64,000 nt of DNA from Chryseobacterium sp. 36-9 (GTDB lineage: Bacteria > Bacteroidota > Bacteroidia > Flavobacteriales > Weeksellaceae), in contig MKVE01000019.1 in the NCBI GenBank assembly GCA_001898785.1, forward strand, positions 74,693 to 138,692. The letters are read 5' to 3'. Below, in pieces: positions 1-64,000 of this stretch. Within the stretch, counting starts at the first letter, position 1; the number at the start of each line of letters is the position of its first letter. The position numbers and the translations under genes are program-made. Under the pieces are notes generated by a model. That model was not told the origin of the DNA, ran no database searches, and saw only the letters and a list, made by a program, of their open reading frames with translations.

Positions 1-171
1 GCGGGAAAGATTATCACGAAGATTTTTTGAAAGATTTGTCATCTCATCAAAAGAGTGCAGATTCTTACTCCACAGCCAATCATAGACCTGCTTGGCACGA
101 AACGGCTTATCACCAATTGTGCTGAAGTAATCTTTGAGCTGATCGAGGGAAAGTGTGCGGATATCTTTCAA
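1..171 (-). CDS. rlmN: 23S rRNA (adenine-2503-C2)-methyltransferase RlmN, N-terminal part (runs off the window)
   Basis: Only the first 57 codons are present. The translation contains the segments LSLDQLKDYF and PFRAKQVYDWLW, typical of the N-terminal domain of the radical-SAM enzyme RlmN, which methylates A2503 of 23S rRNA and A37 of some tRNAs. The catalytic radical-SAM cysteines lie outside the window. No ATG exists between the upstream in-frame stop and the conserved region, so a TTG at 171 (LKDIRTLS, read as Met) is the best start. It lies 19 bases downstream of a TAnnTTTG -7 box, so the leader is very short. Family call is secure; the exact start is inferred. Confidence 0.85.
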   Translation of the reverse strand, partial: MKDIRTLSLDQLKDYFSTIGDKPFRAKQVYDWLWSKNLHSFDEMTNLSKNLRDNLSR

Positions 172-190
172 TGCTTTCTGAAAATTTTTG

Positions 191-198
191 CAAAGATA
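191..198 (-). promoter_or_regulatory. -7 box TATCTTTG for rlmN
   Basis: Matches the Bacteroidota -7 consensus TAnnTTTG on the minus strand, 19 bases before the TTG start of rlmN. Confidence 0.6.
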
Positions 199-398
199 CG
201 TTTAATGTAACAATTTAAAAATCCAATAATGAAACGATAGATACATTTGATAATCTTGAGTTTTCGTTTTTTTGAAAGATAATTTCTTAGCTAAGTTTTA
301 CATTGATAATTAATTATGATTTGGAAACGGTAATTTTAATTATTGAACTTAAAGTATTGGGAATTATAATTCGACTTTATTAATAGATTGATAATTCT

Positions 399-406
399 TA
401 CATTTG
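399..406 (+). promoter_or_regulatory. -7 box TACATTTG for the GAF-domain gene
   Basis: Exact TAnnTTTG match 16 bases before the ATG at 423. The preceding 200 bases (about 200-398) hold no gene and no other recognisable element. Confidence 0.6.
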
Positions 407-422
407 CATTGATTTTTACCAG

Positions 423-2747
423 ATGAAGTTCCAAGCCTTTTACGACAGCCCATTCATACTGAATTTTTCCTTTGAAAAGCTTATCGAGAAAATGGAAGCA
501 GAAGCTTCTGATAACCCAGAATATGCGCTGTCACATCAGAGAATTCTGGATAAAGCGAAAGAATTTCCCGAACTTCTGAATGGTATTACAAATCTTAATT
601 TCTTTGAGAAAAATGAAACCTTGATGAAGGAGCTTTTGCGTGATCTTTTTCCACCAATGTTGACGGGAAATGAAATCAAGGCAATTGGTTTTCCTTTTTA
701 TAATTTCTTTTTCAATCCTACACAACGTTTTCAGAACATCCTTAAAAATGCCGGCGAAAACTTTGATATGTTTATTAAAGGTCTTGATCCGCATCGTTTT
801 TATGTAATGAGCTGTTGCATTATTTTGAGAAATTTTTATAATGTTCCGCTCAATCTTTCGATGCCGTTTATTTTCGATATTCCGAATGAGGAAGGTATTG
901 TGAACCATTACCGTTTTTTGAATAATGTTGATTTTATTGATGTTAATCCGCTGGAAAATTTCAAAAGATTGACAGAAGAAGAGATTTCTGAATTGCTGGA
1001 TAATTTTGAAGATTACGAATTGTGGAAAGAAAAATTTCCGCCAAAAAGCTGGGAACTGAAAGGTTTTGCTGTCGTTAATTTCTTTGACGCCACAACAGAA
1101 ATTGCAGTTTCCAATCTCAAAACCAAATTGATTAATCTTGAAGATGATGAAAATCTGAAACCGGAACTGAACAAGATTTTCCGTTCGATTTTTCAGGTTC
1201 CTGATTTAGAATTGGGCTATACATCTATCAATCACGAAGAAAACAAATTTGTAAAAACGCCCATCAATGGTGTGATTGATAGTTTTATTCTGTCAGGATT
1301 GAATCATTCCAGAAATGAATTGCTTTGTGAAAAGAATTTTAACACATTAGTAGAATCCAGAAAATACTTCAGCATTTCTGATGTTGAGAAAGTTTACCGG
1401 GAGTTTCCGGACAGTGATTTTGCCAAGCAATTCTACGAATTGGGAATCAAAAGCGCAATTTTTGCGCCTATTATCAAAAACAAAAAAGTTCTTGGAATTA
1501 TCGAACTCGTCTCCAGAAAGAAAATGCTGAACAGCATCAATGCTCAAAAAATGGAAATCGTGATGCCATATCTTGAAGATACGATGGACAGACTATATGA
1601 CGGCATTGAAACGAGAATCCAAGCGATTATCCAACGGGAATATACAGCGATACATCCAAGTGTTTATTGGAAATTCCGACAAGAAGCGGAACGCCACATT
1701 GGTTTCTACAGAGAAGAATTTGATTTGCCTTACCGAAAAATCACTTTTGAAAATCTTACGCCACTTTTTGGACAAACAGATATCAGGAACTCTTCGGTTT
1801 CGAGGAACCTGGCAATTAAAAAAGATTTGGAAATCAATCTGATGCTGATTTCTGATGTTTTCAAGGATCTAAGTTCTGATAATGATTTGGAATCCATTAA
1901 TTTAAAACTGATTCATTTTCAGGAATTATTGGCAAAAGATTTAAAAGCCGACACAGAAAGTCAGGTTCAGAATTTTATTCATAACGAAGTTCATCCTTTG
2001 CTGGAGTCCATCAAGCTTCAGAACGTGAATTATAATCAAATCGTTACAGATTATCATAAACAACTGGATTCTAAAACAGAATTGGTTTATCAGTTCAGGA
2101 AGAAATTTGATGATAGTTTGTCATCGGTCAATAAGTTTTTAGCGGATATCCTGGACAAACGTCAGGAAGAGCAACAGCAAAGGTTTCCATTTTACTACGA
2201 GCGTTTCAAGACGGACGGCGTTGAACATAATATGTATATCGGTTCATCAATTGAACCGGAGCTGACTTACGACCCGATTTTCCTCAAGAATTTAAGGTTA
2301 TGGCAACTGCGTGTGATTTGCGAATCCGAATTGCATTACAAAAAATACAAAGAAACGCTGGATTATTCTCTGGATGTTTCGTCTTTGATTTTAGTTTACA
2401 GCACGCCAATCAGCATCAGATTCAGAATGGATGAAAAACGTTTTGATGTGGACGGAAGTTATAATGCCCGCTACGAAATGATTAAAAAACGTATCGACAA
2501 ATCCCAGGTCAAAAATTCTGACGAACGTATCACACAACCCGGAAAAATCAGCATTATTTATTCTCAGGATGGGGAACGTGAAGAATATTTGAAATTAATC
2601 AAAATCCTTCAGGACCAAAATGTGCTTTCAACTATAGAAGAACTGGAAGTTGAAGATTTACAGGGAATTAACGGTTTGCGAGCTTTGCGTGTTGCGGTTA
2701 ATTATGAGGCAGAAGATGTGGATTATGAGTTTGTGGAAGGGATTTGA
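423..2747 (+). CDS. GAF-domain-containing protein, 774 aa
   Basis: A long soluble protein without signal peptide or membrane segment. Residues about 240-390 resemble a GAF sensor domain: a stretch on question and error-tolerant hydrophobic strands ends in APIIKNKKVLGIIELVSRK, the usual last strands of GAF folds. I see no histidine-kinase, cyclase or other output domain, and the rest (about 400-774) is helical with no motif I recognise. Proteins of this size annotated only as GAF-domain proteins are common in flavobacteria. Ligand and role are unknown. The ATG start follows a -7 box at short distance, and the gene is monocistronic, convergent with the membrane-protein gene downstream. Confidence 0.75.
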   Translation: MKFQAFYDSPFILNFSFEKLIEKMEAEASDNPEYALSHQRILDKAKEFPELLNGITNLNFFEKNETLMKELLRDLFPPMLTGNEIKAIGFPFYNFFFNPTQRFQNILKNAGENFDMFIKGLDPHRFYVMSCCIILRNFYNVPLNLSMPFIFDIPNEEGIVNHYRFLNNVDFIDVNPLENFKRLTEEEISELLDNFEDYELWKEKFPPKSWELKGFAVVNFFDATTEIAVSNLKTKLINLEDDENLKPELNKIFRSIFQVPDLELGYTSINHEENKFVKTPINGVIDSFILSGLNHSRNELLCEKNFNTLVESRKYFSISDVEKVYREFPDSDFAKQFYELGIKSAIFAPIIKNKKVLGIIELVSRKKMLNSINAQKMEIVMPYLEDTMDRLYDGIETRIQAIIQREYTAIHPSVYWKFRQEAERHIGFYREEFDLPYRKITFENLTPLFGQTDIRNSSVSRNLAIKKDLEINLMLISDVFKDLSSDNDLESINLKLIHFQELLAKDLKADTESQVQNFIHNEVHPLLESIKLQNVNYNQIVTDYHKQLDSKTELVYQFRKKFDDSLSSVNKFLADILDKRQEEQQQRFPFYYERFKTDGVEHNMYIGSSIEPELTYDPIFLKNLRLWQLRVICESELHYKKYKETLDYSLDVSSLILVYSTPISIRFRMDEKRFDVDGSYNARYEMIKKRIDKSQVKNSDERITQPGKISIIYSQDGEREEYLKLIKILQDQNVLSTIEELEVEDLQGINGLRALRVAVNYEAEDVDYEFVEGI

Positions 2748-2755
2748 TATTCGGT

Positions 2756-3154
2756 TTAAAAATCAATCATTTGTTGTCGTTGATAATTATAAAATGCCTT
2801 AAAGCTTTTGGAGAAAGCAAGATGATAAATTGCTAATGAATAAATAATCACAACCACAAATAAAGGTGTTTTTGATGCTAAGTCGACTTCAATAAATAAA
2901 ATGCCGGCAATAGAAAGTATTATTGAAAATACAAATAAAGTTAGAGCTAAAATTCGAGCCCAATTTTTTCCAATATAAACCAAGTAAAGCAATCCAACTG
3001 TGAGAATAAATCTAATTATTTGACGGATTAATTTTTTAATATCGATATCAATTTTTGCAGATTGTTCAAAGTAAATTGAAAAAATCGAGAATAGTAAAAT
3101 ACTGATTGATATCAAGATAGTTCTATCTCTTCCTATTTTAATTATCTTATCCAT
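2756..3154 (-). CDS. Small integral membrane protein, 132 aa
   Basis: Four hydrophobic segments (about residues 10-28, 46-63, 67-88 and 95-113) indicate an inner-membrane protein. I do not recognise a family. It starts 15 bases after the stop of the HD/Pycsar-effector-like gene on the same strand, so the two probably form one transcript and may act together, but nothing in the sequence shows how. Low-complexity hydrophobic content rules out a finer call. Confidence 0.65.
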   Translation of the reverse strand: MDKIIKIGRDRTILISISILLFSIFSIYFEQSAKIDIDIKKLIRQIIRFILTVGLLYLVYIGKNWARILALTLFVFSIILSIAGILFIEVDLASKTPLFVVVIIYSLAIYHLAFSKSFKAFYNYQRQQMIDF

Positions 3155-3169
3155 TTCAAGAATAATATT

Positions 3170-4372
3170 CTAAACCGTCACATTCCGAAAAGCCACCACA
3201 AAAGCCACCACAGAAACAATAATTCCAATTGTGAAAACCGTGTAAGTCAGTCTCAATAATTTGTATTTTCTGTTGAGAACAACGCCCAGATAATAGAGGT
3301 CTTTTATCATTGTATCGTATAGATATTGTCGGTCGTTCATCATTTCTTTCATTGCCCAAAGATACTCTTCCATCGGCATTTTGTAGAAGTTTCCGAAGAA
3401 CAAAAGGTTTACTTTTTTCTCCTCGATTTCCTTTCTGGTAAAAGTTCCGCTGGATACTTTCGGTCTTGTGGACATTATCGCCAAAATAATACAAATCACA
3501 CTGAATATGACCATGACAAAAGTCGGAATAATCAAATGCGAATTACTTGGCGCATCCAATTTTGGAATCAAAGATGATAATGCGATTGAAATAATAATCG
3601 CGTTGACGGAAAGCAGAATATTCGCTTTGCTATCGGCAATTTGGCTCAGTTTGGTATGGTTGTTCAATGTCACCCGGAACATCGTTTCTATACCACGTTC
3701 AGGGCTTTCCAGCTTCTCAAGCTTTTTCTTATTCAGAAGTGCTTTATCATTATCTTCAGCTGCTTTTTTCTTTTTTTCTTCTTTCAGATTCTGGATGTGA
3801 GAAAGGATTTTATCCACATTTTTCTCTTTGATTGGCTGCCAGTTTTCTTTAGCAAATTTGGTGTAAAACTGATGTTTTGAAAAGAAAACAATATTAAGCT
3901 CAGACCACTGTTGCTTGCTGAATTTCTGATGATGAACCTCCTTGATTTCCTGTCTCAGATTCTCACAAATCCTGAAATAATCATCCGAAGCCAGATGATA
4001 CAAATCTGCATCTTTTATGATTTCTTCCAGATGATTTTTAGGCTTGTAAAATTTGTCCGTTGCCAGGATCAGTTCTCCGATTTTAGCAATTCTATCTTCG
4101 GGAAATCCATATTGCTTTAAAAAGTTTGCAGCTTCTTTTCGGCTTTCTTCTTCGTGATTATCAGCATCATCAATGTAACCCAAATCGTGAAACCAGCCTG
4201 CCAAAAGCAGATTTTCTGTGTCTTCGGGACCAATGTTTTCTTCTTTTGCAAGGATTTTTATCTTATCAACAACCTGAATCGTGTGGTCAAGATTGTGATA
4301 AGTATAAGCAGAAGATAATCTATCTTTGAATAAATTTTTAACATAATCTTCCGAAATTTTCAAAATATCCAT
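3170..4372 (-). CDS. HD-domain hydrolase fused to a Pycsar-effector-like (DUF5706) membrane domain, 400 aa
   Basis: Residues about 1-190 form an HD phosphohydrolase domain: H26 and H30 in YHNLDH, the H62-D63 pair in GWFHDLGY, and D121/D123 in KDADLYH are the expected metal ligands. A lysine-rich linker (about 185-220) leads to a C-terminal region beginning TMFRVTLNNHTKLSQIADSK, followed by three membrane segments (about 255-275, 285-305, 375-395), which matches the DUF5706 domain used as the effector in Pycsar anti-phage systems. No pyrimidine cyclase gene is nearby. An upstream in-frame TTG at 4390 lies inside a -7 box, so the ATG at 4372 is chosen. The HD domain may hydrolyse a nucleotide signal; this is inference. 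Confidence 0.8.
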   Translation of the reverse strand: MDILKISEDYVKNLFKDRLSSAYTYHNLDHTIQVVDKIKILAKEENIGPEDTENLLLAGWFHDLGYIDDADNHEEESRKEAANFLKQYGFPEDRIAKIGELILATDKFYKPKNHLEEIIKDADLYHLASDDYFRICENLRQEIKEVHHQKFSKQQWSELNIVFFSKHQFYTKFAKENWQPIKEKNVDKILSHIQNLKEEKKKKAAEDNDKALLNKKKLEKLESPERGIETMFRVTLNNHTKLSQIADSKANILLSVNAIIISIALSSLIPKLDAPSNSHLIIPTFVMVIFSVICIILAIMSTRPKVSSGTFTRKEIEEKKVNLLFFGNFYKMPMEEYLWAMKEMMNDRQYLYDTMIKDLYYLGVVLNRKYKLLRLTYTVFTIGIIVSVVAFVVAFRNVTV

Positions 4373-4387
4373 AAAAGCAATTTGGAA

Positions 4388-4395
4388 CAAATTTA
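4388..4395 (-). promoter_or_regulatory. -7 box TAAATTTG for the HD/Pycsar-effector-like gene
   Basis: Exact TAnnTTTG match on the minus strand, 15 bases before the chosen ATG; it overlaps a competing in-frame TTG and so argues against that start. Confidence 0.65.
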
Positions 4396-4471
4396 AGAAA
4401 GTATTTATAGCTTATTAATTTTAATTTTGTTAAATATTGTTAGAGTTTGACTAATTTCGTGAATATTTGAA

Positions 4472-4650
4472 ATCAAAATCGTCAGGTCGAACTTGTCGAA
4501 GCCTTTAACTTAAATATTTAATTTTATTTATGGCAGCTTAATCCGCCTTCCGCTCCCAATCTTTTTTGCAGAAGATTTTAGATTAAATAGTTTTTAAGTG
4601 TAAGCAAAAAAGGATTTCCGCTCAAGTCGGGCTGCGTGCGATTCATTGGT
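4472..4650. repeat. Intergenic repeats: TTCGAC-type fragment and a hairpin repeat of the AGCGG/AAAAAAG family (copy A)
   Basis: From 4480 there is a degenerate copy of the GTCAGGCTGAGCGNAGTCGAAG-like sequence. From about 4531 to 4650, read on the minus strand, there is a left arm GCCCGACTTGAGCGGAAATC then CCTTTTTTGC, and a right arm GCAAAAAAGATTGGGAGCGG. The arms pair around the T6/A6 runs. Copies B (22066-22165) and C (31849-31990) share both arms. Confidence 0.6.
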
Positions 4651-4680
4651 AAGAATTACCTTTAATATTGAAAATCATTT

Positions 4681-7600
4681 ATGAGATACATATACCAATT
4701 ATATCTTTTTATCATACTTCTGTTCGTTGCGATTTCCTGCGCTGTTCAAAACGCCGATTACGGAAAAAATGCCAAAAACTTTGTGAAAAACCCAACGATT
4801 AAAGATAGCATCATTCACACTTTTTATTTGGTTGGTGATGCTGGGAATCTTGATCAGGATGAAGCTTTCCACAATATGAATATTCTGAAAGATTCATTAT
4901 CCAAAGCTCCGGAAAATAGTACTTTGATGTTTTTGGGAGATAATATTTATCCAGTCGGAATGCCAAAAAATGAGGACGAACATAGAGCTTTGGCGGAGAA
5001 AAAAATGGATAACCAGATTTCATTATCTCAACAGTTCAAAGGAAAAACGATTTTCATTCCCGGCAATCACGATTGGTACAACAACGGCATCAAAGGTTTG
5101 AAAAGAGAAGAAGATTATGTTACAGAAAAACTGAATGACAAATCGGCTTTCGGACCAAGAAACGGCTGTCCCATTGAAACCAGAAAAATCAACAAAAAAC
5201 TGACTTTGATTTTAGTGGACGCAGAATGGGTTTTGGCAAATTGGGACAAAAATCCGGGTATCAATGAAAAATGCGACCTCAAAACCCGCGAAGATTTCTA
5301 TACAGAATTCGAAGACCAGCTGAATAAAAATCAGAACAAAACCATTGTTGTGGCAACACATCATCCATTGATGACGAACGGCTCACACGGCGGAAAATAT
5401 TCTTGGGAAAAGCAGATTTTTCCTTTGGAAAATAAAATTCCACTCCCGGTTTTAGGTTCAATTATCAATTTGACAAGGGCAACCGGCGGAATCACACATC
5501 AGGATATCAGCAATCAGAATTATAAAAATCTGGCAGACCGACTGAAAACTTTGATTGGCGGAAGGAAAAATGTCATCGTAGTTTCTGGTCACGACCATAA
5601 TTTGCAATACATCGAGCAAGGCGACATCAGACAAATCGTTAGCGGCGCAGGTTCCAAAACGGAATCTGCAAAAGCCATTGGAAGTAATGATTTTTCATTT
5701 GGAAAAAACGGATACGCAGAACTGAAAATCTCAAAATCAGGAAATGCTGAAGTGAATTTTTACACTCTTAATCCAAAAAAATCGGAATTGTTATTCAGAA
5801 AAACGGTTTTGGAAAACGAATCGAAAATTGCGAAAGATTACCCGAATCAATTTCCTCAAAATACAGAAGCCTCGATTTATGATTCTGCAATGACGAAGAA
5901 AAGTAAGTTCTACGAGTTTCTGTGGGGAAAGCATTACCGTGAATATTATTCGAAAAAAATCAATGTCAAAAATCTGGAATTGGACACATTATTTGGTGGC
6001 GTGAAACCCGATAGAGCAGGAGGCGGACATCAAACCAAATCCCTTCGTCTGGAAACCAAATCCGGAAATGAATACGTGATTCGTGCGCTGAAAAAAAGCG
6101 GTGTAAGATTTTTGCAGGCTGTGGCGTTCAAAAATCAATATGTAATTGATGATTTTTCGGATAGTTATGCGGACAAATTTTTGTTGGATTTTTACACGAC
6201 TTCTCATCCTTACACGCCTTTGGTAATCGGTGGAATGGCAGACAAATTGGGAATTCGTCACACAACACCGGAGTTATTTTACATTCCAAAACAGAAAACT
6301 CTTAAAAATTTCAATGAGAATTTTGGAAATGAATTGTATTATCTCGAAGACCGACCAATGGAAACCGAGGAAAATCCGAACAAAGTTCTCGGAACTGATG
6401 AAGTAATCCTGAATCTTGCCAAAGATGAAAAATATAAAATGGATGAAAAAGCGTGGATCAAAGCACGTTTGTTCGATATGCTGATTGGCGATTGGGACAG
6501 GCATCACGATCAATGGAAATTCGAATCCAGGAAAGAAAATGGCAACGTGATTTACAGCCCGATTCCGAAAGACAGAGACCAGGCTTTTTCAAAATATGAC
6601 GGTTTTATCACGGGAATCCTGATGGAATTTCCTGATCTGAAACATATGCAGACTTTTGATCATCAGATTGAAAGCGTGAAGTGGTTTAACCGTGAACCTT
6701 ATCCGTTGGATTTGATTTTTGCTAAAAATTCTAATGGAAAAGACTGGCAGGGTTTAGCAGAATTTATTCAAAATCATTTATCGGAAAATGACATTAGAGA
6801 AGCTTTTAAAAACCTTCCAAAAGAAGTTCAGGATAAAGTTTCAGAAGATTTGATTCAGAAATTACTGACGAGAAAAAATGACCTTCAAAAATATGCTTCG
6901 GCTTATTTCAAATTCCTTCAGGAAAAAGTGGTATTGACCGGAACTGACAAAAAAGACAAATTTGTAGTCACCAGATTACCGAATAACGAAACGGAAGTCA
7001 AAATCATCAGACTGAAAAAATCGGGAGAAGAATTGCAATCATCCAAGCTTTATTCGGGTTTGATGACCAAAGAAATCATATTGTATGGTCTGGATGACGA
7101 TGACGAATTTATTGTTGAAGGAAAACCACATTCGAACATCAAAATCAAACTTTTGGGAGGTTTGGATAACGATAAATATTCGGTTTTCAACTCCAGGAAA
7201 GTGACGATTTACGATTATAAAAGTAAACCGAACAATTTCGAAAATAAAGGAAGTGCAACTCTGAAGTTGACTGATGACTATGACATCAACCAGTACAACT
7301 ACAGAAACCCGAAATATAATGTTTTTACCACATTTATGAATTTCAATTTCAATCCGGATGATGCCTTGGCGATTGGTTTTAATGCAGATTATACCGTGAA
7401 TGATTTTATCAAGAATCCGTTTTCTCAGAAACACCATTTTACAGCCAATTATTTCACAGGAACGAGAGGTTATGAACTGGCTTATCAGGGGATGTTTCCA
7501 TTGTTGAAAGGTAAGTGGTTTTACGGCTTGGATACGAGGGTCACGAGTTCTCATTACATCAGAAATTTCTACGGCATTGGTAATGAGACAGTTAATCCGA

Positions 7601-8358
7601 AGGAAGAATTTGGAGATCGCTTTAATAATGTCAGAGCTCGGGAGTTTGGATTTTCGCCGTCTATTAACTGGAACAAAAATGCGTCAACATTCTCTGCAAA
7701 ACTGAATTACGAAATTCTGAAAATCGATAGAACGGCTAATCGCTATATTTCAATTCCTGGTGTCATCAATGACGACGTTTTCAAATCGAAACAGTTTGGT
7801 GGAGCCGATTTGTCGTTCAATTATGAGAATTATGACAACAAAGCGAATCCAAAATTGGGAATGAAATTCGATATCAGAACGGTTTGGAATATGAATCTTC
7901 AAAACACGGACAGACAATATACTTCACTGGAAACAGGGCTTGGTTTCCTGCATTATCTGACGCAAAATCAAAGATTGGTTTGGTCTTCTTATGCGAAGAC
8001 AAAATGGCTTTTTGGTAACGATTACGAGTTTTATCAAATGGCGACGTTGGGTGGAAACAAAGATTTGCGAGGTTTCCGTTTTAACCGTTTTTATGGGAAA
8101 AATTCTTTTTATCAAACCTCGGATTTGAGATATGAAGTCGGTAAAATCAAGAATTCAATTTTACCTTTGAGCTATGGATTTTTCGGCGGGTTTGATTTAG
8201 GTAGAGTTTGGAATCCGAATGAAAGTTCTAATAAATGGCATAATTCGTACGGTGGTGGATTTTGGCTGAATGCGGTTGATGCGATTTCTGCCAATCTTTC
8301 TTATTTTACATCGTCAGACGGAGGAAGATTGGTTGTCGGGATTGGCGGGACTTTTTAA
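4681..8358 (+). CDS. Outer-membrane protein with calcineurin-like phosphoesterase, kinase-like central region and C-terminal beta-barrel, 1225 aa
   Basis: The N terminus is a lipoprotein-type signal ending at C20 (FVAISC). Residues 45-360 carry the metallophosphoesterase motifs: D53 in GDAG, GDN at 86-88, GNHD at 128-131, H227-H228 and GHDH at 303-306. Residues about 440-650 contain VIRALKK, then GDWDRHHDQW at 603-612 and KDRDQAF at 630-636, an arrangement resembling the catalytic DRH and metal-binding D of HipA/PI4-kinase-type folds (my inference). Residues from about 880 to 1225 alternate as beta strands and end in an aromatic strand, as in Omp85/surface-antigen barrels. The protein probably sits in the outer membrane with enzymatic domains anchored to it. 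Substrates are unknown. Confidence 0.8.
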   Translation: MRYIYQLYLFIILLFVAISCAVQNADYGKNAKNFVKNPTIKDSIIHTFYLVGDAGNLDQDEAFHNMNILKDSLSKAPENSTLMFLGDNIYPVGMPKNEDEHRALAEKKMDNQISLSQQFKGKTIFIPGNHDWYNNGIKGLKREEDYVTEKLNDKSAFGPRNGCPIETRKINKKLTLILVDAEWVLANWDKNPGINEKCDLKTREDFYTEFEDQLNKNQNKTIVVATHHPLMTNGSHGGKYSWEKQIFPLENKIPLPVLGSIINLTRATGGITHQDISNQNYKNLADRLKTLIGGRKNVIVVSGHDHNLQYIEQGDIRQIVSGAGSKTESAKAIGSNDFSFGKNGYAELKISKSGNAEVNFYTLNPKKSELLFRKTVLENESKIAKDYPNQFPQNTEASIYDSAMTKKSKFYEFLWGKHYREYYSKKINVKNLELDTLFGGVKPDRAGGGHQTKSLRLETKSGNEYVIRALKKSGVRFLQAVAFKNQYVIDDFSDSYADKFLLDFYTTSHPYTPLVIGGMADKLGIRHTTPELFYIPKQKTLKNFNENFGNELYYLEDRPMETEENPNKVLGTDEVILNLAKDEKYKMDEKAWIKARLFDMLIGDWDRHHDQWKFESRKENGNVIYSPIPKDRDQAFSKYDGFITGILMEFPDLKHMQTFDHQIESVKWFNREPYPLDLIFAKNSNGKDWQGLAEFIQNHLSENDIREAFKNLPKEVQDKVSEDLIQKLLTRKNDLQKYASAYFKFLQEKVVLTGTDKKDKFVVTRLPNNETEVKIIRLKKSGEELQSSKLYSGLMTKEIILYGLDDDDEFIVEGKPHSNIKIKLLGGLDNDKYSVFNSRKVTIYDYKSKPNNFENKGSATLKLTDDYDINQYNYRNPKYNVFTTFMNFNFNPDDALAIGFNADYTVNDFIKNPFSQKHHFTANYFTGTRGYELAYQGMFPLLKGKWFYGLDTRVTSSHYIRNFYGIGNETVNPKEEFGDRFNNVRAREFGFSPSINWNKNASTFSAKLNYEILKIDRTANRYISIPGVINDDVFKSKQFGGADLSFNYENYDNKANPKLGMKFDIRTVWNMNLQNTDRQYTSLETGLGFLHYLTQNQRLVWSSYAKTKWLFGNDYEFYQMATLGGNKDLRGFRFNRFYGKNSFYQTSDLRYEVGKIKNSILPLSYGFFGGFDLGRVWNPNESSNKWHNSYGGGFWLNAVDAISANLSYFTSSDGGRLVVGIGGTF

Positions 8359-8364
8359 AATGTA

Positions 8365-8898
8365 ATGATGATTGAAACCAAACGACTGCTTCTAAAACCT
8401 TATTCGCTGGATTTTGCTAAGGCGTTTTATACTAAATTTCAAAACGATAAAGACTATCTTGAAGATTACTTTTCCAGAACTCTAACTAAAACTCTGGAAG
8501 ACACAGAGTTGTATTTTCAAAAGAAAATTGAAAATTTTAAAAGTGAAGAAGGTTTCTATTTTGGGATTTTCTTTAAAGAATCAGATGAATTGATCGGTCA
8601 TATTTCTGTAAGGTAAATCGACTGGACAGTTCCGAAAGGTGAGTTGGCATACTTTATTTTTAATGATTTTTCGGGTAATAAATATTCTTATGAAGCTTTG
8701 GAGGCATTTCGTGATTGGTCTGTTTCTGTAAAAGGGTTGATTAGAATTTTTATGAAGATTGCACCGGATAATATTGCCAGCAAAAAAGTAGCGGAGTTTT
8801 GTAATTTCGAATTTGAAGGTTTGCTGAAAAATGACTATCGAAAAAGACAAAAAGTTCTTACGGATATGTTGCTTTATTCGTTTACGAAGACTGATTAA
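8365..8898 (+). pseudogene. GNAT family acetyltransferase interrupted by an in-frame TAA
   Basis: Codons 1-83 encode the first half of a ribosomal-protein-type GNAT acetyltransferase (MIETKRLLLKPYS ... GHISVR). A TAA at 8614-8616 stops it. Directly after, in the same frame, IDWTVPKGELAYFI and later NIASKKVAEFCNFEFEGLL continue the family to a stop at 8896-8898. The two halves add up to the normal length of about 177 residues. No frameshift is involved, so this is a single nonsense change. The last 17 bases overlap the convergent acyltransferase gene. A restart at the TTG at 8644 is possible but would give only the second half. Confidence 0.75.
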
Positions 8899-10000
8899 TT
8901 GAGATTCTATTTCTCAATTTCAAGCTTGGTTTCTCAATGAAATATCTGTAAAATAACCCTCCAAGAATACATCCGATTAAACAGGTGATCAATAACAAAT
9001 TTTCCGAAATAGGAATTTTGTAAAATTCTGTCAGGTTTTGAATGAGGTGAATAATTCCCTTGTGAGAAAGATAGATTGTAAAAGATAAATTTGCTAATTG
9101 AGTTGTGAAATAGTTTTTTGATTTGTTCAGGAATGAGGATTTCGAAATCGCAGAAATTACTACAAGACCATAACTTATAGCAACGAGTGTGAATCCAAAT
9201 ACAGAAGCAATTTCAGAAGATTGGTCATTGCAAACCCATAAAAAGAAACCAAGAAAAGCTAAACCTGACAGCAAAAACAAATTACTATTTTCATCAATCA
9301 ATTTTCTGAATTTTAAGGAATATTGAAATAGATATCCAATCAAAACACCAACTGCCAATCCGTCCAATCTTGTGTGCGTTGGATAATAGATTTTCATATA
9401 CCAGATTTTCCAAAATTCATTCGAATTGATATTGGGAAATACATATTCGTGCCAGGAAAAATACCTCGCCAAAATCGAAAATAATATAATTACGAAGATT
9501 ATAAATTTTAGATATTTCAATGTTTTTGATTTGATGAATAGAAGTAATGAAAAAGGCAGAATCAGATAGAATTGCTCCTCGATACACAAAGACCAGGCGT
9601 GTGAGAATGTTCCTTTGTTGATGACATCCAAGCCATAATTCTGAGTGAAGGTGAGAAATTTCCATAAAGACGAAAGTGATTCTCTTTCTCTGAAAATTGG
9701 AAAGCAGAAATACAATAGTAATGTGAAAAAATAAGGCGGAATGATTCTGAAAAAACGTTTTGTGAAGAATGATCTTAGATTAATTTCCCCTTTATTTTTA
9801 ATTTCCTGAAATAATTGATTTGAAATCAAAAAACCACTTAATACAAAAAATAAATCAACTCCAGTCCAGCCAAAACGTCCGAAAGTATCTATCCAATCTG
9901 GATGCGAAAAAGCACGATAATGATACATTAACACCAAAAGAATTGCAATGGCTCTTAGATGGTCTAATCCATTGAATCTTTGAGAAAAAGTTGTCTGCAT
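8882..10000 (-). CDS. Acyltransferase family 3 membrane protein (OafA/YrhL type), 372 aa
   Basis: An integral membrane acyltransferase with about ten hydrophobic segments. The family hallmarks are visible at the N terminus: GLDHLRAIAILLVLMYHY with the conserved histidine near residue 27, followed by GWTGVDLFFVLSGFLIS, and later FSHAWSLCIEEQFYLILP. Such proteins acetylate or acylate polysaccharides, O-antigen or other envelope glycans from the inner membrane. There is no SGNH C-terminal domain. It stands alone on this strand, so the acceptor cannot be told from context. Confidence 0.88.
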   Translation of the reverse strand: MQTTFSQRFNGLDHLRAIAILLVLMYHYRAFSHPDWIDTFGRFGWTGVDLFFVLSGFLISNQLFQEIKNKGEINLRSFFTKRFFRIIPPYFFTLLLYFCFPIFRERESLSSLWKFLTFTQNYGLDVINKGTFSHAWSLCIEEQFYLILPFSLLLFIKSKTLKYLKFIIFVIILFSILARYFSWHEYVFPNINSNEFWKIWYMKIYYPTHTRLDGLAVGVLIGYLFQYSLKFRKLIDENSNLFLLSGLAFLGFFLWVCNDQSSEIASVFGFTLVAISYGLVVISAISKSSFLNKSKNYFTTQLANLSFTIYLSHKGIIHLIQNLTEFYKIPISENLLLITCLIGCILGGLFYRYFIEKPSLKLRNRISINQSS

Positions 10001-10173
10001 TTAATTTTTCTCTGCAAGATGCTTGCTTTTTAATAGTAATTTTCAAAGCACTTTCAGAAAGCGGAGATTTTTATTTGGATTACTTGTTCTGCATTTTGGA
10101 TTGTAATTATGGTTGTTTGTCATTCGATTTGTCAATTCTGCATTCATAAAAGATTTTATCGGGTTATAATTTA

Positions 10174-10181
10174 TAATTTTG
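10174..10181 (+). promoter_or_regulatory. -7 box TAATTTTG for the LytS-type kinase
   Basis: Exact TAnnTTTG match; its last three bases are an in-frame TTG at 10179, which makes that codon an unlikely start. Confidence 0.5.
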
Positions 10182-10187
10182 AAGATT

Positions 10188-11243
10188 GTGAGAATCGGAA
10201 CTTGGAAAAAATATCAATCAAACATTGGCTTTCAAATTTTATTTTGGACAGCATTATTTATGTTGATTGAGGCGAGGAACTATGGAGAATATGAGGATGC
10301 TAATATTCAATTGATTTTTTACTATGATTTGTGCCATTGGATTTTTCAGATTATCAGCGCCAATTTTATTTATTATGTTCTTATAAAGCATTTTTTCGAC
10401 CGAAAAAAGTATCTCTCATTTTTAATTATACTGCTTGTTTCTCTGTATGTTTTTTCTGTTATTAATCGTCTTTTTATTGTTTACATAGCCGAACCTTTCT
10501 TTTGTAATTTTCCACAGGACAGCATTTATAGCATTGTTACAGATATCAGATATCTGTTGATTAGCTATACTTTTTCCATTATTACCGGAGCTTTTGCATT
10601 TGTTTCAGTGATGTTTATGCTGCGATACAAAACGGAAAAACAAAACATAACCAAACTCTTGAAGGAAAAAGCAGAGTTAGAATTGAAGGTTCTGAAATCG
10701 CAGCTTAATCCTCATTTTCTATTTAATACACTCAATAATATTTATTCGCTTTCCATTATTAATTCGGAGAAAACTTCAGAATCTATCAGCAGACTTTCGG
10801 AAATTTTGGACTATGTTCTTTATAAAGGTCAGAATAAAACGGTTAATATTTCGGATGAGATCTCTATTATTGATGATTATATTGAGCTTGAAAAACTGAG
10901 ATATGACGAACGGCTGAAAATATTCAAAACACAAAAGCTAAACTCTGAAAATAAGATTCCACCATTGTTGTATCTTTCTTTGGTTGAAAATTCCTTCAAA
11001 CACGGTGCTGGAAAATCGGTTGGAGATATTGAAATTAATATTGAAATTGAGACGGATGAAAATCAATCTGTTTTTCGAATCAAAAATACGTATTCAGAAA
11101 CTTTAAAATCTGAACGTGAAAGTTTGGGATTAAATAATATAGAAGAGCAATTGAAGATATTTTATGAGAATCAATTTGAATTTAATGTTTCAGAAATCGG
11201 AAATTGGTTTGAAATAGAAATAATTACGCCCGCAACAGAATGA
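10188..11243 (+). CDS. LytS-type sensor histidine kinase (His_kinase family), 351 aa
   Basis: Four membrane segments (about residues 15-30, 45-65, 77-100, 123-145) are followed by a coiled stretch and the His_kinase domain: the phospho-acceptor histidine lies in QLNPHFLFNTLNN (about residue 176), and the ATP-binding N-box is LVENSFKHG, then SLGLNNIEEQLK. It should phosphorylate the LytTR response regulator whose ATG overlaps its stop codon by four bases. No ATG precedes the first membrane segment. A TTG at 10179 is inside a -7 box, so the GTG at 10188 is used, which would be close to leaderless. The start is therefore uncertain by a few codons. Confidence 0.85.
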   Translation: MRIGTWKKYQSNIGFQILFWTALFMLIEARNYGEYEDANIQLIFYYDLCHWIFQIISANFIYYVLIKHFFDRKKYLSFLIILLVSLYVFSVINRLFIVYIAEPFFCNFPQDSIYSIVTDIRYLLISYTFSIITGAFAFVSVMFMLRYKTEKQNITKLLKEKAELELKVLKSQLNPHFLFNTLNNIYSLSIINSEKTSESISRLSEILDYVLYKGQNKTVNISDEISIIDDYIELEKLRYDERLKIFKTQKLNSENKIPPLLYLSLVENSFKHGAGKSVGDIEINIEIETDENQSVFRIKNTYSETLKSERESLGLNNIEEQLKIFYENQFEFNVSEIGNWFEIEIITPATE

Positions 11244-11929
11244 TAAATTGTATTATAATTGATGACGAACCTCTGGCTGTAAAGCTTTTGGAAAACCATA
11301 TTTCAAAGATTGATTCTCTGAAACTGGTCGCAACTGCAAAAAACGCAATCGAAGCTTATCAAATATTGCAGACAAAACCTGTTGACCTAATGTTTCTCGA
11401 TATTGAAATGCCCAATCTTAACGGAATCGAATTTCTGAAATCCTTAAATCGAAAACCTAAAACCATTTTCACAACAGCTTACCGCGAATTTGCCATAGAA
11501 GGATTTGAATTGGAAGCGGTTGATTATATTCTGAAACCAATTACATTCGAGAGATTTTTCAAATCTGTAGAGCGTGTGTTGAGAAATATTTCTTATGATG
11601 AACAAGTTGAAGATTTCATTATTGTAAAGACAGATGGATTGAATCGGAAAATCATTTTATCTGACATTCTTTACTTTGAAAGTCAGGGAAATGATGTCAA
11701 AATTACTTTACAAAATGAAAAAAAAATCATTACAAAAAATAAAATGACAGATTTGGAAAACTCACTTTCTGATAGCGGCTTTTTAAGGATTCACAGGTCT
11801 TTTTTAATCAATTCAAAATATGTGACTGCATTCAATAATAATGAAATTATATTGAATAAATACAACAGAAGTCATAAGAAAGAATTTGAGGGTTTTGTGG
11901 CGAAGTTTTCCGCTTCCAGATTATTGTAA
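11240..11929 (+). CDS. LytTR-family response regulator, 229 aa
   Basis: Residues 1-120 are a receiver domain with the acidic pair D8/D9, phospho-acceptor D54 in MFLDIEMP and the KPI motif after DYIL. Residues about 135-229 are a LytTR DNA-binding domain (DILYFESQGNDVKI, FLRIHRSFLIN). Its start overlaps the kinase stop as ATGA, so the pair is translationally coupled. Bacteroidota regulators of this class often control exopolysaccharide or membrane genes; no target site can be deduced here. Signal sensed by the kinase is unknown. Confidence 0.92.
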   Translation: MINCIIIDDEPLAVKLLENHISKIDSLKLVATAKNAIEAYQILQTKPVDLMFLDIEMPNLNGIEFLKSLNRKPKTIFTTAYREFAIEGFELEAVDYILKPITFERFFKSVERVLRNISYDEQVEDFIIVKTDGLNRKIILSDILYFESQGNDVKITLQNEKKIITKNKMTDLENSLSDSGFLRIHRSFLINSKYVTAFNNNEIILNKYNRSHKKEFEGFVAKFSASRLL

Positions 11930-11937
11930 TTGAGTGG

Positions 11938-12798
11938 TTATTTCAACTTCAATTGATAAAGATTTCCTGTGTGTGTTTTGTTGCCTTCATCGGTCATTAA
12001 GATTGTATTTTCATCTTTGAAACACAAACCTTCTTTCTGAGTGTGATGATTCAGTTCAATTTTTTCGACGTTTCCGGAGAAGAAATTATTGCCTTTCCAA
12101 TTGGTGAAAATCCAGACTTTATCGGAGCTTAAAATAGCTACTTTATCTTTATTCGGGCTGATGTCTGCACTGGTCACAGCACAATGGTTGAACTGTTCAC
12201 AAGTCACAAAACTCCCGATTTTCTTAGCAGGTAATTTTTGAGTGAAGTTGTTATCAACTTCATATAAAACCGTGGTTCCATCAAATTTTGAACTTCTGTT
12301 TTTAGTAAAAAGGTAAAACTTATTATTATGAATGAAGAATGATTCCACATCAAAAATCCGGTCTTTTTTCTTTGGAGGAAATTCGGTTTGTTCCGGATAA
12401 TAGAACTGAACAATTGACTCTGCTTTAGCTTCATCTTTATTCAAATCTGAAGCTTTGATTTTATAAATGGCTAAGTTTTGCCTGTCATTATCATTATTTC
12501 CAAAATCGCCGATGTAGATATTCCCTTCATCATCAGAAGTCAAATCTTCCCAGTCATTATTTTCAACATTGGAGATGGTAATTTGCCTGATTAATTCTCC
12601 TTTCTCATTGAATCCAAAAAGAACATTGTGATTATGATTGTCCTCAATTGTCCAAATCAGGGGTGATGCTTTCGAAATTTCACAAGCCGAAGCTTCTTTT
12701 AATTTCTTTGGAAGACTTGCCAGTGTTGAAAAGTTCTCCTGAGCCTGGGAACAAGAAAATGTAATGGATAATAATGCTAAAAAGGAAAGTGCTTTCAT
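11938..12798 (-). CDS. Beta-propeller-like lipoprotein, 286 aa
   Basis: The N terminus looks like a lipoprotein signal (LALLSITFSC, cysteine at about residue 16). The rest contains repeated strand-turn motifs such as EGNIYIGDFGNN, KFYLFTKNRSS and NTILMTDEGN, spaced as blades of a propeller; comparable flavobacterial proteins are annotated as hypothetical or SdiA-regulated-like. There are no catalytic residues I can assign. It ends 8 bases from the end of the LytTR gene on the other strand and stands upstream of nothing else on its own strand. Envelope location is inferred from the signal. Confidence 0.6.
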   Translation of the reverse strand: MKALSFLALLSITFSCSQAQENFSTLASLPKKLKEASACEISKASPLIWTIEDNHNHNVLFGFNEKGELIRQITISNVENNDWEDLTSDDEGNIYIGDFGNNDNDRQNLAIYKIKASDLNKDEAKAESIVQFYYPEQTEFPPKKKDRIFDVESFFIHNNKFYLFTKNRSSKFDGTTVLYEVDNNFTQKLPAKKIGSFVTCEQFNHCAVTSADISPNKDKVAILSSDKVWIFTNWKGNNFFSGNVEKIELNHHTQKEGLCFKDENTILMTDEGNKTHTGNLYQLKLK

Positions 12799-12825
12799 CC
12801 GATGAAATTAATGAAATTAAAACAC

Positions 12826-12859
12826 ATAAAAAAATGCCCAACCGATAAAGTTGAGCATT
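12826..12859 (-). terminator. Rho-independent terminator after queA
   Basis: On the minus strand the stem AATGCTCAAC / GTTGGGCATT (one U-G pair) with a 7-base loop is followed by a run of seven T. Confidence 0.75.
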
Positions 12860-12881
12860 CTGTTTTTGAAAAATTCAAATC

Positions 12882-13931
12882 TTAAAGAATCAACATCGCG
12901 TCTCCGTAAGAGTAGAATTTGTATTTTTCTTTGATAGCTTCCTCGTAAGCTCTCATTATGAAATCTTTGTTAGCAAAAGCGGCAATCATCATAATCAGAG
13001 TAGACTTAGGCGTGTGGAAGTTGGTAATCATTGCATTGGCAACACCGAATTCGTGAGGTGGATAGATGAACTTGTTGGTCCAACCTCTGTAAGCTGAGAT
13101 TTTTTTGTTAGAAGAAACAGAAGTTTCCAAAGCTCTCATCGTTGTTGTTCCAACAGCACAGACTCTGCGTCCTTCTTCTACAGCTTTGTTAATGATTGCT
13201 GCGTTCTTCTCATCGATAATCGCTTCTTCAGATTCCATTTTGTGCTTGGATAGATCTTCAACTTCGATTGGGTTGAAAGTTCCCAAACCAACGTGAAGTG
13301 TGATCTCTGCAAAGTCAATTCCTTTGATCTCTAATCTCTTCATCAAGTGTTTTGAAAAGTGAAGACCTGCAGTTGGCGCTGCTACAGCACCTTCAACTTT
13401 GGCATAGATGGTTTGATATCTTTCTGCATCTTCCGGCTCAACCTCTCTTTTGATATATTTTGGAAGCGGCGTTTCACCAAGTTCTGTCAATTTTGCACGG
13501 AACTCTTCATAAGAACCATCGAACAAAAATCTCAGTGTTCTTCCTCTAGAAGTCGTATTATCGATAACTTCCGCTACAAGAGACTCATCTTCTGTGAAGA
13601 ATAATTTGTTACCGATTCTGATTTTTCTTGCCGGGTCAACCAAAACGTCCCAAACACGAGTTTCAGCATCCAGTTCTCTCAATAAGAAAACTTCAATCTT
13701 AGCTCCTGTTTTTTCTTTGTTTCCAAATAATCTTGCAGGGAAAACTTTGGTATTATTAAAAATGAAAAGGTCTTTCTCATCAAAATAATCAATAACATCT
13801 TTGAAAAGGCGATGCTCGATAGTTTCAGTTTTTCTGTTAAGAACCATCAACCTTGCCTCATCACGGTTTTCTGACGGGTGTTCTGCCAATAACTCTGCTG
13901 GCAAATCGAAATTGAAATCAGATGTTTTCAT
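12882..13931 (-). CDS. queA: S-adenosylmethionine:tRNA ribosyltransferase-isomerase QueA, 349 aa
   Basis: Full-length QueA, which transfers and isomerises the ribosyl group of SAM onto 7-aminomethyl-7-deazaguanine in tRNA to form epoxyqueuosine. Family segments are clear: [21 protein letters not shown] at the N terminus, [38 protein letters not shown] and [18 protein letters not shown]. The start ATG follows a -7 box 61 bases upstream, and a terminator follows the stop. It is a single-gene unit here; other queuosine genes are not in the window. Confidence 0.96.
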
Positions 13932-13992
13932 AAAATTTACGGATTTTATTTGTTTTTACAGGACTTGCCTGTGGTTAAATTTTTGCGAGGTG

Positions 13993-14000
13993 CAAAGATA
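13993..14000 (-). promoter_or_regulatory. -7 box TATCTTTG for queA
   Basis: Exact TAnnTTTG match on the minus strand with a TTGACA element about 21 bases further upstream. Confidence 0.6.
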
Positions 14001-14174
14001 CGACATCAAAGAGCCTATGTCAAGTAAATATTAATTTTAAATATCCGGATTAATCATTTCAATATATATTTAATGTTTTTTTTATAAATTTAGTATTTAT
14101 ATTTGGTGTTTTCTGTAAAAAACAGTTAATTTAGTGCATCTAAAAGTTGTTTTTGTCAATTAATTTGCTTTGTT

Positions 14175-15989
14175 ATGAGTATTGAAAATGAAAATCCTGA
14201 GAATGAAAATTTGAATCCGGAAACTGATGCTGCTGAAAATCAACCAGTAGAAGAAACAGTTACCAGCCAAAATTCAGAAACCGAAACCGAATCTGAACAT
14301 CAGGAAACCGAAGTTGTTGAGGAAGATTTTTCTCATTATTCTTTAAAAGAAGCTTTGGACGAAATGGAAAAAATAGTCAACAAAGATGATGCTTCATCTT
14401 TTTCCAGACGTTTCAATGCACTGCGGGAACAGGCAAATCACAAATTGGCTGACGAAATCGAAGACAAAAAACACGAGTACCTGGAACAGGGAAATCCTGA
14501 AGAACATTTCGAATATCATCATCCACAAGCTTCCAAATTGTCTGCTCTTGTCAATATTTTCAAAGAAAAACAAGATAAATTTCATAAACAACAAGAAGCC
14601 GAACATCAAGGAAATCTGCAAGAAAGATTAGCAATTATCGAGAGGCTGAAAAACCTTTACACCAATTCTGAACCGGGAACTAATCTCTTCAAATCAATAA
14701 GAGAAATCAAAGAAGCCTGGGGAAATGCAGGTCAGGTTGCTAAATCTGAGTTCAAAAATCTGAATAATAATTATTTCCATCATCTTAAAATGTTCAATGA
14801 GATGTTGGATCTGAATAAAGAATATCTGGAGCAGGAATTTGCTCATAATCTTGAAAAAAGACAACATATTATCCAAAGAGCAAAAGAATTGCTGGATGAG
14901 AAGGTTGTTCAAAAAGCACTGAATGAACTGCAATATCTTCATAAGCTTTGGAAAGAAGAAGCGGAGCCTGTTGCAGAAGAATTCCGTGAAAAAACCTGGG
15001 AAGAATTCAAAGAGATTTCCAATAAAATTCATGAAAGAAAATCTGAATTGATTGCAGTTATAGAAACTGAACAACTTGAAAATCTTGAAAAGAAAAATAA
15101 GATCATTGAAGAGTTGAAAACACTTTCTGCTCCTCAGAACATCAATCATACCTATTGGCAACAAGCCATTAAAAGAGTAGAAGAGATCAGATCCGAGTTC
15201 CTGAAATTAGGCGCTGTTCCAAAAAAGTTATCCAATCAAAACTGGACAGATTTCAAACAATCTCTTAGGGATTTCAATACAGCTAAAAATGATTTTTATA
15301 AGAATCTAAAAGGATCTCAGATTCAGAATCTTGAAGAAAAACAAGCCTTAATCAAAACGGCTCAGGATAATATGAATTCTGAAGATTGGGATACCGTGGT
15401 TCCATTATTCAAAAAACTACAGGAAGACTGGAAAAAAATTGGTCACGTTCCTAGAAGTCAGGCGAATAAAGTTTGGGATGACTTCCGTGATGCTTGTAAT
15501 ACGTTTTTCAAAAATTATAGAGAAAAGAATAATGCAGCCGGCGATAACTGGAAAGAAAATTATAAAAACAAAAAAGCACTTCTCGATGAACTGAAAACTT
15601 TGACAGACGAAGACGGTTCTGTTGAAAAAATTGAGAATATCAAGAATTCCTGGAATGCTATCGGAAAAGTTCCCAAAGATAAGTTGTCAATTAATACGGA
15701 ATTTAATAAAACTCTGAGAGAGAAGTTAAAACTCAACAAAATCAATGAGTTTGATTTGAAGGAAGAAAATCTGTCAGAAAGCCAATTGACCGATAAAGCC
15801 AGAAAAATCAAAAATCAAATTGCAGATCTGGAAGCAGAAGTTGTGCAATTGGAAAATAATTTGTCTTTTTTCAATTCACCAACGCGAGATAATCCACTTT
15901 TGAAAGATACCTATGAGAAACTGGACGGCAAAAAAGAGCAATTAGAAGGATTGAAAGTCACACTTCATAATATCATCGCAGGAGAATAA
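14175..15989 (+). CDS. DUF349-domain coiled-coil protein, 604 aa
   Basis: An acidic, glutamate-rich N terminus (residues 1-55) precedes several tandem DUF349 repeats, each with a W-x-x-I/L-x-x-V/I-P core: LKTLSAPQNINHTYWQQAIK region, EDWKKIGHVPRSQANKVWDDFR and SWNAIGKVPKDKLSINTEFN. The whole protein is predicted mostly helical and coiled-coil, and cytosolic. DUF349 proteins of this size are conserved in flavobacteria with no firmly assigned function. A leader of about 75 bases is AT-rich without a perfect -7 box; a terminator follows. Bounds are clear, biochemical role is not. Confidence 0.88.
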   Translation: MSIENENPENENLNPETDAAENQPVEETVTSQNSETETESEHQETEVVEEDFSHYSLKEALDEMEKIVNKDDASSFSRRFNALREQANHKLADEIEDKKHEYLEQGNPEEHFEYHHPQASKLSALVNIFKEKQDKFHKQQEAEHQGNLQERLAIIERLKNLYTNSEPGTNLFKSIREIKEAWGNAGQVAKSEFKNLNNNYFHHLKMFNEMLDLNKEYLEQEFAHNLEKRQHIIQRAKELLDEKVVQKALNELQYLHKLWKEEAEPVAEEFREKTWEEFKEISNKIHERKSELIAVIETEQLENLEKKNKIIEELKTLSAPQNINHTYWQQAIKRVEEIRSEFLKLGAVPKKLSNQNWTDFKQSLRDFNTAKNDFYKNLKGSQIQNLEEKQALIKTAQDNMNSEDWDTVVPLFKKLQEDWKKIGHVPRSQANKVWDDFRDACNTFFKNYREKNNAAGDNWKENYKNKKALLDELKTLTDEDGSVEKIENIKNSWNAIGKVPKDKLSINTEFNKTLREKLKLNKINEFDLKEENLSESQLTDKARKIKNQIADLEAEVVQLENNLSFFNSPTRDNPLLKDTYEKLDGKKEQLEGLKVTLHNIIAGE

Positions 15990-16013
15990 AAAAAAATTAT
16001 ACTTTATTAAATG

Positions 16014-16042
16014 AAAATCCTCTAATGAAGAGGATTTTTTAT
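16014..16042 (+). terminator. Terminator after the DUF349 gene
   Basis: Perfect 10-bp stem AAAATCCTCT / AGAGGATTTT with a 5-base loop, followed by T-rich sequence. Confidence 0.8.
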
Positions 16043-16148
16043 TTTTTTTCAAATTAATATAAACAATTATTAATAATCAATTTCAAAATAATAAAAGTTA
16101 TGTGATAAAAAAATGATACTTTTATCCTCCACTTTTTAAAATTGAGAT

Positions 16149-18002
16149 ATGATAAAAAAGTACTTGTTGACATTAGCCATTCTTCCGGTTTTGGCCTACG
16201 CTCAAGCACCTGCAGGCTACTATTCCGGAACTGAAGGTCTTTCTGGTTATGCTCTGAAAAGTAAACTTCACGATATTATTTCTAAGAATTACAACTGGCA
16301 TTATGATGATCTGAAAACTTTGTATGGACAGACGGATATAGATAAGTATTACGATTATGATGCTAGCAATACGACTTATTTATTAGATATCTATTCCAAC
16401 AATCCAACTGGGACGACGGCATATCATTATACATTGAGTAATATAATCAGCAGTGCCAATGCAGAAGGCCTTGGCTGGAACCGGGAGCATATGATGCCAC
16501 AAAGTTCTTTTAATAGTGCATATCCGATGTATTCTGATTTGTTTTTTGTTGTTCCCACAGATGCAAGAATTAATCAGCTGAGAAGTAATTTTCCTTATGG
16601 GAAAGCAGGTTCAACAGTTTATTATAATTTCACAAATGGTTCAAAACAAGCTTCCAACGGTACACCCGGTGCAATTTATACAGGAAGAGTTTATGAGCCA
16701 ATTGATGAGTTCAAAGGCGATGTTGCAAGATCACTACTGTATTTCGTAGTGAGATATGAGGGGAAATTAGGAGGTTTTAATTACAGTACAAATGCGGATC
16801 CGACAAAGGATCAAAACCCACTCAACGGAACAGAAGAAAAAGCTTACGACGACTGGTATATCGCAATGCTGCTTAACTGGCATCAACAAGATCCGGTCTC
16901 AGCAAGAGAAATAACCCGCAATAACTCCGTTTATAGTATTCAGAAAAACAGAAATCCTTTTATTGATCACCCGGAATGGGTCAATTTGATCTGGAATCAG
17001 ACACCTGATAACATTCCACCTTCAACGCCATCACAATTATCTATGGAGAGAAATTCGGCTTATTTTGTCAATCTAAAATGGCAGGCGAGTCCGGAATCTG
17101 ATGTGTTGGGTTACAGGATCTATCAGGATAATGTCTTGATTGGAACTTCAAAAACCAATTCATTCTCGGCAGACCATTTAACCCCAAATACAACTTATAA
17201 CTTTACGGTTAAAGCTTATGACACGTCATATCTGGAAAGTGCGCAGAGCAATACGATGAATGTGACAACCTTGGAGTCAGATATATTTGCAAAAGATTTG
17301 CAAATAGTTAAATATCTGGAAGGAACCGGAAATAATAAGGCGTTCGAAATTGCCAACAGAACCGGCCACAAAGTCAATCTTAATGGTTACAAGTTATACA
17401 TACAGTATAAAGGAACGGTGTATTATTTTGGAGAACCATTTGAATTGGAAGGCGAGATAGAAAACAATCAAAGTTTTGTTGCGATTAATCCTAATGCTAA
17501 TTTCAGCTGTTTCAATAATCTTAATGCTAAATTTGTAACGGCCGCCCCTTCTCTTACTTTTACAGGCGGACAATATGTTGATTTATCTTACAAATCATCA
17601 ACTGTAGATGCAGTTGGTGTTAAAGGTCAGGATAATGCTAATGGTAACAAATCACTTTACAGAAAGCGAGAAATCACTAATCCGACAGCGACTTTTGATA
17701 TTAATGAATGGACAAGTTATGCATCTGATTATTGTCAAGGTTTGGGCGTTTTGGGAATTAATGATATTACGGATAGAACTTTAGATTTCAATATTTATCC
17801 AAATCCGGTTGTTCATCAGCTTTATGTCAATGGGGAAATCAGCAAGGCAAAATCGGCAAAGATCTATGACCTTTCCGGTAAGTTGATAAAAGAAATCAAT
17901 AATCCTTTTGTTAATCAAAAATCGATTGACGTTCAGTCATTACTTCCAAATACTTACATTTTGAATATCGATGGAAAATCGGTCAAGTTTATTAAAAAAT
18001 AA
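16149..18002 (+). CDS. Secreted endonuclease I-family nuclease with FN3, lamin-tail-like and type IX sorting domains, 617 aa
   Basis: A signal peptide (MIKKYLLTLAILPVLAYAQ) precedes an endonuclease I domain (about residues 25-285) with the metal and catalytic motif NREHMMPQSSF and LFFVVPTDARINQLRSNFPY. A fibronectin type III domain follows (about 290-375, PPSTPSQL ... SNTMNVTTLE), then a lamin-tail-like beta domain (380-525). The last 80 residues (NIYPNPVVHQLYV ... YILNIDGKSVKFIKK) are a type A sorting signal of the type IX secretion system. The product should be exported to the cell surface or medium and degrade DNA or RNA. Single-gene unit ending in a terminator shared with the convergent gene. 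Confidence 0.9.
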   Translation: MIKKYLLTLAILPVLAYAQAPAGYYSGTEGLSGYALKSKLHDIISKNYNWHYDDLKTLYGQTDIDKYYDYDASNTTYLLDIYSNNPTGTTAYHYTLSNIISSANAEGLGWNREHMMPQSSFNSAYPMYSDLFFVVPTDARINQLRSNFPYGKAGSTVYYNFTNGSKQASNGTPGAIYTGRVYEPIDEFKGDVARSLLYFVVRYEGKLGGFNYSTNADPTKDQNPLNGTEEKAYDDWYIAMLLNWHQQDPVSAREITRNNSVYSIQKNRNPFIDHPEWVNLIWNQTPDNIPPSTPSQLSMERNSAYFVNLKWQASPESDVLGYRIYQDNVLIGTSKTNSFSADHLTPNTTYNFTVKAYDTSYLESAQSNTMNVTTLESDIFAKDLQIVKYLEGTGNNKAFEIANRTGHKVNLNGYKLYIQYKGTVYYFGEPFELEGEIENNQSFVAINPNANFSCFNNLNAKFVTAAPSLTFTGGQYVDLSYKSSTVDAVGVKGQDNANGNKSLYRKREITNPTATFDINEWTSYASDYCQGLGVLGINDITDRTLDFNIYPNPVVHQLYVNGEISKAKSAKIYDLSGKLIKEINNPFVNQKSIDVQSLLPNTYILNIDGKSVKFIKK

Positions 18003-18019
18003 ATTCATTAAAAAAATAA

Positions 18020-18050
18020 AAAAAGCATTTCAAACCTGAAATGCTTTTTT
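18020..18050. terminator. Bidirectional terminator between the nuclease and SMUG2-type genes
   Basis: Perfect stem AAAAGCATTTCA / TGAAATGCTTTT with loop AACC, flanked by A-run and T-run, so it can serve both convergent genes. Confidence 0.85.
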
Positions 18051-18748
18051 TATTTGTCAAGATTATTAAGAGTGAGAATATATTTATCAATATACAATTG
18101 CTTTTCTTTCGATTTATATTGCTGAATAAATCTCGGGTGTTCCAGTATTTTTAATTCATCAAATAATTTAGCTTCACAATTTAATTTATGGATGAAATCT
18201 GCGTTTTTCTTTCCCAAAACATAAACTTTTGAAGTATCGATACCTAAACTGATATGCTTTTTCAGAGAATCAATCATGAATTGTTTTACCATTTCAAATA
18301 AAAACTTGTCATCATAATAATTGGCATTAATCCATTTATTTTCTTTTGTTTTTCTGATGATAGCCAAAGGAAATGGGGAATTGATATAAAAATCCTGATA
18401 GAAACTTTTTGCTCCACCATAGGCGTCAATCATATCATACATAAAGACTGAAGAAATCTCGTGTGTGTAAGCGGATTTCATTTCGATTCCGCAAACGTCT
18501 TTCAAGCGTTTGGTGTCTGTAAAAGGAATTCCTGTCACACCGGCACCGTGTCTGCTTGGATTAATTCCGATAATGAATTTTCTCACTTCCGGATCATTAT
18601 AATATTTGTTGTAGAATCGTTGCATCACATCCATAGTTTCCGGATTGTCCAGATAAGGATTCAAAACCCGGAATCCGTCAGGAAGCAAACCGGAATATTC
18701 AAGATGTTGATTGAATTCAATTACTTTTTCACCAAAAGTTTCGGGCAT
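18050..18748 (-). CDS. SMUG2-type uracil-DNA glycosylase family protein, 232 aa
   Basis: Similar to the SMUG2/DUF4918 branch of the uracil-DNA glycosylase superfamily, which removes damaged or deaminated bases. The active-site segment FIIGINPSRHGAGVTGIPF and the C-terminal motif LEHPRFIQQY are visible. There is no 4Fe-4S cysteine pattern. An upstream in-frame TTG at 18781 coincides with a -7 box, so the ATG at 18748 (MPETFGEKVIEFN) is taken, giving the usual family N terminus. Single gene, convergent with the nuclease gene. Substrate range within the family is inferred. Confidence 0.83.
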   Translation of the reverse strand: MPETFGEKVIEFNQHLEYSGLLPDGFRVLNPYLDNPETMDVMQRFYNKYYNDPEVRKFIIGINPSRHGAGVTGIPFTDTKRLKDVCGIEMKSAYTHEISSVFMYDMIDAYGGAKSFYQDFYINSPFPLAIIRKTKENKWINANYYDDKFLFEMVKQFMIDSLKKHISLGIDTSKVYVLGKKNADFIHKLNCEAKLFDELKILEHPRFIQQYKSKEKQLYIDKYILTLNNLDK

Positions 18749-18778
18749 AAATTCGGGAGTCTTGTTTCTATTTCTTAC

Positions 18779-18786
18779 CAAATATA
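18779..18786 (-). promoter_or_regulatory. -7 box TATATTTG for the SMUG2-type gene
   Basis: Exact TAnnTTTG match on the minus strand; the in-frame TTG at 18781 lies within it. Confidence 0.6.
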
Positions 18787-18859
18787 ATACCTAATAAAGA
18801 ATATGAATTAATAGAAATTTACGATTTTATAAATTTTACGAAAAGAAATATAAAATTCG

Positions 18860-18867
18860 TAAATTTG
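18860..18867 (+). promoter_or_regulatory. -7 box TAAATTTG for purC-purF
   Basis: Exact TAnnTTTG match about 78 bases before the chosen purC start. Confidence 0.55.
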
Positions 18868-18945
18868 TGCATAAATCTAATAGTAAAAATTTAAATGGAA
18901 ATTGTAATTCATTTACGATTTCTGTTTAAAAAAATGAAAGTAATT

Positions 18946-19668
18946 ATGAGTCAAAAGAAAGAAATGCTTTACGAAGGTAAGGCTAAACAGGTTTTTGCTA
19001 CAGACAAACCTGACGAAGTTGTTGTTCGTTACAAAGATGATGCAACAGCTTTTAACGCACAGAAACGTGGTCAGTTCGATAGAAAAGGCGAATTGAACAA
19101 TGCGATTTCTACACTGATATTCGGTTATCTTATCGAAAACGGAATCCCGACACACTTTATCGAAAAACTGGATGACAGGGAACAACTGGTGAAAAAAGTG
19201 GACATCATTCCACTAGAAATGGTTGTTCGTAACTATGCTGCGGGAAGTATGGCTCAGAGACTGGGTGTGGAAGAAGGTACTAAATCTCCGGTGACAATCT
19301 TCGATATCTGCTATAAAAAAGATGAACTGGGCGACCCGCTGATTAACGATTATCATGCGGTTTTTTTAGGCGCTGCAACGTTTGAAGAACTGAAGGAGAT
19401 GTACGCTTTGACAGGTAAAATCAACGAGCTTTTGATTGCTTTGTTTGATAAAATGAATGTGATTCTGGTCGATTTTAAAATCGAATTAGGAAAAACTTCT
19501 GACGGTAAGATTGTGTTGGCAGATGAGATTTCTCCGGACACTTGCAGACTTTGGGACAAGGATACGATGAAAAAGCTTGACAAAGACAGATTCCGTAGAG
19601 ATTTGGGCGAAATCACCGAAGCTTATGTCGAGATTTTTGACAGACTACAAAACGCTTTAGAAAAATAA
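18946..19668 (+). CDS. purC: Phosphoribosylaminoimidazole-succinocarboxamide synthase PurC, 240 aa
   Basis: Catalyses ATP-dependent joining of aspartate to CAIR in purine synthesis. Family motifs: [10 protein letters not shown] at the N terminus, [44 protein letters not shown] and [12 protein letters not shown] codons also exist in frame at 18895 and 18934, but the ATG at 18946 ([14 protein letters not shown]) gives the length and N terminus normal for the family. The purF gene begins 18 bases after its stop, so the two are one operon. Confidence 0.95.
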
Positions 19669-19686
19669 AATCCGAGAAAATTTATA

Positions 19687-21207
19687 ATGGATTTAGAATT
19701 TCAAAAATACAGCACATTACCAAAATATGCTTTCCAGAACCGTTATCAGGAGTTCGAAGAAACCAAAAATCTTTCCAGGGAAGAATTAGGAGCTTATCCT
19801 TTTGATAAGATGGAAGAGGAATGCGGTGTTTTCGGATTGCATTCTACAGAAAATCTGGACACATTTTCTTTGGCACAGTTCGGACTATTCGCATTGCAAC
19901 ATCGTGGACAGGAAGCTTGTGGAATTGCGGTCGGAAACAAAGGAAAAATATTTTCTGTAAAAGACGAAGGTCTGGTTCTTGACGTTTTCAAAACGATCGA
20001 GGAACCGGAACAATTCATGGGAAGTACTGTTATCGGACATACAAGATACACGACTGCAGGAGATAAAAAGAAATATAATTTTCAACCGTTTTTTGCCAAG
20101 AACGAATATGACCAGATCATACTATCTATTGCGCATAACGGAAATTTGACCAATGCAAAACAGCTTAGAAAAGAATTGGAAGATGAAGGTGTGGTTTTTC
20201 GTGCCACTTCTGATACCGAAGTTATCTTGAGATTGATTCAAAAGAATCTAGACCTTGGACTTCGTGGTGCCATTAAAGCAACGATGGAAAAAATCGAAGG
20301 CGCTTATTCTGTTGTTGGGATTACAAGAAATAAATTTTTCGCCTTCCGTGATTTCAATGGAATCAGGCCCTTGGTTTTGGGTGCGATTGACGAAAATACA
20401 TTTGTTGTAGCGTCAGAGACTTGTGCTTTGGATGGAGTAGGGGCGCAATATGTACGTGATATTTTGCCAGGCGAGATTGTTTATACCAGTGATAATGAGG
20501 ATGGACTGCAATCTTATCTCGTAAAGGACGATTGTGTCAACAAAATCTGCGCTTTTGAATATATCTATTTTGCAAGACCGGATTCTACTTTGGAAGGGAT
20601 TAATGTTCATGAAGTTCGTGAAAAATCGGGAATGAAAATTTGGGAGCAGGCACCTGTAGATGCAGATATCGTGATTGGTGTTCCGGATTCCGGAGTTCCT
20701 GCTGCGATTGGTTTTTCTAAAGCTTCGGGCATTCCTTTCAGGCCGGTTTTGATTAAGAACCGATACATTGGGCGTTCGTTCATTATTCCGTCTCAGGAGA
20801 TGAGGGAACATTTTGTCAACCTGAAACTCAACCCGATTATTTCCGAAATGAAGGACAAGAGAGTGGTGATTATCGACGATTCAATCGTCCGAGGAACCAC
20901 TTCTAAACGTTTGGTCAAGATTCTGAAAAATGCCGGTGTGAAGGAGATCCATTTTAGAAGTGTGTCGCCTCCGATTGTTGCACCTTGCTTTTTAGGAATT
21001 GATACGCCAACAAAAGATGACTTAATTTCTGCCAATATGACCAAAGACGAACTCAAAGATTATCTTGCTGTGGACAGCCTGGAGTTTTTGAGTGTCGATA
21101 ATTTGATTGATATTTTAGGGTCACCTAACCATTGTTTTGGATGCTTCACAGAGAAATATCCTGTGAAAAATCCGGATGAATTAGCGTTTGTAGACCAAGG
21201 CGATTAA
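19687..21207 (+). CDS. purF: Amidophosphoribosyltransferase PurF, 506 aa
   Basis: First committed enzyme of purine synthesis; it forms phosphoribosylamine from PRPP and glutamine. The glutaminase nucleophile is C46 in EEECGVFGLH, preceded by a 45-residue segment that would have to be removed to expose the cysteine as in other PurF proteins with propeptides. The phosphoribosyltransferase PRPP loop is RVVIIDDSIVRGTTSKR. Cysteines compatible with the iron-sulfur cluster of the Bacillus-type enzyme occur at CAFEYIYF, PPIVAPCFLG and NHCFGCF. It is the second gene of purC-purF; a strong terminator lies about 130 bases downstream. Confidence 0.95.
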   Translation: MDLEFQKYSTLPKYAFQNRYQEFEETKNLSREELGAYPFDKMEEECGVFGLHSTENLDTFSLAQFGLFALQHRGQEACGIAVGNKGKIFSVKDEGLVLDVFKTIEEPEQFMGSTVIGHTRYTTAGDKKKYNFQPFFAKNEYDQIILSIAHNGNLTNAKQLRKELEDEGVVFRATSDTEVILRLIQKNLDLGLRGAIKATMEKIEGAYSVVGITRNKFFAFRDFNGIRPLVLGAIDENTFVVASETCALDGVGAQYVRDILPGEIVYTSDNEDGLQSYLVKDDCVNKICAFEYIYFARPDSTLEGINVHEVREKSGMKIWEQAPVDADIVIGVPDSGVPAAIGFSKASGIPFRPVLIKNRYIGRSFIIPSQEMREHFVNLKLNPIISEMKDKRVVIIDDSIVRGTTSKRLVKILKNAGVKEIHFRSVSPPIVAPCFLGIDTPTKDDLISANMTKDELKDYLAVDSLEFLSVDNLIDILGSPNHCFGCFTEKYPVKNPDELAFVDQGD

Positions 21208-21340
21208 GAATTAGGCAACTTTAATCTGTTCTTTTGCTATTATGAACTTTCTAAGAATACCATACCGGACTGTCGCATGACTTGCTGATTGATCGTGTGA
21301 TAAAAATCAAGCTGATAAGAATCAACTAATTATGATAAAA

Positions 21341-21370
21341 CCGCCAAAAACATGTTTTTGGCGGTTTTTT
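21341..21370 (+). terminator. Terminator downstream of purF
   Basis: Perfect 10-bp stem CCGCCAAAAA / TTTTTGGCGG with loop CATG and a T6 tail. The 130 bases between the purF stop and this hairpin hold no ORF and could be a 3' untranslated region. Confidence 0.85.
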
Positions 21371-21398
21371 ATAATGTTATAGCCATAATAAAATAAAA

Positions 21399-21468
21399 AC
21401 CCCAACCGAAGTTGGGGTAAAAACTAATAACCATGAAAACTCAAATTAAACATGAGAATCGAAAATAA
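21399..21468 (+). other. CGAA-loop hairpin followed by an 11-residue open reading frame
   Basis: An 8-bp stem ACCCCAAC / GTTGGGGT with a CGAA loop (21399-21418) is followed 14 bases later by ATG and the codons for MKTQIKHENRK and a TAA (21433-21468). Nothing shows that it is expressed; the ndk promoter lies further downstream. The rest of 21208-21578 shows no other gene. Confidence 0.3.
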
Positions 21469-21544
21469 TGTTACAAATACTGTGCCAAAAAAAACGACTC
21501 TTTGAAAAAGAATTTCCGTTTGCAAACATAAGCAAAAATTATTG

Positions 21545-21552
21545 TAAGTTTG
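21545..21552 (+). promoter_or_regulatory. Promoter of ndk (TTTG at 21519-21522, -7 box TAAGTTTG)
   Basis: Exact TAnnTTTG -7 box 26 bases before the ndk ATG, with a TTTG -33 element 22 bases upstream of it. Confidence 0.65.
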
Positions 21553-21578
21553 CAACTCTTTAAAAAAAATAATAAGAA

Positions 21579-21998
21579 ATGTCAGGAAAAATCACTTTCA
21601 CCATGATTAAGCCAGATGCGGTTGCAGATGGACACATTGGTGCGATTCTTGGAAAAATCAGCGAAGCTGGTTTTAAAATTAAAGCATTGAAGCTAACTCA
21701 ATTGACTGTAGCTGATGCAAAAAAATTCTACGAAGTACACGCCGAAAGACCTTTCTATGGAGAATTGGTAGAATTTATGTCTTCCGGTCCTATCGTAGCA
21801 GCGGTTCTTGAAAAAGAAAATGCGGTAGAAGATTTCAGAACTGTAATTGGTTCTACAAATCCTGCTGAAGCAGCTGAAGGAACTATCAGAAAACTTTTCG
21901 CAAGAAGCATTGGCGAAAATGCTGTTCACGGTTCTGATTCTGATGAGAACGCTCTTATCGAAGCGCAATTCCACTTTTCAGGGAGAGAGATTTTCTAA
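21579..21998 (+). CDS. ndk: Nucleoside-diphosphate kinase, 139 aa
   Basis: Equilibrates nucleoside di- and triphosphates through a phosphohistidine intermediate. The catalytic H117 is in NAVHGSDS; other family blocks are [34 protein letters not shown] and [11 protein letters not shown]. Length matches the family. It has its own promoter and terminator and is thus a single transcription unit. Confidence 0.97.
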
Positions 21999-22020
21999 TT
22001 TCTTCTGAAATTAAATATAA

Positions 22021-22054
22021 AATAGGCTATCAAATCTGATAGCCTATTTTTTTG
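22021..22054 (+). terminator. Terminator after ndk
   Basis: Perfect 12-bp stem AATAGGCTATCA / TGATAGCCTATT with loop AATC and a T-run. Confidence 0.85.
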
Positions 22055-22065
22055 TGATATTATCA

Positions 22066-22165
22066 TTAGCCCCGATAGTAGCGGCATCCTTTTTTGCAAT
22101 GGAAAAGCCTTGGCAAAAAGATATAGCTCTTCGACAAGCTCAGAATAAACTACTAGCGGATTAAG
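22066..22165 (+). repeat. Hairpin repeat of the AGCGG/AAAAAAG family (copy B), interrupted by a TTCGACAAGCTCAG element
   Basis: Left arm AGCCCCGATAGTAGCGGCAT then CCTTTTTTGC; right arm GGCAAAAAGATATAGC ... TAGCGGATTAAGC. Compared with copy C the right arm is split by about 26 bases containing TTCGACAAGCTCAG, with TAGC on both sides. Confidence 0.6.
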
Positions 22166-22168
22166 CTC

Positions 22169-22819
22169 CTAAATTTTCAAAAGTTCAATGGTTTTCTCCG
22201 GATTGTCTGAAGAAAAAACGGCGTTTCCTGCAACCAGAACATCTGCGCCTGCTTCAAAAAGCCTGGATGCGTTGTCCAAATTAACACCGCCATCAATCTG
22301 AATCAATGCGGTAGAATTGTTACTCAATATCAAATCTTTGGTTTCACTGATCTTTTTGTATGTATTCTGGATGAATTTTTGTCCTCCAAATCCCGGGTTC
22401 ACACTCATCAATAAAACCAAATCGACATCCGCAATAATGTCCTCTAACATCAAAACAGGTGTTGCTGGATTGAGAACTACGCCTGCTTTTGCACCTTTGT
22501 CCTGGATCTGATGAATGGTTCTGTGAAGATGAGTACAGGCTTCAAAATGTACAGAAACCAGATCTGCACCATATTCTATGAACTCTTCAACATATTTTTC
22601 AGGTTCCACAATCATCAGGTGGACATCAATAAATTTTTTTGCGTGCTGCTGAACGGTTTTCATCACGGGAAATCCAAAAGAGATGTTCGGGACAAAACGT
22701 CCATCCATAACATCAACGTGAAACCAGTCTGCCTGGGAATGATTAAGCATCTCTATATCTCTCTGTAGATTTCCGAAATCTGCAGAAAGAAGCGAAGGTG
22801 CTATTAGTTTGTTTTTCAT
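22169..22819 (-). CDS. rpe: Ribulose-phosphate 3-epimerase, 216 aa
   Basis: Interconverts ribulose-5-phosphate and xylulose-5-phosphate in the pentose phosphate pathway. A TIM barrel with the family motifs IAPSLLSADFGNL, FHVDVMDGRFVPNISFG, DVHLMIVEPEKYV, LLMSVNPGFGGQKF and QIDGGVNLDN. The ATG at 22819 gives the normal start; a TTG further upstream would overlap the preceding gene. It is last in an operon with the M42 peptidase and the NTF2-like protein, with 10 bases between the stop of the latter and this start. Confidence 0.95.
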   Translation of the reverse strand: MKNKLIAPSLLSADFGNLQRDIEMLNHSQADWFHVDVMDGRFVPNISFGFPVMKTVQQHAKKFIDVHLMIVEPEKYVEEFIEYGADLVSVHFEACTHLHRTIHQIQDKGAKAGVVLNPATPVLMLEDIIADVDLVLLMSVNPGFGGQKFIQNTYKKISETKDLILSNNSTALIQIDGGVNLDNASRLFEAGADVLVAGNAVFSSDNPEKTIELLKI

Positions 22820-22829
22820 TTTTACGAAT

Positions 22830-23285
22830 TTATTTAAAATATTTTTTGCCAACTTCTTCTGAGCAATCGTTTCCGGTATCTAAAATCAATTTCCATTGAC
22901 CAACATTATTTTTCTTCCAGATACTGATGTAATGTGAATAGCTAATTTTAGTTTTCCCAGCTTCTTCAACCGTAATCTTTCCAATACCATAGGTGTATCC
23001 CAGATCCTCGGATTGTGACACTTCTGCTTTGAGAGGAACCCATTCCAAGCTTTTCAAACCAGCATAACTGTTCAGGATTTTAACTCTATCTGTTAATACA
23101 TCTTTATTGAATGGAAATGTAGTTGGATTATCCGCTAGATATTCATCAAAAGCTGCTTTAATTCCTTTTTCAATTGATAGTTTTGCTAATGTTTTATCGG
23201 TTTCTAAAAGTTCTTTTTCGCTTTGAGTTTGTGAAAATGCAATCAGAGAAGAAAAAATCGCGAATGTTATGAAAAACTTTTTCAT
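22830..23285 (-). CDS. Secreted NTF2-like (DUF4440/SnoaL-type) protein, 151 aa
   Basis: A cleavable signal peptide (MKKFFITFAIFSSLIAFSQ) is followed by a small alpha+beta domain beginning EKELLETDKTLAKLSIEKG and containing GYTYGIGKITV and ISIWKKNNVGQWKLILDTGND, the pattern of periplasmic NTF2/DUF4440 folds. No catalytic residues can be named. It starts one base after the stop of the M42 peptidase gene, so the two are translationally close, and rpe follows. Confidence 0.72.
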   Translation of the reverse strand: MKKFFITFAIFSSLIAFSQTQSEKELLETDKTLAKLSIEKGIKAAFDEYLADNPTTFPFNKDVLTDRVKILNSYAGLKSLEWVPLKAEVSQSEDLGYTYGIGKITVEEAGKTKISYSHYISIWKKNNVGQWKLILDTGNDCSEEVGKKYFK

Positions 23286-23286
23286 G

Positions 23287-24363
23287 TTAATGGTATTTTA
23301 GTTTCATAGCAGGCTCGATTTTCAGAAGACTTTCATAAATTAATTTGATGACATTATAGACATCTTCTTTCGAAACCATTTCCACAGTTGTATGCATGTA
23401 TCGCAAAGGTAAAGAAATCAAGGCACTTGGTACGCCTCCGTTTGAGTGGGCAAATGCATCGGTGTCTGTTCCTGTTGCCCTGCTTGCGGCTGCTCTTTGA
23501 AAAGGGATTTCTTTGGACTTTGCTGTGTCGATAATCAGTTCTCTAATGGTATGATGAACGCTCGGTGCAAAGAAAATCACAGGTCCGTTTCCACATTTTT
23601 GGTCACCTTCTTTTTTCTTTTCGATCATTGGTGTTGTTGTGTCATGTGTCACATCTGTCACGATGGCAATATTTGGTTTGATCGTGTCGGCAATCATATC
23701 CGCGCCATAAAGTCCGACTTCTTCCTGTACAGAATTGGTAATGTATAATCCAAAAGGCAGTTTGTTTTCGTTTTCTTTCAAAAGTCTCGCAACTTCAGCA
23801 ATCATAAACCCACCGATTCTATTATCAAGAGCGCGACAAACGAAATATCTGTCATTCAGTTCAAAAAATTCGTCGGGATAAGTTATCATACATCCAACAA
23901 AAATCCCTAATTCTTCAACTTCCTTTTTTGAAGTTGCACCGCAATCAATAAAGATATTGTCTATTTTAGGTGTTGGTTCGTTTTGATTGGCACTTCTTGT
24001 ATGGATTGCCGGCCAGCCGAAAACGCCTTTCACAATGCCTTTTTCGCCGTGGATGTTTACTACTTTGGAAGGTGCTATGGTTTGATCAGAGCCTCCGTTT
24101 CTTATCACATAGATTAATCCGTCATCTGTAATATAATTGACGTACCAACTGATTTCGTCGGCATGAGCTTCGATCACTACTTTGAATTCTGCTTCAGGAT
24201 TAATAATTCCATAGGCTGTACCATAATTGTCAACTTCAATTTTATCAACATAGGGCTTGATGTAATCCATCCATATTCTTTGTCCGTTATGTTCGTACCC
24301 TGTTGGCGAAGCGGTATTTAAATATTGTTCTAAAAACTTAATTGATTTCTTTTCAAACTTCAT
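23287..24363 (-). CDS. M42 family metallopeptidase, 358 aa
   Basis: A cytosolic dinuclear zinc aminopeptidase of the M42 (glutamyl aminopeptidase/cellulase M) group. Metal and catalytic motifs: VVIEAHADEISW, IFIDCGATSKKE, SVQEEVGLYGADM (catalytic and metal-binding glutamates), VTDVTHDTT and the C-terminal PLRYMHTTVEMVS histidine. These enzymes form large tetrahedral assemblies that trim peptides. First gene of the operon with the NTF2-like protein and rpe; its start lies 38 bases from the divergent DUF4294 gene. Confidence 0.9.
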   Translation of the reverse strand: MKFEKKSIKFLEQYLNTASPTGYEHNGQRIWMDYIKPYVDKIEVDNYGTAYGIINPEAEFKVVIEAHADEISWYVNYITDDGLIYVIRNGGSDQTIAPSKVVNIHGEKGIVKGVFGWPAIHTRSANQNEPTPKIDNIFIDCGATSKKEVEELGIFVGCMITYPDEFFELNDRYFVCRALDNRIGGFMIAEVARLLKENENKLPFGLYITNSVQEEVGLYGADMIADTIKPNIAIVTDVTHDTTTPMIEKKKEGDQKCGNGPVIFFAPSVHHTIRELIIDTAKSKEIPFQRAAASRATGTDTDAFAHSNGGVPSALISLPLRYMHTTVEMVSKEDVYNVIKLIYESLLKIEPAMKLKYH

Positions 24364-24383
24364 ATAAAGGAATGATTTTTGAT

Positions 24384-24393
24384 GTAAATTTAC
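24384..24393. promoter_or_regulatory. Palindromic -7-like box GTAAATTTAC between divergent genes
   Basis: The 10-bp palindrome reads TAAATTTA on both strands, one base from TAnnTTTG in either direction, and sits in the 38-base gap between the M42 and DUF4294 genes. Confidence 0.35.
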
Positions 24394-24401
24394 GCTGATT
24401 T

Positions 24402-25121
24402 ATGAAAGTAAAAGTAATGATTTTTGATAAATTGATTCCGATTCTTTTTCTGTTTATTGGAGTATGTTGTTTTTCACAACAAGATACGATTCAGGTAAAA
24501 TCTTTTGATGACATACCGAAAAGTAAATTACAGAAGGATGAATATGGAAATGAGTATTACTATGACGAAGTTCAAAAAGCAAAAATATATAAGATAAACG
24601 GAGAACAGGTGATTGTAATGGATGAGCTGACTTTGAGGGCTAACCCACATTTTAATAATCAACTAGACAGGAATTTTTATTTTTTTCTAAATAAGAAGTT
24701 GAATCGTGTTTACCCGCTATTTCTTGATGCGTTGGAACAGTATAGAGCTATTCAAAAAGAAAGCGCTAATATGAAAGGTGCAGAAAGAAGTAGATATATG
24801 AAACAGAGACAAACTGAATTAGCTGCAAGTTATGAGAAGCAGCTAAGAGCGCTAACGACAACAGAAGGTCAGGTTTTTGCGAAATTAATGAGTAGGGCAA
24901 CCGGCAAAACAGTTTATGAAATCATCAAAGAACTGAGAGGTGGCTGGAGTGCTTTCTGGTGGAATGTAAAAGGAAATATTGCTGATGTTAGCCTAAAAAC
25001 ACCTTACGATCCGCATAAATACAGAGATGATCTTTTTATTGAATCTTTGCTGCAATCTAATTGGAACTTAGGTTACCTACAACCTTATCCTGGCGCAAAC
25101 GAATATAAAGTTAATAAATAA
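24402..25121 (+). CDS. DUF4294-domain secreted protein, 239 aa
   Basis: An N-terminal hydrophobic segment (about residues 10-25, ending CCFSQ) looks like a signal peptide. The rest matches the DUF4294 family of Bacteroidota: NFYFFLNKKLNRVYPLFLDALEQYR, RYMKQRQTELAASYEKQLRAL and EIIKELRGGWSAFWWNVKGN are its conserved stretches. Function is not established. It has a strong terminator and no same-strand neighbour. A second ATG at 24417 (MIFDKL) is an alternative start. Confidence 0.82.
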   Translation: MKVKVMIFDKLIPILFLFIGVCCFSQQDTIQVKSFDDIPKSKLQKDEYGNEYYYDEVQKAKIYKINGEQVIVMDELTLRANPHFNNQLDRNFYFFLNKKLNRVYPLFLDALEQYRAIQKESANMKGAERSRYMKQRQTELAASYEKQLRALTTTEGQVFAKLMSRATGKTVYEIIKELRGGWSAFWWNVKGNIADVSLKTPYDPHKYRDDLFIESLLQSNWNLGYLQPYPGANEYKVNK

Positions 25122-25155
25122 AAGAGCATTAGAAATTTCTAATGCTCTTTTTCTA
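25121..25155. terminator. Bidirectional terminator between the DUF4294 and LolA-like genes
   Basis: Perfect 15-bp palindrome: AAAGAGCATTAGAAA and its reverse complement directly abut, flanked by T-rich sequence on the plus side. Confidence 0.8.
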
Positions 25156-25174
25156 TTTTTAATTAATCATTAAC

Positions 25175-25816
25175 TTATAATTCAGTAATCAAGTAATTTT
25201 GATATTTTGATTTGTCGAAGCTAAACAAATTGGCAGGTAAGTTTTGGTTTTCTTTATAATTATTAATTGTGATAATTGCAATATCATTATTCGTTGAAAC
25301 CTGTTCAAGCTTGATCAGCTTTTTTTGAGGTGTATTGACATATAGAGTAACAGTTTTCAGTCCATTGCTTTTAACTGGTGTCATTTTGATTACATCTACA
25401 GGAATTCCGCTAATTGTCTTTTTTCCGGAATAGGATACATTGTATTCGTTTTTGTATGAATCCAGATAACTTAAAGGTGAAAAATGAGCCTGATTATCGT
25501 TTGGCTTCGATATCGTTATTTCCTTATCTTCATCATTAATATTATAAACCTTATTTCCGTCAAAAATCTGTTCTACACCCATGATTTTCAACTTGTACTT
25601 ATTATTGTCAGAATAAAAAATCCCTGTTTGGTTTTGAGTCACTTTTGAAGCTCCTGTTCCATAAGAAAACTTAAAATAGGAATTTTTTTTGCTTTTATAA
25701 TTTTTTGTAATATCATCTAAAATAGTTTTTGACTTATTGTCAATAGATTGAGAATAGGCAATAAAACTACTTCCGATAAGGCTTAAAGTCAATAATGTCT
25801 TTAAATAATTTTTCAT
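25175..25816 (-). CDS. LolA-like outer-membrane lipoprotein carrier protein, 213 aa
   Basis: A periplasmic protein with a signal peptide (LLTLSLIGSSFIAYSQ). The mature part follows the LolA-like pattern: KTILDDITKNYKSKKNSYFKF, then a half-barrel of strands (TGIFYSDNNKYKLKIMGVEQ, IFDGNKVYNINDEDKEITI) and VTLYVNTPQKKLIKLEQVS near the C terminus. Proteins of this group carry lipoproteins or other lipids across the periplasm; whether it is the functional LolA or a paralogue cannot be told. Single gene with its own -7 box. Confidence 0.82.
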   Translation of the reverse strand: MKNYLKTLLTLSLIGSSFIAYSQSIDNKSKTILDDITKNYKSKKNSYFKFSYGTGASKVTQNQTGIFYSDNNKYKLKIMGVEQIFDGNKVYNINDEDKEITISKPNDNQAHFSPLSYLDSYKNEYNVSYSGKKTISGIPVDVIKMTPVKSNGLKTVTLYVNTPQKKLIKLEQVSTNNDIAIITINNYKENQNLPANLFSFDKSKYQNYLITEL

Positions 25817-25840
25817 TTACTAATCAGATTAAATTTTGAA

Positions 25841-25848
25841 CAAAGGTA
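25841..25848 (-). promoter_or_regulatory. -7 box TACCTTTG for the LolA-like gene
   Basis: Exact TAnnTTTG match on the minus strand, 24 bases before the start codon. Confidence 0.6.
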
Positions 25849-25905
25849 GTTTTTCAATATTGATGCCAATAATCCTTGGATATAAAATTTTGTTAACATT
25901 TATAA

Positions 25906-25933
25906 CAAAAAAAACCTTCTCATTTGAGAAGGT
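25906..25933 (-). terminator. Terminator after the M36 peptidase gene
   Basis: Stem ACCTTCTC / GAGAAGGT with a 4-base loop; read on the minus strand it is followed by a T-run (A8 on the plus strand). Confidence 0.75.
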
Positions 25934-25957
25934 CTTATTTTTATGTAATTGTATTTT

Positions 25958-28561
25958 TTATTCTACAATCAGTTTTTCGGTATTAGATTTTCCGTTTTCG
26001 GTAACTACAACAAGGTATGTTCCTTTGATTAGTCCTTTTGTTGAGATAGAATCTGAACTGTTTTTCTTTCTTTCAATAGATTTAACCAATTTTCCATTCA
26101 TGTCAAGAACTTCTACTTTAATTGTCGCATTACCAACAGTTGGTGCGGTTTTGATAAAGAATTCTCCTTTTGCAGGATTTGGATAGATACCAAAAGCTTT
26201 ATTTTTAGCTATATCCTCTGTGGCAAGAATACAAGCTTCAGGAACATTGAATCCGTTGACTTGATCTGTAATGCTGCTTGAACTTCCGGCAGATGCGTTA
26301 ACGCCTAATCCTCTTCTGGCAAATACATTCCAGATAAGACAGTTGTCTGCACCTCCAGCTAATTGGTCTGCTTGTAGAATAGCATCTCTACCGGAAATGA
26401 AACCAGGATTGCAAGGCTGCAATTTAAGCCCATCCATAACCAACTGTAGAACTTTTGCGCTACCTGAATTCGGATCAGCTGTTACATCAGAATTGTAGCC
26501 ATATTTTTCAGCCATTTTCCAATGAAGATCCCAAAGCATGGTTGCCCAGATTTCACCTATCGCATGAACTTGTCCTCCTGTAGAATTGGTATCAGCATAA
26601 GTGTGAGGATTGATGCTCATATTTGGACTGTATTTATATTGTCTGATTCCTCCAGATGTTGTAGAAGAGTTAGTTGAATAAGTACCTATTCCTCTAGGAA
26701 CATCCGCTGTAGCATTAGGAGAATTAGTTAACATCAAAGCAAAGAAATCAGACCATCCTTCTCCCATTTGCTCCAAGCTTGTTAAGCAGCTGTAACCTTG
26801 TCCTGTAAGTCTATTGGAAATACCGTGGCCATATTCATGGATCATTACTCCATTGTCAAAACTGGAGTTTTTATAACCAACACCCAGATCTTTCAAGCTA
26901 ACATTTACAGTTCGGCTGGCAGCAATTTCAGAAGTGATGAAGTTACCTTCATCTCTAGGAATCATAACCATTGGAATATTAATGCCACTACCACTAGCAA
27001 GTGTCCAGTCAGCAACCGAGTTAGATGAAGTCCTATGAAGTAAAACTCCTATTGCTCCCGCTGCTTGAGCATTTTTAATTTTAACATCATTTGTACATCC
27101 GGAAATAGTAATCAGAGCAATTTTGCCCGTAAGACTTTCAGGAATGGTTGAACAACCGTTAATTACTGACGGGATAACTACGTCACCTGTAACTGGGGTT
27201 GCCATTAGATATCTTCCACCTCCTGTTTGATAAGAACCGACAGCTGTGTTCACGGTAGGTCTGGTTGCAAGGACAGGATCTGTATAAAATAATCTTTGTT
27301 GGAAAGTAACACCATAATCCCAAAGATACATTTGCATTCTTGGTGCAGACACTATCCAGTTTCCGACACCATTCAGGATTTCTGAACCAGAAGCAAAGTT
27401 AGCATTGTTATAGCCACTTCCGTCAAAAGCTTCAGCGCGGACAGCATCACCTTGTCCGCCACCTTTTCCAAAATTATTAGTTTGGAAGTTTCTGCTGGTT
27501 TCTGTAAACCCGAATTTGTAGAAGATATCGTGAACCATATTATTTGCATAAAATAAGCTGGTTAAAGCAGAGTTAGTATTGTCATAAGCACTTAATGTTG
27601 AACTTTCTGCAAAAGGAAAATCAAAAGTAAGTGATCCTGTTGTTGTACTTTGTGGAGAAAATCCATTAATGTTATTGCTTGCGGTATTGTCCATATATGC
27701 AAAAACATTATTTCCTCTTGTATTAGTGTAATTTGTAGTACCGTCAGAGTGCCAGCCTTCCGGAGAAGCTGTAAGGTCCCAAGGATTTGTTACAAGAGTC
27801 CTTGTTCCAAAAGTTGGAGCTTCTATAGGGAAACGAAATACGTTGTAAGTTGCATTAGTGACAGCCTTAAATTGATTTTTATCTGTAATTGAAGTATTAA
27901 AATGGTTTAATAAATGATGATTTGTATTTTCGGTAGTTTCATTCGTGAAATGATTTCTATCAAATGAACATTCATCTATCATTTTGTTTTTTTCCAAAAT
28001 CTCTCCGTCGGTAAGGCTTACCAGAACTCCATAAAACTTATTTTCTTTGCTTTGATTAATGAAAAATAGTTGAGATGGGATAAGGCTGTTGTTTCTTTCA
28101 TAATAAAAACGGATGCTTGCCACTTTATTATCAGGCAAATTGATCAAGTCACCACTCTTGTCATCCATCAGCTCGAAGCCCAAATCTTTTATATCCAAAG
28201 ATCTTAGAGCGGTGGAAAAGGCTTCCGATTTATCAATTTTGTCGGCAACTATACTGTTGTTTCCTATTTGCCTGAAATTGTTATTGAAAGAAATAACTTT
28301 TCCTTCTCTGATAACAGCTTTAGCCAAAGATTTATAAATAGGAGTGTCATTATAATATTGCTGAATATTAACTATATCAGATTTTAAACTAGCCGATTTG
28401 TCCTCATTTTGAATTCTGAAATCTACTGCTGTATTGTTACGAAAGCTAACATCGGTCTTGATGAAATTTCTAATGATCTTGTCACTGGATTGCGCATTAA
28501 GATTCGCAAATAAAAAGAAAACGCCTATTCCTGCGGATTTAGTAAGTTGATTTATTTTCAT
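25958..28561 (-). CDS. Secreted M36 (fungalysin-type) metallopeptidase with PA insert and type IX sorting domain, 867 aa
   Basis: Signal peptide to about residue 23, then an FTP-like propeptide (about 30-200). The catalytic domain carries the zinc motif HEYGH starting at H575 in VMIHEYGHGISNRLTG, with the downstream segment EQMGEGWSDFFALML supplying the third ligand. A PA domain (about 453-557, ITISGCTNDVKIKNAQAAGA) is inserted before it. The final 80 residues (AFGIYPNPAKGEFFI ... KSNTEKLIVE) form a type A sorting signal for type IX secretion. Expected role: extracellular protein digestion. Single gene with promoter and terminator. Confidence 0.93.
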   Translation of the reverse strand: MKINQLTKSAGIGVFFLFANLNAQSSDKIIRNFIKTDVSFRNNTAVDFRIQNEDKSASLKSDIVNIQQYYNDTPIYKSLAKAVIREGKVISFNNNFRQIGNNSIVADKIDKSEAFSTALRSLDIKDLGFELMDDKSGDLINLPDNKVASIRFYYERNNSLIPSQLFFINQSKENKFYGVLVSLTDGEILEKNKMIDECSFDRNHFTNETTENTNHHLLNHFNTSITDKNQFKAVTNATYNVFRFPIEAPTFGTRTLVTNPWDLTASPEGWHSDGTTNYTNTRGNNVFAYMDNTASNNINGFSPQSTTTGSLTFDFPFAESSTLSAYDNTNSALTSLFYANNMVHDIFYKFGFTETSRNFQTNNFGKGGGQGDAVRAEAFDGSGYNNANFASGSEILNGVGNWIVSAPRMQMYLWDYGVTFQQRLFYTDPVLATRPTVNTAVGSYQTGGGRYLMATPVTGDVVIPSVINGCSTIPESLTGKIALITISGCTNDVKIKNAQAAGAIGVLLHRTSSNSVADWTLASGSGINIPMVMIPRDEGNFITSEIAASRTVNVSLKDLGVGYKNSSFDNGVMIHEYGHGISNRLTGQGYSCLTSLEQMGEGWSDFFALMLTNSPNATADVPRGIGTYSTNSSTTSGGIRQYKYSPNMSINPHTYADTNSTGGQVHAIGEIWATMLWDLHWKMAEKYGYNSDVTADPNSGSAKVLQLVMDGLKLQPCNPGFISGRDAILQADQLAGGADNCLIWNVFARRGLGVNASAGSSSSITDQVNGFNVPEACILATEDIAKNKAFGIYPNPAKGEFFIKTAPTVGNATIKVEVLDMNGKLVKSIERKKNSSDSISTKGLIKGTYLVVVTENGKSNTEKLIVE

Positions 28562-28599
28562 ATTTAAAATTTATTATTTTTATTACAACTAAAGATTAG

Positions 28600-28607
28600 C
28601 AAAAATA
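28600..28607 (-). promoter_or_regulatory. -7 box TATTTTTG for the M36 peptidase gene
   Basis: Exact TAnnTTTG match on the minus strand, 38 bases before the start codon. Confidence 0.55.
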
Positions 28608-28703
28608 TTGAAAATATTCTTATTTTATAAATAAAACACAAATAAAATCCGATAGATTGAATATTTGTTAATTTTTTAAGTTGATATTTGTTAATTTTTT
28701 AAA

Positions 28704-28994
28704 TTAAAAAAGTTTGTTTCCAACATAAACTTTGTTGGCACTTTCTAACAGAGGTGCAATATTTTCACGGAATATCATCATATGATCAGAAACCTGATGG
28801 TGATGAAGATCCTCATTGGTTTCCCAGTTTTCATGAATGAAAAACACACCTTTATTCCTATTGTCTTCAAAGAGGTCGTACTGCACGCAGCCCTTTTCTT
28901 TACGGGTTTCTATTACCAGTTTTTTTAATAATTCGATAGCATCCATTATAGAGTTTTCTTTGATATGGATAATGGCACTTAAGTAGATATTCAT
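28704..28994 (-). CDS. Antibiotic-biosynthesis-monooxygenase (ABM) domain protein, 96 aa
   Basis: A single small ferredoxin-like ABM domain: IYLSAIIHIKENSIMDAIELL, KEKGCVQYDLFEDNRNKGVFF and IHENWETNEDLHHHQVSDHM are the typical strand, core and histidine segments, as in YgiN-type quinol monooxygenases. It lacks extra domains and is probably a dimeric cytosolic enzyme acting on a small quinol or related compound; substrate unknown. It has its own -7 box. Confidence 0.82.
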   Translation of the reverse strand: MNIYLSAIIHIKENSIMDAIELLKKLVIETRKEKGCVQYDLFEDNRNKGVFFIHENWETNEDLHHHQVSDHMMIFRENIAPLLESANKVYVGNKLF

Positions 28995-29021
28995 TGTATA
29001 ATTCTAAAACATTTTGATTAA

Positions 29022-29029
29022 CAAATTTA
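29022..29029 (-). promoter_or_regulatory. -7 box TAAATTTG for the ABM gene
   Basis: Exact TAnnTTTG match on the minus strand, 27 bases before the start codon. Confidence 0.6.
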
Positions 29030-29090
29030 TAAAAAATAGACCCTCATAAATTTTAAAAAAATAGAATTATATAATTAATAAAAAAAAATG

Positions 29091-29098
29091 TACTTTTG
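29091..29098 (+). promoter_or_regulatory. -7 box TACTTTTG for the E2 acyltransferase gene
   Basis: Exact TAnnTTTG match 23 bases before the start codon. Confidence 0.6.
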
Positions 29099-29121
29099 GA
29101 AAAATTCAAAAAACCAAAAAA

Positions 29122-30450
29122 ATGGCAGAATATAAACTATTGCTCCCGAGTATGGGCGAAGGGGTTATGGAAGCAACAATTATCAGCTGGCTGTTTAATG
29201 AAGGCGATTTTATAAAAGAAGACGAATCTGTAGTGGAGATTGCAACGGACAAGGTAGATTCTGATGTTCCGACTCCTGTGTCCGGAAAAATTATCAAAAT
29301 TCTTAAGCAGAAAGACGAAGTTGCTAAAATTGGTGAAGCCATTGCGATTTTGGAAACAGAAGGCGGTTCTGGGGATTCTGAAGCACCTGAACCCAAATCT
29401 TATGAAGAAGTGAAAGATCAAATTGTTCAGCCTGAGCCGGAAGTGGTAAAAACGCTTGAACAGCCTTTATCCAATCATTCTGACTTATTCAATCATCAAA
29501 ATTCAGATTTATATCTGTCGCCCTTGGTAAAATCTGTTGTTCAGCAGGAAAATATCTCTGAATCTGAACTTAAAACGATAAAAGGAAGTGGATTAGAAGG
29601 AAGGATTACAAAAGAAGATATTCTTGGATTTGTGAAAAATAGAGCGACAGTTCAATCACCGTCTGCTCAACAAACTATTTCTCTACCGGTTTCTGAGGTT
29701 AAATCTCCACCTGCTCCAGCCCAGCCAATCAGTGTAAATGATGGCGATGAGATTATCCAAATGGACCGTGTTCGCAAAATCATTGCAGATGCAATGGTGA
29801 ACAGCAAGCATACTTCGCCGCACGTTACTTCATTCATTGAGACTGATGTAACCAATGTTGTGACCTGGAGAAACGCCAACAAAAATTCTTACCAGAAGAG
29901 AGATGGTGAAAAACTGACGTTTATGCCGATTTTCATTCGTGCAGTTGTGAAAGCGATTCAGGATTTCCCAATGATTAATGTGTCTGTTGATGGCGACAAA
30001 ATTATCAAAAAGAAAAACATCAATATTGGAATGGCAACGGCGCTTCCGGACGGAAACCTGATTGTTCCTGTTATCAAAAATGCAGACCAGTTGAGTTTGT
30101 CAGGATTGGCAAAAGCAATTAATGATTTGGCTTACAGAGCAAGAAATAAAAAATTGACACCGGCCGACACGCAAGGTGCGACTTACACGATTTCAAATGT
30201 CGGAACTTTCGGAAACCTGATGGGAACACCGATTATTCCTCAACCTCAGGTCGCGATCTTGGCTGTTGGAGCTATTGTTAAGAAGCCGGCAGTTATCGAA
30301 ACTGAATTTGGAGATGTGATTGCAATCCGTCAGAAGATGTTTATGTCACATTCTTATGACCATAGAGTGGTGGACGGCAGCTTAGGCGGAATGTTCCTGA
30401 AACACGTCAACGATTATCTCGAAAATTGGGATCTCAATACAGAAATATAA
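29122..30450 (+). CDS. Dihydrolipoamide acyltransferase (E2) of a 2-oxo acid dehydrogenase complex, 442 aa
   Basis: An N-terminal lipoyl domain (residues 1-77) with the lipoylation lysine K44 in EIATDKVDSDVP; a peripheral-subunit-binding domain (about 130-172, LSPLVKSVVQQ ... GRITKEDILGFV); and a catalytic acyltransferase domain (215-442) ending in HSYDHRVVDGSLGG with the active-site histidine and aspartate. Proline/alanine-rich linkers join them. The domain arrangement with one lipoyl domain fits branched-chain 2-oxo acid or 2-oxoglutarate E2 enzymes; the exact complex cannot be settled because E1 and E3 genes are not adjacent. Own promoter and terminator. Confidence 0.92.
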   Translation: MAEYKLLLPSMGEGVMEATIISWLFNEGDFIKEDESVVEIATDKVDSDVPTPVSGKIIKILKQKDEVAKIGEAIAILETEGGSGDSEAPEPKSYEEVKDQIVQPEPEVVKTLEQPLSNHSDLFNHQNSDLYLSPLVKSVVQQENISESELKTIKGSGLEGRITKEDILGFVKNRATVQSPSAQQTISLPVSEVKSPPAPAQPISVNDGDEIIQMDRVRKIIADAMVNSKHTSPHVTSFIETDVTNVVTWRNANKNSYQKRDGEKLTFMPIFIRAVVKAIQDFPMINVSVDGDKIIKKKNINIGMATALPDGNLIVPVIKNADQLSLSGLAKAINDLAYRARNKKLTPADTQGATYTISNVGTFGNLMGTPIIPQPQVAILAVGAIVKKPAVIETEFGDVIAIRQKMFMSHSYDHRVVDGSLGGMFLKHVNDYLENWDLNTEI

Positions 30451-30455
30451 AATCA

Positions 30456-30479
30456 AAGCCTCAGAATATTCTGAGGCTT
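30456..30479. terminator. Terminator hairpin between the E2 gene and prfB
   Basis: Perfect 11-bp stem AAGCCTCAGAA / TTCTGAGGCTT with a 2-base gap. The following tail is only moderately T-rich. Confidence 0.65.
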
Positions 30480-30538
30480 AATTATTTAAAGACTTTCCAA
30501 ATTCCCAGATTTGCTGAATCTGCGAGAATTCAAGTTTA

Positions 30539-31651
30539 CTACAACTCATCCAATTCATCTGCAGAACCTTGTCCTTCATTCATCAGGTAAGCTTTCAGGA
30601 AAGGCGTCAGGTTACCATTCATTACGCTGTCCACATCAGACGTTTCGTATCCGGAACGAACATCTTTTACCAATTTGTAAGGATGCATCACGTAATTTCG
30701 GATTTGAGAACCCCATTCGATTTTCATTTTTCCGGCTTCGATTTCGTTTCTGGCTTTCATTCGTTCTTCGAGTTCGATTTCATAAAGTCTGGAACGTAGA
30801 AGTTGCATTGCTTTTTCCTTGTTCTGAAGCTGAGAACGCGATTCTGAGTTTTCAATAATAATTCCAGTTGGTGCGTGACGAAGTCGAACTGCGGTTTCCA
30901 CCTTGTTTACATTTTGTCCACCAGCACCGGAACTTCGCATGGTTTCGAAACTAATATCAGCAGGATTGATATTAATTTCAATCGTGTCATCCACCAAAGG
31001 GTAAACATAAACAGAAACGAAACTCGTATGACGCTTAGCATTGCTGTCAAATGGTGAAATTCTTACCAATCGGTGAACGCCATTTTCACCTTTCAGATAA
31101 CCGAAAGCAAACTCGCCTTCGATTTCTAAAGTTACCGTTTTTACGCCGGCAACATCGCCTTCCTGGAAATTCAGTTCACGGATTTTGTAGCCTTGTTTGT
31201 CTGCCCACATTGTGTACATACGCATGAGCATACTGGCCCAGTCGCAGGATTCTGTTCCGCCGGCTCCGGCTGTGATCTGAAGAACCGCAGATAATTCGTC
31301 GCCTTCGTTGGACAACATATTTTTGAATTCCAGATTCTCTACTTTTTCTACTAATTCAGGGAAAGATTCGTCGAGTTCTTTTTCAGAATCCGGGTCTTCT
31401 TTTGCGAATTCTAAAAGAACCTGTAAATCTTCAAACTGAGCATTGATTTCCTCATAACTTTCCACCCATTTTTTCTTGGAACGAAGTTGTTTTAGGAATA
31501 CTTCGGCTTCTTTTGGTTTTTCCCAGAATTCCGGAGCGGCTGTTTTTTCGTCATCGTTGGAAATCTCGATTTTCTTTTTCTCGATGCCGAGGAACTTATG
31601 GAGGTCTTCTATTCGGGATTGTATGTCTTTTATTTGGTCTGTGTTTACCAC
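30539..31651 (-). CDS. prfB: Peptide chain release factor 2, 370 aa, without programmed frameshift
   Basis: Recognises UAA and UGA stop codons. The peptidyl-tRNA hydrolysis motif is in [14 protein letters not shown] and the stop-codon-reading SPF tripeptide is in [12 protein letters not shown]. The whole protein is one continuous frame: the region corresponding to the Escherichia coli frameshift site reads [10 protein letters not shown] with no UGA. No ATG precedes the conserved part, so the GTG at 31651 is used; it lies 18 bases after a -7 box. Single gene. Confidence 0.95.
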
Positions 31652-31669
31652 GTTTGTTTTAATTTTTGC

Positions 31670-31677
31670 AAAAATAA
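31670..31677 (-). promoter_or_regulatory. -7 box TATTTTTG for prfB
   Basis: Exact TAnnTTTG match on the minus strand, 18 bases before the GTG start. Confidence 0.55.
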
Positions 31678-31723
31678 GGAGAAAATAATGAATACTGATG
31701 ATTCGTATTTAATTCAAAAATTT

Positions 31724-32160
31724 TAACACAAAGGTCACGAAGTTTTTTTTATCTAATTGAAAATATTTTGAGGTTCACAAGGGCGCTTTGCTCGGCAAAG
31801 AATCTTTTTTACAATATTATGATGTTGCGTGTTATGATTGGCGAAACTTTATTTCTTGCGAAGCTGCAATAGGGATATTAGTGGAAATCCTTTTTTGTGG
31901 CTTGAAAAATTTAATCAAAAGCTGGAAACGTGTTCCACAAAAAAGATTGTAGCGGATAGCCCGACCCGAGCTATGGCTTCAGGAAGGCGAGGGGATTGCC
32001 ATAATTTAAATTTATTTCTCACTGATTTTTACAGATTGAGCTCATTTTGTTTTATATATATGCGAAATCAGAAAAACCTATAAGAGTTTATTTAAATTTA
32101 TTTGATTGATAATCAGTTATTTTTAAATTTATTTTTATTTATTTTAAAAATTGAGGCAAC
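31724..32160. repeat. Gene-free stretch with two degenerate repeats, including copy C of the AGCGG/AAAAAAG family
   Basis: At 31724-31795 lies an eroded ACACAAAGGTCACGAAG ... GGTTCACAAG element. At about 31849-31990 lies copy C: AGTGGAAATCCTTTTTTGTG as left arm and CACAAAAAAGATTGTAGCGG followed by ATAGCCCGACCCGAGC as right arm, able to fold around the T6/A6 runs. The remainder is AT-rich with no supported gene. Confidence 0.55.
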
Positions 32161-32199
32161 CATTTAGGATTTTTGTCGTCTTATAGTCAGAAAGAGAAA

Positions 32200-32760
32200 A
32201 TGAAACAAGATTTACAACATATCTTTTCCAAAGCAAAGAAAAATGACAGGCTGGCTCAAAAGAGTTTGTTCGAGATGTTTTCTGGGAAAATGTTGTCTGT
32301 TGCGAATTCTTACATCAATAATCGGGATGATGCGGAAGATGTCTTAATGAATGCTTTTTATAAAGCCTTTACCAAGATTGAAGATTGTAAAAATTACGAA
32401 TCGTTTCCGTTTTGGCTGAGAAAAATAGTGGTGAATGATGCCATTACTTTCGTCCGAAAAAATAAACATGTTCTGTACGCGGAAACCGAATTTACTGATG
32501 CGATTGCAGACCAGAGGGAAGATGTTTCAGAACTTTCTCAGGATATAGATTTGGAAATTGTCTTCAAAGAAATGCCGGTTGGTTACAAACTGGTTTTTAA
32601 CCTTGCTGTTTTTGAAGAAAAGAAACATCAGGAGATTGCGGAAATCCTTAATATCTCAGAAGGTACCAGCAAAAGCCAGCTAAGCAAAGCAAAAAAATGG
32701 CTGCAAGATTATTTTAATCAACAACAAAACACTAAACAAAATGCAGAGTCTGAAATCTAA
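32200..32760 (+). CDS. ECF-type RNA polymerase sigma factor, 186 aa
   Basis: Sigma-70 region 2 spans about residues 10-85 (SLFEMFSGKMLSVANSYI, DDAEDVLMNAFYKAFTKI, FWLRKIVVNDAITFVRK) and region 4 about 120-175 (MPVGYKLVFNLAVFEEKKHQ, EIAEILNISEGTSKSQLSKA). It should direct RNA polymerase to a small regulon in response to an envelope signal. A TTG at 32173 is in frame, but the ATG at 32200 (MKQDLQHIF) gives the family-typical N terminus. Its end overlaps the next gene by 20 bases, and that gene has the layout of a membrane-bound anti-sigma factor. Confidence 0.9.
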   Translation: MKQDLQHIFSKAKKNDRLAQKSLFEMFSGKMLSVANSYINNRDDAEDVLMNAFYKAFTKIEDCKNYESFPFWLRKIVVNDAITFVRKNKHVLYAETEFTDAIADQREDVSELSQDIDLEIVFKEMPVGYKLVFNLAVFEEKKHQEIAEILNISEGTSKSQLSKAKKWLQDYFNQQQNTKQNAESEI

Positions 32761-33466
32761 ATATGAACAACAGGAAATGAAAGTTTCCGAAGGTTTTTGG
32801 GACAGATTGGAAGAGAAACTGGACCAATCTCCTGCAAAAAAAGAAAAGCCAAACATAATTTGGTTGAGATATGCTGCGGCTGTTATTTTCTTATTTGGTT
32901 TGGGAGGAATTCTATGGATGACTAACAATAAAGCTGAAGTTAATGGTGATCAACAGTTTGCCAGCCAATCAGAAAATGAAAAATCAATTCCGGCTTCAGT
33001 TAAAAAGTCAGAAAATGCAGAGGCTGTGAAATCAAATCCTATTAATCTTATTTTGGATTCTGATAATCAAAAATTTGCTGTTAAGAATGAAGATTCTTTA
33101 ACTAGGTTTACATTGAACGAAGTGGAAACGCCCAGAATGAAAAATTCAATTAGGAAAGAAAAACTTGCCTCAAATCAAATTCCGGAAAAAGAATTAATTA
33201 TAAAAAAAGAAGAACCTCAAATTGTTTCTAAACCAGAAGAGCAATTGGCTCACACGGATATTCAAAAACCAAGAGAAAAAGTAAAATATGTGTCATCGTC
33301 TGACCTACTTTTCGGAGTAGAAATTGACAAAGCTAAAACGGAAACACCAAAATCTGCAATGGGAATCAATACGCTGAAAAAAAATGACTCTGATTTTCCT
33401 AACCCAAAACGTATCAAACTCTTTGGAATTACACTTTACGAAAAAGATTCTATAACAACTAAATAA
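32741..33466 (+). CDS. Single-pass membrane protein, probable anti-sigma factor, 241 aa
   Basis: A cytosolic N terminus (residues 1-42) contains SEGFWDRLEEKLDQ; one membrane segment follows (about 43-60, YAAAVIFLFGLGGILW); the remaining 180 residues are a polar, low-complexity periplasmic region. Start overlaps the sigma-factor gene by 20 bases, implying translational coupling. The topology and position fit an anti-sigma factor, but I see no zinc-binding HxxxCxxC motif, so the assignment rests on context. Confidence 0.65.
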   Translation: MQSLKSKYEQQEMKVSEGFWDRLEEKLDQSPAKKEKPNIIWLRYAAAVIFLFGLGGILWMTNNKAEVNGDQQFASQSENEKSIPASVKKSENAEAVKSNPINLILDSDNQKFAVKNEDSLTRFTLNEVETPRMKNSIRKEKLASNQIPEKELIIKKEEPQIVSKPEEQLAHTDIQKPREKVKYVSSSDLLFGVEIDKAKTETPKSAMGINTLKKNDSDFPNPKRIKLFGITLYEKDSITTK

Positions 33467-33473
33467 TTAAACT

Positions 33474-34550
33474 ATGAAGTTCAAAATTCTACTTTTAGCA
33501 ATGCTTTCAAGCTTTGCTACAGCACAGACTACGCTTGATAATCAAATGAAATCTTACACTGATAAAGTCAATTCAATCGTATCGACAGAGAAAGCGAATA
33601 TGAAAGCAGAAACGGATAAAATTGATGAAGCTTTCAGTTCTGGAAAAATTACAAAAGCTGAGCAAATTGCACAAAAAGAAACGGTTTCCAAACGATATGA
33701 AACTATTATCAATGATAAAATTGAAAATGAACGTCAGCAGTTGGAGGAGATTACTAAAAGCGCTGTTAAAAATTCGGTTTACAGTAGTGATACAATCAGA
33801 AATAAAAATGTGGTGGTTTTTAAGAATTCCGGTGTATCCATCAACATCAGAAAGGATAAAAAACAACCTACAGAATATATCAATACAAGCACTATCAGCG
33901 TGGGTTATGCATTTACAAACCTTACTAAGGATAAAGGTAGTTTCAATCCTTTTGAAAATGATTCTGAAATGAGGATCGGGAACTCACATAGTGTGGAAGT
34001 GCAGTTCAGGCAAGATAAGCAACTTGGAAGTTTCACAAGTCCCTGGATTCTGAGATACGGATTAGCTTACAGAACTGATACCTATATGCCGAAACGTCCG
34101 CAGGTTTTTGTTCAGGAAAATTCGCAATTGTTTCTTGAGAATTTTGAAGAAGGCAGATTGAAACGTTCCAAATTGAGAAATGTTTATTTGACATTGCCAA
34201 TAGAATTTCAGCTTTATCTTAATCCTAAATATACCGAATATGACGGGAAACAATATCTGGATGTGAGAAAAAAAATGTGGAAAATTGGCGTAGGTGCTTA
34301 TGCAGGAATCAACACCAGAAGCATTGTAAAAGTGAAATATTATGATGAAGGCAGTAAATTCCAAAAGTACGATTACACTTTGGATGACGGTGTGAATGCT
34401 TTCTTGTTTGGTGGGAAATTCAGTCTGGGTTATGGTGGCGTTAACTTATTTATCAAAAAAGATTTCACCCCAATTTTCAATAGCAAAGCTAATCTACCAA
34501 ATAAAAACGGAATCCAAATCGGAATCGAAATCGCTAATATTGATTTTTAA
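33474..34550 (+). CDS. Outer-membrane beta-barrel protein, third gene of the sigma-factor operon, 358 aa
   Basis: A signal peptide (LLLAMLSSFATAQ) is followed by a helical, charged periplasmic stretch (about 20-120, rich in K and E) and then strands with alternating polar and hydrophobic residues from about residue 135, ending NGIQIGIEIANIDF, which fits an outer-membrane barrel. I do not recognise a named family. It starts 8 bases after the anti-sigma-like gene, so the operon probably couples envelope sensing with an outer-membrane product. Confidence 0.7.
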   Translation: MKFKILLLAMLSSFATAQTTLDNQMKSYTDKVNSIVSTEKANMKAETDKIDEAFSSGKITKAEQIAQKETVSKRYETIINDKIENERQQLEEITKSAVKNSVYSSDTIRNKNVVVFKNSGVSINIRKDKKQPTEYINTSTISVGYAFTNLTKDKGSFNPFENDSEMRIGNSHSVEVQFRQDKQLGSFTSPWILRYGLAYRTDTYMPKRPQVFVQENSQLFLENFEEGRLKRSKLRNVYLTLPIEFQLYLNPKYTEYDGKQYLDVRKKMWKIGVGAYAGINTRSIVKVKYYDEGSKFQKYDYTLDDGVNAFLFGGKFSLGYGGVNLFIKKDFTPIFNSKANLPNKNGIQIGIEIANIDF

Positions 34551-34599
34551 TTGAGAACATTTTCATAGAACATTCTTATACACTATTTTCTTATTATCG

Positions 34600-34631
34600 A
34601 AACACATCTTTTGTAGGTGTGTTTTTTTTTA
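34600..34631 (+). terminator. Terminator after the sigma-factor operon
   Basis: Stem AACACA / TGTGTT (extended by C-G and U-G pairs) with a short loop and a run of nine or more T. Confidence 0.6.
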
Positions 34632-34657
34632 TTTACATTGGCGAATAAGAATTAAGA

Positions 34658-35065
34658 ATGAAAAATTTACAGTTAATCGGTTTGTTTCTGGTTGTGGCAG
34701 GCAGTTTTTTGCCGTTGGTTCATATTCCAATTGTTGGAAACTGGAACTATTGGAAAGTCGATCATACACTTGCGATTGCAGTTTGGGGATTTTCTTTATT
34801 AATGCTGGTTTTCATTCTAATTAATAAAAATAAATTCGTGAAAATAATGACATTCTTAATGATTTTGCTTTTTGTTTTCACAATTGTTGCTATTAAATTA
34901 AAATCTTTGGATTATTTCAGCTTTTTACCCTTCAAATCCTGGCAATCTACATTTGCAGGAATTGTAAAATTGTCGTGGGGCTGGCTCATCGAATTTTTAG
35001 GAGTTGCTTTAATTTTAATCGCATCAAGAAAAAATAGATTTGAACCACAAGAGCTCAAAGATTAG
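34658..35065 (+). CDS. Small integral membrane protein, 135 aa
   Basis: Four hydrophobic segments (about residues 4-22, 38-55, 61-80, 103-123). Family not recognised. The last seven residues, EPQELKD, and the stop codon are encoded by the first bases of the 109-bp tandem repeat that follows (35041 onward), so the C terminus appears to have been extended or replaced by the repeat. No obvious operon partner. Confidence 0.6.
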   Translation: MKNLQLIGLFLVVAGSFLPLVHIPIVGNWNYWKVDHTLAIAVWGFSLLMLVFILINKNKFVKIMTFLMILLFVFTIVAIKLKSLDYFSFLPFKSWQSTFAGIVKLSWGWLIEFLGVALILIASRKNRFEPQELKD

Positions 35066-35262
35066 CACAAAGAGCAGAACTAACTTTAGAACTAATGAAG
35101 GACATTGTGAACTTAGAGAAAAAGACTTTGTAACCTTGTTTAAAAAAAATGAACCACAAGAGCTCAAAGATTAGCACAATAACACAACTAACTTTAGAAT
35201 TAATGAAAGGACATTGTGAACTTAGAGAAAAATCTTTGTGAACCTTGTGTTTTAAAAAAAAA
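35041..35262 (+). repeat. Tandem duplication (two units of about 109-112 bp) of an ACCACAAGAG...CTTTGTGAACC element
   Basis: Unit 1 is 35041-35149 and unit 2 is 35150-35262; both begin TGAACCACAAGAGCTCAAAG and end with AACCTTGT followed by an A-run, and differ at few positions. Each unit has outer arms that can pair (ACCACAAG with CTTTGTGAACC-type sequence). Related single elements occur at 40139, 42582, 53581 and 58387. Confidence 0.85.
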
Positions 35263-35288
35263 TATCAATACAAAAAATTAAAAATATT

Positions 35289-36470
35289 ATGAAAGAAGTA
35301 TTCATTGTATCAGCGGTCAGAACACCAATGGGAAGTTTTATGGGAAGCTTATCAGGCGTTCCTGCAACACAATTGGGAACGGCTGCGGTAAAAGGAGCTT
35401 TAGACAAAATCAATCTTGACCCTGCTTTGGTTCAGGAAATTTATATGGGGAACGTTTTGCAGGCTGGTGAAGGACAAGCGCCGGCAAGACAAGTCGCTTT
35501 GGGCGCAGGTTTATCTAATCATACACCTTCTACAACTATCAATAAGGTTTGCGCTTCCGGAATGAAAGCCGTAACAATGGCAGCTCAGGCAATTAAAGCA
35601 GGCGATGTGGATGTTATTGTTGCTGGAGGAATGGAAAATATGTCAAGTGTTCCTCATTATTTGGATGGGAGAAACGGCGTAAAATTAGGCGAAATCAAAA
35701 TGCAGGACGGACTTTTGAAAGACGGTTTGACGGATGTTTACAACAAAGTTCATATGGGTGTTTGTGCGGAACTATGCGCAAAAGAAAATGATATCACAAG
35801 AGAAGAACAGGATGCTTTTGCTATTCAATCTTACAAAAGATCGGCTGCAGCTTGGGAAGCCGGCAAATTTGCAGATGAGGTTGTTCCTGTAAGTATTCCA
35901 CAAAGAAAAGGAGAACCAGTTGTTTTCTCAGAAGATGAAGAATATAAAGCAGTTAAATTCGATAAAATCCCAACGTTGCCAACGGTTTTCCAAAAAGAAA
36001 ACGGAACAGTAACCGCAGCTAATGCTTCAACCTTAAATGACGGCGCTTCTGCTTTGATCCTGATGTCAAAAGAAAAAATGGAAGAATTAGGATTGAAACC
36101 ATTAGCTAAAATTATCTCTTATGCCGATGCAGCGGTTGAGCCGGAAAGATTCACAACGGCACCTTCTAAAGCTTTACCAATCGCCCTTAAAAAAGCAAAT
36201 TTGACCAAGGACAATATCGATTTCTTCGAATTTAACGAAGCGTTTTCGGTTGTAGGTTTAGCAAATAATAAAATACTTGGTTTGGATGATTCTAAAGTGA
36301 ATGTGAACGGTGGGGCAGTATCGCTTGGACATCCGCTGGGAAGTTCCGGCTCCAGAATTATTGTTACCTTAATCAATGTTTTGAAACAGAATAACGGAAA
36401 ATACGGTGCAGCTGCAATCTGTAATGGTGGCGGTGGCGCAACAGCGATTGTAATTGAAAATTTGCAATAG
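35289..36470 (+). CDS. Acetyl-CoA C-acetyltransferase (thiolase), 393 aa
   Basis: Condenses or cleaves acetoacetyl-CoA. Catalytic residues are visible: acyl-accepting C88 in [12 protein letters not shown]349-region in [10 protein letters not shown], and the second cysteine in CNGGGGAT near residue 379. Length and the N-terminal [12 protein letters not shown] are typical of biosynthetic/degradative acetyl-CoA acetyltransferases (AtoB-like). It can feed the mevalonate route (mevalonate kinase is 4 kb downstream) or work with the CoA-transferase at 46.6/50.4 kb. Single gene ending in a strong terminator. Confidence 0.95.
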
Positions 36471-36493
36471 TAATTTTGAAATATAATTTTAAG

Positions 36494-36528
36494 AACCCTT
36501 TCAGAGTTTCAAACTCTGAAAGGGTTTT
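36494..36528 (+). terminator. Terminator after the thiolase gene
   Basis: Perfect 16-bp stem AACCCTTTCAGAGTTT with its reverse complement, one-base loop and short T tail. Confidence 0.8.
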
Positions 36529-36549
36529 GAGTTTGTAATTTACTAGGTC

Positions 36550-36738
36550 GACCTGCCCAATTGGTAAGTCGATCTATCTGTTTTGTAGCTTAACCTATAC
36601 TTTTCATAGGCTGACCTGTCTTTTCAACAGATCGAGCTGAGGTTAAGGCAGGCGGACCTGCTAATTTTGCAGCCCTCCCTAAAGATTTGCAAGCCGGACT
36701 TTACTTCAAACCAGTTGTAACTTTAAACTTGAAGCAAA
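36550..36738. repeat. Degenerate tandem array, nine units of exactly 21 bp, with per-unit hairpins
   Basis: Units begin at 36550, 36571, 36592, 36613, 36634, 36655, 36676, 36697 and 36718 with GACCT or close variants, with no insertion or deletion over 189 bp. In units 2-6, positions 4-7 pair with 15-18 while the bases differ: CTAT/GTAG, CTAT/ATAG, CTGT/ACAG, CTG/CAG and CTGC/GCAG. The first and last units have decayed further. Confidence 0.75.
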
Positions 36739-36740
36739 TA

Positions 36741-36777
36741 AAACCATTAATTAATCATTTTATTTAATGGTTTTTTT
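36741..36777 (+). terminator. Hairpin with T-run after the 21-bp array
   Basis: AAACCATTAA pairs with TTTAATGGTTT, followed by seven T; it precedes the MFS promoter box directly. Confidence 0.5.
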
Positions 36778-36784
36778 ATTTTTG
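36777..36784 (+). promoter_or_regulatory. -7 box TATTTTTG for the MFS transporter gene
   Basis: Exact TAnnTTTG match 19 bases before the start codon, immediately after the hairpin's T-run. Confidence 0.55.
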
Positions 36785-36803
36785 TCTAAATAATATATTT
36801 CCA

Positions 36804-38294
36804 ATGTCAGAAATAGAAACAACGACGACAGAAAACTCAATCAAGAATAATCCGAAAATAATGCGTGCCTGGGCATTGTACGATTGGGCCAACTCGGTTT
36901 ATTCGCTGGTGATTACATCGACGATTTTCCCGATTTATTATACAATACTTACAACGGCTTACAACAAAAAAGAATTTGTTGCTTCAGCAAATGAATATCA
37001 GGAAGTACCCGTTCGTAATTTGATAAAAATTTTTGGAGAAAGCTATGAACCGGATGCCATTCTTAGTTTTTCATATGCAATTTCATTCTTTTTGGTGGTT
37101 TTATTATCTCCATTTTTATCATCTTTAGCAGATACTATTGGGAATAAAAAATCATTTTTACAGTTTTTCTGTTATCTGGGAGCAACATCGTGTATGGGAT
37201 TGGCGATGTTCACAGGGATGAACAATATTTTCCTCGGTCTGTTGTTCAGTATTACTGCAAGTGTAGGTTTTTGGGGAAGTTTGGTGTTTTATAATTCTTT
37301 TTTGCCCGATATCGCAACTCAAGACAAACAAGATGCGCTCTCTGCAAAAGGTTACATTTATGGTTATATCGGTTCAGTATTACTGCTCATTATCTGTTTG
37401 TATTTAATTCAAGGTATTACAGATGACCCAAAAAAACAAAATATTCTTATTAGAGTTAGTTTTTTATTAACAGGAGCTTGGTGGTTTGGTTTTTCTCAAT
37501 ATACTTTTAAACATTTGCCACAGTTTGGAAATGTTAAAGAAAATTTACCAAAGGATTTGGTTCTTCTCAATTATAAGAATATTTTCAAAAAACACGCAGA
37601 GCACGGTGGATTTTGGGAAGTATTTAAAGATAATGTAAGTTTTTATGTAGATATTGCTAAAGAGAGCTTTAAAGAATTATTTAAGGTAGGTAATAAACTT
37701 TTTGGAGATAAAAATCTAAAATTTTTTCTTTCCAGTTTTTTCTTTTACAGCATTGGTATGCAGACCATTTTTCTAATGGCGACACCTTTTGGTAGTAATG
37801 TTGTTTTCCCAAAAAGTGATGAAAAATATAAATTAATCATAACAATTCTTGTAATCCAAGTTATTGCAATTTTTGGAGCTTTTCTGTTCTCGAAGTTATC
37901 AAAGAAAATAGGAAACAAAAATGTTATTACTATTTCTGTAATTATTTGGGTTGTTTGTTGTTTATCTGCCTTTTCTCTTAATAAAGAAAATCCTAATCTC
38001 CAATATCAGTTCTACGGTTTGGCAGGTTTGATAGGTTTGGTAATGGGTGGTTTGCAGGCAATGTCAAGATCGACGTACTCTAAATTATTACCGGTAGATT
38101 CTATGGAAAATACAACCTATTTCAGCTTTTATGATGTGTTAGAAAAAATTGCAATTATCTTTGGAATGTTAATATTCAGTGTTTTTATACAGAAGTTTGG
38201 AAATATGCAATATGCTTTTATTGCAATGTCGGCTTTCTTTATTGTAGGTGCAATTCTTATTAGATTTGTAAAGGCGAAAATCAATATTAATTAG
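36804..38294 (+). CDS. UMF1/Atg22-type MFS transporter, 496 aa
   Basis: About twelve membrane segments. The N-terminal signature RAWALYDWANSVYSLVITST and the mid-protein SVGFWGSLVFYNSFLPDIA, plus GLVMGGLQAMSRSTYSKLLP, are characteristic of the UMF1 (Atg22/VPS-like) branch of the major facilitator superfamily. These are presumed exporters of amino acids or other small molecules; substrate unknown for the bacterial members. The esterase gene begins 8 bases after its stop. Confidence 0.88.
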   Translation: MSEIETTTTENSIKNNPKIMRAWALYDWANSVYSLVITSTIFPIYYTILTTAYNKKEFVASANEYQEVPVRNLIKIFGESYEPDAILSFSYAISFFLVVLLSPFLSSLADTIGNKKSFLQFFCYLGATSCMGLAMFTGMNNIFLGLLFSITASVGFWGSLVFYNSFLPDIATQDKQDALSAKGYIYGYIGSVLLLIICLYLIQGITDDPKKQNILIRVSFLLTGAWWFGFSQYTFKHLPQFGNVKENLPKDLVLLNYKNIFKKHAEHGGFWEVFKDNVSFYVDIAKESFKELFKVGNKLFGDKNLKFFLSSFFFYSIGMQTIFLMATPFGSNVVFPKSDEKYKLIITILVIQVIAIFGAFLFSKLSKKIGNKNVITISVIIWVVCCLSAFSLNKENPNLQYQFYGLAGLIGLVMGGLQAMSRSTYSKLLPVDSMENTTYFSFYDVLEKIAIIFGMLIFSVFIQKFGNMQYAFIAMSAFFIVGAILIRFVKAKININ

Positions 38295-38302
38295 TCATTG
38301 TT

Positions 38303-39115
38303 TTGAAAGTATTAAGCTTCGCATTTTTATTTATTTTTTCGATTTTAAGTGCTCAAAAACCAGTCGTTGAGGATTTGAAAATCGGACAAAAAGTAACATT
38401 GACTTCTAAGGTTCTGAAAGAAAAAAGAATCCTGAACATCTATATTCCACAGGATTATGATAAGACCAAATCCTACCCTGTGATGTATATCCTAGACGGA
38501 AGTATGAACGAAGATTTTCTTCATTTGGTCGGACTTCAGCAGTTTTTCAATTTGTCGTTCAAGATGCCCGATTTTATTGTTGTCGGGATTGAAAATGTTG
38601 ATAGGAAAAGAGATTTTACATTTCATACAGATTTGAAAGATTTGCAAAAAGATTATCCTACAACGGGGCATTCGGATAAATTCATTCAGTTTGTTGAGGA
38701 AGAATTGCAGCCTTATATTGATAAAACTTATAAAACGGATAAAACGAAATATATTATTGGACAATCATTAGGTGGATTGGTGGCAACAGAAATTTTGCTG
38801 AATAAGCCACAACTTTTCACGCATTATTTCATCATCAGTCCAAGTCTTTGGTGGGATGACGAAAGTCTTTATAATAATGCAGCGAAATTGATTTCTCAAC
38901 AGAAAGATGACGAGCGATTCGTTTATATTTCTGTCGGGAAGCAGGAACATCCGATGATGGTAAAAGAAGCGGACGGATTATATCAGATTCTTAAAAATTC
39001 CGGGAAAAAGAATTTAAAATTAGAATATAAATTAATGACTGACGATGACCACGCGACCATTTTGCATAAAAGTGTTTATGAAGGTTTCCTGAAATTATTT
39101 CCACCCAAAGAATAA
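38303..39115 (+). CDS. Secreted alpha/beta-hydrolase esterase (esterase D/IroE-like), 270 aa
   Basis: A signal peptide (LSFAFLFIFSILSAQ) precedes a putative-esterase fold: RILNIYIPQDYDKTKSYPVM, YILDG, the nucleophile serine in IIGQSLGGLVA, and a late histidine in DDDHATILHKS. The TTG at 38303 is the only start that preserves the signal peptide. It is 8 bases after the MFS gene, so the two are probably cotranscribed. Substrates of such periplasmic esterases range from siderophores to acylated sugars; none can be chosen here. Confidence 0.83.
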   Translation: MKVLSFAFLFIFSILSAQKPVVEDLKIGQKVTLTSKVLKEKRILNIYIPQDYDKTKSYPVMYILDGSMNEDFLHLVGLQQFFNLSFKMPDFIVVGIENVDRKRDFTFHTDLKDLQKDYPTTGHSDKFIQFVEEELQPYIDKTYKTDKTKYIIGQSLGGLVATEILLNKPQLFTHYFIISPSLWWDDESLYNNAAKLISQQKDDERFVYISVGKQEHPMMVKEADGLYQILKNSGKKNLKLEYKLMTDDDHATILHKSVYEGFLKLFPPKE

Positions 39116-39184
39116 TTTTGAATAATTAATAGAAATTTAAATTTTCGGTATTAAAATTGATAATTTTCGAAAGAAAATATTTTG

Positions 39185-39192
39185 TAAATTTG
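39185..39192 (+). promoter_or_regulatory. -7 box TAAATTTG for the mevalonate kinase gene
   Basis: Exact TAnnTTTG match 17 bases before the ATG. Confidence 0.6.
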
Positions 39193-39209
39193 CAATATCA
39201 AAACACGAT

Positions 39210-40136
39210 ATGAACAACCCTTTATTTTACGCAAAAATTCTTTTGTTCGGTGAATATGGCATCATTGAGGATTCTCAGGGGCTTACATTACCTTACAGTT
39301 TTTATAAAGGAACCTTGAAATTCTCAGATCTGGATAACGATTTTGAAAAAAAATCTAATCAATCTCTGGAAAAATATTCCAATTATCTTTCAGAATTAGA
39401 ATTGCCTTCCGACTATCAGCTGGATGTTAAATCGTTCCAATCAGATATTGCAAAAGGTTTATTCTTCGATTCTAATATTCCGCAAGGTTACGGCGTTGGA
39501 AGTTCTGGCGCTTTGGTAGCTGCGATTTTCGAAAAATATTCTTTTATCAAAAAAAATCCTGAAACCATTTCAAAAGATGAACTGAAAGATTTGAAAGTAA
39601 TTTTCGGACAATTGGAAAGTTATTTCCACGGGAAAAGTTCAGGAATCGATCCGTTGATTTGCTTTATGAACCTTCCGATTCTGATAGAAAGCAAAGAAAG
39701 TGTGGATAAAGTTTCTATCCCGAAAGAAGAATTGGGCAAAGGTGCAATTTTCTTGATTGATTCTGGTGTTACCGGCGAAACAGGACCAATGATTCAGATT
39801 TTCTTTGAAAAGCTGAAGAATGAAGGTTTCCGCAAGACTTTGAAAGAAGAATTCATCCGTTACAATAACGCTTGTATCGATGCTTTCCTGAAAAAAGATA
39901 TGAATCCGTTTTTCCGTAATCTGAAGAAATTATCGGTTTGGGCATACGAACATTTCCGCCCGATGATTCCGGAAAATCTTTTCAATGTTTGGAAAAAAGG
40001 TCTCGATTCAAACGCTTATTACCTGAAGCTGTGCGGAAGTGGAGGCGGAGGTTATATCCTTGGTTTTGCAAAAGATTATGCAAAAGCGGAAGAGATGCTG
40101 GAGGGATTCCACAAAGAAGTGATTTACAGATTTTAG
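39210..40136 (+). CDS. mvk: Mevalonate kinase-like GHMP kinase, 308 aa
   Basis: Phosphorylates mevalonate in the mevalonate route to isoprenoids. GHMP-kinase motifs: FYAKILLFGEYGIIED at the N terminus, the ATP loop PQGYGVGSSGALVAAI (about residues 91-106), HGKSSGIDPLICF, and KLCGSGGGGYILGF near the C terminus. The sequence is of the divergent flavobacterial type, so mevalonate as substrate is inferred from family and from the adjacent prenyltransferase. Own promoter; followed immediately by an ACAAAG-type repeat. Confidence 0.8.
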   Translation: MNNPLFYAKILLFGEYGIIEDSQGLTLPYSFYKGTLKFSDLDNDFEKKSNQSLEKYSNYLSELELPSDYQLDVKSFQSDIAKGLFFDSNIPQGYGVGSSGALVAAIFEKYSFIKKNPETISKDELKDLKVIFGQLESYFHGKSSGIDPLICFMNLPILIESKESVDKVSIPKEELGKGAIFLIDSGVTGETGPMIQIFFEKLKNEGFRKTLKEEFIRYNNACIDAFLKKDMNPFFRNLKKLSVWAYEHFRPMIPENLFNVWKKGLDSNAYYLKLCGSGGGGYILGFAKDYAKAEEMLEGFHKEVIYRF

Positions 40137-40138
40137 TC

Positions 40139-40230
40139 TGAACCACAAAAGTCACAAAGTTCTCACAAAGCACACAATTATTTGCATTCGAAATTAGACG
40201 AAGTCAAATCTTTGTGACCCTTGTGTTTAA
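40139..40230. repeat. ACAAAG/CTTTGT inverted-repeat element after the mevalonate kinase gene
   Basis: ACCACAAAAGTCACAAAG at the left end pairs imperfectly with CTTTGTGACCCTTGTGTTT at the right end; begins 2 bases after the stop codon. Confidence 0.65.
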
Positions 40231-40270
40231 ATTCAGAGTTTCTAGCCAAGATATTTATTTAAACTAAAAA

Positions 40271-41188
40271 ATGGTAGCAAAACCGACTTCACGAAATGCT
40301 CTTTACCGTATTTCTCAGTTGATGGGTTTTCTTTTGGGTGCTCGTTTTTTTGTGGCTGTTCTGCTTCTTTTTGCATTGTATGTTTCGACATTTTTCCTGT
40401 TTAATAGGGAAGAAAGTTTCAGAAATTTTGTTTTCGATTACAAAGTTCACTCCATTATCATTTGTTCTGTTCTCAGCATCTTAGCTGGCGGAATTATCAA
40501 TCGGTTTTATGATAAAGAAAAGGACCAAGTTACGAAGCCTTTTCGTTCCAGATTACAAAACTTTTTGAAAGAAAAATATTTCCTGACAGCTTATGTCGTT
40601 CTCAACGCATTATCGCTTGGATTGGCATTTTTTGTATCACACAGAGTTTTTATTTTCTTTCTGATATATCAGTTTCTAATGTGGTTTTACAGTCACAAAC
40701 TCAGCAAAATTATCGTTCTTAACAATTTTACTTTTGTATCGTTAACACTTTATCCGTTCTTCGGAATGTTGATTTATTACCAGACATTTTCACTTAAGAT
40801 TTTGTTTCTGGCCATTTTCCTTTTTCTGATGTTGTTTATTATCGATGTTACGAAAGATACACTGACAAAGAACGCAGACAAAATGTTCGGTTATGACACA
40901 CTTGCGAACAGATTGGGATATCAGAATACAAGGTCAATCCTTTTAATTCTTTTGATAATTACATTAGCAGTTTCCGTCATTCTAAGTATAGGAATCGGGT
41001 TCAAAAATATAATGGCCTGGTATTTTTTAGCAACAACATTGGTCATTATTGGAACCATTTTTATGTTGTTCCGAAATCAGAAAAATGATAAATTCAAATC
41101 CCTGAATCTTCTTAGATTATGGATTTTCTTTGGGATTTTAGCAATGTTATTTGACGGTATTTTCCACAAATATCCTTGGCTCATTTAA
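40271..41188 (+). CDS. UbiA-family prenyltransferase, 305 aa
   Basis: An integral membrane prenyltransferase with about nine hydrophobic segments. The two aspartate-rich motifs are NRFYDKEKDQVTKPF (about residues 78-92) and IDVTKDTLTKNADK (about 190-203), which bind the Mg-diphosphate of the prenyl donor. Flavobacterial members near mevalonate genes are often annotated as geranylgeranylglycerol-phosphate geranylgeranyltransferase-like; acceptor not determined here. The neighbouring mevalonate kinase supports an isoprenoid role. Confidence 0.85.
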   Translation: MVAKPTSRNALYRISQLMGFLLGARFFVAVLLLFALYVSTFFLFNREESFRNFVFDYKVHSIIICSVLSILAGGIINRFYDKEKDQVTKPFRSRLQNFLKEKYFLTAYVVLNALSLGLAFFVSHRVFIFFLIYQFLMWFYSHKLSKIIVLNNFTFVSLTLYPFFGMLIYYQTFSLKILFLAIFLFLMLFIIDVTKDTLTKNADKMFGYDTLANRLGYQNTRSILLILLIITLAVSVILSIGIGFKNIMAWYFLATTLVIIGTIFMLFRNQKNDKFKSLNLLRLWIFFGILAMLFDGIFHKYPWLI

Positions 41189-41201
41189 AATAAATTCAAA
41201 A

Positions 41202-41690
41202 ATGTCAGTAACAATTAGAAAAAACAAGCGGGAAGATAACGAAATACTAGCAAAAATTATCAGAACCAGTTTCCACGATTTTGATGTTAAGGCGACTTGC
41301 GGAACGGTTTACACAGATCCAACGACAGATGACTTGTTCTCTCTATTTCAAACTGAAAGATCTGCATTGTTTGTTGCGGAAGAGAATGGTGTTATTTTAG
41401 GGTGTTGCGGTATTTTTCCAACAGAAAATCTTCCTGAAAATACAACAGAACTAGTCAAGTTTTATCTTACAAAAGAAGCCAGAGGAAAAGGAATCGGAAA
41501 GTTATTAATGGAAAAATGCTTTGATAAGGCGAAAGAATTGGGCTATCAGCAAGTTTACTTGGAAAGTTTGCCAGAATTCAACAAAGCTGTTTCCATTTAT
41601 GAAAAACAAGGATTTCGGTACTTGGAAAAAGCTTTGGGAAATTCCGGACATTCCGGTTGCAATCTTTGGATGATTAAAAAATTGAATTAA
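41202..41690 (+). CDS. GNAT family N-acetyltransferase, 162 aa
   Basis: A single GNAT domain: TIRKNKREDNEILAKIIRTS at the N terminus, the acetyl-CoA loop VKFYLTKEARGKGIGKLLM (about residues 85-103), and YLESLPEFNKAVSIYEKQGFR toward the end. An in-frame ATG at 41151 lies inside the prenyltransferase gene; the ATG at 41202, 13 bases after that gene's stop, gives the normal length. Substrate unknown. Confidence 0.88.
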   Translation: MSVTIRKNKREDNEILAKIIRTSFHDFDVKATCGTVYTDPTTDDLFSLFQTERSALFVAEENGVILGCCGIFPTENLPENTTELVKFYLTKEARGKGIGKLLMEKCFDKAKELGYQQVYLESLPEFNKAVSIYEKQGFRYLEKALGNSGHSGCNLWMIKKLN

Positions 41691-41692
41691 TT

Positions 41693-42487
41693 CTATCCGA
41701 AAATATCATTCAGAACTTTTGCTAATCTTAATCCACCATACAGCAATTGTCTCTCAATAGTGGGTTCAAAACGATAATTGTAATCATAACTTAATACTGC
41801 GTCATTCGGCGTTTGATAATAAATTGAATTGGCAATTTTGTGACTGTCATACAACCAATCTTCCAGAGTTCCGCTCTGGATTTGCTTGACTTCATCTTTG
41901 GATTTAATGTCCAAAAGGTTGGCAAACTCAGTGTAAGAATACTTTTGGTCCTCAACCAGTTTAGAATCCCAAACCGAATGCAGGTTGGTTTTCTGTCCGA
42001 AATAAGTCACATTGATTTTGTTTCCGCCTAAGTCAGAATATCTTCCAACATGCAAAGGCTGATGTAAATCACCGATTAAATGGACTAAGAAAATCAAGGC
42101 TGTTTTTTTATCAGTATCAGAAGCGTTCTTATCTTTGATTTTGTCTGATAAGATTCTGATCTGAGTATAGATATTCGGTGCTTTTTGAATAGATAATGTA
42201 TCCTTGAATTGGGCAAAATTCTTTTGAGGATTCACGTTAACATAATGCCATGCAGATGTTTCCTTCCAAACGCCGGTCGTGTCAGATTTGATAAAGTCCG
42301 GCCAGTTGGCATAGTAAGCCAGCTTTTCGTTTTCCAGAAGCTTCCTGATTTTTCTTTCCGCTCTTGAACTTAAATGATGTTGCGCAATTTCTGCCACTAC
42401 ACGATGCCCTGTTAATCCCCATGCAAAGCAATAGAACGAAGATAATATAAAAACAGTGAGCACAAATCTGGATAAAATATTTTTCAT
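41693..42487 (-). CDS. Secreted S1/P1-type zinc nuclease, 264 aa
   Basis: After a signal peptide (FILSSFYCFA) the mature protein begins with tryptophan in WGLTGHRVVAEIA, which with the following histidine is a zinc ligand in this family. Other ligands: NWPDFIK, WHYVNV, FLVHLIGDLHQPLHVG and NLHSVWDSKL. S1/P1 enzymes degrade single-stranded DNA and RNA in the periplasm or outside the cell. It has its own -7 box and converges with the GNAT gene two bases away. Confidence 0.93.
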   Translation of the reverse strand: MKNILSRFVLTVFILSSFYCFAWGLTGHRVVAEIAQHHLSSRAERKIRKLLENEKLAYYANWPDFIKSDTTGVWKETSAWHYVNVNPQKNFAQFKDTLSIQKAPNIYTQIRILSDKIKDKNASDTDKKTALIFLVHLIGDLHQPLHVGRYSDLGGNKINVTYFGQKTNLHSVWDSKLVEDQKYSYTEFANLLDIKSKDEVKQIQSGTLEDWLYDSHKIANSIYYQTPNDAVLSYDYNYRFEPTIERQLLYGGLRLAKVLNDIFG

Positions 42488-42507
42488 TTTTAATTAATTT
42501 CAAGTTG

Positions 42508-42515
42508 CAAAGATA
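42508..42515 (-). promoter_or_regulatory. -7 box TATCTTTG for the S1/P1 nuclease gene
   Basis: Exact TAnnTTTG match on the minus strand, 20 bases before the start codon. Confidence 0.6.
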
Positions 42516-42581
42516 GTTTTAGCTCAACTTTTTTCTTCTAAAAAACAGTGTTAAATATTATTAAACTTGTGATTGATTTTT

Positions 42582-42696
42582 ATCGCAAAGACGCAGATAA
42601 ATTAATTTATAATGTTGTTAAAAGTCGCAAAATCAAACTTTGCAACTTTTAAATTAAGATTAATTATCAAAATCTTGCGCCTTTGCAATGATTAAT
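42582..42696. repeat. Inverted-repeat element (GCAAAG/CTTTGC type) between the S1/P1 nuclease gene and uvrA
   Basis: Outer arms ATCGCAAAGACGCA and TGCGCCTTTGCAATGAT, inner arms AAAGTCGCAAA and TTTGCAACTTT; a G/C variant of the ACAAAG family. Confidence 0.55.
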
Positions 42697-42735
42697 TAAA
42701 CTCTATCTGATGATTAAAAAACAAGTTAATTTCCG

Positions 42736-42743
42736 TAATTTTG
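42736..42743 (+). promoter_or_regulatory. -7 box TAATTTTG for uvrA
   Basis: Exact TAnnTTTG match 25 bases before the start codon. No LexA-type palindrome is evident nearby. Confidence 0.6.
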
Positions 42744-42768
42744 CGTTTTCCCAGAATGAGACTTTTCA

Positions 42769-45597
42769 ATGAAAGATAATCAGGACTTTATCGAAGTTTA
42801 CGGTGCAAGAGAGCATAACCTCAAGAATATATCCGTAAAAATTCCAAGAAACGAATTGGTTGTTATCACAGGGCTTTCCGGAAGTGGAAAATCCTCTTTG
42901 GCTTTTGATACAATTTTTGCCGAAGGACAACGCCGTTATATCGAAACGTTTTCGGCTTACGCAAGGCAGTTTTTGGGTGGATTGGAACGTCCGGATGTTG
43001 ATAAAATCGAAGGCTTGTCGCCGGTTATTGCCATCGAACAAAAAACGACGAACAAAAATCCACGTTCAACCGTTGGAACCATTACGGAGTTATATGACTT
43101 TCTGAGACTTTTGTTTGCAAGGGTTTCAGATGCTTATTCGTTATCGTCTGGGAAAAAGTTGGTAAGTTATACCGAAGAGCAAATTCTTGAAACGATCAAA
43201 GATAGCTTCAAAGGGAAAAAAGTGTATTTGCTGGCTCCGGTTGTGCGTTCCAGAAAAGGACATTACCACGAATTGTTCATTCATCTTTCCAAAAAAGGTT
43301 ATTCACAAGCCAGAATTGATGGTGTTTTACAAGACATCGAATATGATTTAAAGCTTGATCGTTACAAAACGCACGACATCGAAGTGGTGATTGACCGCTG
43401 GATTATAGGCGAAAATGCTTCTGAAGCCAGAATGTCAAAATCGCTGAAAACGGCTTTGGAAATGGGAGAAGGAATCATTGCGATTCAGGAAATGGGACAG
43501 GATGAAGTTCACTTTTTCAGTAAGAATCTGATGGATGATTCCACAGGAGATTCCTTAGCATTGCCTGAACCAAACACTTTTTCTTTCAACTCTCCGAAAG
43601 GTCATTGCGAGACTTGTAAGGGTCTTGGAACGATTAAAAAAGTCAATACGGACTATTTCGTCGAAAACGATAAATTGTCAATCAACCAAGGGGCATTGTT
43701 ACCTTTGGAACAGCTTAAATCCAACAAATGGATTTTATCTCAGATCAAATCTATTCTGGAAGTTTTTGATTTAGGTTTGACGACACCTTTCAAAGATATT
43801 CCGAAAGAAGCTTTGGAATATATCTATTACGGTTACAGCAGTGATATTACAAAAGAACTGAAACATGCCGGAATCTCAAAAAAAATCAAAATCAACTTCG
43901 AAGGTTTGGTCAAAATCCTTGAAGATATTGTTGAAGAAAGAGAAAACTATGATGCGGTTTTAGTGGAAAGAAATTTCACCACCGAAGAAACTTGCCCGAC
44001 CTGTAAAGGCGCACGTCTTCGTCAGGAAAGTCTGAGTTTCAAAATCGATGGGAAAAATATTGCGGAAGTCAACGGATTGTCTTTGCTCGATTTCAAAGAA
44101 TGGTTGGCGGAAGTCAAAGATAAATTCAGTGATAAAAATAAACTGATTGCGCACGAAATTCTAAAAGAAATCGAAACCAGATTACAATTCCTTTTAGATG
44201 TCGGTTTGGATTATCTGAGTCTCAGCAGAAGTTCTAGGACACTTTCCGGAGGAGAATCTCAGAGGATTCGTCTGGCAACTCAAATTGGTTCTCAATTGGT
44301 GAATGTTCTTTACATTTTGGATGAACCTTCAATTGGTCTTCATCAGCGTGATAACGAAAGATTGATTAAGTCTCTGAAAGAATTACGTGATATCGGAAAT
44401 TCGGTTTTGGTTGTGGAACACGACAAAGATATGATTAGTGAAGCTGATCACGTTTTGGATATTGGTCCGAAAGCGGGAAAATTCGGTGGAGAAATCCTTT
44501 GGCAGGGCAATCCGAAAGATATTACCAAAGCCAACACAATCACAGCCGATTATATCACTGGAAAACGTAAAATCGAAATTCCTTCTGAGCGTAGAAAAGG
44601 AAACGGAAAATCGATAGTTCTGAAAGGTGCAACGGGAAATAACCTTAAAAATGTAACACTCGAAATTCCTCTTGGAAAATTGGTCGTTATTTCAGGGATT
44701 TCGGGAAGTGGAAAATCATCTTTGATTAACGGAACTTTATACCCGATTCTGAACCGTCATTTTTACCGCGCCATTCAGGAACCGTTACCTTATAAAAGTA
44801 TCGAAGGCATTGACAATATTGACAAGATCGTAGATGTTGACCAAAGTCCGATTGGAAGAACGCCACGTTCCAACCCGGCGACTTACACAGGAATGTTTAC
44901 CGATATCAGAAATCTTTTCGCTGAATTACCGGAAAGTAAAATCCGTGGTTACAAAGCGGGTCGGTTTTCTTTCAATGTCAAAGGCGGAAGATGCGAAACC
45001 TGTCAGGGAGGCGGTTTGAAAGTGATTGAAATGAATTTCCTTCCGGATGTTTATGTTCATTGCGAAACCTGCCATGGCAAACGCTTTAACCGCGAAACGC
45101 TGGAAGTCCGCTACAAAGGAAAATCAATTTCCGATGTTCTCGATATGACGATTAATGAAGCGGTAGAATTTTTCCAGCCGATTCCGAAAATATTTAACAA
45201 AGTCAAGACTTTGAAAGATGTTGGTTTGGGTTATATCACAATTGGCCAACAATCGACCACATTAAGTGGAGGTGAAGCACAGCGTGTGAAACTAGCAACT
45301 GAATTGTCGAAAAAACAGACAGGAAATACATTGTATATTTTAGATGAACCAACCACAGGACTACATTTCGAAGATGTGAAAATCCTGATGGAAGCGATTA
45401 CGCAATTGGTGGAATTAGGAAATTCATTCATCATTATCGAACATAATATGGATGTAATCAAGCTTGCTGACCATATTATCGATGTTGGACCGGAAGGCGG
45501 AAAGCACGGCGGACAAATTATTGCAGAAGGAACGCCGGAAGAAGTAATTAAATCTAAGAAGAGTTTGACGGCTAAATTTTTGAAGAAGGAATTGTAG
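42769..45597 (+). CDS. uvrA: Excinuclease ABC subunit A, 942 aa
   Basis: DNA-damage recognition ATPase of nucleotide excision repair. Two ABC modules are complete: Walker [16 protein letters not shown] and [14 protein letters not shown], signatures [12 protein letters not shown] and [12 protein letters not shown], Walker [12 protein letters not shown] and [11 protein letters not shown]. Zinc-finger cysteines occur in [16 protein letters not shown], and CETCQGGG ... CETCHGKRF. Length is that of canonical UvrA rather than the longer UvrA2 forms. Single gene with its own promoter. Confidence 0.97.
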
Positions 45598-45635
45598 TTG
45601 GTATCAAATTTGTGATTCTGTATATAAAATCTGTT

Positions 45636-45830
45636 ATGAAATATATTAGAATTTATCTGGCGATAGTTGTCTTTTCTTTAAGTTTTATAGAATGTGCTGC
45701 GCCGCCACGACCTCCAAGACCACCGCATCCCTCAAACCGTTCGGCGCTCAAACCAATGCCACCCGGACAAGCCAAAAAAGTCTTTGGAACCAAATCTGCA
45801 AAACCTTTCGCTCCTGGACAAAACAAATAA
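45636..45830 (+). CDS. Small proline-rich putative lipoprotein, 64 aa
   Basis: The ATG at 45636 gives MKYIRIYLAIVVFSLSFIEC, a signal with a lipoprotein-like cysteine at residue 20, followed by AAPPRPPRPPHP and a basic C terminus PPGQAKKVFGTKSAKPFAPG. Similar short proteins are common in Chryseobacterium-type genomes with no proven role. The glutamate before the cysteine is unusual for a lipobox. A terminator follows 10 bases after the stop. Confidence 0.6.
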   Translation: MKYIRIYLAIVVFSLSFIECAAPPRPPRPPHPSNRSALKPMPPGQAKKVFGTKSAKPFAPGQNK

Positions 45831-45840
45831 ATAAACATCA

Positions 45841-45874
45841 AGGATTTTGAAATTTCAAAATCCTTTTTTCTTTT
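45841..45874 (+). terminator. Terminator after the proline-rich lipoprotein gene
   Basis: Perfect 12-bp palindrome (AGGATTTTGAAA and its reverse complement) followed by a T-run. Confidence 0.8.
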
Positions 45875-45934
45875 TTCAATATTAAATTTTCACTTTCAAT
45901 GTTAATTTAATATTAACTGAATATAAATTTTATG

Positions 45935-45942
45935 TAATTTTG
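45935..45942 (+). promoter_or_regulatory. -7 box TAATTTTG for the 131-aa secreted protein gene
   Basis: Exact TAnnTTTG match 40 bases before the ATG at 45983. Confidence 0.55.
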
Positions 45943-45982
45943 TCGTAACATTAGATAAGTAATAACTTAAAATCAATTGATT

Positions 45983-46378
45983 ATGAAAAAGAAAATGCTA
46001 GCGTTATCAATATTTTTGTTTGGATTTTTAGGAACGCTAAACTTAGTAAGAGCTCAAGCTACAGACAACAAAATACAGGAAGTTTTCATCAATTCCGGAG
46101 ACGGGTTCGGAGAGTTAAGGAAATTGTTGAAAGATAATTTCGATTTTACCAACCAGGATTATAAAGAAGGCGTGGTGAATTCCGATGTTAGGTTCAGTCT
46201 TTCAGAAGATGGAAAAATCACTAATGTTCACGCTAATGGTGACTGCAAAAACGTGAGCAAAGAAATCGAAAATGTGTTGTCACACCTTATCTACAAAGTA
46301 GATATGGAGAAACTGAGCCAGAAAATGGTAGCATCATCTTATGTAATGCCTGTGAGCGTTACGATAGATAACAGATAA
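45983..46378 (+). CDS. Small secreted protein with TonB-C-like domain, 131 aa
   Basis: Signal peptide (MLALSIFLFGFLGTLNLVRAQ), then a domain of about 110 residues. The stretch VVNSDVRFSLSEDGKITNVH followed by a cysteine and a helix (NVSKEIENVLSHLIYKV) resembles the strand pair of TonB C-terminal domains, but the match is loose. Function unknown. A terminator-like hairpin follows. Confidence 0.55.
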   Translation: MKKKMLALSIFLFGFLGTLNLVRAQATDNKIQEVFINSGDGFGELRKLLKDNFDFTNQDYKEGVVNSDVRFSLSEDGKITNVHANGDCKNVSKEIENVLSHLIYKVDMEKLSQKMVASSYVMPVSVTIDNR

Positions 46379-46406
46379 GAATTAAAAGTTTAAAATTGTT
46401 AGTGAA

Positions 46407-46437
46407 AAGTCATACATTTTGGTGTGTGGCTTTTTTT
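46407..46437 (+). terminator. Terminator after the 131-aa secreted protein gene
   Basis: Stem AGTCATACA / TGTGTGGCT (with G-U pairs), loop of 6 bases and a T7 run. Confidence 0.6.
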
Positions 46438-46463
46438 GTGGTGTAAATTTTATATCATAAACA

Positions 46464-46539
46464 CTTCGACTTCGCTCAGTGTGACAAATTTAATACTACA
46501 AATCTTACTAATACATTGTCAGGCTGAGCGGAGTCGAAG
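46464..46539. repeat. Inverted-repeat element of the TTCGACTTCGCTCAG type
   Basis: The 23-base left arm (46464-46486, CTTCGACTTCGCTCAG...) and right arm (46517-46539, ...CTGAGCGGAGTCGAAG) are near-perfect reverse complements around a 30-base loop. Fragments of the same sequence occur near 4480 and 22127. Confidence 0.75.
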
Positions 46540-46641
46540 CCTTTTCAAAAGAAATAATCTTTTCTCTATTTTCTTTCTTCTAATAAAGGGATTTTTCTAT
46601 ATTTATAAACCAACAAATTGAACAAAAGAAAACTCAGTTTT

Positions 46642-47340
46642 ATGATTGATAAAAGGGTTAAAAACGCTCAGGAAGCGGTAAAAGATATACAAAATGGAAT
46701 GACGATAATGCTTGGCGGATTCGGGCTTTGCGGGATTCCGGAGAATTGTATTTCAGAATTGGTAAAGAAAAATGTAAACAATCTGACTTGCATTTCCAAT
46801 AACGCAGGCGTTGATGATTTCGGTTTGGGATTATTATTACAGAAAAAACAAATCAAAAAAATGGTTTCTTCCTATGTTGGAGAAAATGCAGAATTCGAAC
46901 GTCAGATGTTATCCGGAGAATTGGAAGTGGAATTGACGCCACAAGGAACTTTGGCAGAAAAATGCAGAGCAGCACAAGCTGGGATTCCGGCATTTTATAC
47001 GCCGGCAGGTTACGGAACCGAAGTGGCGGAAGGTAAAGAAGTCAAAGATTTCAACGGGAAACCTCATATCTTGGAATACGCTTACAACGCTGAATTCTCC
47101 ATCATAAAAGCCTGGAAAGGCGACCACGCCGGAAATTTGATTTTCAAAGGTTCGGCTCGTAATTTTAATTTTCCAATGGCCGGAGCAGGAAAAATTACCA
47201 TTGCAGAAGTAGAAGAATTAGTAGAACCAGGACAACTAGACCCAAATGAAATCCATATTCCTGGAATTATGGTTCAAAGAATTTTCCAAGGAGAGAATTA
47301 TGAGAAGAGGATAGAGCAGAGGACGGTTAGAAAAAAATAA
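46642..47340 (+). CDS. scoA: 3-oxoacid CoA-transferase subunit A, 232 aa
   Basis: Alpha subunit of succinyl-CoA:3-ketoacid CoA-transferase, which activates acetoacetate. Family segments: [49 protein letters not shown] and [16 protein letters not shown]. The catalytic glutamate is on subunit B, whose gene is not next door but 3.1 kb away beyond two minus-strand genes. The ATG at 46642 is preferred to a TTG at 46618. A terminator follows directly. Confidence 0.93.
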
Positions 47341-47344
47341 AAGG

Positions 47345-47369
47345 CGCTGAAATTTTTCAGCGTTTTTTT
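47345..47369 (+). terminator. Terminator after scoA
   Basis: Stem CGCTGAAA / TTTCAGCG with a 2-base loop and a T7 run. Confidence 0.75.
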
Positions 47370-47380
47370 ATAATATTATT

Positions 47381-48520
47381 CTAATCTTCTTTCAATACTG
47401 TACTTATCAATCTTAGAGATGTAAAGTATTCAATTTCGTCTGTGATATTATTTTCCATATGTTCAAGTTCACTTAAAACCAAATTATTATTTTGACATTT
47501 ACTTTTTAGCATCCCTCCGAAAAATTCAAAGTCCAGCGAATTTCGTCTAGTTGCAATCTTACCAATTTCATAATGATAAGTTTCTTGATGCGGTCTAATA
47601 ATTTCTTCATTTTCATCTTTGTCTGGGTTTACAAATACAATCTCTATTTTGGGTATTGGTAAATTTGTAAAAGATTCCCTATCAATTACTTTTTTTTCAA
47701 AAATATCTTTAAATGAATTTCTCTTATCTTTTATGGAAGACCTAAGGTCATTGTAAAACTTTTCAATAAAATTTTGATAACGTATGTGCTCATTTCTACG
47801 TTTGTAAATTTTACTTAGTGATACTTTATCATAAACATAATCAGATTTGAAAATATCTTCAAAATAAAGTTCTGCAACTTTTAAAACAGTTTCGAAATCG
47901 TGTCTGTCTATTACATTTTCAAGTTTGTCAAGCTCTAATAAATACTCTTCTAATATTGATTTAAGTTTCGAAAGCATTTTATCAAAATATTTTTCGAGAA
48001 AGTCAAAGTGTCTTTCTTGAATTTCTGTAATTTTAAATGTTTTACTTTCAAATTTAAAATTATTGTCTTTATGATACCTTAGATACTGAATTTCGCCATC
48101 ATCTGCCTGATAACTAAAGAGTGTAGATGAAATTAAATTGTCTTCAAATTTTCTTATTGGGTGTCCAACAAGTTCATTACGTAGGTCTCTATTTATATAA
48201 TAGGTTGGGTCTTTTTTCAATTCTCCTTTATCAATGCCAGTTTTAAAAATTTCTAACATTTCTTGGATGAAATCTTGTTGAACATAAATAGCTTGTAAGA
48301 AACTGATTGTAAAAGAAAATTTATCGGTGTAATTTGTATTTTTAGGTTTATTAAATATAATTTCAAGAGTGTCTTTAAAGTATCCTAAAATATCACCAAA
48401 ATAGTTTGTCTTTACATCTTCATTAAACTTAATTTTGCTTGAACAGTATTTATATTTCCAAATAAAGTAATTCCATATGTCTGCAATTCTATCAAGCTTG
48501 TCATCAACTGTTGTTTTCAT
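47381..48520 (-). CDS. Uncharacterised protein with a HEPN-type RxxxxxH motif, 379 aa
   Basis: I do not recognise a named family. The protein is soluble and mostly helical. At residues 111-123 it reads RDLRNELVGHPIR, in which R114 and H120 form the R-N-x4-H pattern of HEPN ribonuclease domains; preceding FLQAIYVQQDFIQEML is the kind of helix that normally carries it. A second helical part (about 165-290) contains no motif. The gene is more AT-rich than its neighbours and starts 15 bases after the ABC exporter gene, so the two look cotranscribed. RNase activity is inference. Confidence 0.6.
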   Translation of the reverse strand: MKTTVDDKLDRIADIWNYFIWKYKYCSSKIKFNEDVKTNYFGDILGYFKDTLEIIFNKPKNTNYTDKFSFTISFLQAIYVQQDFIQEMLEIFKTGIDKGELKKDPTYYINRDLRNELVGHPIRKFEDNLISSTLFSYQADDGEIQYLRYHKDNNFKFESKTFKITEIQERHFDFLEKYFDKMLSKLKSILEEYLLELDKLENVIDRHDFETVLKVAELYFEDIFKSDYVYDKVSLSKIYKRRNEHIRYQNFIEKFYNDLRSSIKDKRNSFKDIFEKKVIDRESFTNLPIPKIEIVFVNPDKDENEEIIRPHQETYHYEIGKIATRRNSLDFEFFGGMLKSKCQNNNLVLSELEHMENNITDEIEYFTSLRLISTVLKED

Positions 48521-48535
48521 TGTTGTATGGTATCT

Positions 48536-50323
48536 TTAACTTTTCCTCTCCCCAATCTGCTGTCTCCACATTGCATAATACAAACCTTTTTCAGCAATCA
48601 GGTTTTCGTGAGAGCCGGTTTCTATGACTTGTCCGCGTTCCAGAACATAAATTCTGTCGGCGTGCATAATGGTGCTTAATCTGTGAGCAATCAGAACTGT
48701 AATTTGTTCTTTTTGCTGGGAGATATCTTTAATGGTTGAAGTGATTTCTTCTTCCGTAATACTATCCAAAGCAGAAGTGGCTTCGTCAAAAATCAAGAGA
48801 TGTGGTTTTCTGAGTAAAGCTCTTGCAATTGCGATTCTTTGTTTTTCGCCACCACTTAATTTCAGTCCACCTTCGCCAATAACTGTTTCGATGCCTTTCT
48901 CAGCGCGTTCCAATAACGATTTGGTGCTGGATTTTTTCAAAGCGAGTTGGATGTCTTCTTCGCTGGCATTTGGATTCACGAAAAGTAGATTTTCTTTGAT
49001 AGTTCCTGCAAAAAGCTGTGTGTCTTGTGTCACAAACCCAATTTGGTTTCTCAGTTCATCAAAGTCAAATTCTTTCCCGTTGATTTGATTATAGAAAATA
49101 TTACCTTCCTGAGGTCGATACAATCCAACGAGTAATTTTACCAATGTACTTTTTCCGGAACCACTCGGGCCAACAAACGCAATCGTTTCTCCATTTTTAA
49201 CATCAAATGAAATGTTATTCAAAGCTTTATATTGGGCCGACTGATGTTTGAAAGAAACGTGCTTGAATTCCAGCTCATTGATTGAACCGATTTGTTTTGG
49301 TGTATGCGGTTTTTCTTCAACTGACTTATTCATCAGATTGTCGAAGTTTCTCAATGACGCTTCGGCTTCTCTATAAGAAATGATTATATTTCCAATTTCC
49401 TGCATCGGACCAAAAATAAAGAATCCGTAAAACATCAATGACAGATATTGTCCAGGTGTAACAACATCCCGGAAAATTAAATATAAAAGTGTCAAAGTAA
49501 TCAACTGCTGAAGAAAATTGACCATTGTTCCCTGAATAAAACTCAATGAACGGATGCTTTTTACTTTCTTCAATTCTAGTCCAAGGATTTTGTAAGTATT
49601 GTTATTCAGACGGTTGATTTCCTGTTTGGTCAAACCTAAACTTTTTACAATTTCGATGTTTCTTAAACTTTCAGTGGTGCTTCCTGCCAGACTTGTAGTT
49701 TCGATAACAATCGTTTTCTGAATATTTTTGATTCTTTTACTTAAAAGATTCGTTACAAATGCAATCAGGAAAATCCCGACAATATAAACCGGCATTATCG
49801 ACCAATGTAGTCTGATTGCATAAACTGAAACGAAAATAATGCTTACCAGAATCCCAAAAAACACATTAATGAAATTAGTAATAAACTTCACCGAATCTTC
49901 TCTTACTTTAGTTAGAATCGACAACGTTTCGCCGCTTCTCTGGTCTTCGAATTCCTGATAAGGCAACGCCATAGAATGCTGCAAACCGTCCGTGAAAATA
50001 TTAGCCCCGAATTTCTGCGTAATGACATTAACGGCATAATCCTGAAACGCTTTTGCAATTCTGCTGACCATTGCGGTTCCAATCAGTAAACCTAAAAAGT
50101 AAAATGCACCGTGATAAATATCGGTTCCGTAAAGAAATTGATTCAGATTTCTGGGAATCAATTTTTCTTTATCGAAAAAGTGTGGATGCGTTACCAATTG
50201 GTCTAGGATATTTCCTGTAATTGCGGGCGCAAATAATGAAAATACCTGATTGATTGCGGCCAAAACCAGCGAGGCGATAATCAGCCATTTATGTGGTTTG
50301 AGGTAATGTAATAATGTTTTCAT
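48536..50323 (-). CDS. ABC exporter (fused permease and ATPase), 595 aa
   Basis: Half-transporter of the lipid/drug exporter class. Six membrane segments lie in residues about 15-310; the ATPase domain has Walker A VGPSGSGKSTLVKLL (about residue 385), the signature LSGGEKQRIAIARALL, Walker B HLLIFDEATSALDS and the H-loop VLIAHRLSTI. It probably works as a homodimer. Own -7 box; first gene of a unit with the HEPN-motif gene. It separates scoA from scoB on the opposite strand. Confidence 0.93.
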   Translation of the reverse strand: MKTLLHYLKPHKWLIIASLVLAAINQVFSLFAPAITGNILDQLVTHPHFFDKEKLIPRNLNQFLYGTDIYHGAFYFLGLLIGTAMVSRIAKAFQDYAVNVITQKFGANIFTDGLQHSMALPYQEFEDQRSGETLSILTKVREDSVKFITNFINVFFGILVSIIFVSVYAIRLHWSIMPVYIVGIFLIAFVTNLLSKRIKNIQKTIVIETTSLAGSTTESLRNIEIVKSLGLTKQEINRLNNNTYKILGLELKKVKSIRSLSFIQGTMVNFLQQLITLTLLYLIFRDVVTPGQYLSLMFYGFFIFGPMQEIGNIIISYREAEASLRNFDNLMNKSVEEKPHTPKQIGSINELEFKHVSFKHQSAQYKALNNISFDVKNGETIAFVGPSGSGKSTLVKLLVGLYRPQEGNIFYNQINGKEFDFDELRNQIGFVTQDTQLFAGTIKENLLFVNPNASEEDIQLALKKSSTKSLLERAEKGIETVIGEGGLKLSGGEKQRIAIARALLRKPHLLIFDEATSALDSITEEEITSTIKDISQQKEQITVLIAHRLSTIMHADRIYVLERGQVIETGSHENLIAEKGLYYAMWRQQIGERKS

Positions 50324-50335
50324 AAATTAGAATTG

Positions 50336-50343
50336 CAAATTTA
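50336..50343 (-). promoter_or_regulatory. -7 box TAAATTTG for the ABC exporter gene
   Basis: Exact TAnnTTTG match on the minus strand, 12 bases before the start codon. Confidence 0.55.
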
Positions 50344-50441
50344 CTGATATAAATCTGATTGTTTTATTAATATTTACTGTGACGGAAAAAGCATTTTTCT
50401 ATAACGTGAAATATTGATATATTGCGGTATAAGATTTTACT

Positions 50442-51095
50442 ATGCTGACAAAAGAACAAATCGCAAAACGCATATCAAAAGAAGTGAAAGACGGGATGTA
50501 TGTCAATCTTGGAATCGGGATTCCGACCTTGGTTGCAAACTATGTTCCGGAGGATATTTCGGTGGAATTCCAGAGTGAAAATGGCGTTTTGGGAATGGGG
50601 CCATTTCCTTTCGAAGGCGAAGAAGATGCAGACTTGATTAATGCAGGTAAGCAGACCATAACAATTCTCCCCGGCGGTTCTTTTTTTGATTCGGCTTTCA
50701 GTTTTGGGATGATTAGAAGTCAAAAAGTGGATTTGACAATTTTGGGCGCAATGGAAGTTTCTGAAAACGGTGATATTGCCAATTGGAAAATTCCCGGAAA
50801 AATGGTAAAAGGAATGGGCGGCGCAATGGATTTGGTTGCATCGGCTGAAAATATCATTGTGGCGATGATGCACGTCAACAAAGCCGGTGAATCCAAAATT
50901 CTCAAAAAATGTACTTTGCCTCTAACAGGAGTGAATTGTGTCAAAAAGGTAGTCACAGAATTAGCCGTTATGGAAATTACAGATAAAGGCTTCAAACTTT
51001 TGGAAAGAGCGCCTGGGATTTCAGTAGAAGAAATTGTAAAAGCTACAGAAGCAGATTTGATTATTGAAGGAGAAATTCCTGAGATGAAGTTTTAA
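50442..51095 (+). CDS. scoB: 3-oxoacid CoA-transferase subunit B, 217 aa
   Basis: Beta subunit of the CoA-transferase. The catalytic glutamate is in FQSENGVLGMGP (about residue 46), and VNLGIGIPTLVANYVP and GAMDLV are further family blocks. It needs subunit A (46642-47340) to be active; the genes share orientation but are 3.1 kb apart and separated by a terminator and two minus-strand genes, so they must be transcribed independently. Confidence 0.94.
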   Translation: MLTKEQIAKRISKEVKDGMYVNLGIGIPTLVANYVPEDISVEFQSENGVLGMGPFPFEGEEDADLINAGKQTITILPGGSFFDSAFSFGMIRSQKVDLTILGAMEVSENGDIANWKIPGKMVKGMGGAMDLVASAENIIVAMMHVNKAGESKILKKCTLPLTGVNCVKKVVTELAVMEITDKGFKLLERAPGISVEEIVKATEADLIIEGEIPEMKF

Positions 51096-51126
51096 CTAAT
51101 TAAGAATGAATAATTAATAATGAAAA

Positions 51127-51155
51127 AATCCGCAATATCATTTGCGGATTTTTTA
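51127..51155. terminator. Terminator between scoB and the DUF4197 gene
   Basis: Perfect 9-bp stem AATCCGCAA / TTGCGGATT with a T-run on the plus side and an A-run on the other. Confidence 0.8.
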
Positions 51156-51178
51156 TGTCTAATTTCTAACTTCTAGAA

Positions 51179-51979
51179 TTACTTCTTAACCGCTCCAAAA
51201 ACTTTCTCTAAAAGAGAAGTCGTTCTCAGCGCAGAATTATTTCTAATTCCGGTTTCTTTTTCCGCTACCATTTTGAAAACGCCGTTGATAGTTTCGGTAG
51301 TTACATATTCATTCAAATCTGTGGTTACAGCCTGTCCTGTAAAAGTATTATATTTTGAAATGATGTTTTTCCAAACCGTGTCAGCGCCAACTTTTCCCAA
51401 GGAAGCCTGAACTTTGGGCTGAAAAGCTGTGAAAAGTTGACTTTGTGTTTTGGTCTGGAGATAATTGGTTGCTGCATTATCACTTCCAAGAAGAATATTT
51501 TTTGCATCTGTGATTGTCATTGATGTAATTGCATTAGCAAAAATAGGAGTAGCTTCTGTTACAGCATCTTCAGCAGCTCTGTTCAGTAATTTTACACCTT
51601 GGTCCGCCAAACTTCCCATTCCTAAACTTCTAAGCGTAGTTTCGATTTTTCTTAATTTCTCCGGCATTAGGATTTTTACTGCTTCATTTTTAAAGAAGCC
51701 ATCCGTAACACCCAATTTTTGTACGCCTTCTTTTACGCCGAGATTTAAGGCTTCTTTCAATCCAGAAGATATTTGGGTCGAAGTTAAGCTTCCAAGATTA
51801 ATGTTAGAATTGGTTGGTGTAGTTTGAGTTGGTTTAGTTGTAGTGGTTGAACTTTGTGTTTTTGGATTGCTCAAATCTATACCGGTTTTATCCTTTACTA
51901 CTTTAAAGATGTCACCAATCTGCGCTTGTGTAGAAATTGAAAATAATAATCCGACAGCAATTAAATAATTCTTTTTCAT
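51179..51979 (-). CDS. DUF4197-domain secreted protein, 266 aa
   Basis: A signal peptide (LIAVGLLFSISTQA) and a threonine-rich low-complexity stretch (about residues 42-60) precede a helical DUF4197 domain: SSGLKEALNLGVKEGVQKLG, LPE-like KILMPEKLRKIETTLRSLG and EYVTTETINGVFKMVAEKE. Members are conserved periplasmic proteins of unknown role. Own -7 box. Confidence 0.88.
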   Translation of the reverse strand: MKKNYLIAVGLLFSISTQAQIGDIFKVVKDKTGIDLSNPKTQSSTTTTKPTQTTPTNSNINLGSLTSTQISSGLKEALNLGVKEGVQKLGVTDGFFKNEAVKILMPEKLRKIETTLRSLGMGSLADQGVKLLNRAAEDAVTEATPIFANAITSMTITDAKNILLGSDNAATNYLQTKTQSQLFTAFQPKVQASLGKVGADTVWKNIISKYNTFTGQAVTTDLNEYVTTETINGVFKMVAEKETGIRNNSALRTTSLLEKVFGAVKK

Positions 51980-51994
51980 TAAATATATTTTTTA

Positions 51995-52002
51995 CAAAAT
52001 TA
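51995..52002 (-). promoter_or_regulatory. -7 box TAATTTTG for the DUF4197 gene
   Basis: Exact TAnnTTTG match on the minus strand, 15 bases before the start codon. Confidence 0.55.
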
Positions 52003-52046
52003 GATGATTAAATCTGAATGATGTTAAAATACCTTCATAAATAAAT

Positions 52047-53558
52047 TTAACTCTGGTTTCTCAGAATTACATCGTATAAATCTTGCCTTCTGTCTGTCAG
52101 TGTTTTAACGGCGCCATTGTAATGCAATTCTTTCAGAAGATTGAGGTCAACATCTACGATTAAAGTCATCTCTGTGTTTGGTGTGGCTTCACCTTTTATA
52201 GCGTTTGAAGGGAAAGCAAAATCTGAAGGCGTGAAAACCGTCGCTTGCCCAAACTGGATATCCATATTATTGACACCTGGAAGGTTACCAACACAACCTG
52301 CAATGGCAACATAACATTCATTTTCAATCGCTCTTGCAGCGGCACAATGTCTTACTCGGGTGTAAGCGTTCTGAGTATCTGTGAGATAAGGGACGAATAA
52401 TATTTTCATTCCCTGATCTGCCAGCAGTCTTGGAAGTTCCGGAAATTCTACATCGTAGCAAATAACTATTCCGATTTTTCCGCAATCCGTATCGAAAACT
52501 TTGATTTCATTGCCGCCGGTCATACCGTAATATTTGCGTTCGTTTGGTGTGATATGAACTTTCCGGTACTCGTCAATTTTTCCGTCTCTGTGAAGCAGAT
52601 AGCTGACGTTATATAACTTTTCTTCTTCCAGGATCGGCATACTTCCGGAAATGATATTCACATTATAACTGACGGCAAATTCTGAAATTTTTTCCTTGAT
52701 TTCTTCCGTTAATTCCGACAGTTTCTCCATCGATTCGCGTTCATTCATATGATTGAAAGGTGCCAGTAAGGGCGTGTTGAACAACTCCGGAAACAGACAG
52801 AAATCCGACTGATAACCCGCAACGGCGTCCACGAAAAATTCAACCTGCTTATAGAAATCTTCCAGATTTTTCAAAGACCGCATCTGCCACTGAATTAATC
52901 CCAAGCGAATGACACTGTCCTGCATCGTGTTCTTCTTTGCAGTGTAATAGATATTATTCCATTGTAAAAGGACTGCATATTCTTCCGACTCAGAATCGCC
53001 TTTCAGATAACCTTTCAGGATTTTGACCGGCGAAAAATTATTTCCGATCTGGAAACTCAGAACCGGATCATAGATTTCCTTATTCCTGACTTTGGTTATG
53101 TATTGTCTTGGTGATAGTTCTTTGCTGTAAAGATGGTAATTCGGGATTCTTCCGCCAATGATGATGGATTTGAGATTAAGGATTTCGCACAATTCTTTTC
53201 TGGCATCATACAATCGTCGTCCTAATCTTAACGCACGGAATTCCGGGTCGACAAAAACTTCGATTCCGTAAAGAACATTCCCGTTGTTGCTGTGGGTATT
53301 AAATGTTTCATTGCCGGTGATCTCGTTATAAGTATGCTGGTCTCCGAACAGTTCGTATTGAACAATGATTGATAATGCCGCTGCGGCTAATTTTCCGTCC
53401 ACTAAAATACAGATCTGACCTTCTGCGAAAATTGAAGTCAGCTTCTGGATGTTACGCTTGCTCCAGACATTGTCATCAATCTCCGGATAGGCTTTCTGCA
53501 TTGCTTCTGTCAATTCGTCGTAATCGTCAATGCTTAATTTTCTGATTTCTATCTGCAT
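52047..53558 (-). CDS. Fusion of GNAT acetyltransferase and carbon-nitrogen hydrolase, 503 aa
   Basis: Residues 1-180 form a GNAT domain with an acetyl-CoA loop around EFRALRLGRRLYDARKEL. Residues about 218-490 form a nitrilase-superfamily domain with the Glu-Lys-Cys triad: E in CLFPELFNTP (about 258), K in EYRKVHITPNE (about 334) and C in GIVICYDVEFPEL (about 367). The same two-domain arrangement is a known family in many bacteria, so the fusion is not an assembly error. Presumably an amidase that works with acyl transfer; substrate unknown. Confidence 0.92.
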   Translation of the reverse strand: MQIEIRKLSIDDYDELTEAMQKAYPEIDDNVWSKRNIQKLTSIFAEGQICILVDGKLAAAALSIIVQYELFGDQHTYNEITGNETFNTHSNNGNVLYGIEVFVDPEFRALRLGRRLYDARKELCEILNLKSIIIGGRIPNYHLYSKELSPRQYITKVRNKEIYDPVLSFQIGNNFSPVKILKGYLKGDSESEEYAVLLQWNNIYYTAKKNTMQDSVIRLGLIQWQMRSLKNLEDFYKQVEFFVDAVAGYQSDFCLFPELFNTPLLAPFNHMNERESMEKLSELTEEIKEKISEFAVSYNVNIISGSMPILEEEKLYNVSYLLHRDGKIDEYRKVHITPNERKYYGMTGGNEIKVFDTDCGKIGIVICYDVEFPELPRLLADQGMKILFVPYLTDTQNAYTRVRHCAAARAIENECYVAIAGCVGNLPGVNNMDIQFGQATVFTPSDFAFPSNAIKGEATPNTEMTLIVDVDLNLLKELHYNGAVKTLTDRRQDLYDVILRNQS

Positions 53559-53580
53559 TACCTATATTTTTTTATTGATT

Positions 53581-53698
53581 AACCACAAAAGTTACAAAAG
53601 AAGAATTTTAAATTATTAAGTTAATTAAAATAAACTTTTAGTAAGTTATTTTTCTTTAAGGATTTATCTTATCAAAAGAATTGTGTCTTTTGTAGTTT
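53581..53698. repeat. ACAAAG-type inverted-repeat element after the sirtuin gene
   Basis: AACCACAAAAGTTACAAAAG at one end and TTGTGTCTTTTGTAGTTTTA at the other; the element abuts the sirtuin stop codon. Confidence 0.55.
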
Positions 53699-54399
53699 TA
53701 TGTATATTTTTTGATTAATATTTCTTTCAGTTGTTTCATGCCTTCCGTTGCAGAGGATTTAATATAATTCTCATTTTTTGTAAAAGAGTTGGGGTTTTCA
53801 AGATTGGGATCGATGACAAAAATCTCGCAATGCCGCGGCGCATATCTAATAACCGAAGCGGCCGGGTAAACTTGCATAGATGTTCCTATAACCAAAAATA
53901 AATCCGCTTCTGAAGCGATTTTAATTGCATTGTCCATTTCCGGAACCATTTCTCCAAACCAGACGATATGTGGACGAAGTTGCGAGCCATCGGAATGTAA
54001 ATTACCAATAATTATGTCTTCTTCCCAATTCAGGATTTCATTTTCATCCGAAGAAGATCTTGCTTTTCTGAGTTCACCATGAAGATGTATGATCTTTGTA
54101 GAGCCGCCGCGTTCGTGCAAGTCATCTACATTTTGTGTGATGATATGAACGTCAAAATGGTTTTCCAGTTCGGCTAAAATTTTGTGTGCTTCGTTGGGTT
54201 CTACTTCTTTCAATTGTCTTCGCCTGGCATTATAAAAATCCAGTACCAACTTAGGATTTCTTGCAAAGCCTTCGGGTGATGCAACATCTTCGATGCGATG
54301 ATTTTCCCAAAGTCCGTTGTAATCTCTGAAGGTTTTAATACCACTTTCGGCAGAAATTCCCGCTCCTGATAACACCACTAATTTTTTCAACTTATTCAA
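53698..54399 (-). CDS. Sirtuin-type NAD-dependent protein deacylase lacking zinc cysteines, 233 aa
   Basis: NAD-binding GAGIS (12-16), QNVD (89-92), catalytic H107 in HLHGEL and GTSMQVYPAA are all present. Y56 and R59 in FYNARRRQL match the Tyr-Arg pair of CobB/SIRT5 enzymes that remove succinyl and malonyl groups. The zinc-binding cysteines expected between HGEL and LRPHIVWFGE are absent: that stretch reads ARSSSDEN and NLHSDGSQ. The gene overlaps the DUF72 gene by 8 bases, so both are translated from one message. Confidence 0.9.
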   Translation of the reverse strand: MNKLKKLVVLSGAGISAESGIKTFRDYNGLWENHRIEDVASPEGFARNPKLVLDFYNARRRQLKEVEPNEAHKILAELENHFDVHIITQNVDDLHERGGSTKIIHLHGELRKARSSSDENEILNWEEDIIIGNLHSDGSQLRPHIVWFGEMVPEMDNAIKIASEADLFLVIGTSMQVYPAASVIRYAPRHCEIFVIDPNLENPNSFTKNENYIKSSATEGMKQLKEILIKKYT

Positions 54400-55126
54400 G
54401 AATTTTCTTTAAATATAATGAATTTTCTATTGCAGAAGTTCCCCAGGTGTTATTAAAATAGATGTAAAACTCTTGATTGGTATTACTGATTTCTTGTGCG
54501 AGGTTATCAAGAAATTCTTCCGAATAAGGCGATTTGTATAGTGTCGGTTTTCCATGCAGACGATAATATCCGATTTTGGAATTTGTAATAATCACATCTT
54601 CAGGGATTTTTCCGGGAAAACTAACGCCGCAAAAAATCCATTGATATTTCTTGAATAAATTGAAAATTTCATCATTCCACCAGGATTGATGTCTGAACTC
54701 AACTGCAACTAGAAACTCGCCAGGCAAAGTTTTATTGAGCCAGTTGATGTTGTTTTCTGTGCAATGAAAAGATGATGGAAATTGAATCAGAAATCCGGCT
54801 AATTTGTGTCCCATATTTTCATCAATCAGTTTACAAAAATCTGAACATTCATCTTTTTTACTTTCCGAATAACCGAAATGGGAAATAGCTTTGGGGATTT
54901 TAATAAAGAATTTAAAATCATCTGGCGTTTCATCATTCCATTTTTGAAGTGTTTTTGCTGTTGGCTTTCTGTAAAATGTACTGTTGATTTCTACCGTATT
55001 ATATGTTTTGGAATATAATTTCAGAAAATCTTTATTCTGAGAATCTTCAGGGTATAGTGAGCCTTTCCAATCTGTATTATAGAATCCGGAGCAACCAATA
55101 TGATATTTCTGTTTAGAACTTTTCAT
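54392..55126 (-). CDS. DUF72-family protein, 244 aa
   Basis: A TIM-barrel-like DUF72 protein: IGCSGFYNTDWKGSLYPEDS at the N terminus, YNTVEINSTFYRKPTAKTLQ, FLIQFPSSFHCTE, VAVEFRHQSWW and IYFNNTWGTSAIENSLYL are the conserved blocks. Biochemical function is not established. Upstream gene of a two-gene unit with the sirtuin, overlapping it by 8 bases. Upstream lies the divergent riboswitch-controlled receptor. Confidence 0.92.
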   Translation of the reverse strand: MKSSKQKYHIGCSGFYNTDWKGSLYPEDSQNKDFLKLYSKTYNTVEINSTFYRKPTAKTLQKWNDETPDDFKFFIKIPKAISHFGYSESKKDECSDFCKLIDENMGHKLAGFLIQFPSSFHCTENNINWLNKTLPGEFLVAVEFRHQSWWNDEIFNLFKKYQWIFCGVSFPGKIPEDVIITNSKIGYYRLHGKPTLYKSPYSEEFLDNLAQEISNTNQEFYIYFNNTWGTSAIENSLYLKKILE

Positions 55127-55195
55127 GAAAATTTAAAAATAATTTTTGTGCCAAATAGCAGTTTATCAATACTTTTTTGAGTCATAAAAATCGAA

Positions 55196-55227
55196 TATGA
55201 TATTTATCATACCAAAATAGTATGATA
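55196..55227. promoter_or_regulatory. Operator-like triple TATGATA/TATCATA cluster
   Basis: TATGATA at 55196-55202, its reverse complement TATCATA at 55205-55211, and TATGATA again at 55221-55227, directly upstream of the receptor promoter. Looks like binding sites for a dimeric regulator; no known consensus assigned. Confidence 0.4.
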
Positions 55228-55243
55228 TAATGATTTTAGTTAA

Positions 55244-55251
55244 TACTTTTG
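55244..55251 (+). promoter_or_regulatory. -7 box TACTTTTG for the riboswitch-receptor transcript
   Basis: Exact TAnnTTTG match 26 bases before the first riboswitch stem, consistent with transcription starting just before the aptamer. Confidence 0.65.
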
Positions 55252-55277
55252 CCTCGTGATAATGAATTGCTGTCATA

Positions 55278-55376
55278 CTTATTAAGAAAGACCGAGGGAA
55301 CTGGCCCATTGAAGTCTTGACAACCTGCCGATTTGGTAAGGTGTTACATTCAGCCTTTGAAAAAAGGAAAGATAAG
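55278..55376 (+). ncRNA. SAM-I (S-box) riboswitch aptamer
   Basis: The conserved core is recognisable: CCGAGGGAACTGGCCCATTG, then TTGACAACCTGCC, then AAGGTGTTACATTC, in the order found in SAM-I aptamers. P1 is closed by CTTAT (55278-55282) and ATAAG (55372-55376); the CCTTTGAAAAAAGG hairpin before it is the last internal stem. It binds S-adenosylmethionine, so the downstream receptor should be expressed when SAM is low. Confidence 0.9.
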
Positions 55377-55415
55377 TTGAAAATGTTAATTGCGGTTGTG
55401 ATGCCGTCTCAATAT

Positions 55416-55454
55416 AACTTCTTTCAGACTTGTCTGGGAGAAGTTTTCTTTTTT
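55416..55454 (+). terminator. Expression-platform terminator of the SAM-I riboswitch
   Basis: Outer stem AACTTCT / AGAAGTT and inner stem CAGAC / GTCTG with a TT loop, followed by a T-run (55444-55454). Lies between aptamer and start codon, implying control by premature termination. Confidence 0.75.
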
Positions 55455-55478
55455 ATATAAAACGTAAAATTTAAAGAT

Positions 55479-58313
55479 ATGATTCAAAAAACTATGAACA
55501 GATCCGGGAGAAAAGCTGTGTTGTCTACTGCAGTTATTTTCTTTTCCGGAATTTATTTAACCCAAGCGCAGGAAACAAAGCCTGTGAAAGATTCTACTTC
55601 TGATAAACAAATTGAAGAAGTGGTTTTAGTTGGTTCCAGAAGCGGTGGACGTTCCAAAGCGGACAGCCCGGTTCCTGTGGATGTTTTCAACCTGAAAGAT
55701 ATTCAACAATCTTTGCCTCAAACTAATATTAATCAGATCCTTAATACGATTGCACCATCATTTACATCAACCATACAAACCAATGCAGACGGTTCTGACC
55801 ATCTTGATCCTGCTCAGTTAAGAGGTTTGGGTCCAGACCAGACTCTGGTTTTGGTGAATGGAAAAAGAAGACACACCTCAGCACTTGTCAATGTGAACGG
55901 GACGCCGGGAAGAGGAACAGTGGGAACGGATCTTAATGCCATTCCGGCTTTTGCTTTGAGCAGAATTGAAGTTTTGAGAGATGGCGCTTCGGCTCAGTAT
56001 GGTTCTGATGCCATTGCCGGAGTTATGAACCTGCAATTGAAAAGAGATACAGGAAAACTGACAGGCCAACTGAATTATGGAGGTTATCTCACGCCTGCAG
56101 CCAATGACCACACGGGAAATTATGATGGACAGCAATTTCAATTAGATTTGAATTATGGAAACAAAATTGGAAAAAGAGGAGGTTTTTATAATATTACGTG
56201 GTCTTCGCAGTTTCGTGATCCGACCAGAAGAGCCGGAACAGAAAGCGCTCCAATATATAATGCTTATAATGCCATCGAAAAAAGAGCTGCGGAAAATGGC
56301 GTGAATCTTTCTTCTTACTTCAATAACATCAATAATCTGAAAGGAACGGCTGGTGAACAGGATTTCGTCAATCTGATCCATCAATATGCGCAAGGTATTA
56401 GTTATTTTAATTCGATTTCTCCAAATCTTCAGTCTAACATCCAGTCTGCAAATAGCATAACGGCTTTGCAAAATGTTCTTAAAACATCAGCATTTACGAC
56501 AGATCAGTTAAACTATTTAACAGATCAGGAGTTGGCATACAGAGGTCAAACCAGAAAAGATTTTAACCAACAGGTTGGGCAATCGAAACTGAACAATCAT
56601 CAGCTGTTTGCAAATATAGAAGTACCGTTAAATGACGATTGGAAAGTCTACACTTTCGGTGGTTATTCCATTAGAGATGGTGCGTCAGGTGGATTTTACA
56701 GGAGACCGACACAGGCAAGAACGTTTACCGGATTGTATATCGATGGTTATTTGCCGGAGATTCATACCAAGATTCAGGATGTATCTTTATCTGCCGGAAT
56801 CAAAGGAAAATGGAACGGCTGGAATGTGGACTTCAGTAACACCTTCGGACAGAACAGTTTTGATTATACGATTGAAAATACGGGGAATACAAGTTTGAGA
56901 TTCAATTCTCCAAGTTCCTTCAACGCCGGTGGATTGCAATTTTTGCAGAATACAATTAATTTGGATTTCAGCAAACAATTTGATGTTTTTGAAGGTCTGA
57001 ATGTCGCTTTCGGAGCAGAGCAGCGTCACGAGAATTTTAAAGAAAATCCAGGTGAAGAAGCTTCTTACACGGCTTACGATATTTATGGTAATCCACAGAC
57101 ACCGACAACATCAAGTTCTGATAAACCAACCGACTTTTTTGGTGCAGCATTGCCGGGAAGTTCTCAGGTTTTTGCAGGTTTCCGGGAAGCTAACAGAACT
57201 GACAAAAACAGAAATGCTTATGCGGCTTATGCTGATCTGGAATTCAATTTTACCAATTGGCTTTTGGTAGATGCAGCGGTTCGTTACGAGGATTATTCGG
57301 ATTTTGGTTCGACTTTCAATTACAAACTGGCGTCAAGAATCAAATTAACGGATGATCTTAATTTCCGATTTGCAGGTTCCACAGGCTTCAGAGCGCCGTC
57401 TATACATCAGATTTATTACAATACAACATCAACATTATTTACGTCTCTTCCTGGAAGTAATCTGCCGCAATTGGTAGAAGTTGGAACTTTCAGTAATGAC
57501 TCAACCATTGCAACAGGGTTGGGAATCAATAAATTAAAACAAGAAACTTCTAAATCCGTAAGCACTGGTTTTACATATAAAATCCCGGCTTTGAATTTGA
57601 ATATTACTGCAGATGCGTATTTTATCAGAATCGATGATAGAATTGCTTTAACCGACCAATTTTCAAGACCTACGGATTTACAAATTCAAAATAATCCGAA
57701 TCTTGGCCCGGTTCGGGATGCGATGGATGCTGCTAATGTTAATGCTGCTCAGTTTTTTGCCAACTCTATTGATACAGAAACAAAAGGTCTGGATGTGGTC
57801 ATCAGTCATAATTACAGAACTGGCGCTATAAAATTGAATAACGATTTTGCCATCAATTTTAATAGAACCAAAAAAGTCGGCGATATTCACGCTTCCGATT
57901 TGTTGAAGAATGCAGGGTTGGAAAACACCTATTTCGGAGAGAAATCAAGAGTTTATCTAGAGGACTCGGTTCCAAAGGTGAAAGCGAGTTTGTCTAATAA
58001 TTTAAAATGGAATTATTTCAATTTCTATCTGAGAAATACTTACTACGGAAAAGTTTATGGTGCAGATGGTATCAATGGAAATGCTTACGAACATCAATTA
58101 ATTTCAGATAAGATTATTACCGATTTGTCTATAGGTTACGATATCAACAAGAATTTTAATTTAACTATTGGAACAAACAATTTATTTGATATTTATCCGA
58201 CTAAAAATGTAACAAGCTCTACGAATAATGATCAATTTATCTATTCTAGATCAACATCACAGTTCGGACAGAACGGCAGATATGTGTTTAGCAAGTTGAC
58301 CGTTTCTTTTTAA
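55479..58313 (+). CDS. TonB-dependent outer-membrane receptor under SAM-riboswitch control, 944 aa
   Basis: Signal peptide (VLSTAVIFFSGIYLTQAQ) then a TonB-box-like IEEVVLVGSRSG. The plug domain (about 45-175) shows LRGLGPDQTLVLVNGKRRH and IEVLRDGASAQYGSDAIAGVMN; the 22-strand barrel follows and ends in SKLTVSF with a terminal phenylalanine. There is no carboxypeptidase-like N-terminal domain and no SusD partner, so this is a classical receptor for a small ligand rather than a glycan system. SAM-I control suggests uptake of methionine, another sulfur compound or a related cofactor; that is inference. Confidence 0.93.
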   Translation: MIQKTMNRSGRKAVLSTAVIFFSGIYLTQAQETKPVKDSTSDKQIEEVVLVGSRSGGRSKADSPVPVDVFNLKDIQQSLPQTNINQILNTIAPSFTSTIQTNADGSDHLDPAQLRGLGPDQTLVLVNGKRRHTSALVNVNGTPGRGTVGTDLNAIPAFALSRIEVLRDGASAQYGSDAIAGVMNLQLKRDTGKLTGQLNYGGYLTPAANDHTGNYDGQQFQLDLNYGNKIGKRGGFYNITWSSQFRDPTRRAGTESAPIYNAYNAIEKRAAENGVNLSSYFNNINNLKGTAGEQDFVNLIHQYAQGISYFNSISPNLQSNIQSANSITALQNVLKTSAFTTDQLNYLTDQELAYRGQTRKDFNQQVGQSKLNNHQLFANIEVPLNDDWKVYTFGGYSIRDGASGGFYRRPTQARTFTGLYIDGYLPEIHTKIQDVSLSAGIKGKWNGWNVDFSNTFGQNSFDYTIENTGNTSLRFNSPSSFNAGGLQFLQNTINLDFSKQFDVFEGLNVAFGAEQRHENFKENPGEEASYTAYDIYGNPQTPTTSSSDKPTDFFGAALPGSSQVFAGFREANRTDKNRNAYAAYADLEFNFTNWLLVDAAVRYEDYSDFGSTFNYKLASRIKLTDDLNFRFAGSTGFRAPSIHQIYYNTTSTLFTSLPGSNLPQLVEVGTFSNDSTIATGLGINKLKQETSKSVSTGFTYKIPALNLNITADAYFIRIDDRIALTDQFSRPTDLQIQNNPNLGPVRDAMDAANVNAAQFFANSIDTETKGLDVVISHNYRTGAIKLNNDFAINFNRTKKVGDIHASDLLKNAGLENTYFGEKSRVYLEDSVPKVKASLSNNLKWNYFNFYLRNTYYGKVYGADGINGNAYEHQLISDKIITDLSIGYDINKNFNLTIGTNNLFDIYPTKNVTSSTNNDQFIYSRSTSQFGQNGRYVFSKLTVSF

Positions 58314-58350
58314 CATGAAATTTTTTTAAGGTTTTTATTTTGTTTTGAAT

Positions 58351-58384
58351 GGCATCTGGAATTTTTTCCAGATGCCTTTTTTTG
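58351..58384 (+). terminator. Terminator after the TonB-dependent receptor gene
   Basis: Perfect 11-bp stem GGCATCTGGAA / TTCCAGATGCC with a T-run. Confidence 0.85.
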
Positions 58385-58386
58385 TT

Positions 58387-58500
58387 TAACACAAGGACAA
58401 AAAATATAAGTTAAGCTTTAAAGCACAAAGCATTTCATCATTAAAAATAAAAATCTTAAAACATTTTCGAAAATAAATTGGGCTTCGTGCCTTTGTGTTT
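58387..58500. repeat. ACAAAG-type inverted-repeat element after the copper ATPase gene
   Basis: AACACAAGGACAAAAAA at one end and GTGCCTTTGTGTTTAAC at the other; it ends within a few bases of the ATPase stop codon. Confidence 0.55.
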
Positions 58501-58503
58501 AAC

Positions 58504-61131
58504 TTAAATATCCAGTTTCGCATTATTCAACCTCAAAGAATTCAGAATGACGGAAACAGAACTGAAGCTCATCGCCGCCGCCGCAATCATTGGGCTTAAC
58601 AAAATTCCGAAGAAAGGATAGAGCAGACCAGCAGCTAACGGAATTCCTAAAACATTATAAATAAAAGCAAAGAATAAATTTTCTTTAATGTTTTTAAGCA
58701 GTTTTTCACTTAGGATTTTTGATTTTGCAACTCCAAGAATGTCGCCTTTTAATAGTGTGATTTCAGCACTTTCAATTGCTGCATCTGTTCCCGTTCCCAT
58801 TGCAATTCCGATATTGGATTGAGCCAAAGCCGGTGCATCATTGATTCCGTCTCCTGTCATTGCTACGATTTTCCCTTCATTTTGAAGTTTTTTGATTTCG
58901 TTCATTTTATCTTCCGGAAGACAATTGGCTTTGAAGTTTGTGATTCCAAGTTCTGTTGCCACTGCTTTTGCGGTGTGTCCGTTGTCTCCGGTCATCATTA
59001 TCACTTCGATGTTTTGAGAATGGAGATAATTGATAGCTTGTTTTGAAGTCGCTTTTATTTTATCTGAAAAGCTTAAGAATCCAAGAACTTTTCCGTCTTT
59101 TGCGAGATAAGAAATCGTTTTAGCTTCATCTTGTTTTACAATGACTTTTTGTTTTAATGATTCAGGAATTTCTATATTGAAGTGTTTTAATAATGCTTCA
59201 TTTCCAAGTAAAATTTCTTCATTATTGATTCTTCCTTTTACGCCTTTTCCGGAAATATTTTCGAAGTCCTGAACTTTTTCAAATTGTAAATTTTGAGTTT
59301 TAAATTTGTCTAAAACCGCATTGGATAATGGATGTTCCGAATTCTGATTCAATGAACCGGCTAATTTCAAAATTTCATTTTTATCAGTATTTTCAAATGA
59401 TTCTATGTGATCTAGACTTGGTTTTCCTTCTGTTAAAGTTCCTGTTTTATCTGTAATAAGAACATTGACTTTGTGCATTTCTTCCAAGGCTTCAGCATTT
59501 TTAATTAAAATTCCGTTTTGAGCGCCTTTTCCGATTCCGACCATCAGGCTCATTGGAGTTGCCAGGCCAAGTGCACACGGGCAGGCAACAATCAAAACGG
59601 CTACAGCATTCACAAAAGCGTAAATAAGCTTGTTCTCGCCACCGAAAACGGACCACAAAACGAATGTCAGAACAGCAATTCCAATCACTGTGGGAACAAA
59701 TATCTTGGAAATTTTATCCGCCAATTTCTGGATTGGAGCTTTGCTTCGGCTTGCATCGTTGACCATCTTGATGATTTGAGAAAGCAATGTCTCATCGCCA
59801 ACTTTTTCGGCTCTCATTAGAAATGTTCCGTTATCATTAATCGTTCCTGATGTCACTCTGTCGCCGGTCTTTTTTTCGACAGGAATAGGTTCTCCTGTAA
59901 TCATCGATTCATCAACATTAGAATTGCCTTCAGTTATTTTTCCATCAACAGGAATTTTTTCACCTGGTTTTACTCTCAAAATATCGTTAATTTTAATTTC
60001 TGCCAATGATACTTTTTTCTCGTTACCATCTAAAACTAAATTGGCAGTGTCAGGCGAGAGATTCATCAATGCTTCTATGGCTTTGCCTGTTTTCATATGC
60101 GCTCTTGCTTCCATCATCTGTCCCATTATGACTAATGTCAGAATCACGCAAACGGATTCGAAATAGAGTGGAGTGTTGCTTCCGTGTGCCAATTCGTGAG
60201 GAAGAATGTTCGGGAAGAATAATGCAATTAAACTGAAAATCATAGCCGCAGCAACACCCAAAGCAATCAATGAAAACATATTAAGATTCCATGTTTTGAA
60301 AGAAACCCAGCCACGTTTCATCAGAAACCAACCTGCATAAAACAGAACCGGCAATGTCAGAATCAATTCCAAAATCCCCTGAACTTGATGAGAAAATGGC
60401 CAATCAATAAACATTCCGCTCATGGATAAAATGAAAACAGGAATAGAAAACGCCAAAGCTGTCCAGAATTTTGTCCTTAATAATTTATAAGTTTCATCTT
60501 CGTGATCGTTATCTTTTGAAGGTTTTGGAACTAGATCCATTCCACATATTGGGCAATTCCCGGGTTCATTTTGCACAATTTCAGGGTGCATTGGACAAGT
60601 ATATTCAACAGCTTTTTTCTCCGGTATTTTTACGAGGTCCATTCCGCAAACAGGACAGCCGACATTGGAATCATAAACTTTGTCACCTTCGCAAAACATC
60701 GGACAGTAGTATTTGCCTGCATTTTTTGCCTGATTAATTGTGGGCGTCTCATGTTGGTGATGATGATGTGGATGACTTGCTGCGTTTTTTACCAAGTCCT
60801 CAGTAATTTTCTCCAAATGCATATGACAAACCGGACAACCTGAATCTGATTCATAAGTTTTGTCGCCTTCGCAAAACATCGGGCAAAAATAATCTCCGAT
60901 TTTTTCTTTGAAACTTGCCGGGAGGTTAGTTTTGGAATAGGTTTGAGGCTTGTTTTTATGATCATCGCGTTCTTCTATCGGAACAAGGAACATATTGCAA
61001 ACCGGGCATCTTCCGGGTTTGAAATACAGTTTTTCGCCTTCACATTCCATCGGGCAATAATAGACCGAGCTTGGTGAAATTCTTTGACTAGGATGTAGAT
61101 TGTCGTGATTATGATGATTGTGGTTTTCCAT
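58504..61131 (-). CDS. Copper-type P1B ATPase with four N-terminal heavy-metal-binding repeats, 875 aa
   Basis: A cytoplasmic-membrane heavy-metal exporter. The N terminus is histidine-rich and carries four cysteine-methionine repeats: [10 protein letters not shown] ... [16 protein letters not shown] ... [16 protein letters not shown] ... CPVCGM and [10 protein letters not shown] ... CPICGM, within residues about 23-205. The transport site CPC (about residue 518) is in [13 protein letters not shown], the phosphorylated aspartate (about 559) in [13 protein letters not shown], and SEHPLSNAV and [13 protein letters not shown] complete the ATPase. The CPC motif indicates Cu(I) or Ag(I). There is no GMxCxxC HMA domain. 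A second His cluster (HPHHHHQH) lies between repeats 2 and 3. Confidence 0.94.
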
Positions 61132-61290
61132 TTTCAGATGTTTAACAATACAAATTTCTGAAAAATAGATGCCAATCAGTTATAAATAAATGGAAAGATG
61201 TTATATATACTAAAAACAGAAAACTCCAGAAGTCACTGAAGGTTTAATTCTCTAATAACTTAAACTTCTATTGTTAGAGAAATTATTTTT

Positions 61291-61347
61291 TTATCCGAAA
61301 ATAAAACCTGAAAGAAAAATTAGAATTAAGAAATAATTGTTTTTCAT
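61291..61347 (-). other. Orphan 18-residue signal-peptide-like reading frame
   Basis: ATG at 61347 encodes MKNNYFLILIFLSGFIFG and then TAA. It looks like the start of a secreted protein cut short; no continuation is visible in the remaining frames of 61142-61290. The rest of the gap 61132-61426 shows nothing else. Confidence 0.25.
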
Positions 61348-61426
61348 TGTTAAAAGTTAGAATGTTAAATATAGCTTGTTTTGCAGCCATTTTCATTCAC
61401 AAAACTTTAAATGAAACTTATAATGA

Positions 61427-62317
61427 TTATTCTGTCTTCAACCTGAAAATCTCCTTCGCATTGAAAATAATCACTGCCAAGAATATCAGTGCATAAGAAC
61501 AGATTTGAATGAGGTTCAATGGTTCTTTGTAAACTGTACTGGCTAAGATAAATGCGATGATGGGATTAATGTTCAGTATCATTCCGACTTTTGAAGAGGC
61601 AATTCCTGTCAATGCAAATAGATTGAGTAACAATGGTACAATCGTGTATATCACTGCAATAATCTCGACAAAGAAATAGAACTTTAATTCCGTTGGAACT
61701 GGTCCCGAATAAGCCGGAAAAAACGGCAATAAAATCAAAGCAGATAAAACGATGTGAAAATTAAGAATCAGAAACTTATCGAATTGTTTATTTTGACTTT
61801 GGCAAACCAAATATGCAGCGTAAGTGAAGCCAATCAAGCTGCTGTAAAACATATCCAAAATATTGGTGTACGACAATAAAATGCAGCCGACTAAACTCAG
61901 AAAAACCGATAACCATTGGAGTTTACTCAACTTATCTTTCAATATAAAATAAGCCAAAATTGTTGTGATAATCGGACAAACTAAATAGGCGACCGACGTT
62001 GCACGAACGCTCACGTGATTCATCACATAGATAAATGAAAACCAATTCGCGGTCAACAAAATACTGCTTCCGACATTAACAATAATCGTTTTTCTTTTCG
62101 CTTTTTTAGAAATGTATTTGAAATAATTTAAGTTCTGTTTCAGTTTTTCTCTTTTGAAAAGAATCGAAACTAGCGACATTATCAATGCACAACTGAAAAC
62201 CCTGTAAAAAAGAATGTCCGAAGATGCGTAAGAATGAAGGGGTTTCAGCACCAAACTGAATGTACCCCAAATAGAAAATGCTAAAATAGCAGCGAGATAA
62301 TGTTTGAGATTATTCAA
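61427..62317 (-). CDS. EamA/DMT-family transporter, 296 aa
   Basis: Ten hydrophobic segments in two five-helix EamA repeats, starting with HYLAAILAFSIWGTFSLVLKP and with the second repeat near IGFTYAAYLVCQSQ. Members export amino acids or other metabolites; substrate unknown. An in-frame TTG at 62365 lies upstream of a -7 box, so a transcript from that box cannot contain it; the next plausible start is the TTG at 62317 (LNNLKHYLAAI), 35 bases after the box. No ATG is available before the first helix. Confidence 0.82.
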   Translation of the reverse strand: MNNLKHYLAAILAFSIWGTFSLVLKPLHSYASSDILFYRVFSCALIMSLVSILFKREKLKQNLNYFKYISKKAKRKTIIVNVGSSILLTANWFSFIYVMNHVSVRATSVAYLVCPIITTILAYFILKDKLSKLQWLSVFLSLVGCILLSYTNILDMFYSSLIGFTYAAYLVCQSQNKQFDKFLILNFHIVLSALILLPFFPAYSGPVPTELKFYFFVEIIAVIYTIVPLLLNLFALTGIASSKVGMILNINPIIAFILASTVYKEPLNLIQICSYALIFLAVIIFNAKEIFRLKTE

Positions 62318-62352
62318 GACGTTGTTTCTTTTTGAATCAATAAATTGCTGTG

Positions 62353-62360
62353 CAAAAATA
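62353..62360 (-). promoter_or_regulatory. -7 box TATTTTTG for the EamA transporter gene
   Basis: Exact TAnnTTTG match on the minus strand; decides the start codon of the gene. Confidence 0.5.
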
Positions 62361-62402
62361 GGCAACTTTTACCCGAACTTTCCTACAAATTTATTGATTT
62401 TC

Positions 62403-63317
62403 TCAATCTGTAATTGCAATTTTCTTATCAACACAATCAATGAAAATATTACTATTTAAAAATATTTTGTTACCTAGCATTCCCGTCATTCCAGAATACT
62501 TCATCATAGAAAACTGCAGATTGGAAAAACCTTCCACATAAGTCACCTTTTTAATAGAAATTTGTTGGTTTTTGAATTGGATATTTTCATTACAATCGGT
62601 TGTATAGGTTGTCAAAACATTGTTCCAGGACTGTGATTTTTCGATATTGATTTTTGAATTTTGAGATTTCAGACTTTGCCATTCCTCTTTGTAGGTCAAT
62701 AGTTCATAAGCGCTGGTTCCGGAATCGTAAAGGAATTTTCGTTCTTCACCTTTTAGGATTCCCGGAATAATGATTTTCCTTTTCCTGAATTTGAAATCGA
62801 AAAGTTGGTTTTTGGATTCTTTTGGAATCTGATTTAAATTGAAAACAACCTGATTGCTTTTGAAATTAATCAAGGTTTTTCGGTTTTCCAGGATGTCAGC
62901 GCCAATCGTTCCAATGATTTGGATTGAATCTTTTTCACCACTTTTATTGCTTTTAAAAATTTTGAATTGCTCTGATGATATTTCTGTTTTTCCAACAAAG
63001 AAAGCAGTTTTTGCCTTTTCGTCATTAATTGAGATTTCTTCGATATTTTTTATCGGATCAGAATAAAATACGGTGTAAGGTGAACCGGTATCAAATTGTA
63101 AATAATAAGTTTCGGGATTTCCGGGAAAATGAATAGGAAGCAGCAAAACATTTTTGTCATTTCCTAGCCATGTAATTGGGATATTTCCGCTTTCGTTTTT
63201 GACAGTTAGATAGTTTTTTTCAGGCGTAAATTTTTGGTCGAAATAAATATAACCGCCAACCAATATCAAAACCAAAATGGCTAAAAATCCTAAAGCTAAT
63301 TTCTTAAAAAGTTTCAT
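62403..63317 (-). CDS. Membrane-anchored, two-lobed aspartyl-protease-like protein, 304 aa
   Basis: One N-terminal membrane segment (about residues 7-26) anchors a periplasmic domain. It contains two aspartyl-protease signatures: YLQFDTGSPYTVF (about residues 70-82) and KFLYDSGTSAYELL (about 194-207), each followed by a glycine-hydrophobic motif (GTIGADILENRKTLINF and GMLGNKIFLNSNIFIDC). This is the two-lobe plan of pepsin-like enzymes, assembled from retropepsin-like halves. Activity is not assured. It is followed on the same strand, 85 bases on, by the EamA gene with its own promoter. Confidence 0.7.
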   Translation of the reverse strand: MKLFKKLALGFLAILVLILVGGYIYFDQKFTPEKNYLTVKNESGNIPITWLGNDKNVLLLPIHFPGNPETYYLQFDTGSPYTVFYSDPIKNIEEISINDEKAKTAFFVGKTEISSEQFKIFKSNKSGEKDSIQIIGTIGADILENRKTLINFKSNQVVFNLNQIPKESKNQLFDFKFRKRKIIIPGILKGEERKFLYDSGTSAYELLTYKEEWQSLKSQNSKINIEKSQSWNNVLTTYTTDCNENIQFKNQQISIKKVTYVEGFSNLQFSMMKYSGMTGMLGNKIFLNSNIFIDCVDKKIAITD

Positions 63318-63405
63318 TGTCTAATTTTTCTGCAACATTCGGTTTTTGAAATCGAATTTGCTGCGAAAATAATATGACAATTTTACGTCAGTTTTGTGAC
63401 TAAGC

Positions 63406-63948
63406 TTATAAAAAGTTGTTTTTCAGTTTTATAGAAAGTTGATTTTTTTGGTTGAGACTGATTCCATTTTTGATGACAATCCAGAGTTTGATGATGATAA
63501 ATGCCATCAAAGGAACTATAAATAATGGAAATCCAATAGAAAACCAATGCTGAATGAACGGGCTTAATATCAATAGAACCGAAACAAAAAATGCCAAAAT
63601 AATCTGAACACAAATAATACTTTTTCCTAATTCTCTATTCTTGGAATCTTTAGTTTTGTAAGTCAAAATCGCTGGGAAAATTATCCCGCCAAACGGAATG
63701 ATCAATCCTGCTAAAGCTGATAAATTAATGAGTTTTGCCCTGTCGATTTGGGTAATTTCTTCTTCCTTTGATAATAGATTTTCCGGTTCGGTTTCCAAAG
63801 TATGTGCAATGGCTTTCAAAGTAAAACCTTTGAGACTTTGCCCGGATTCAATTCTTTGAATCGTTCGCAAAGATAATCCGGATTTCTCAGCTAATTCTGT
63901 CTGAGTAAGATTTTTTTGTTCGCGGAGAAGTTTGACTTTGGATTGCAT
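63406..63948 (-). CDS. XRE-family regulator with C-terminal membrane segments, 180 aa
   Basis: Residues 1-60 are a helix-turn-helix of the XRE/Cro type (KNLTQTELAEKSGLSLRTIQ, then RIESGQSLKGFTLKAIA). Three to four hydrophobic segments follow (about 72-92, 108-128, 135-158), so the regulator is probably bound to the inner membrane, with the HTH in the cytosol. Similar proteins are frequent in flavobacteria; targets unknown. Bases 63949-64000 hold nothing identifiable. Confidence 0.82.
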   Translation of the reverse strand: MQSKVKLLREQKNLTQTELAEKSGLSLRTIQRIESGQSLKGFTLKAIAHTLETEPENLLSKEEEITQIDRAKLINLSALAGLIIPFGGIIFPAILTYKTKDSKNRELGKSIICVQIILAFFVSVLLILSPFIQHWFSIGFPLFIVPLMAFIIIKLWIVIKNGISLNQKNQLSIKLKNNFL

Positions 63949-64000
63949 TAATTTATTTGGTAAATACGATGTGGACCCTTTGTTTTGGATTGTGAAATTA

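Follow-up and report, generated by a model that had tools for sequence, protein, structure and literature searches.

The window, a stretch of 64,000 nucleotides from Chryseobacterium sp. 36-9, contains a thiolase gene and an MFS transporter gene, and an array of short repeat units lies in the gap between them. The features of this region are the following.

35289..36470, + strand: acetyl-CoA acetyltransferase (thiolase) gene, left neighbour (Pfam Thiolase_N, 3.3e-100)
36494..36527, + strand: inverted repeat with a T run, terminator-like, between the thiolase stop codon and the array
36544..36738, + strand: eroded array of 21-bp units with a core related to TAGGYNNRCCTA and a spacer that is T-rich on the + strand
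36571-36675, + strand: units 2-6 of the array, with a stem of 3-4 bp across the spacer (pairing count)
36740..36777, + strand: terminator-like hairpin with a T run, 3' of the array (from the sequence)
36777..36784, + strand: TATTTTTG, ahead of the MFS gene (from the sequence), similar in array-less genomes; it resembles the Bacteroidota promoter element TAnnTTTG
36804..38294, + strand: MFS transporter gene, ATG22-like, right neighbour (Pfam)

The original prediction placed the array between two terminator-like hairpins upstream of an MFS gene, and this position was borne out by the sequence. Judged by eye, the hairpin 3' of the array is kept in array-bearing genomes, and some array-less ones (L020, L024, L025) have a similar hairpin. 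The inverted repeat at 36494-36527, AACCCTTTCAGAG...CTCTGAAAGGGTT, recurs in many dispersed copies across genomes of the genus. Upstream of the thiolase gene, at 35041-35248, a 109-bp unit is repeated 1.9 times.

From position 36550 onward nine units follow each other in 21-bp steps with zero indel. This regularity, which had been noticed in the sequence, was confirmed by the self-match at lag 21, which amounted to 87/183 positions over 36539-36742 compared with a mean of 46.5 and a maximum of 67 in 2000 mononucleotide shuffles. When the lags 10-79 were ranked by their best 150-bp stretch, the 64-kb window reached its top score, 78 matches, with lag 21 at 36525; the runner-up was lag 42, with 74 matches at 36539. 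Tandem Repeats Finder at score 30 did not report the array. The true start of the array lies slightly earlier than 36550, at about 36544 (TAGGTCGACCTG). Model R1, which was built from arrays in other genomes including orthologues of the window gap, matched 36544-36597 (E 3e-11 on the - strand and 3.4e-10 on the + strand) and also 36607-36660.

It had further been claimed that each unit keeps a hairpin, with positions 4-7 of units 2-6 able to pair with positions 15-18. In units 2-6 the claim stood, with 3, 4, 4, 3, and 4 of 4 positions paired, whereas units 1, 7, 8, and 9 have just 2, 2, 1, and 2 of 4; in units 7-9 the spacing is therefore kept, the dyad hardly. A CRISPR array was rightly dismissed from the start: neither a conserved repeat of ~24-48 bp nor unique spacers of similar size were found. 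The pattern is a 12-bp dyad with 9-10-bp spacers, and the spacers recur in many arrays. A search of the window stretch against Rfam 15 gave matches below the gathering score only.

Arrays in related genomes

The MFS gene is present in 23/23 congeneric genomes, array or no array. An array was found at the orthologous gap in six of them (G000, which is the window's own genome, G005, G008, G010, G019, and G022). The remaining 17 gaps, which vary in length, showed no array by eye, and a covariance model recovered the same six genomes at this place. The 21-bp period, whose conservation in relatives had been proposed as a check, is conserved at the gap in these six genomes. In the orthologues the unit is clearer and consists of a 12-bp dyad, TAGGYNNRCCTA, and a 9-bp spacer, T-rich on the window + strand. 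The units of the window looked divergent because the window copy is eroded. Six dyads were recognised in it (chain score 47), compared with 9-11 (scores 82-100) in the other five. The identity at lag 21 was 0.49 in the window and 0.44-0.58 in the other five (G010 0.52, G019 0.58), the measured stretch in some of the lower-scoring orthologues having taken in flank or an indel. Thus it is the dyad chain by which the window array is ranked most eroded; lag-21 identity alone does not rank it worst.

A second site in the genus, beside a YciA-like thioesterase gene, is filled in 3/23 congeneric genomes. A covariance model built from arrays of this kind matched in 10/23 genomes of the genus, the match in G018 being weak. 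Searching the window's genome with a single-unit pattern was uninformative, with 10 matches compared to 37 for the reversed control.

Other 21-bp arrays, for which a search had been suggested, were found with the same motif in many other Bacteroidota. A two-unit pattern retrieved 48 stretches from public genomes, 36 of them with a chain of dyads. The 12 stretches without a chain contained one match each, all under non-Bacteroidota titles. The hosts of the dyad chains were Flavobacterium, Epilithonimonas, Frigoriflavimonas, Taibaiella, Chitinophagales, and other Bacteroidota; one of the 36 was a weak 4-unit chain in a Clostridia MAG. With two mismatches allowed, the two-unit pattern matched 18/246 genomes of the family, a figure that includes chance matches, since the reversed control also matched several genomes; genomes with one lone two-mismatch place were not counted as array-bearing. 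Across the phylum, the covariance model gave matches in 9/395 genomes under stricter filters, some of them weak. The units in the dyad chains follow each other mostly at 21 bp, or at steps alternating between 21 and 22 bp or in the order 21/22/22. Some genomes carry several solo arrays. Changes may be concerted within an array, for example in L070 and L064, and several different stems are found inside one array in L184 and L167. In a comparison of 25 arrays, the flanks of non-orthologous ones had no sequence in common except the linked gene described below and matches of 25-27 bp. In 10 array-bearing loci Rfam gave no gathering-score match over the array, and the sole match was a tRNA in L090.

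The linked protein family and its arrays

When the gene neighbours of 46 array loci were compared, one protein family was found at 11 of them. Because four of these represent one site in four Epilithonimonas genomes, the 11 loci count as 8 independent ones. The linked gene, here called A2-type, encodes a protein of ~160 aa and lies 20-217 bp from the array, which is on its 3' side at 10 loci and on its 5' side at one. The other 35 array loci have no A2-type gene alongside. Among the 23 congeneric genomes four carry the A2-type gene, each with an array beside it, and in G016 the gene is split in two pieces. No A2-type gene is present in the window's genome. Genomes with this gene and genomes without it both carry solo arrays of the motif. 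Two distant homologues of the linked protein are encoded in the window's genome. The array at the first (G000:C39) scores 34 at period 41 and 27 at period 21, the array at the second (G000:C16, L215) reaches a marginal score of 22 at period 43, and the motifs of both are unlike the window array. The link to a gene family and the missing gene in this genome are invisible from the window alone.

The protein of the linked family is unannotated and predicted to be all-helical. It is acidic (median pI 5.1, net charge -4; 66 copies, duplicates included), which speaks against simple binding of nucleic acid and leaves room for a partner. Scanned members gave nothing better than E 0.02 against Pfam, 0.04 against PADLOC, 0.05 against PHROGs, 0.07 against NCBIfam, and, by sequence, 0.06 against the PDB. 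The structure model was weak (pLDDT 81 for the best of five, 55-60 for the others); fold searches with this model returned no usable match. None of these searches pointed to a recognisable DNA-binding family or fold. Using two members in tblastn, no homologue was found in plasmids and phages, and no viral contig with A2 was confirmed. No neighbour family is shared within 1.4 kb by more than 6/44 loci. In L164, L186, L187, and L167 the array is followed by a small ORF of 103-126 aa that looks HTH-like by eye; BLAST relates the ORFs of L164, L186, and L187 to one another. An HTH-like gene was considered as a general third part and rejected, the cluster being present in just 3/44 loci, with no Pfam match for L164 and L167.

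Distant homologues found by protein alone had a different array in the same place, with a period of 22 in L164, 21 in L161, and 42 in L162. Periods of 12-47 were scanned for 34 homologues, comprising the best place in each of 30 genomes and L161-L164. In 30 of the 34 a significant array was located within 900 bp downstream, with a best period of 21, 22, 41, 42, 43 or 44; L172, L180, L189, and L190 had none. In flanks of 500 bp, 30/34 homologues were periodic downstream versus 2/34 upstream (periods 17 and 35). As a control 36 neighbouring ORFs in 30 loci were examined, none of which had a 21/22 array and one of which had a period of 17. Among 40 further copies 31 had a period of 21/22/43 (or 42/44), one of 20, and one of 14, and seven had none. 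The copies from the class search with a 3' array thus number 57/70 (26/30 and 31/40), and 13/70 are without a 21/22-type array. In this search the profile A5 (balanced) matched 74 places in 35/375 sampled genomes of the class, namely the 70 examined, L215 with its marginal array, and three near contig ends that stand outside the count.

Seventeen genomes had been chosen for TAGG-type arrays or model matches. A homologue was found in 13 of them, with up to 10 copies. Among the four without a homologue, three had weak model matches and the fourth, G1230, is a 2.3-Mb MAG with two strong arrays. The A2-type copies L202, L203, and L213, which come from these 17 genomes, had no array 3'. In the genome of Taibaiella soli (G1238) alone, the small-protein family was matched ten times.

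The 21/22 period persists in genomes of many family codes, and the array keeps its place 3' of the protein family down to 14-21% protein identity. A terminator-like hairpin was found between stop codon and array in 19/39 loci by a simple scan; in L084 the best hairpin of the scan falls inside the array, though a hairpin with a T run precedes the array. Steps of 21 bp were counted 292 times, of 22 bp 106 times, of 20 bp six times, and of 23 bp twice, the steps having been restricted to P-1, P, and P+1; that other steps are absent follows from the scans of periods 12-47 and not from these counts. Two helical turns, as suggested for the window, are the unit length in most of the family.

The period clusters on the protein tree, and clades that differ in dyad sequence share the two-turn spacing. 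Mapped onto 56 proteins, the 22-bp label required 5 changes versus a mean of 11.0 after shuffling (0/500 as low), a clustering to which near-copies in the tree contribute; co-inheritance of neighbours alone would likewise cluster the period. The motif is shared less consistently. The unit profile of L103, which is of the TAGGYNNRCCTA type, matched 9/11 arrays beside other A2-type proteins, the exceptions being L210 and L098, whose steps mix 21 and 22. Within one clade, 22-bp units with GTAGTTNGAACCAATA are common to L164, L204, and L205, and L211 has similar ones; the units of L212 and L187 are unlike them. L164 and L204, with 90% protein identity, have their motif in common, while the sister proteins L182 and L183, with 80% identity, have unrelated units, both with a 22-bp period. 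As the letters differ between such close proteins, spacing and dyad are more stable than the letters, which can mean either recognition of shape or replacement of the array.

Dyad symmetry and compensatory change

When compared with column-shuffled profiles, the unit profiles were dyad-symmetric (p<0.05) in 29/42 arrays and not significantly so in 13/42. Strong divergence with preserved pairing had originally been proposed. Between arrays the dyad is kept while the stem letters differ; within arrays compensatory change is weakly supported.

For the TAGG family (43 arrays, 579 spacer pairs, five stem positions) Watson-Crick pairing across the spacer exceeded within-array shuffles at three of the five positions, with z values of 5.9, 5.7, and 7.4 compared to 0.3 and 0.4 at the other two. 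Across the centre the values were 2.9, 0.4, 1.0, 0.3, and -6.1. Because a single Chitinophagales MAG with alternating units contributes ten of the 43 arrays, the number of independent events is lower than these counts. In 48 gene-linked arrays the mean maximal z was 0.96 on the dyad axes versus 0.58 at other centres, a small excess (p 0.028 in both the t-test and the Wilcoxon test). The covariation check that had been suggested thus turned out positive in part.

A first covariation scan, in which the axis was chosen by total pairing, was biased and was discarded. With the axis chosen by pairing between units, 37 arrays gave a Stouffer z of 1.1 for the stronger axis and 3.3 for the other. Either helix, when imposed across species, shows complementary changes, and between-species counts therefore cannot tell the axes apart. 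In 16 A2-type arrays of assigned orientation, the stems as read on the gene strand had 39 G-T versus 62 A-C mismatches, unlike what selection on an RNA of that strand would give. The compensatory stem change read from the window is probably real but modest.

A protein-plus-array module and its alternatives

The arrays are linked to a gene family, have a fixed period, and in most cases are dyad-symmetric. A repeat 3' of most copies of one gene family in the sampled Bacteroidota genomes points to an undescribed module of protein plus repeat. Such a module would consist of the gene for a ~160-aa helical protein followed by about 5-25 dyad units at 21 or 22 bp, often with a terminator-like hairpin between the gene and its 3' array. 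The thiolase and MFS genes of the window are neighbours and lie outside the module. The array would work as DNA in which every unit is a site of two turns and all sites face the same side of the helix. A periodic complex of the protein, or of a partner, would assemble on it, guided less by base sequence than by spacing and dyad shape. Arrays without the gene could serve in trans or could be relics. The latter is probable for the window array, because its genome has no A2-type gene and because it has the fewest recognisable dyads of the six orthologues. According to the best explanation as a whole, a two-part Bacteroidota module is represented here by its nucleic-acid half alone, in a solo copy that is decaying; taken with its putative mechanism, we regard this explanation as evenly poised between right and wrong. 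Counting against it are the 35/46 array loci that lack the gene, an acidic protein with no recognised DNA-binding family or fold, the 13/70 copies without a 21/22-type array, the 13/42 unit profiles that are not significantly dyad-symmetric, and the two strong arrays of G1230, where no homologue was found. More tentatively, the helical proteins might form an undescribed class that recognises shape and two-turn phasing instead of sequence, each paralogue (up to 10 per genome) having its own distinct array whose stems drift with compensation.

We considered four alternatives. First, the array could act as RNA: its transcript would form a row of short hairpins (stem 4-7, loop 5-10), to be bound or processed by the helical protein, somewhat like the stem-loop arrays of TIGR systems. 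The partial compensation in the stems is compatible with this, both at three of the five TAGG pairs and over the 48 arrays (p about 0.03), as are the several different stems within single arrays of L184 and L167; in addition, the window array folds better as RNA than its shuffles (z -2.7; 2/200 equally good). However, a terminator-like hairpin stands ahead of the array in the 19/39 loci of the simple scan, and the gene strand has no G-U bias, an argument that does not extend to RNA from the opposite strand. No excess of G-T together with a hairpin before the array favours DNA over an RNA of the gene strand. Furthermore, Rfam found no gathering-score match over the array in 10 loci, and hairpins would not need an exact 21/22-bp step. 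We consider an RNA the less likely reading, but a live one.

Second, the arrays could be non-functional minisatellites that are made and homogenised by slippage at short inverted repeats, a process promoted by the gene product or by the locus, which would account for the adjacent gene. Quasipalindrome correction by template switching would even yield complementary changes. The erosion of the window array (6 dyads, score 47; lag-21 identity 0.49) and its absence from 17/23 gaps fit such an origin, as do the concerted changes in L070 and L064, the fast turnover of motifs, and the 35/46 array loci without the gene. A neutral satellite should track neither one gene family nor one period, yet the 21/22 period persists across many family codes, and the position 3' of one protein family down to 14-21% identity. 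Other periods 3' of the same genes are rare (1/40 with period 20 and 1/40 with period 14). This counts against a minisatellite, which we think improbable.

Third, the arrays could be passengers resembling MITEs or REPs and mobilised by a transposase or by the protein encoded next to them. Solo arrays are dispersed, and some genomes have several; this would agree with mobility, and so would the filled and empty sites at two loci in the genus (6/23 and 3/23). Among the flanks of 25 arrays, however, no element boundaries were seen, in a test that is blind to short terminal repeats, and the scanned members of the protein family matched no transposase family, making a mobile element quite unlikely. 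Finally, since 21 bp equal seven codons, the array could encode heptads, and the arrays of L165, L064, and L070 are indeed open in one frame with heptad-like peptides; this can be practically dismissed, as the window array has a stop codon in all six frames within 36539-36742 and arrays of 22, 43, and 44 bp beside the same proteins cannot keep frame.

The preferred module was also compared with known systems. In plasmid centromere or iteron arrays such as the parC/ParR or omega sites, helically phased repeats are bound cooperatively by a small protein encoded with them. Unlike these, the present arrays are found in genome assemblies, in several copies, and 3' of the gene; further differences from plasmid partition are that tblastn with two members found no plasmid copy and that no neighbour family occurs in >6/44 loci.

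According to the sections of PMC12045711 available to us, TIGR arrays consist of 8-12 nt repeats and 9-nt spacers in tandem beside a single Nop-domain Tas gene and form stem-loop arrays in some clades; the spacers are guides, the transcript gives 36-nt RNAs, and a terminator follows the array. Short tandem repeats with spacers adjoining one protein gene are common to TIGR-Tas, as far as so described, and the present arrays. In contrast to TIGR, the spacer here belongs to the dyad-symmetric unit of 21-22 bp and is repeated with it, and in many cases the terminator-like hairpin precedes the array. No Nop domain was found among 6 members by Pfam (E up to 1) or, with the weak model, by Foldseek against PDB/VIA.

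REP/BIME elements are described, in the portions of PMC3733652 at hand, as short intergenic palindromes in tandem groups with an associated small protein gene, RAYT. The present arrays share these traits; on that description the units differ in being fixed at two helical turns and the array in lying directly 3' of its cognate gene. A RAYT reading had been prompted by the many ~160-aa neighbours and was rejected, as no Y1 transposase match was obtained for the family members scanned in Pfam (8 + 6) and NCBIfam (3 + 6), some of them twice; the first scan in each database covered ten proteins, of which two (Pfam) and seven (NCBIfam) proved to be other neighbours.

BrickBuilt of Porphyromonas gingivalis, in the extracts of PMC4596501, is a MITE with a 23-nt minisatellite and predicted stem-loops near terminators; it has a leader and a tail with IS5-type terminal inverted repeats, and these extracts report no linked small-protein gene. 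The likeness lies in tandem repeats between genes of Bacteroidota with units about as long, in the predicted stem-loops, and in the nearby terminators; units of 21/22 bp instead of 23 nt and linkage to a small-protein gene are the difference. In the literature as partly accessible (including PMC6749651, PMC5771137, PMC3733652, PMC12045711, and PMC4596501) no description of such a gene-array module was found.

An unannotated gene family thus appears to go together with a structured DNA array of regular period on its 3' side. If gene and array work together, this would be a new kind of partnership between gene and repeat, and 21/22-bp minisatellites of Bacteroidota would be candidate functional sites and not noise. 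That the protein clade goes with the period more than with the sequence is a directly testable rule.

Two array loci show features of their own. The array of Flavobacterium branchiophilum (L103) is followed by a Cas4 gene at L103:2503-3063 (Pfam Cas_Cas4, E 1.6e-9). The 3' flank of the array in L090 contains, at about 7310-7330, one copy of AATTTCTACTATTGTAGAT, which we take to resemble a Cas12a-type direct repeat.
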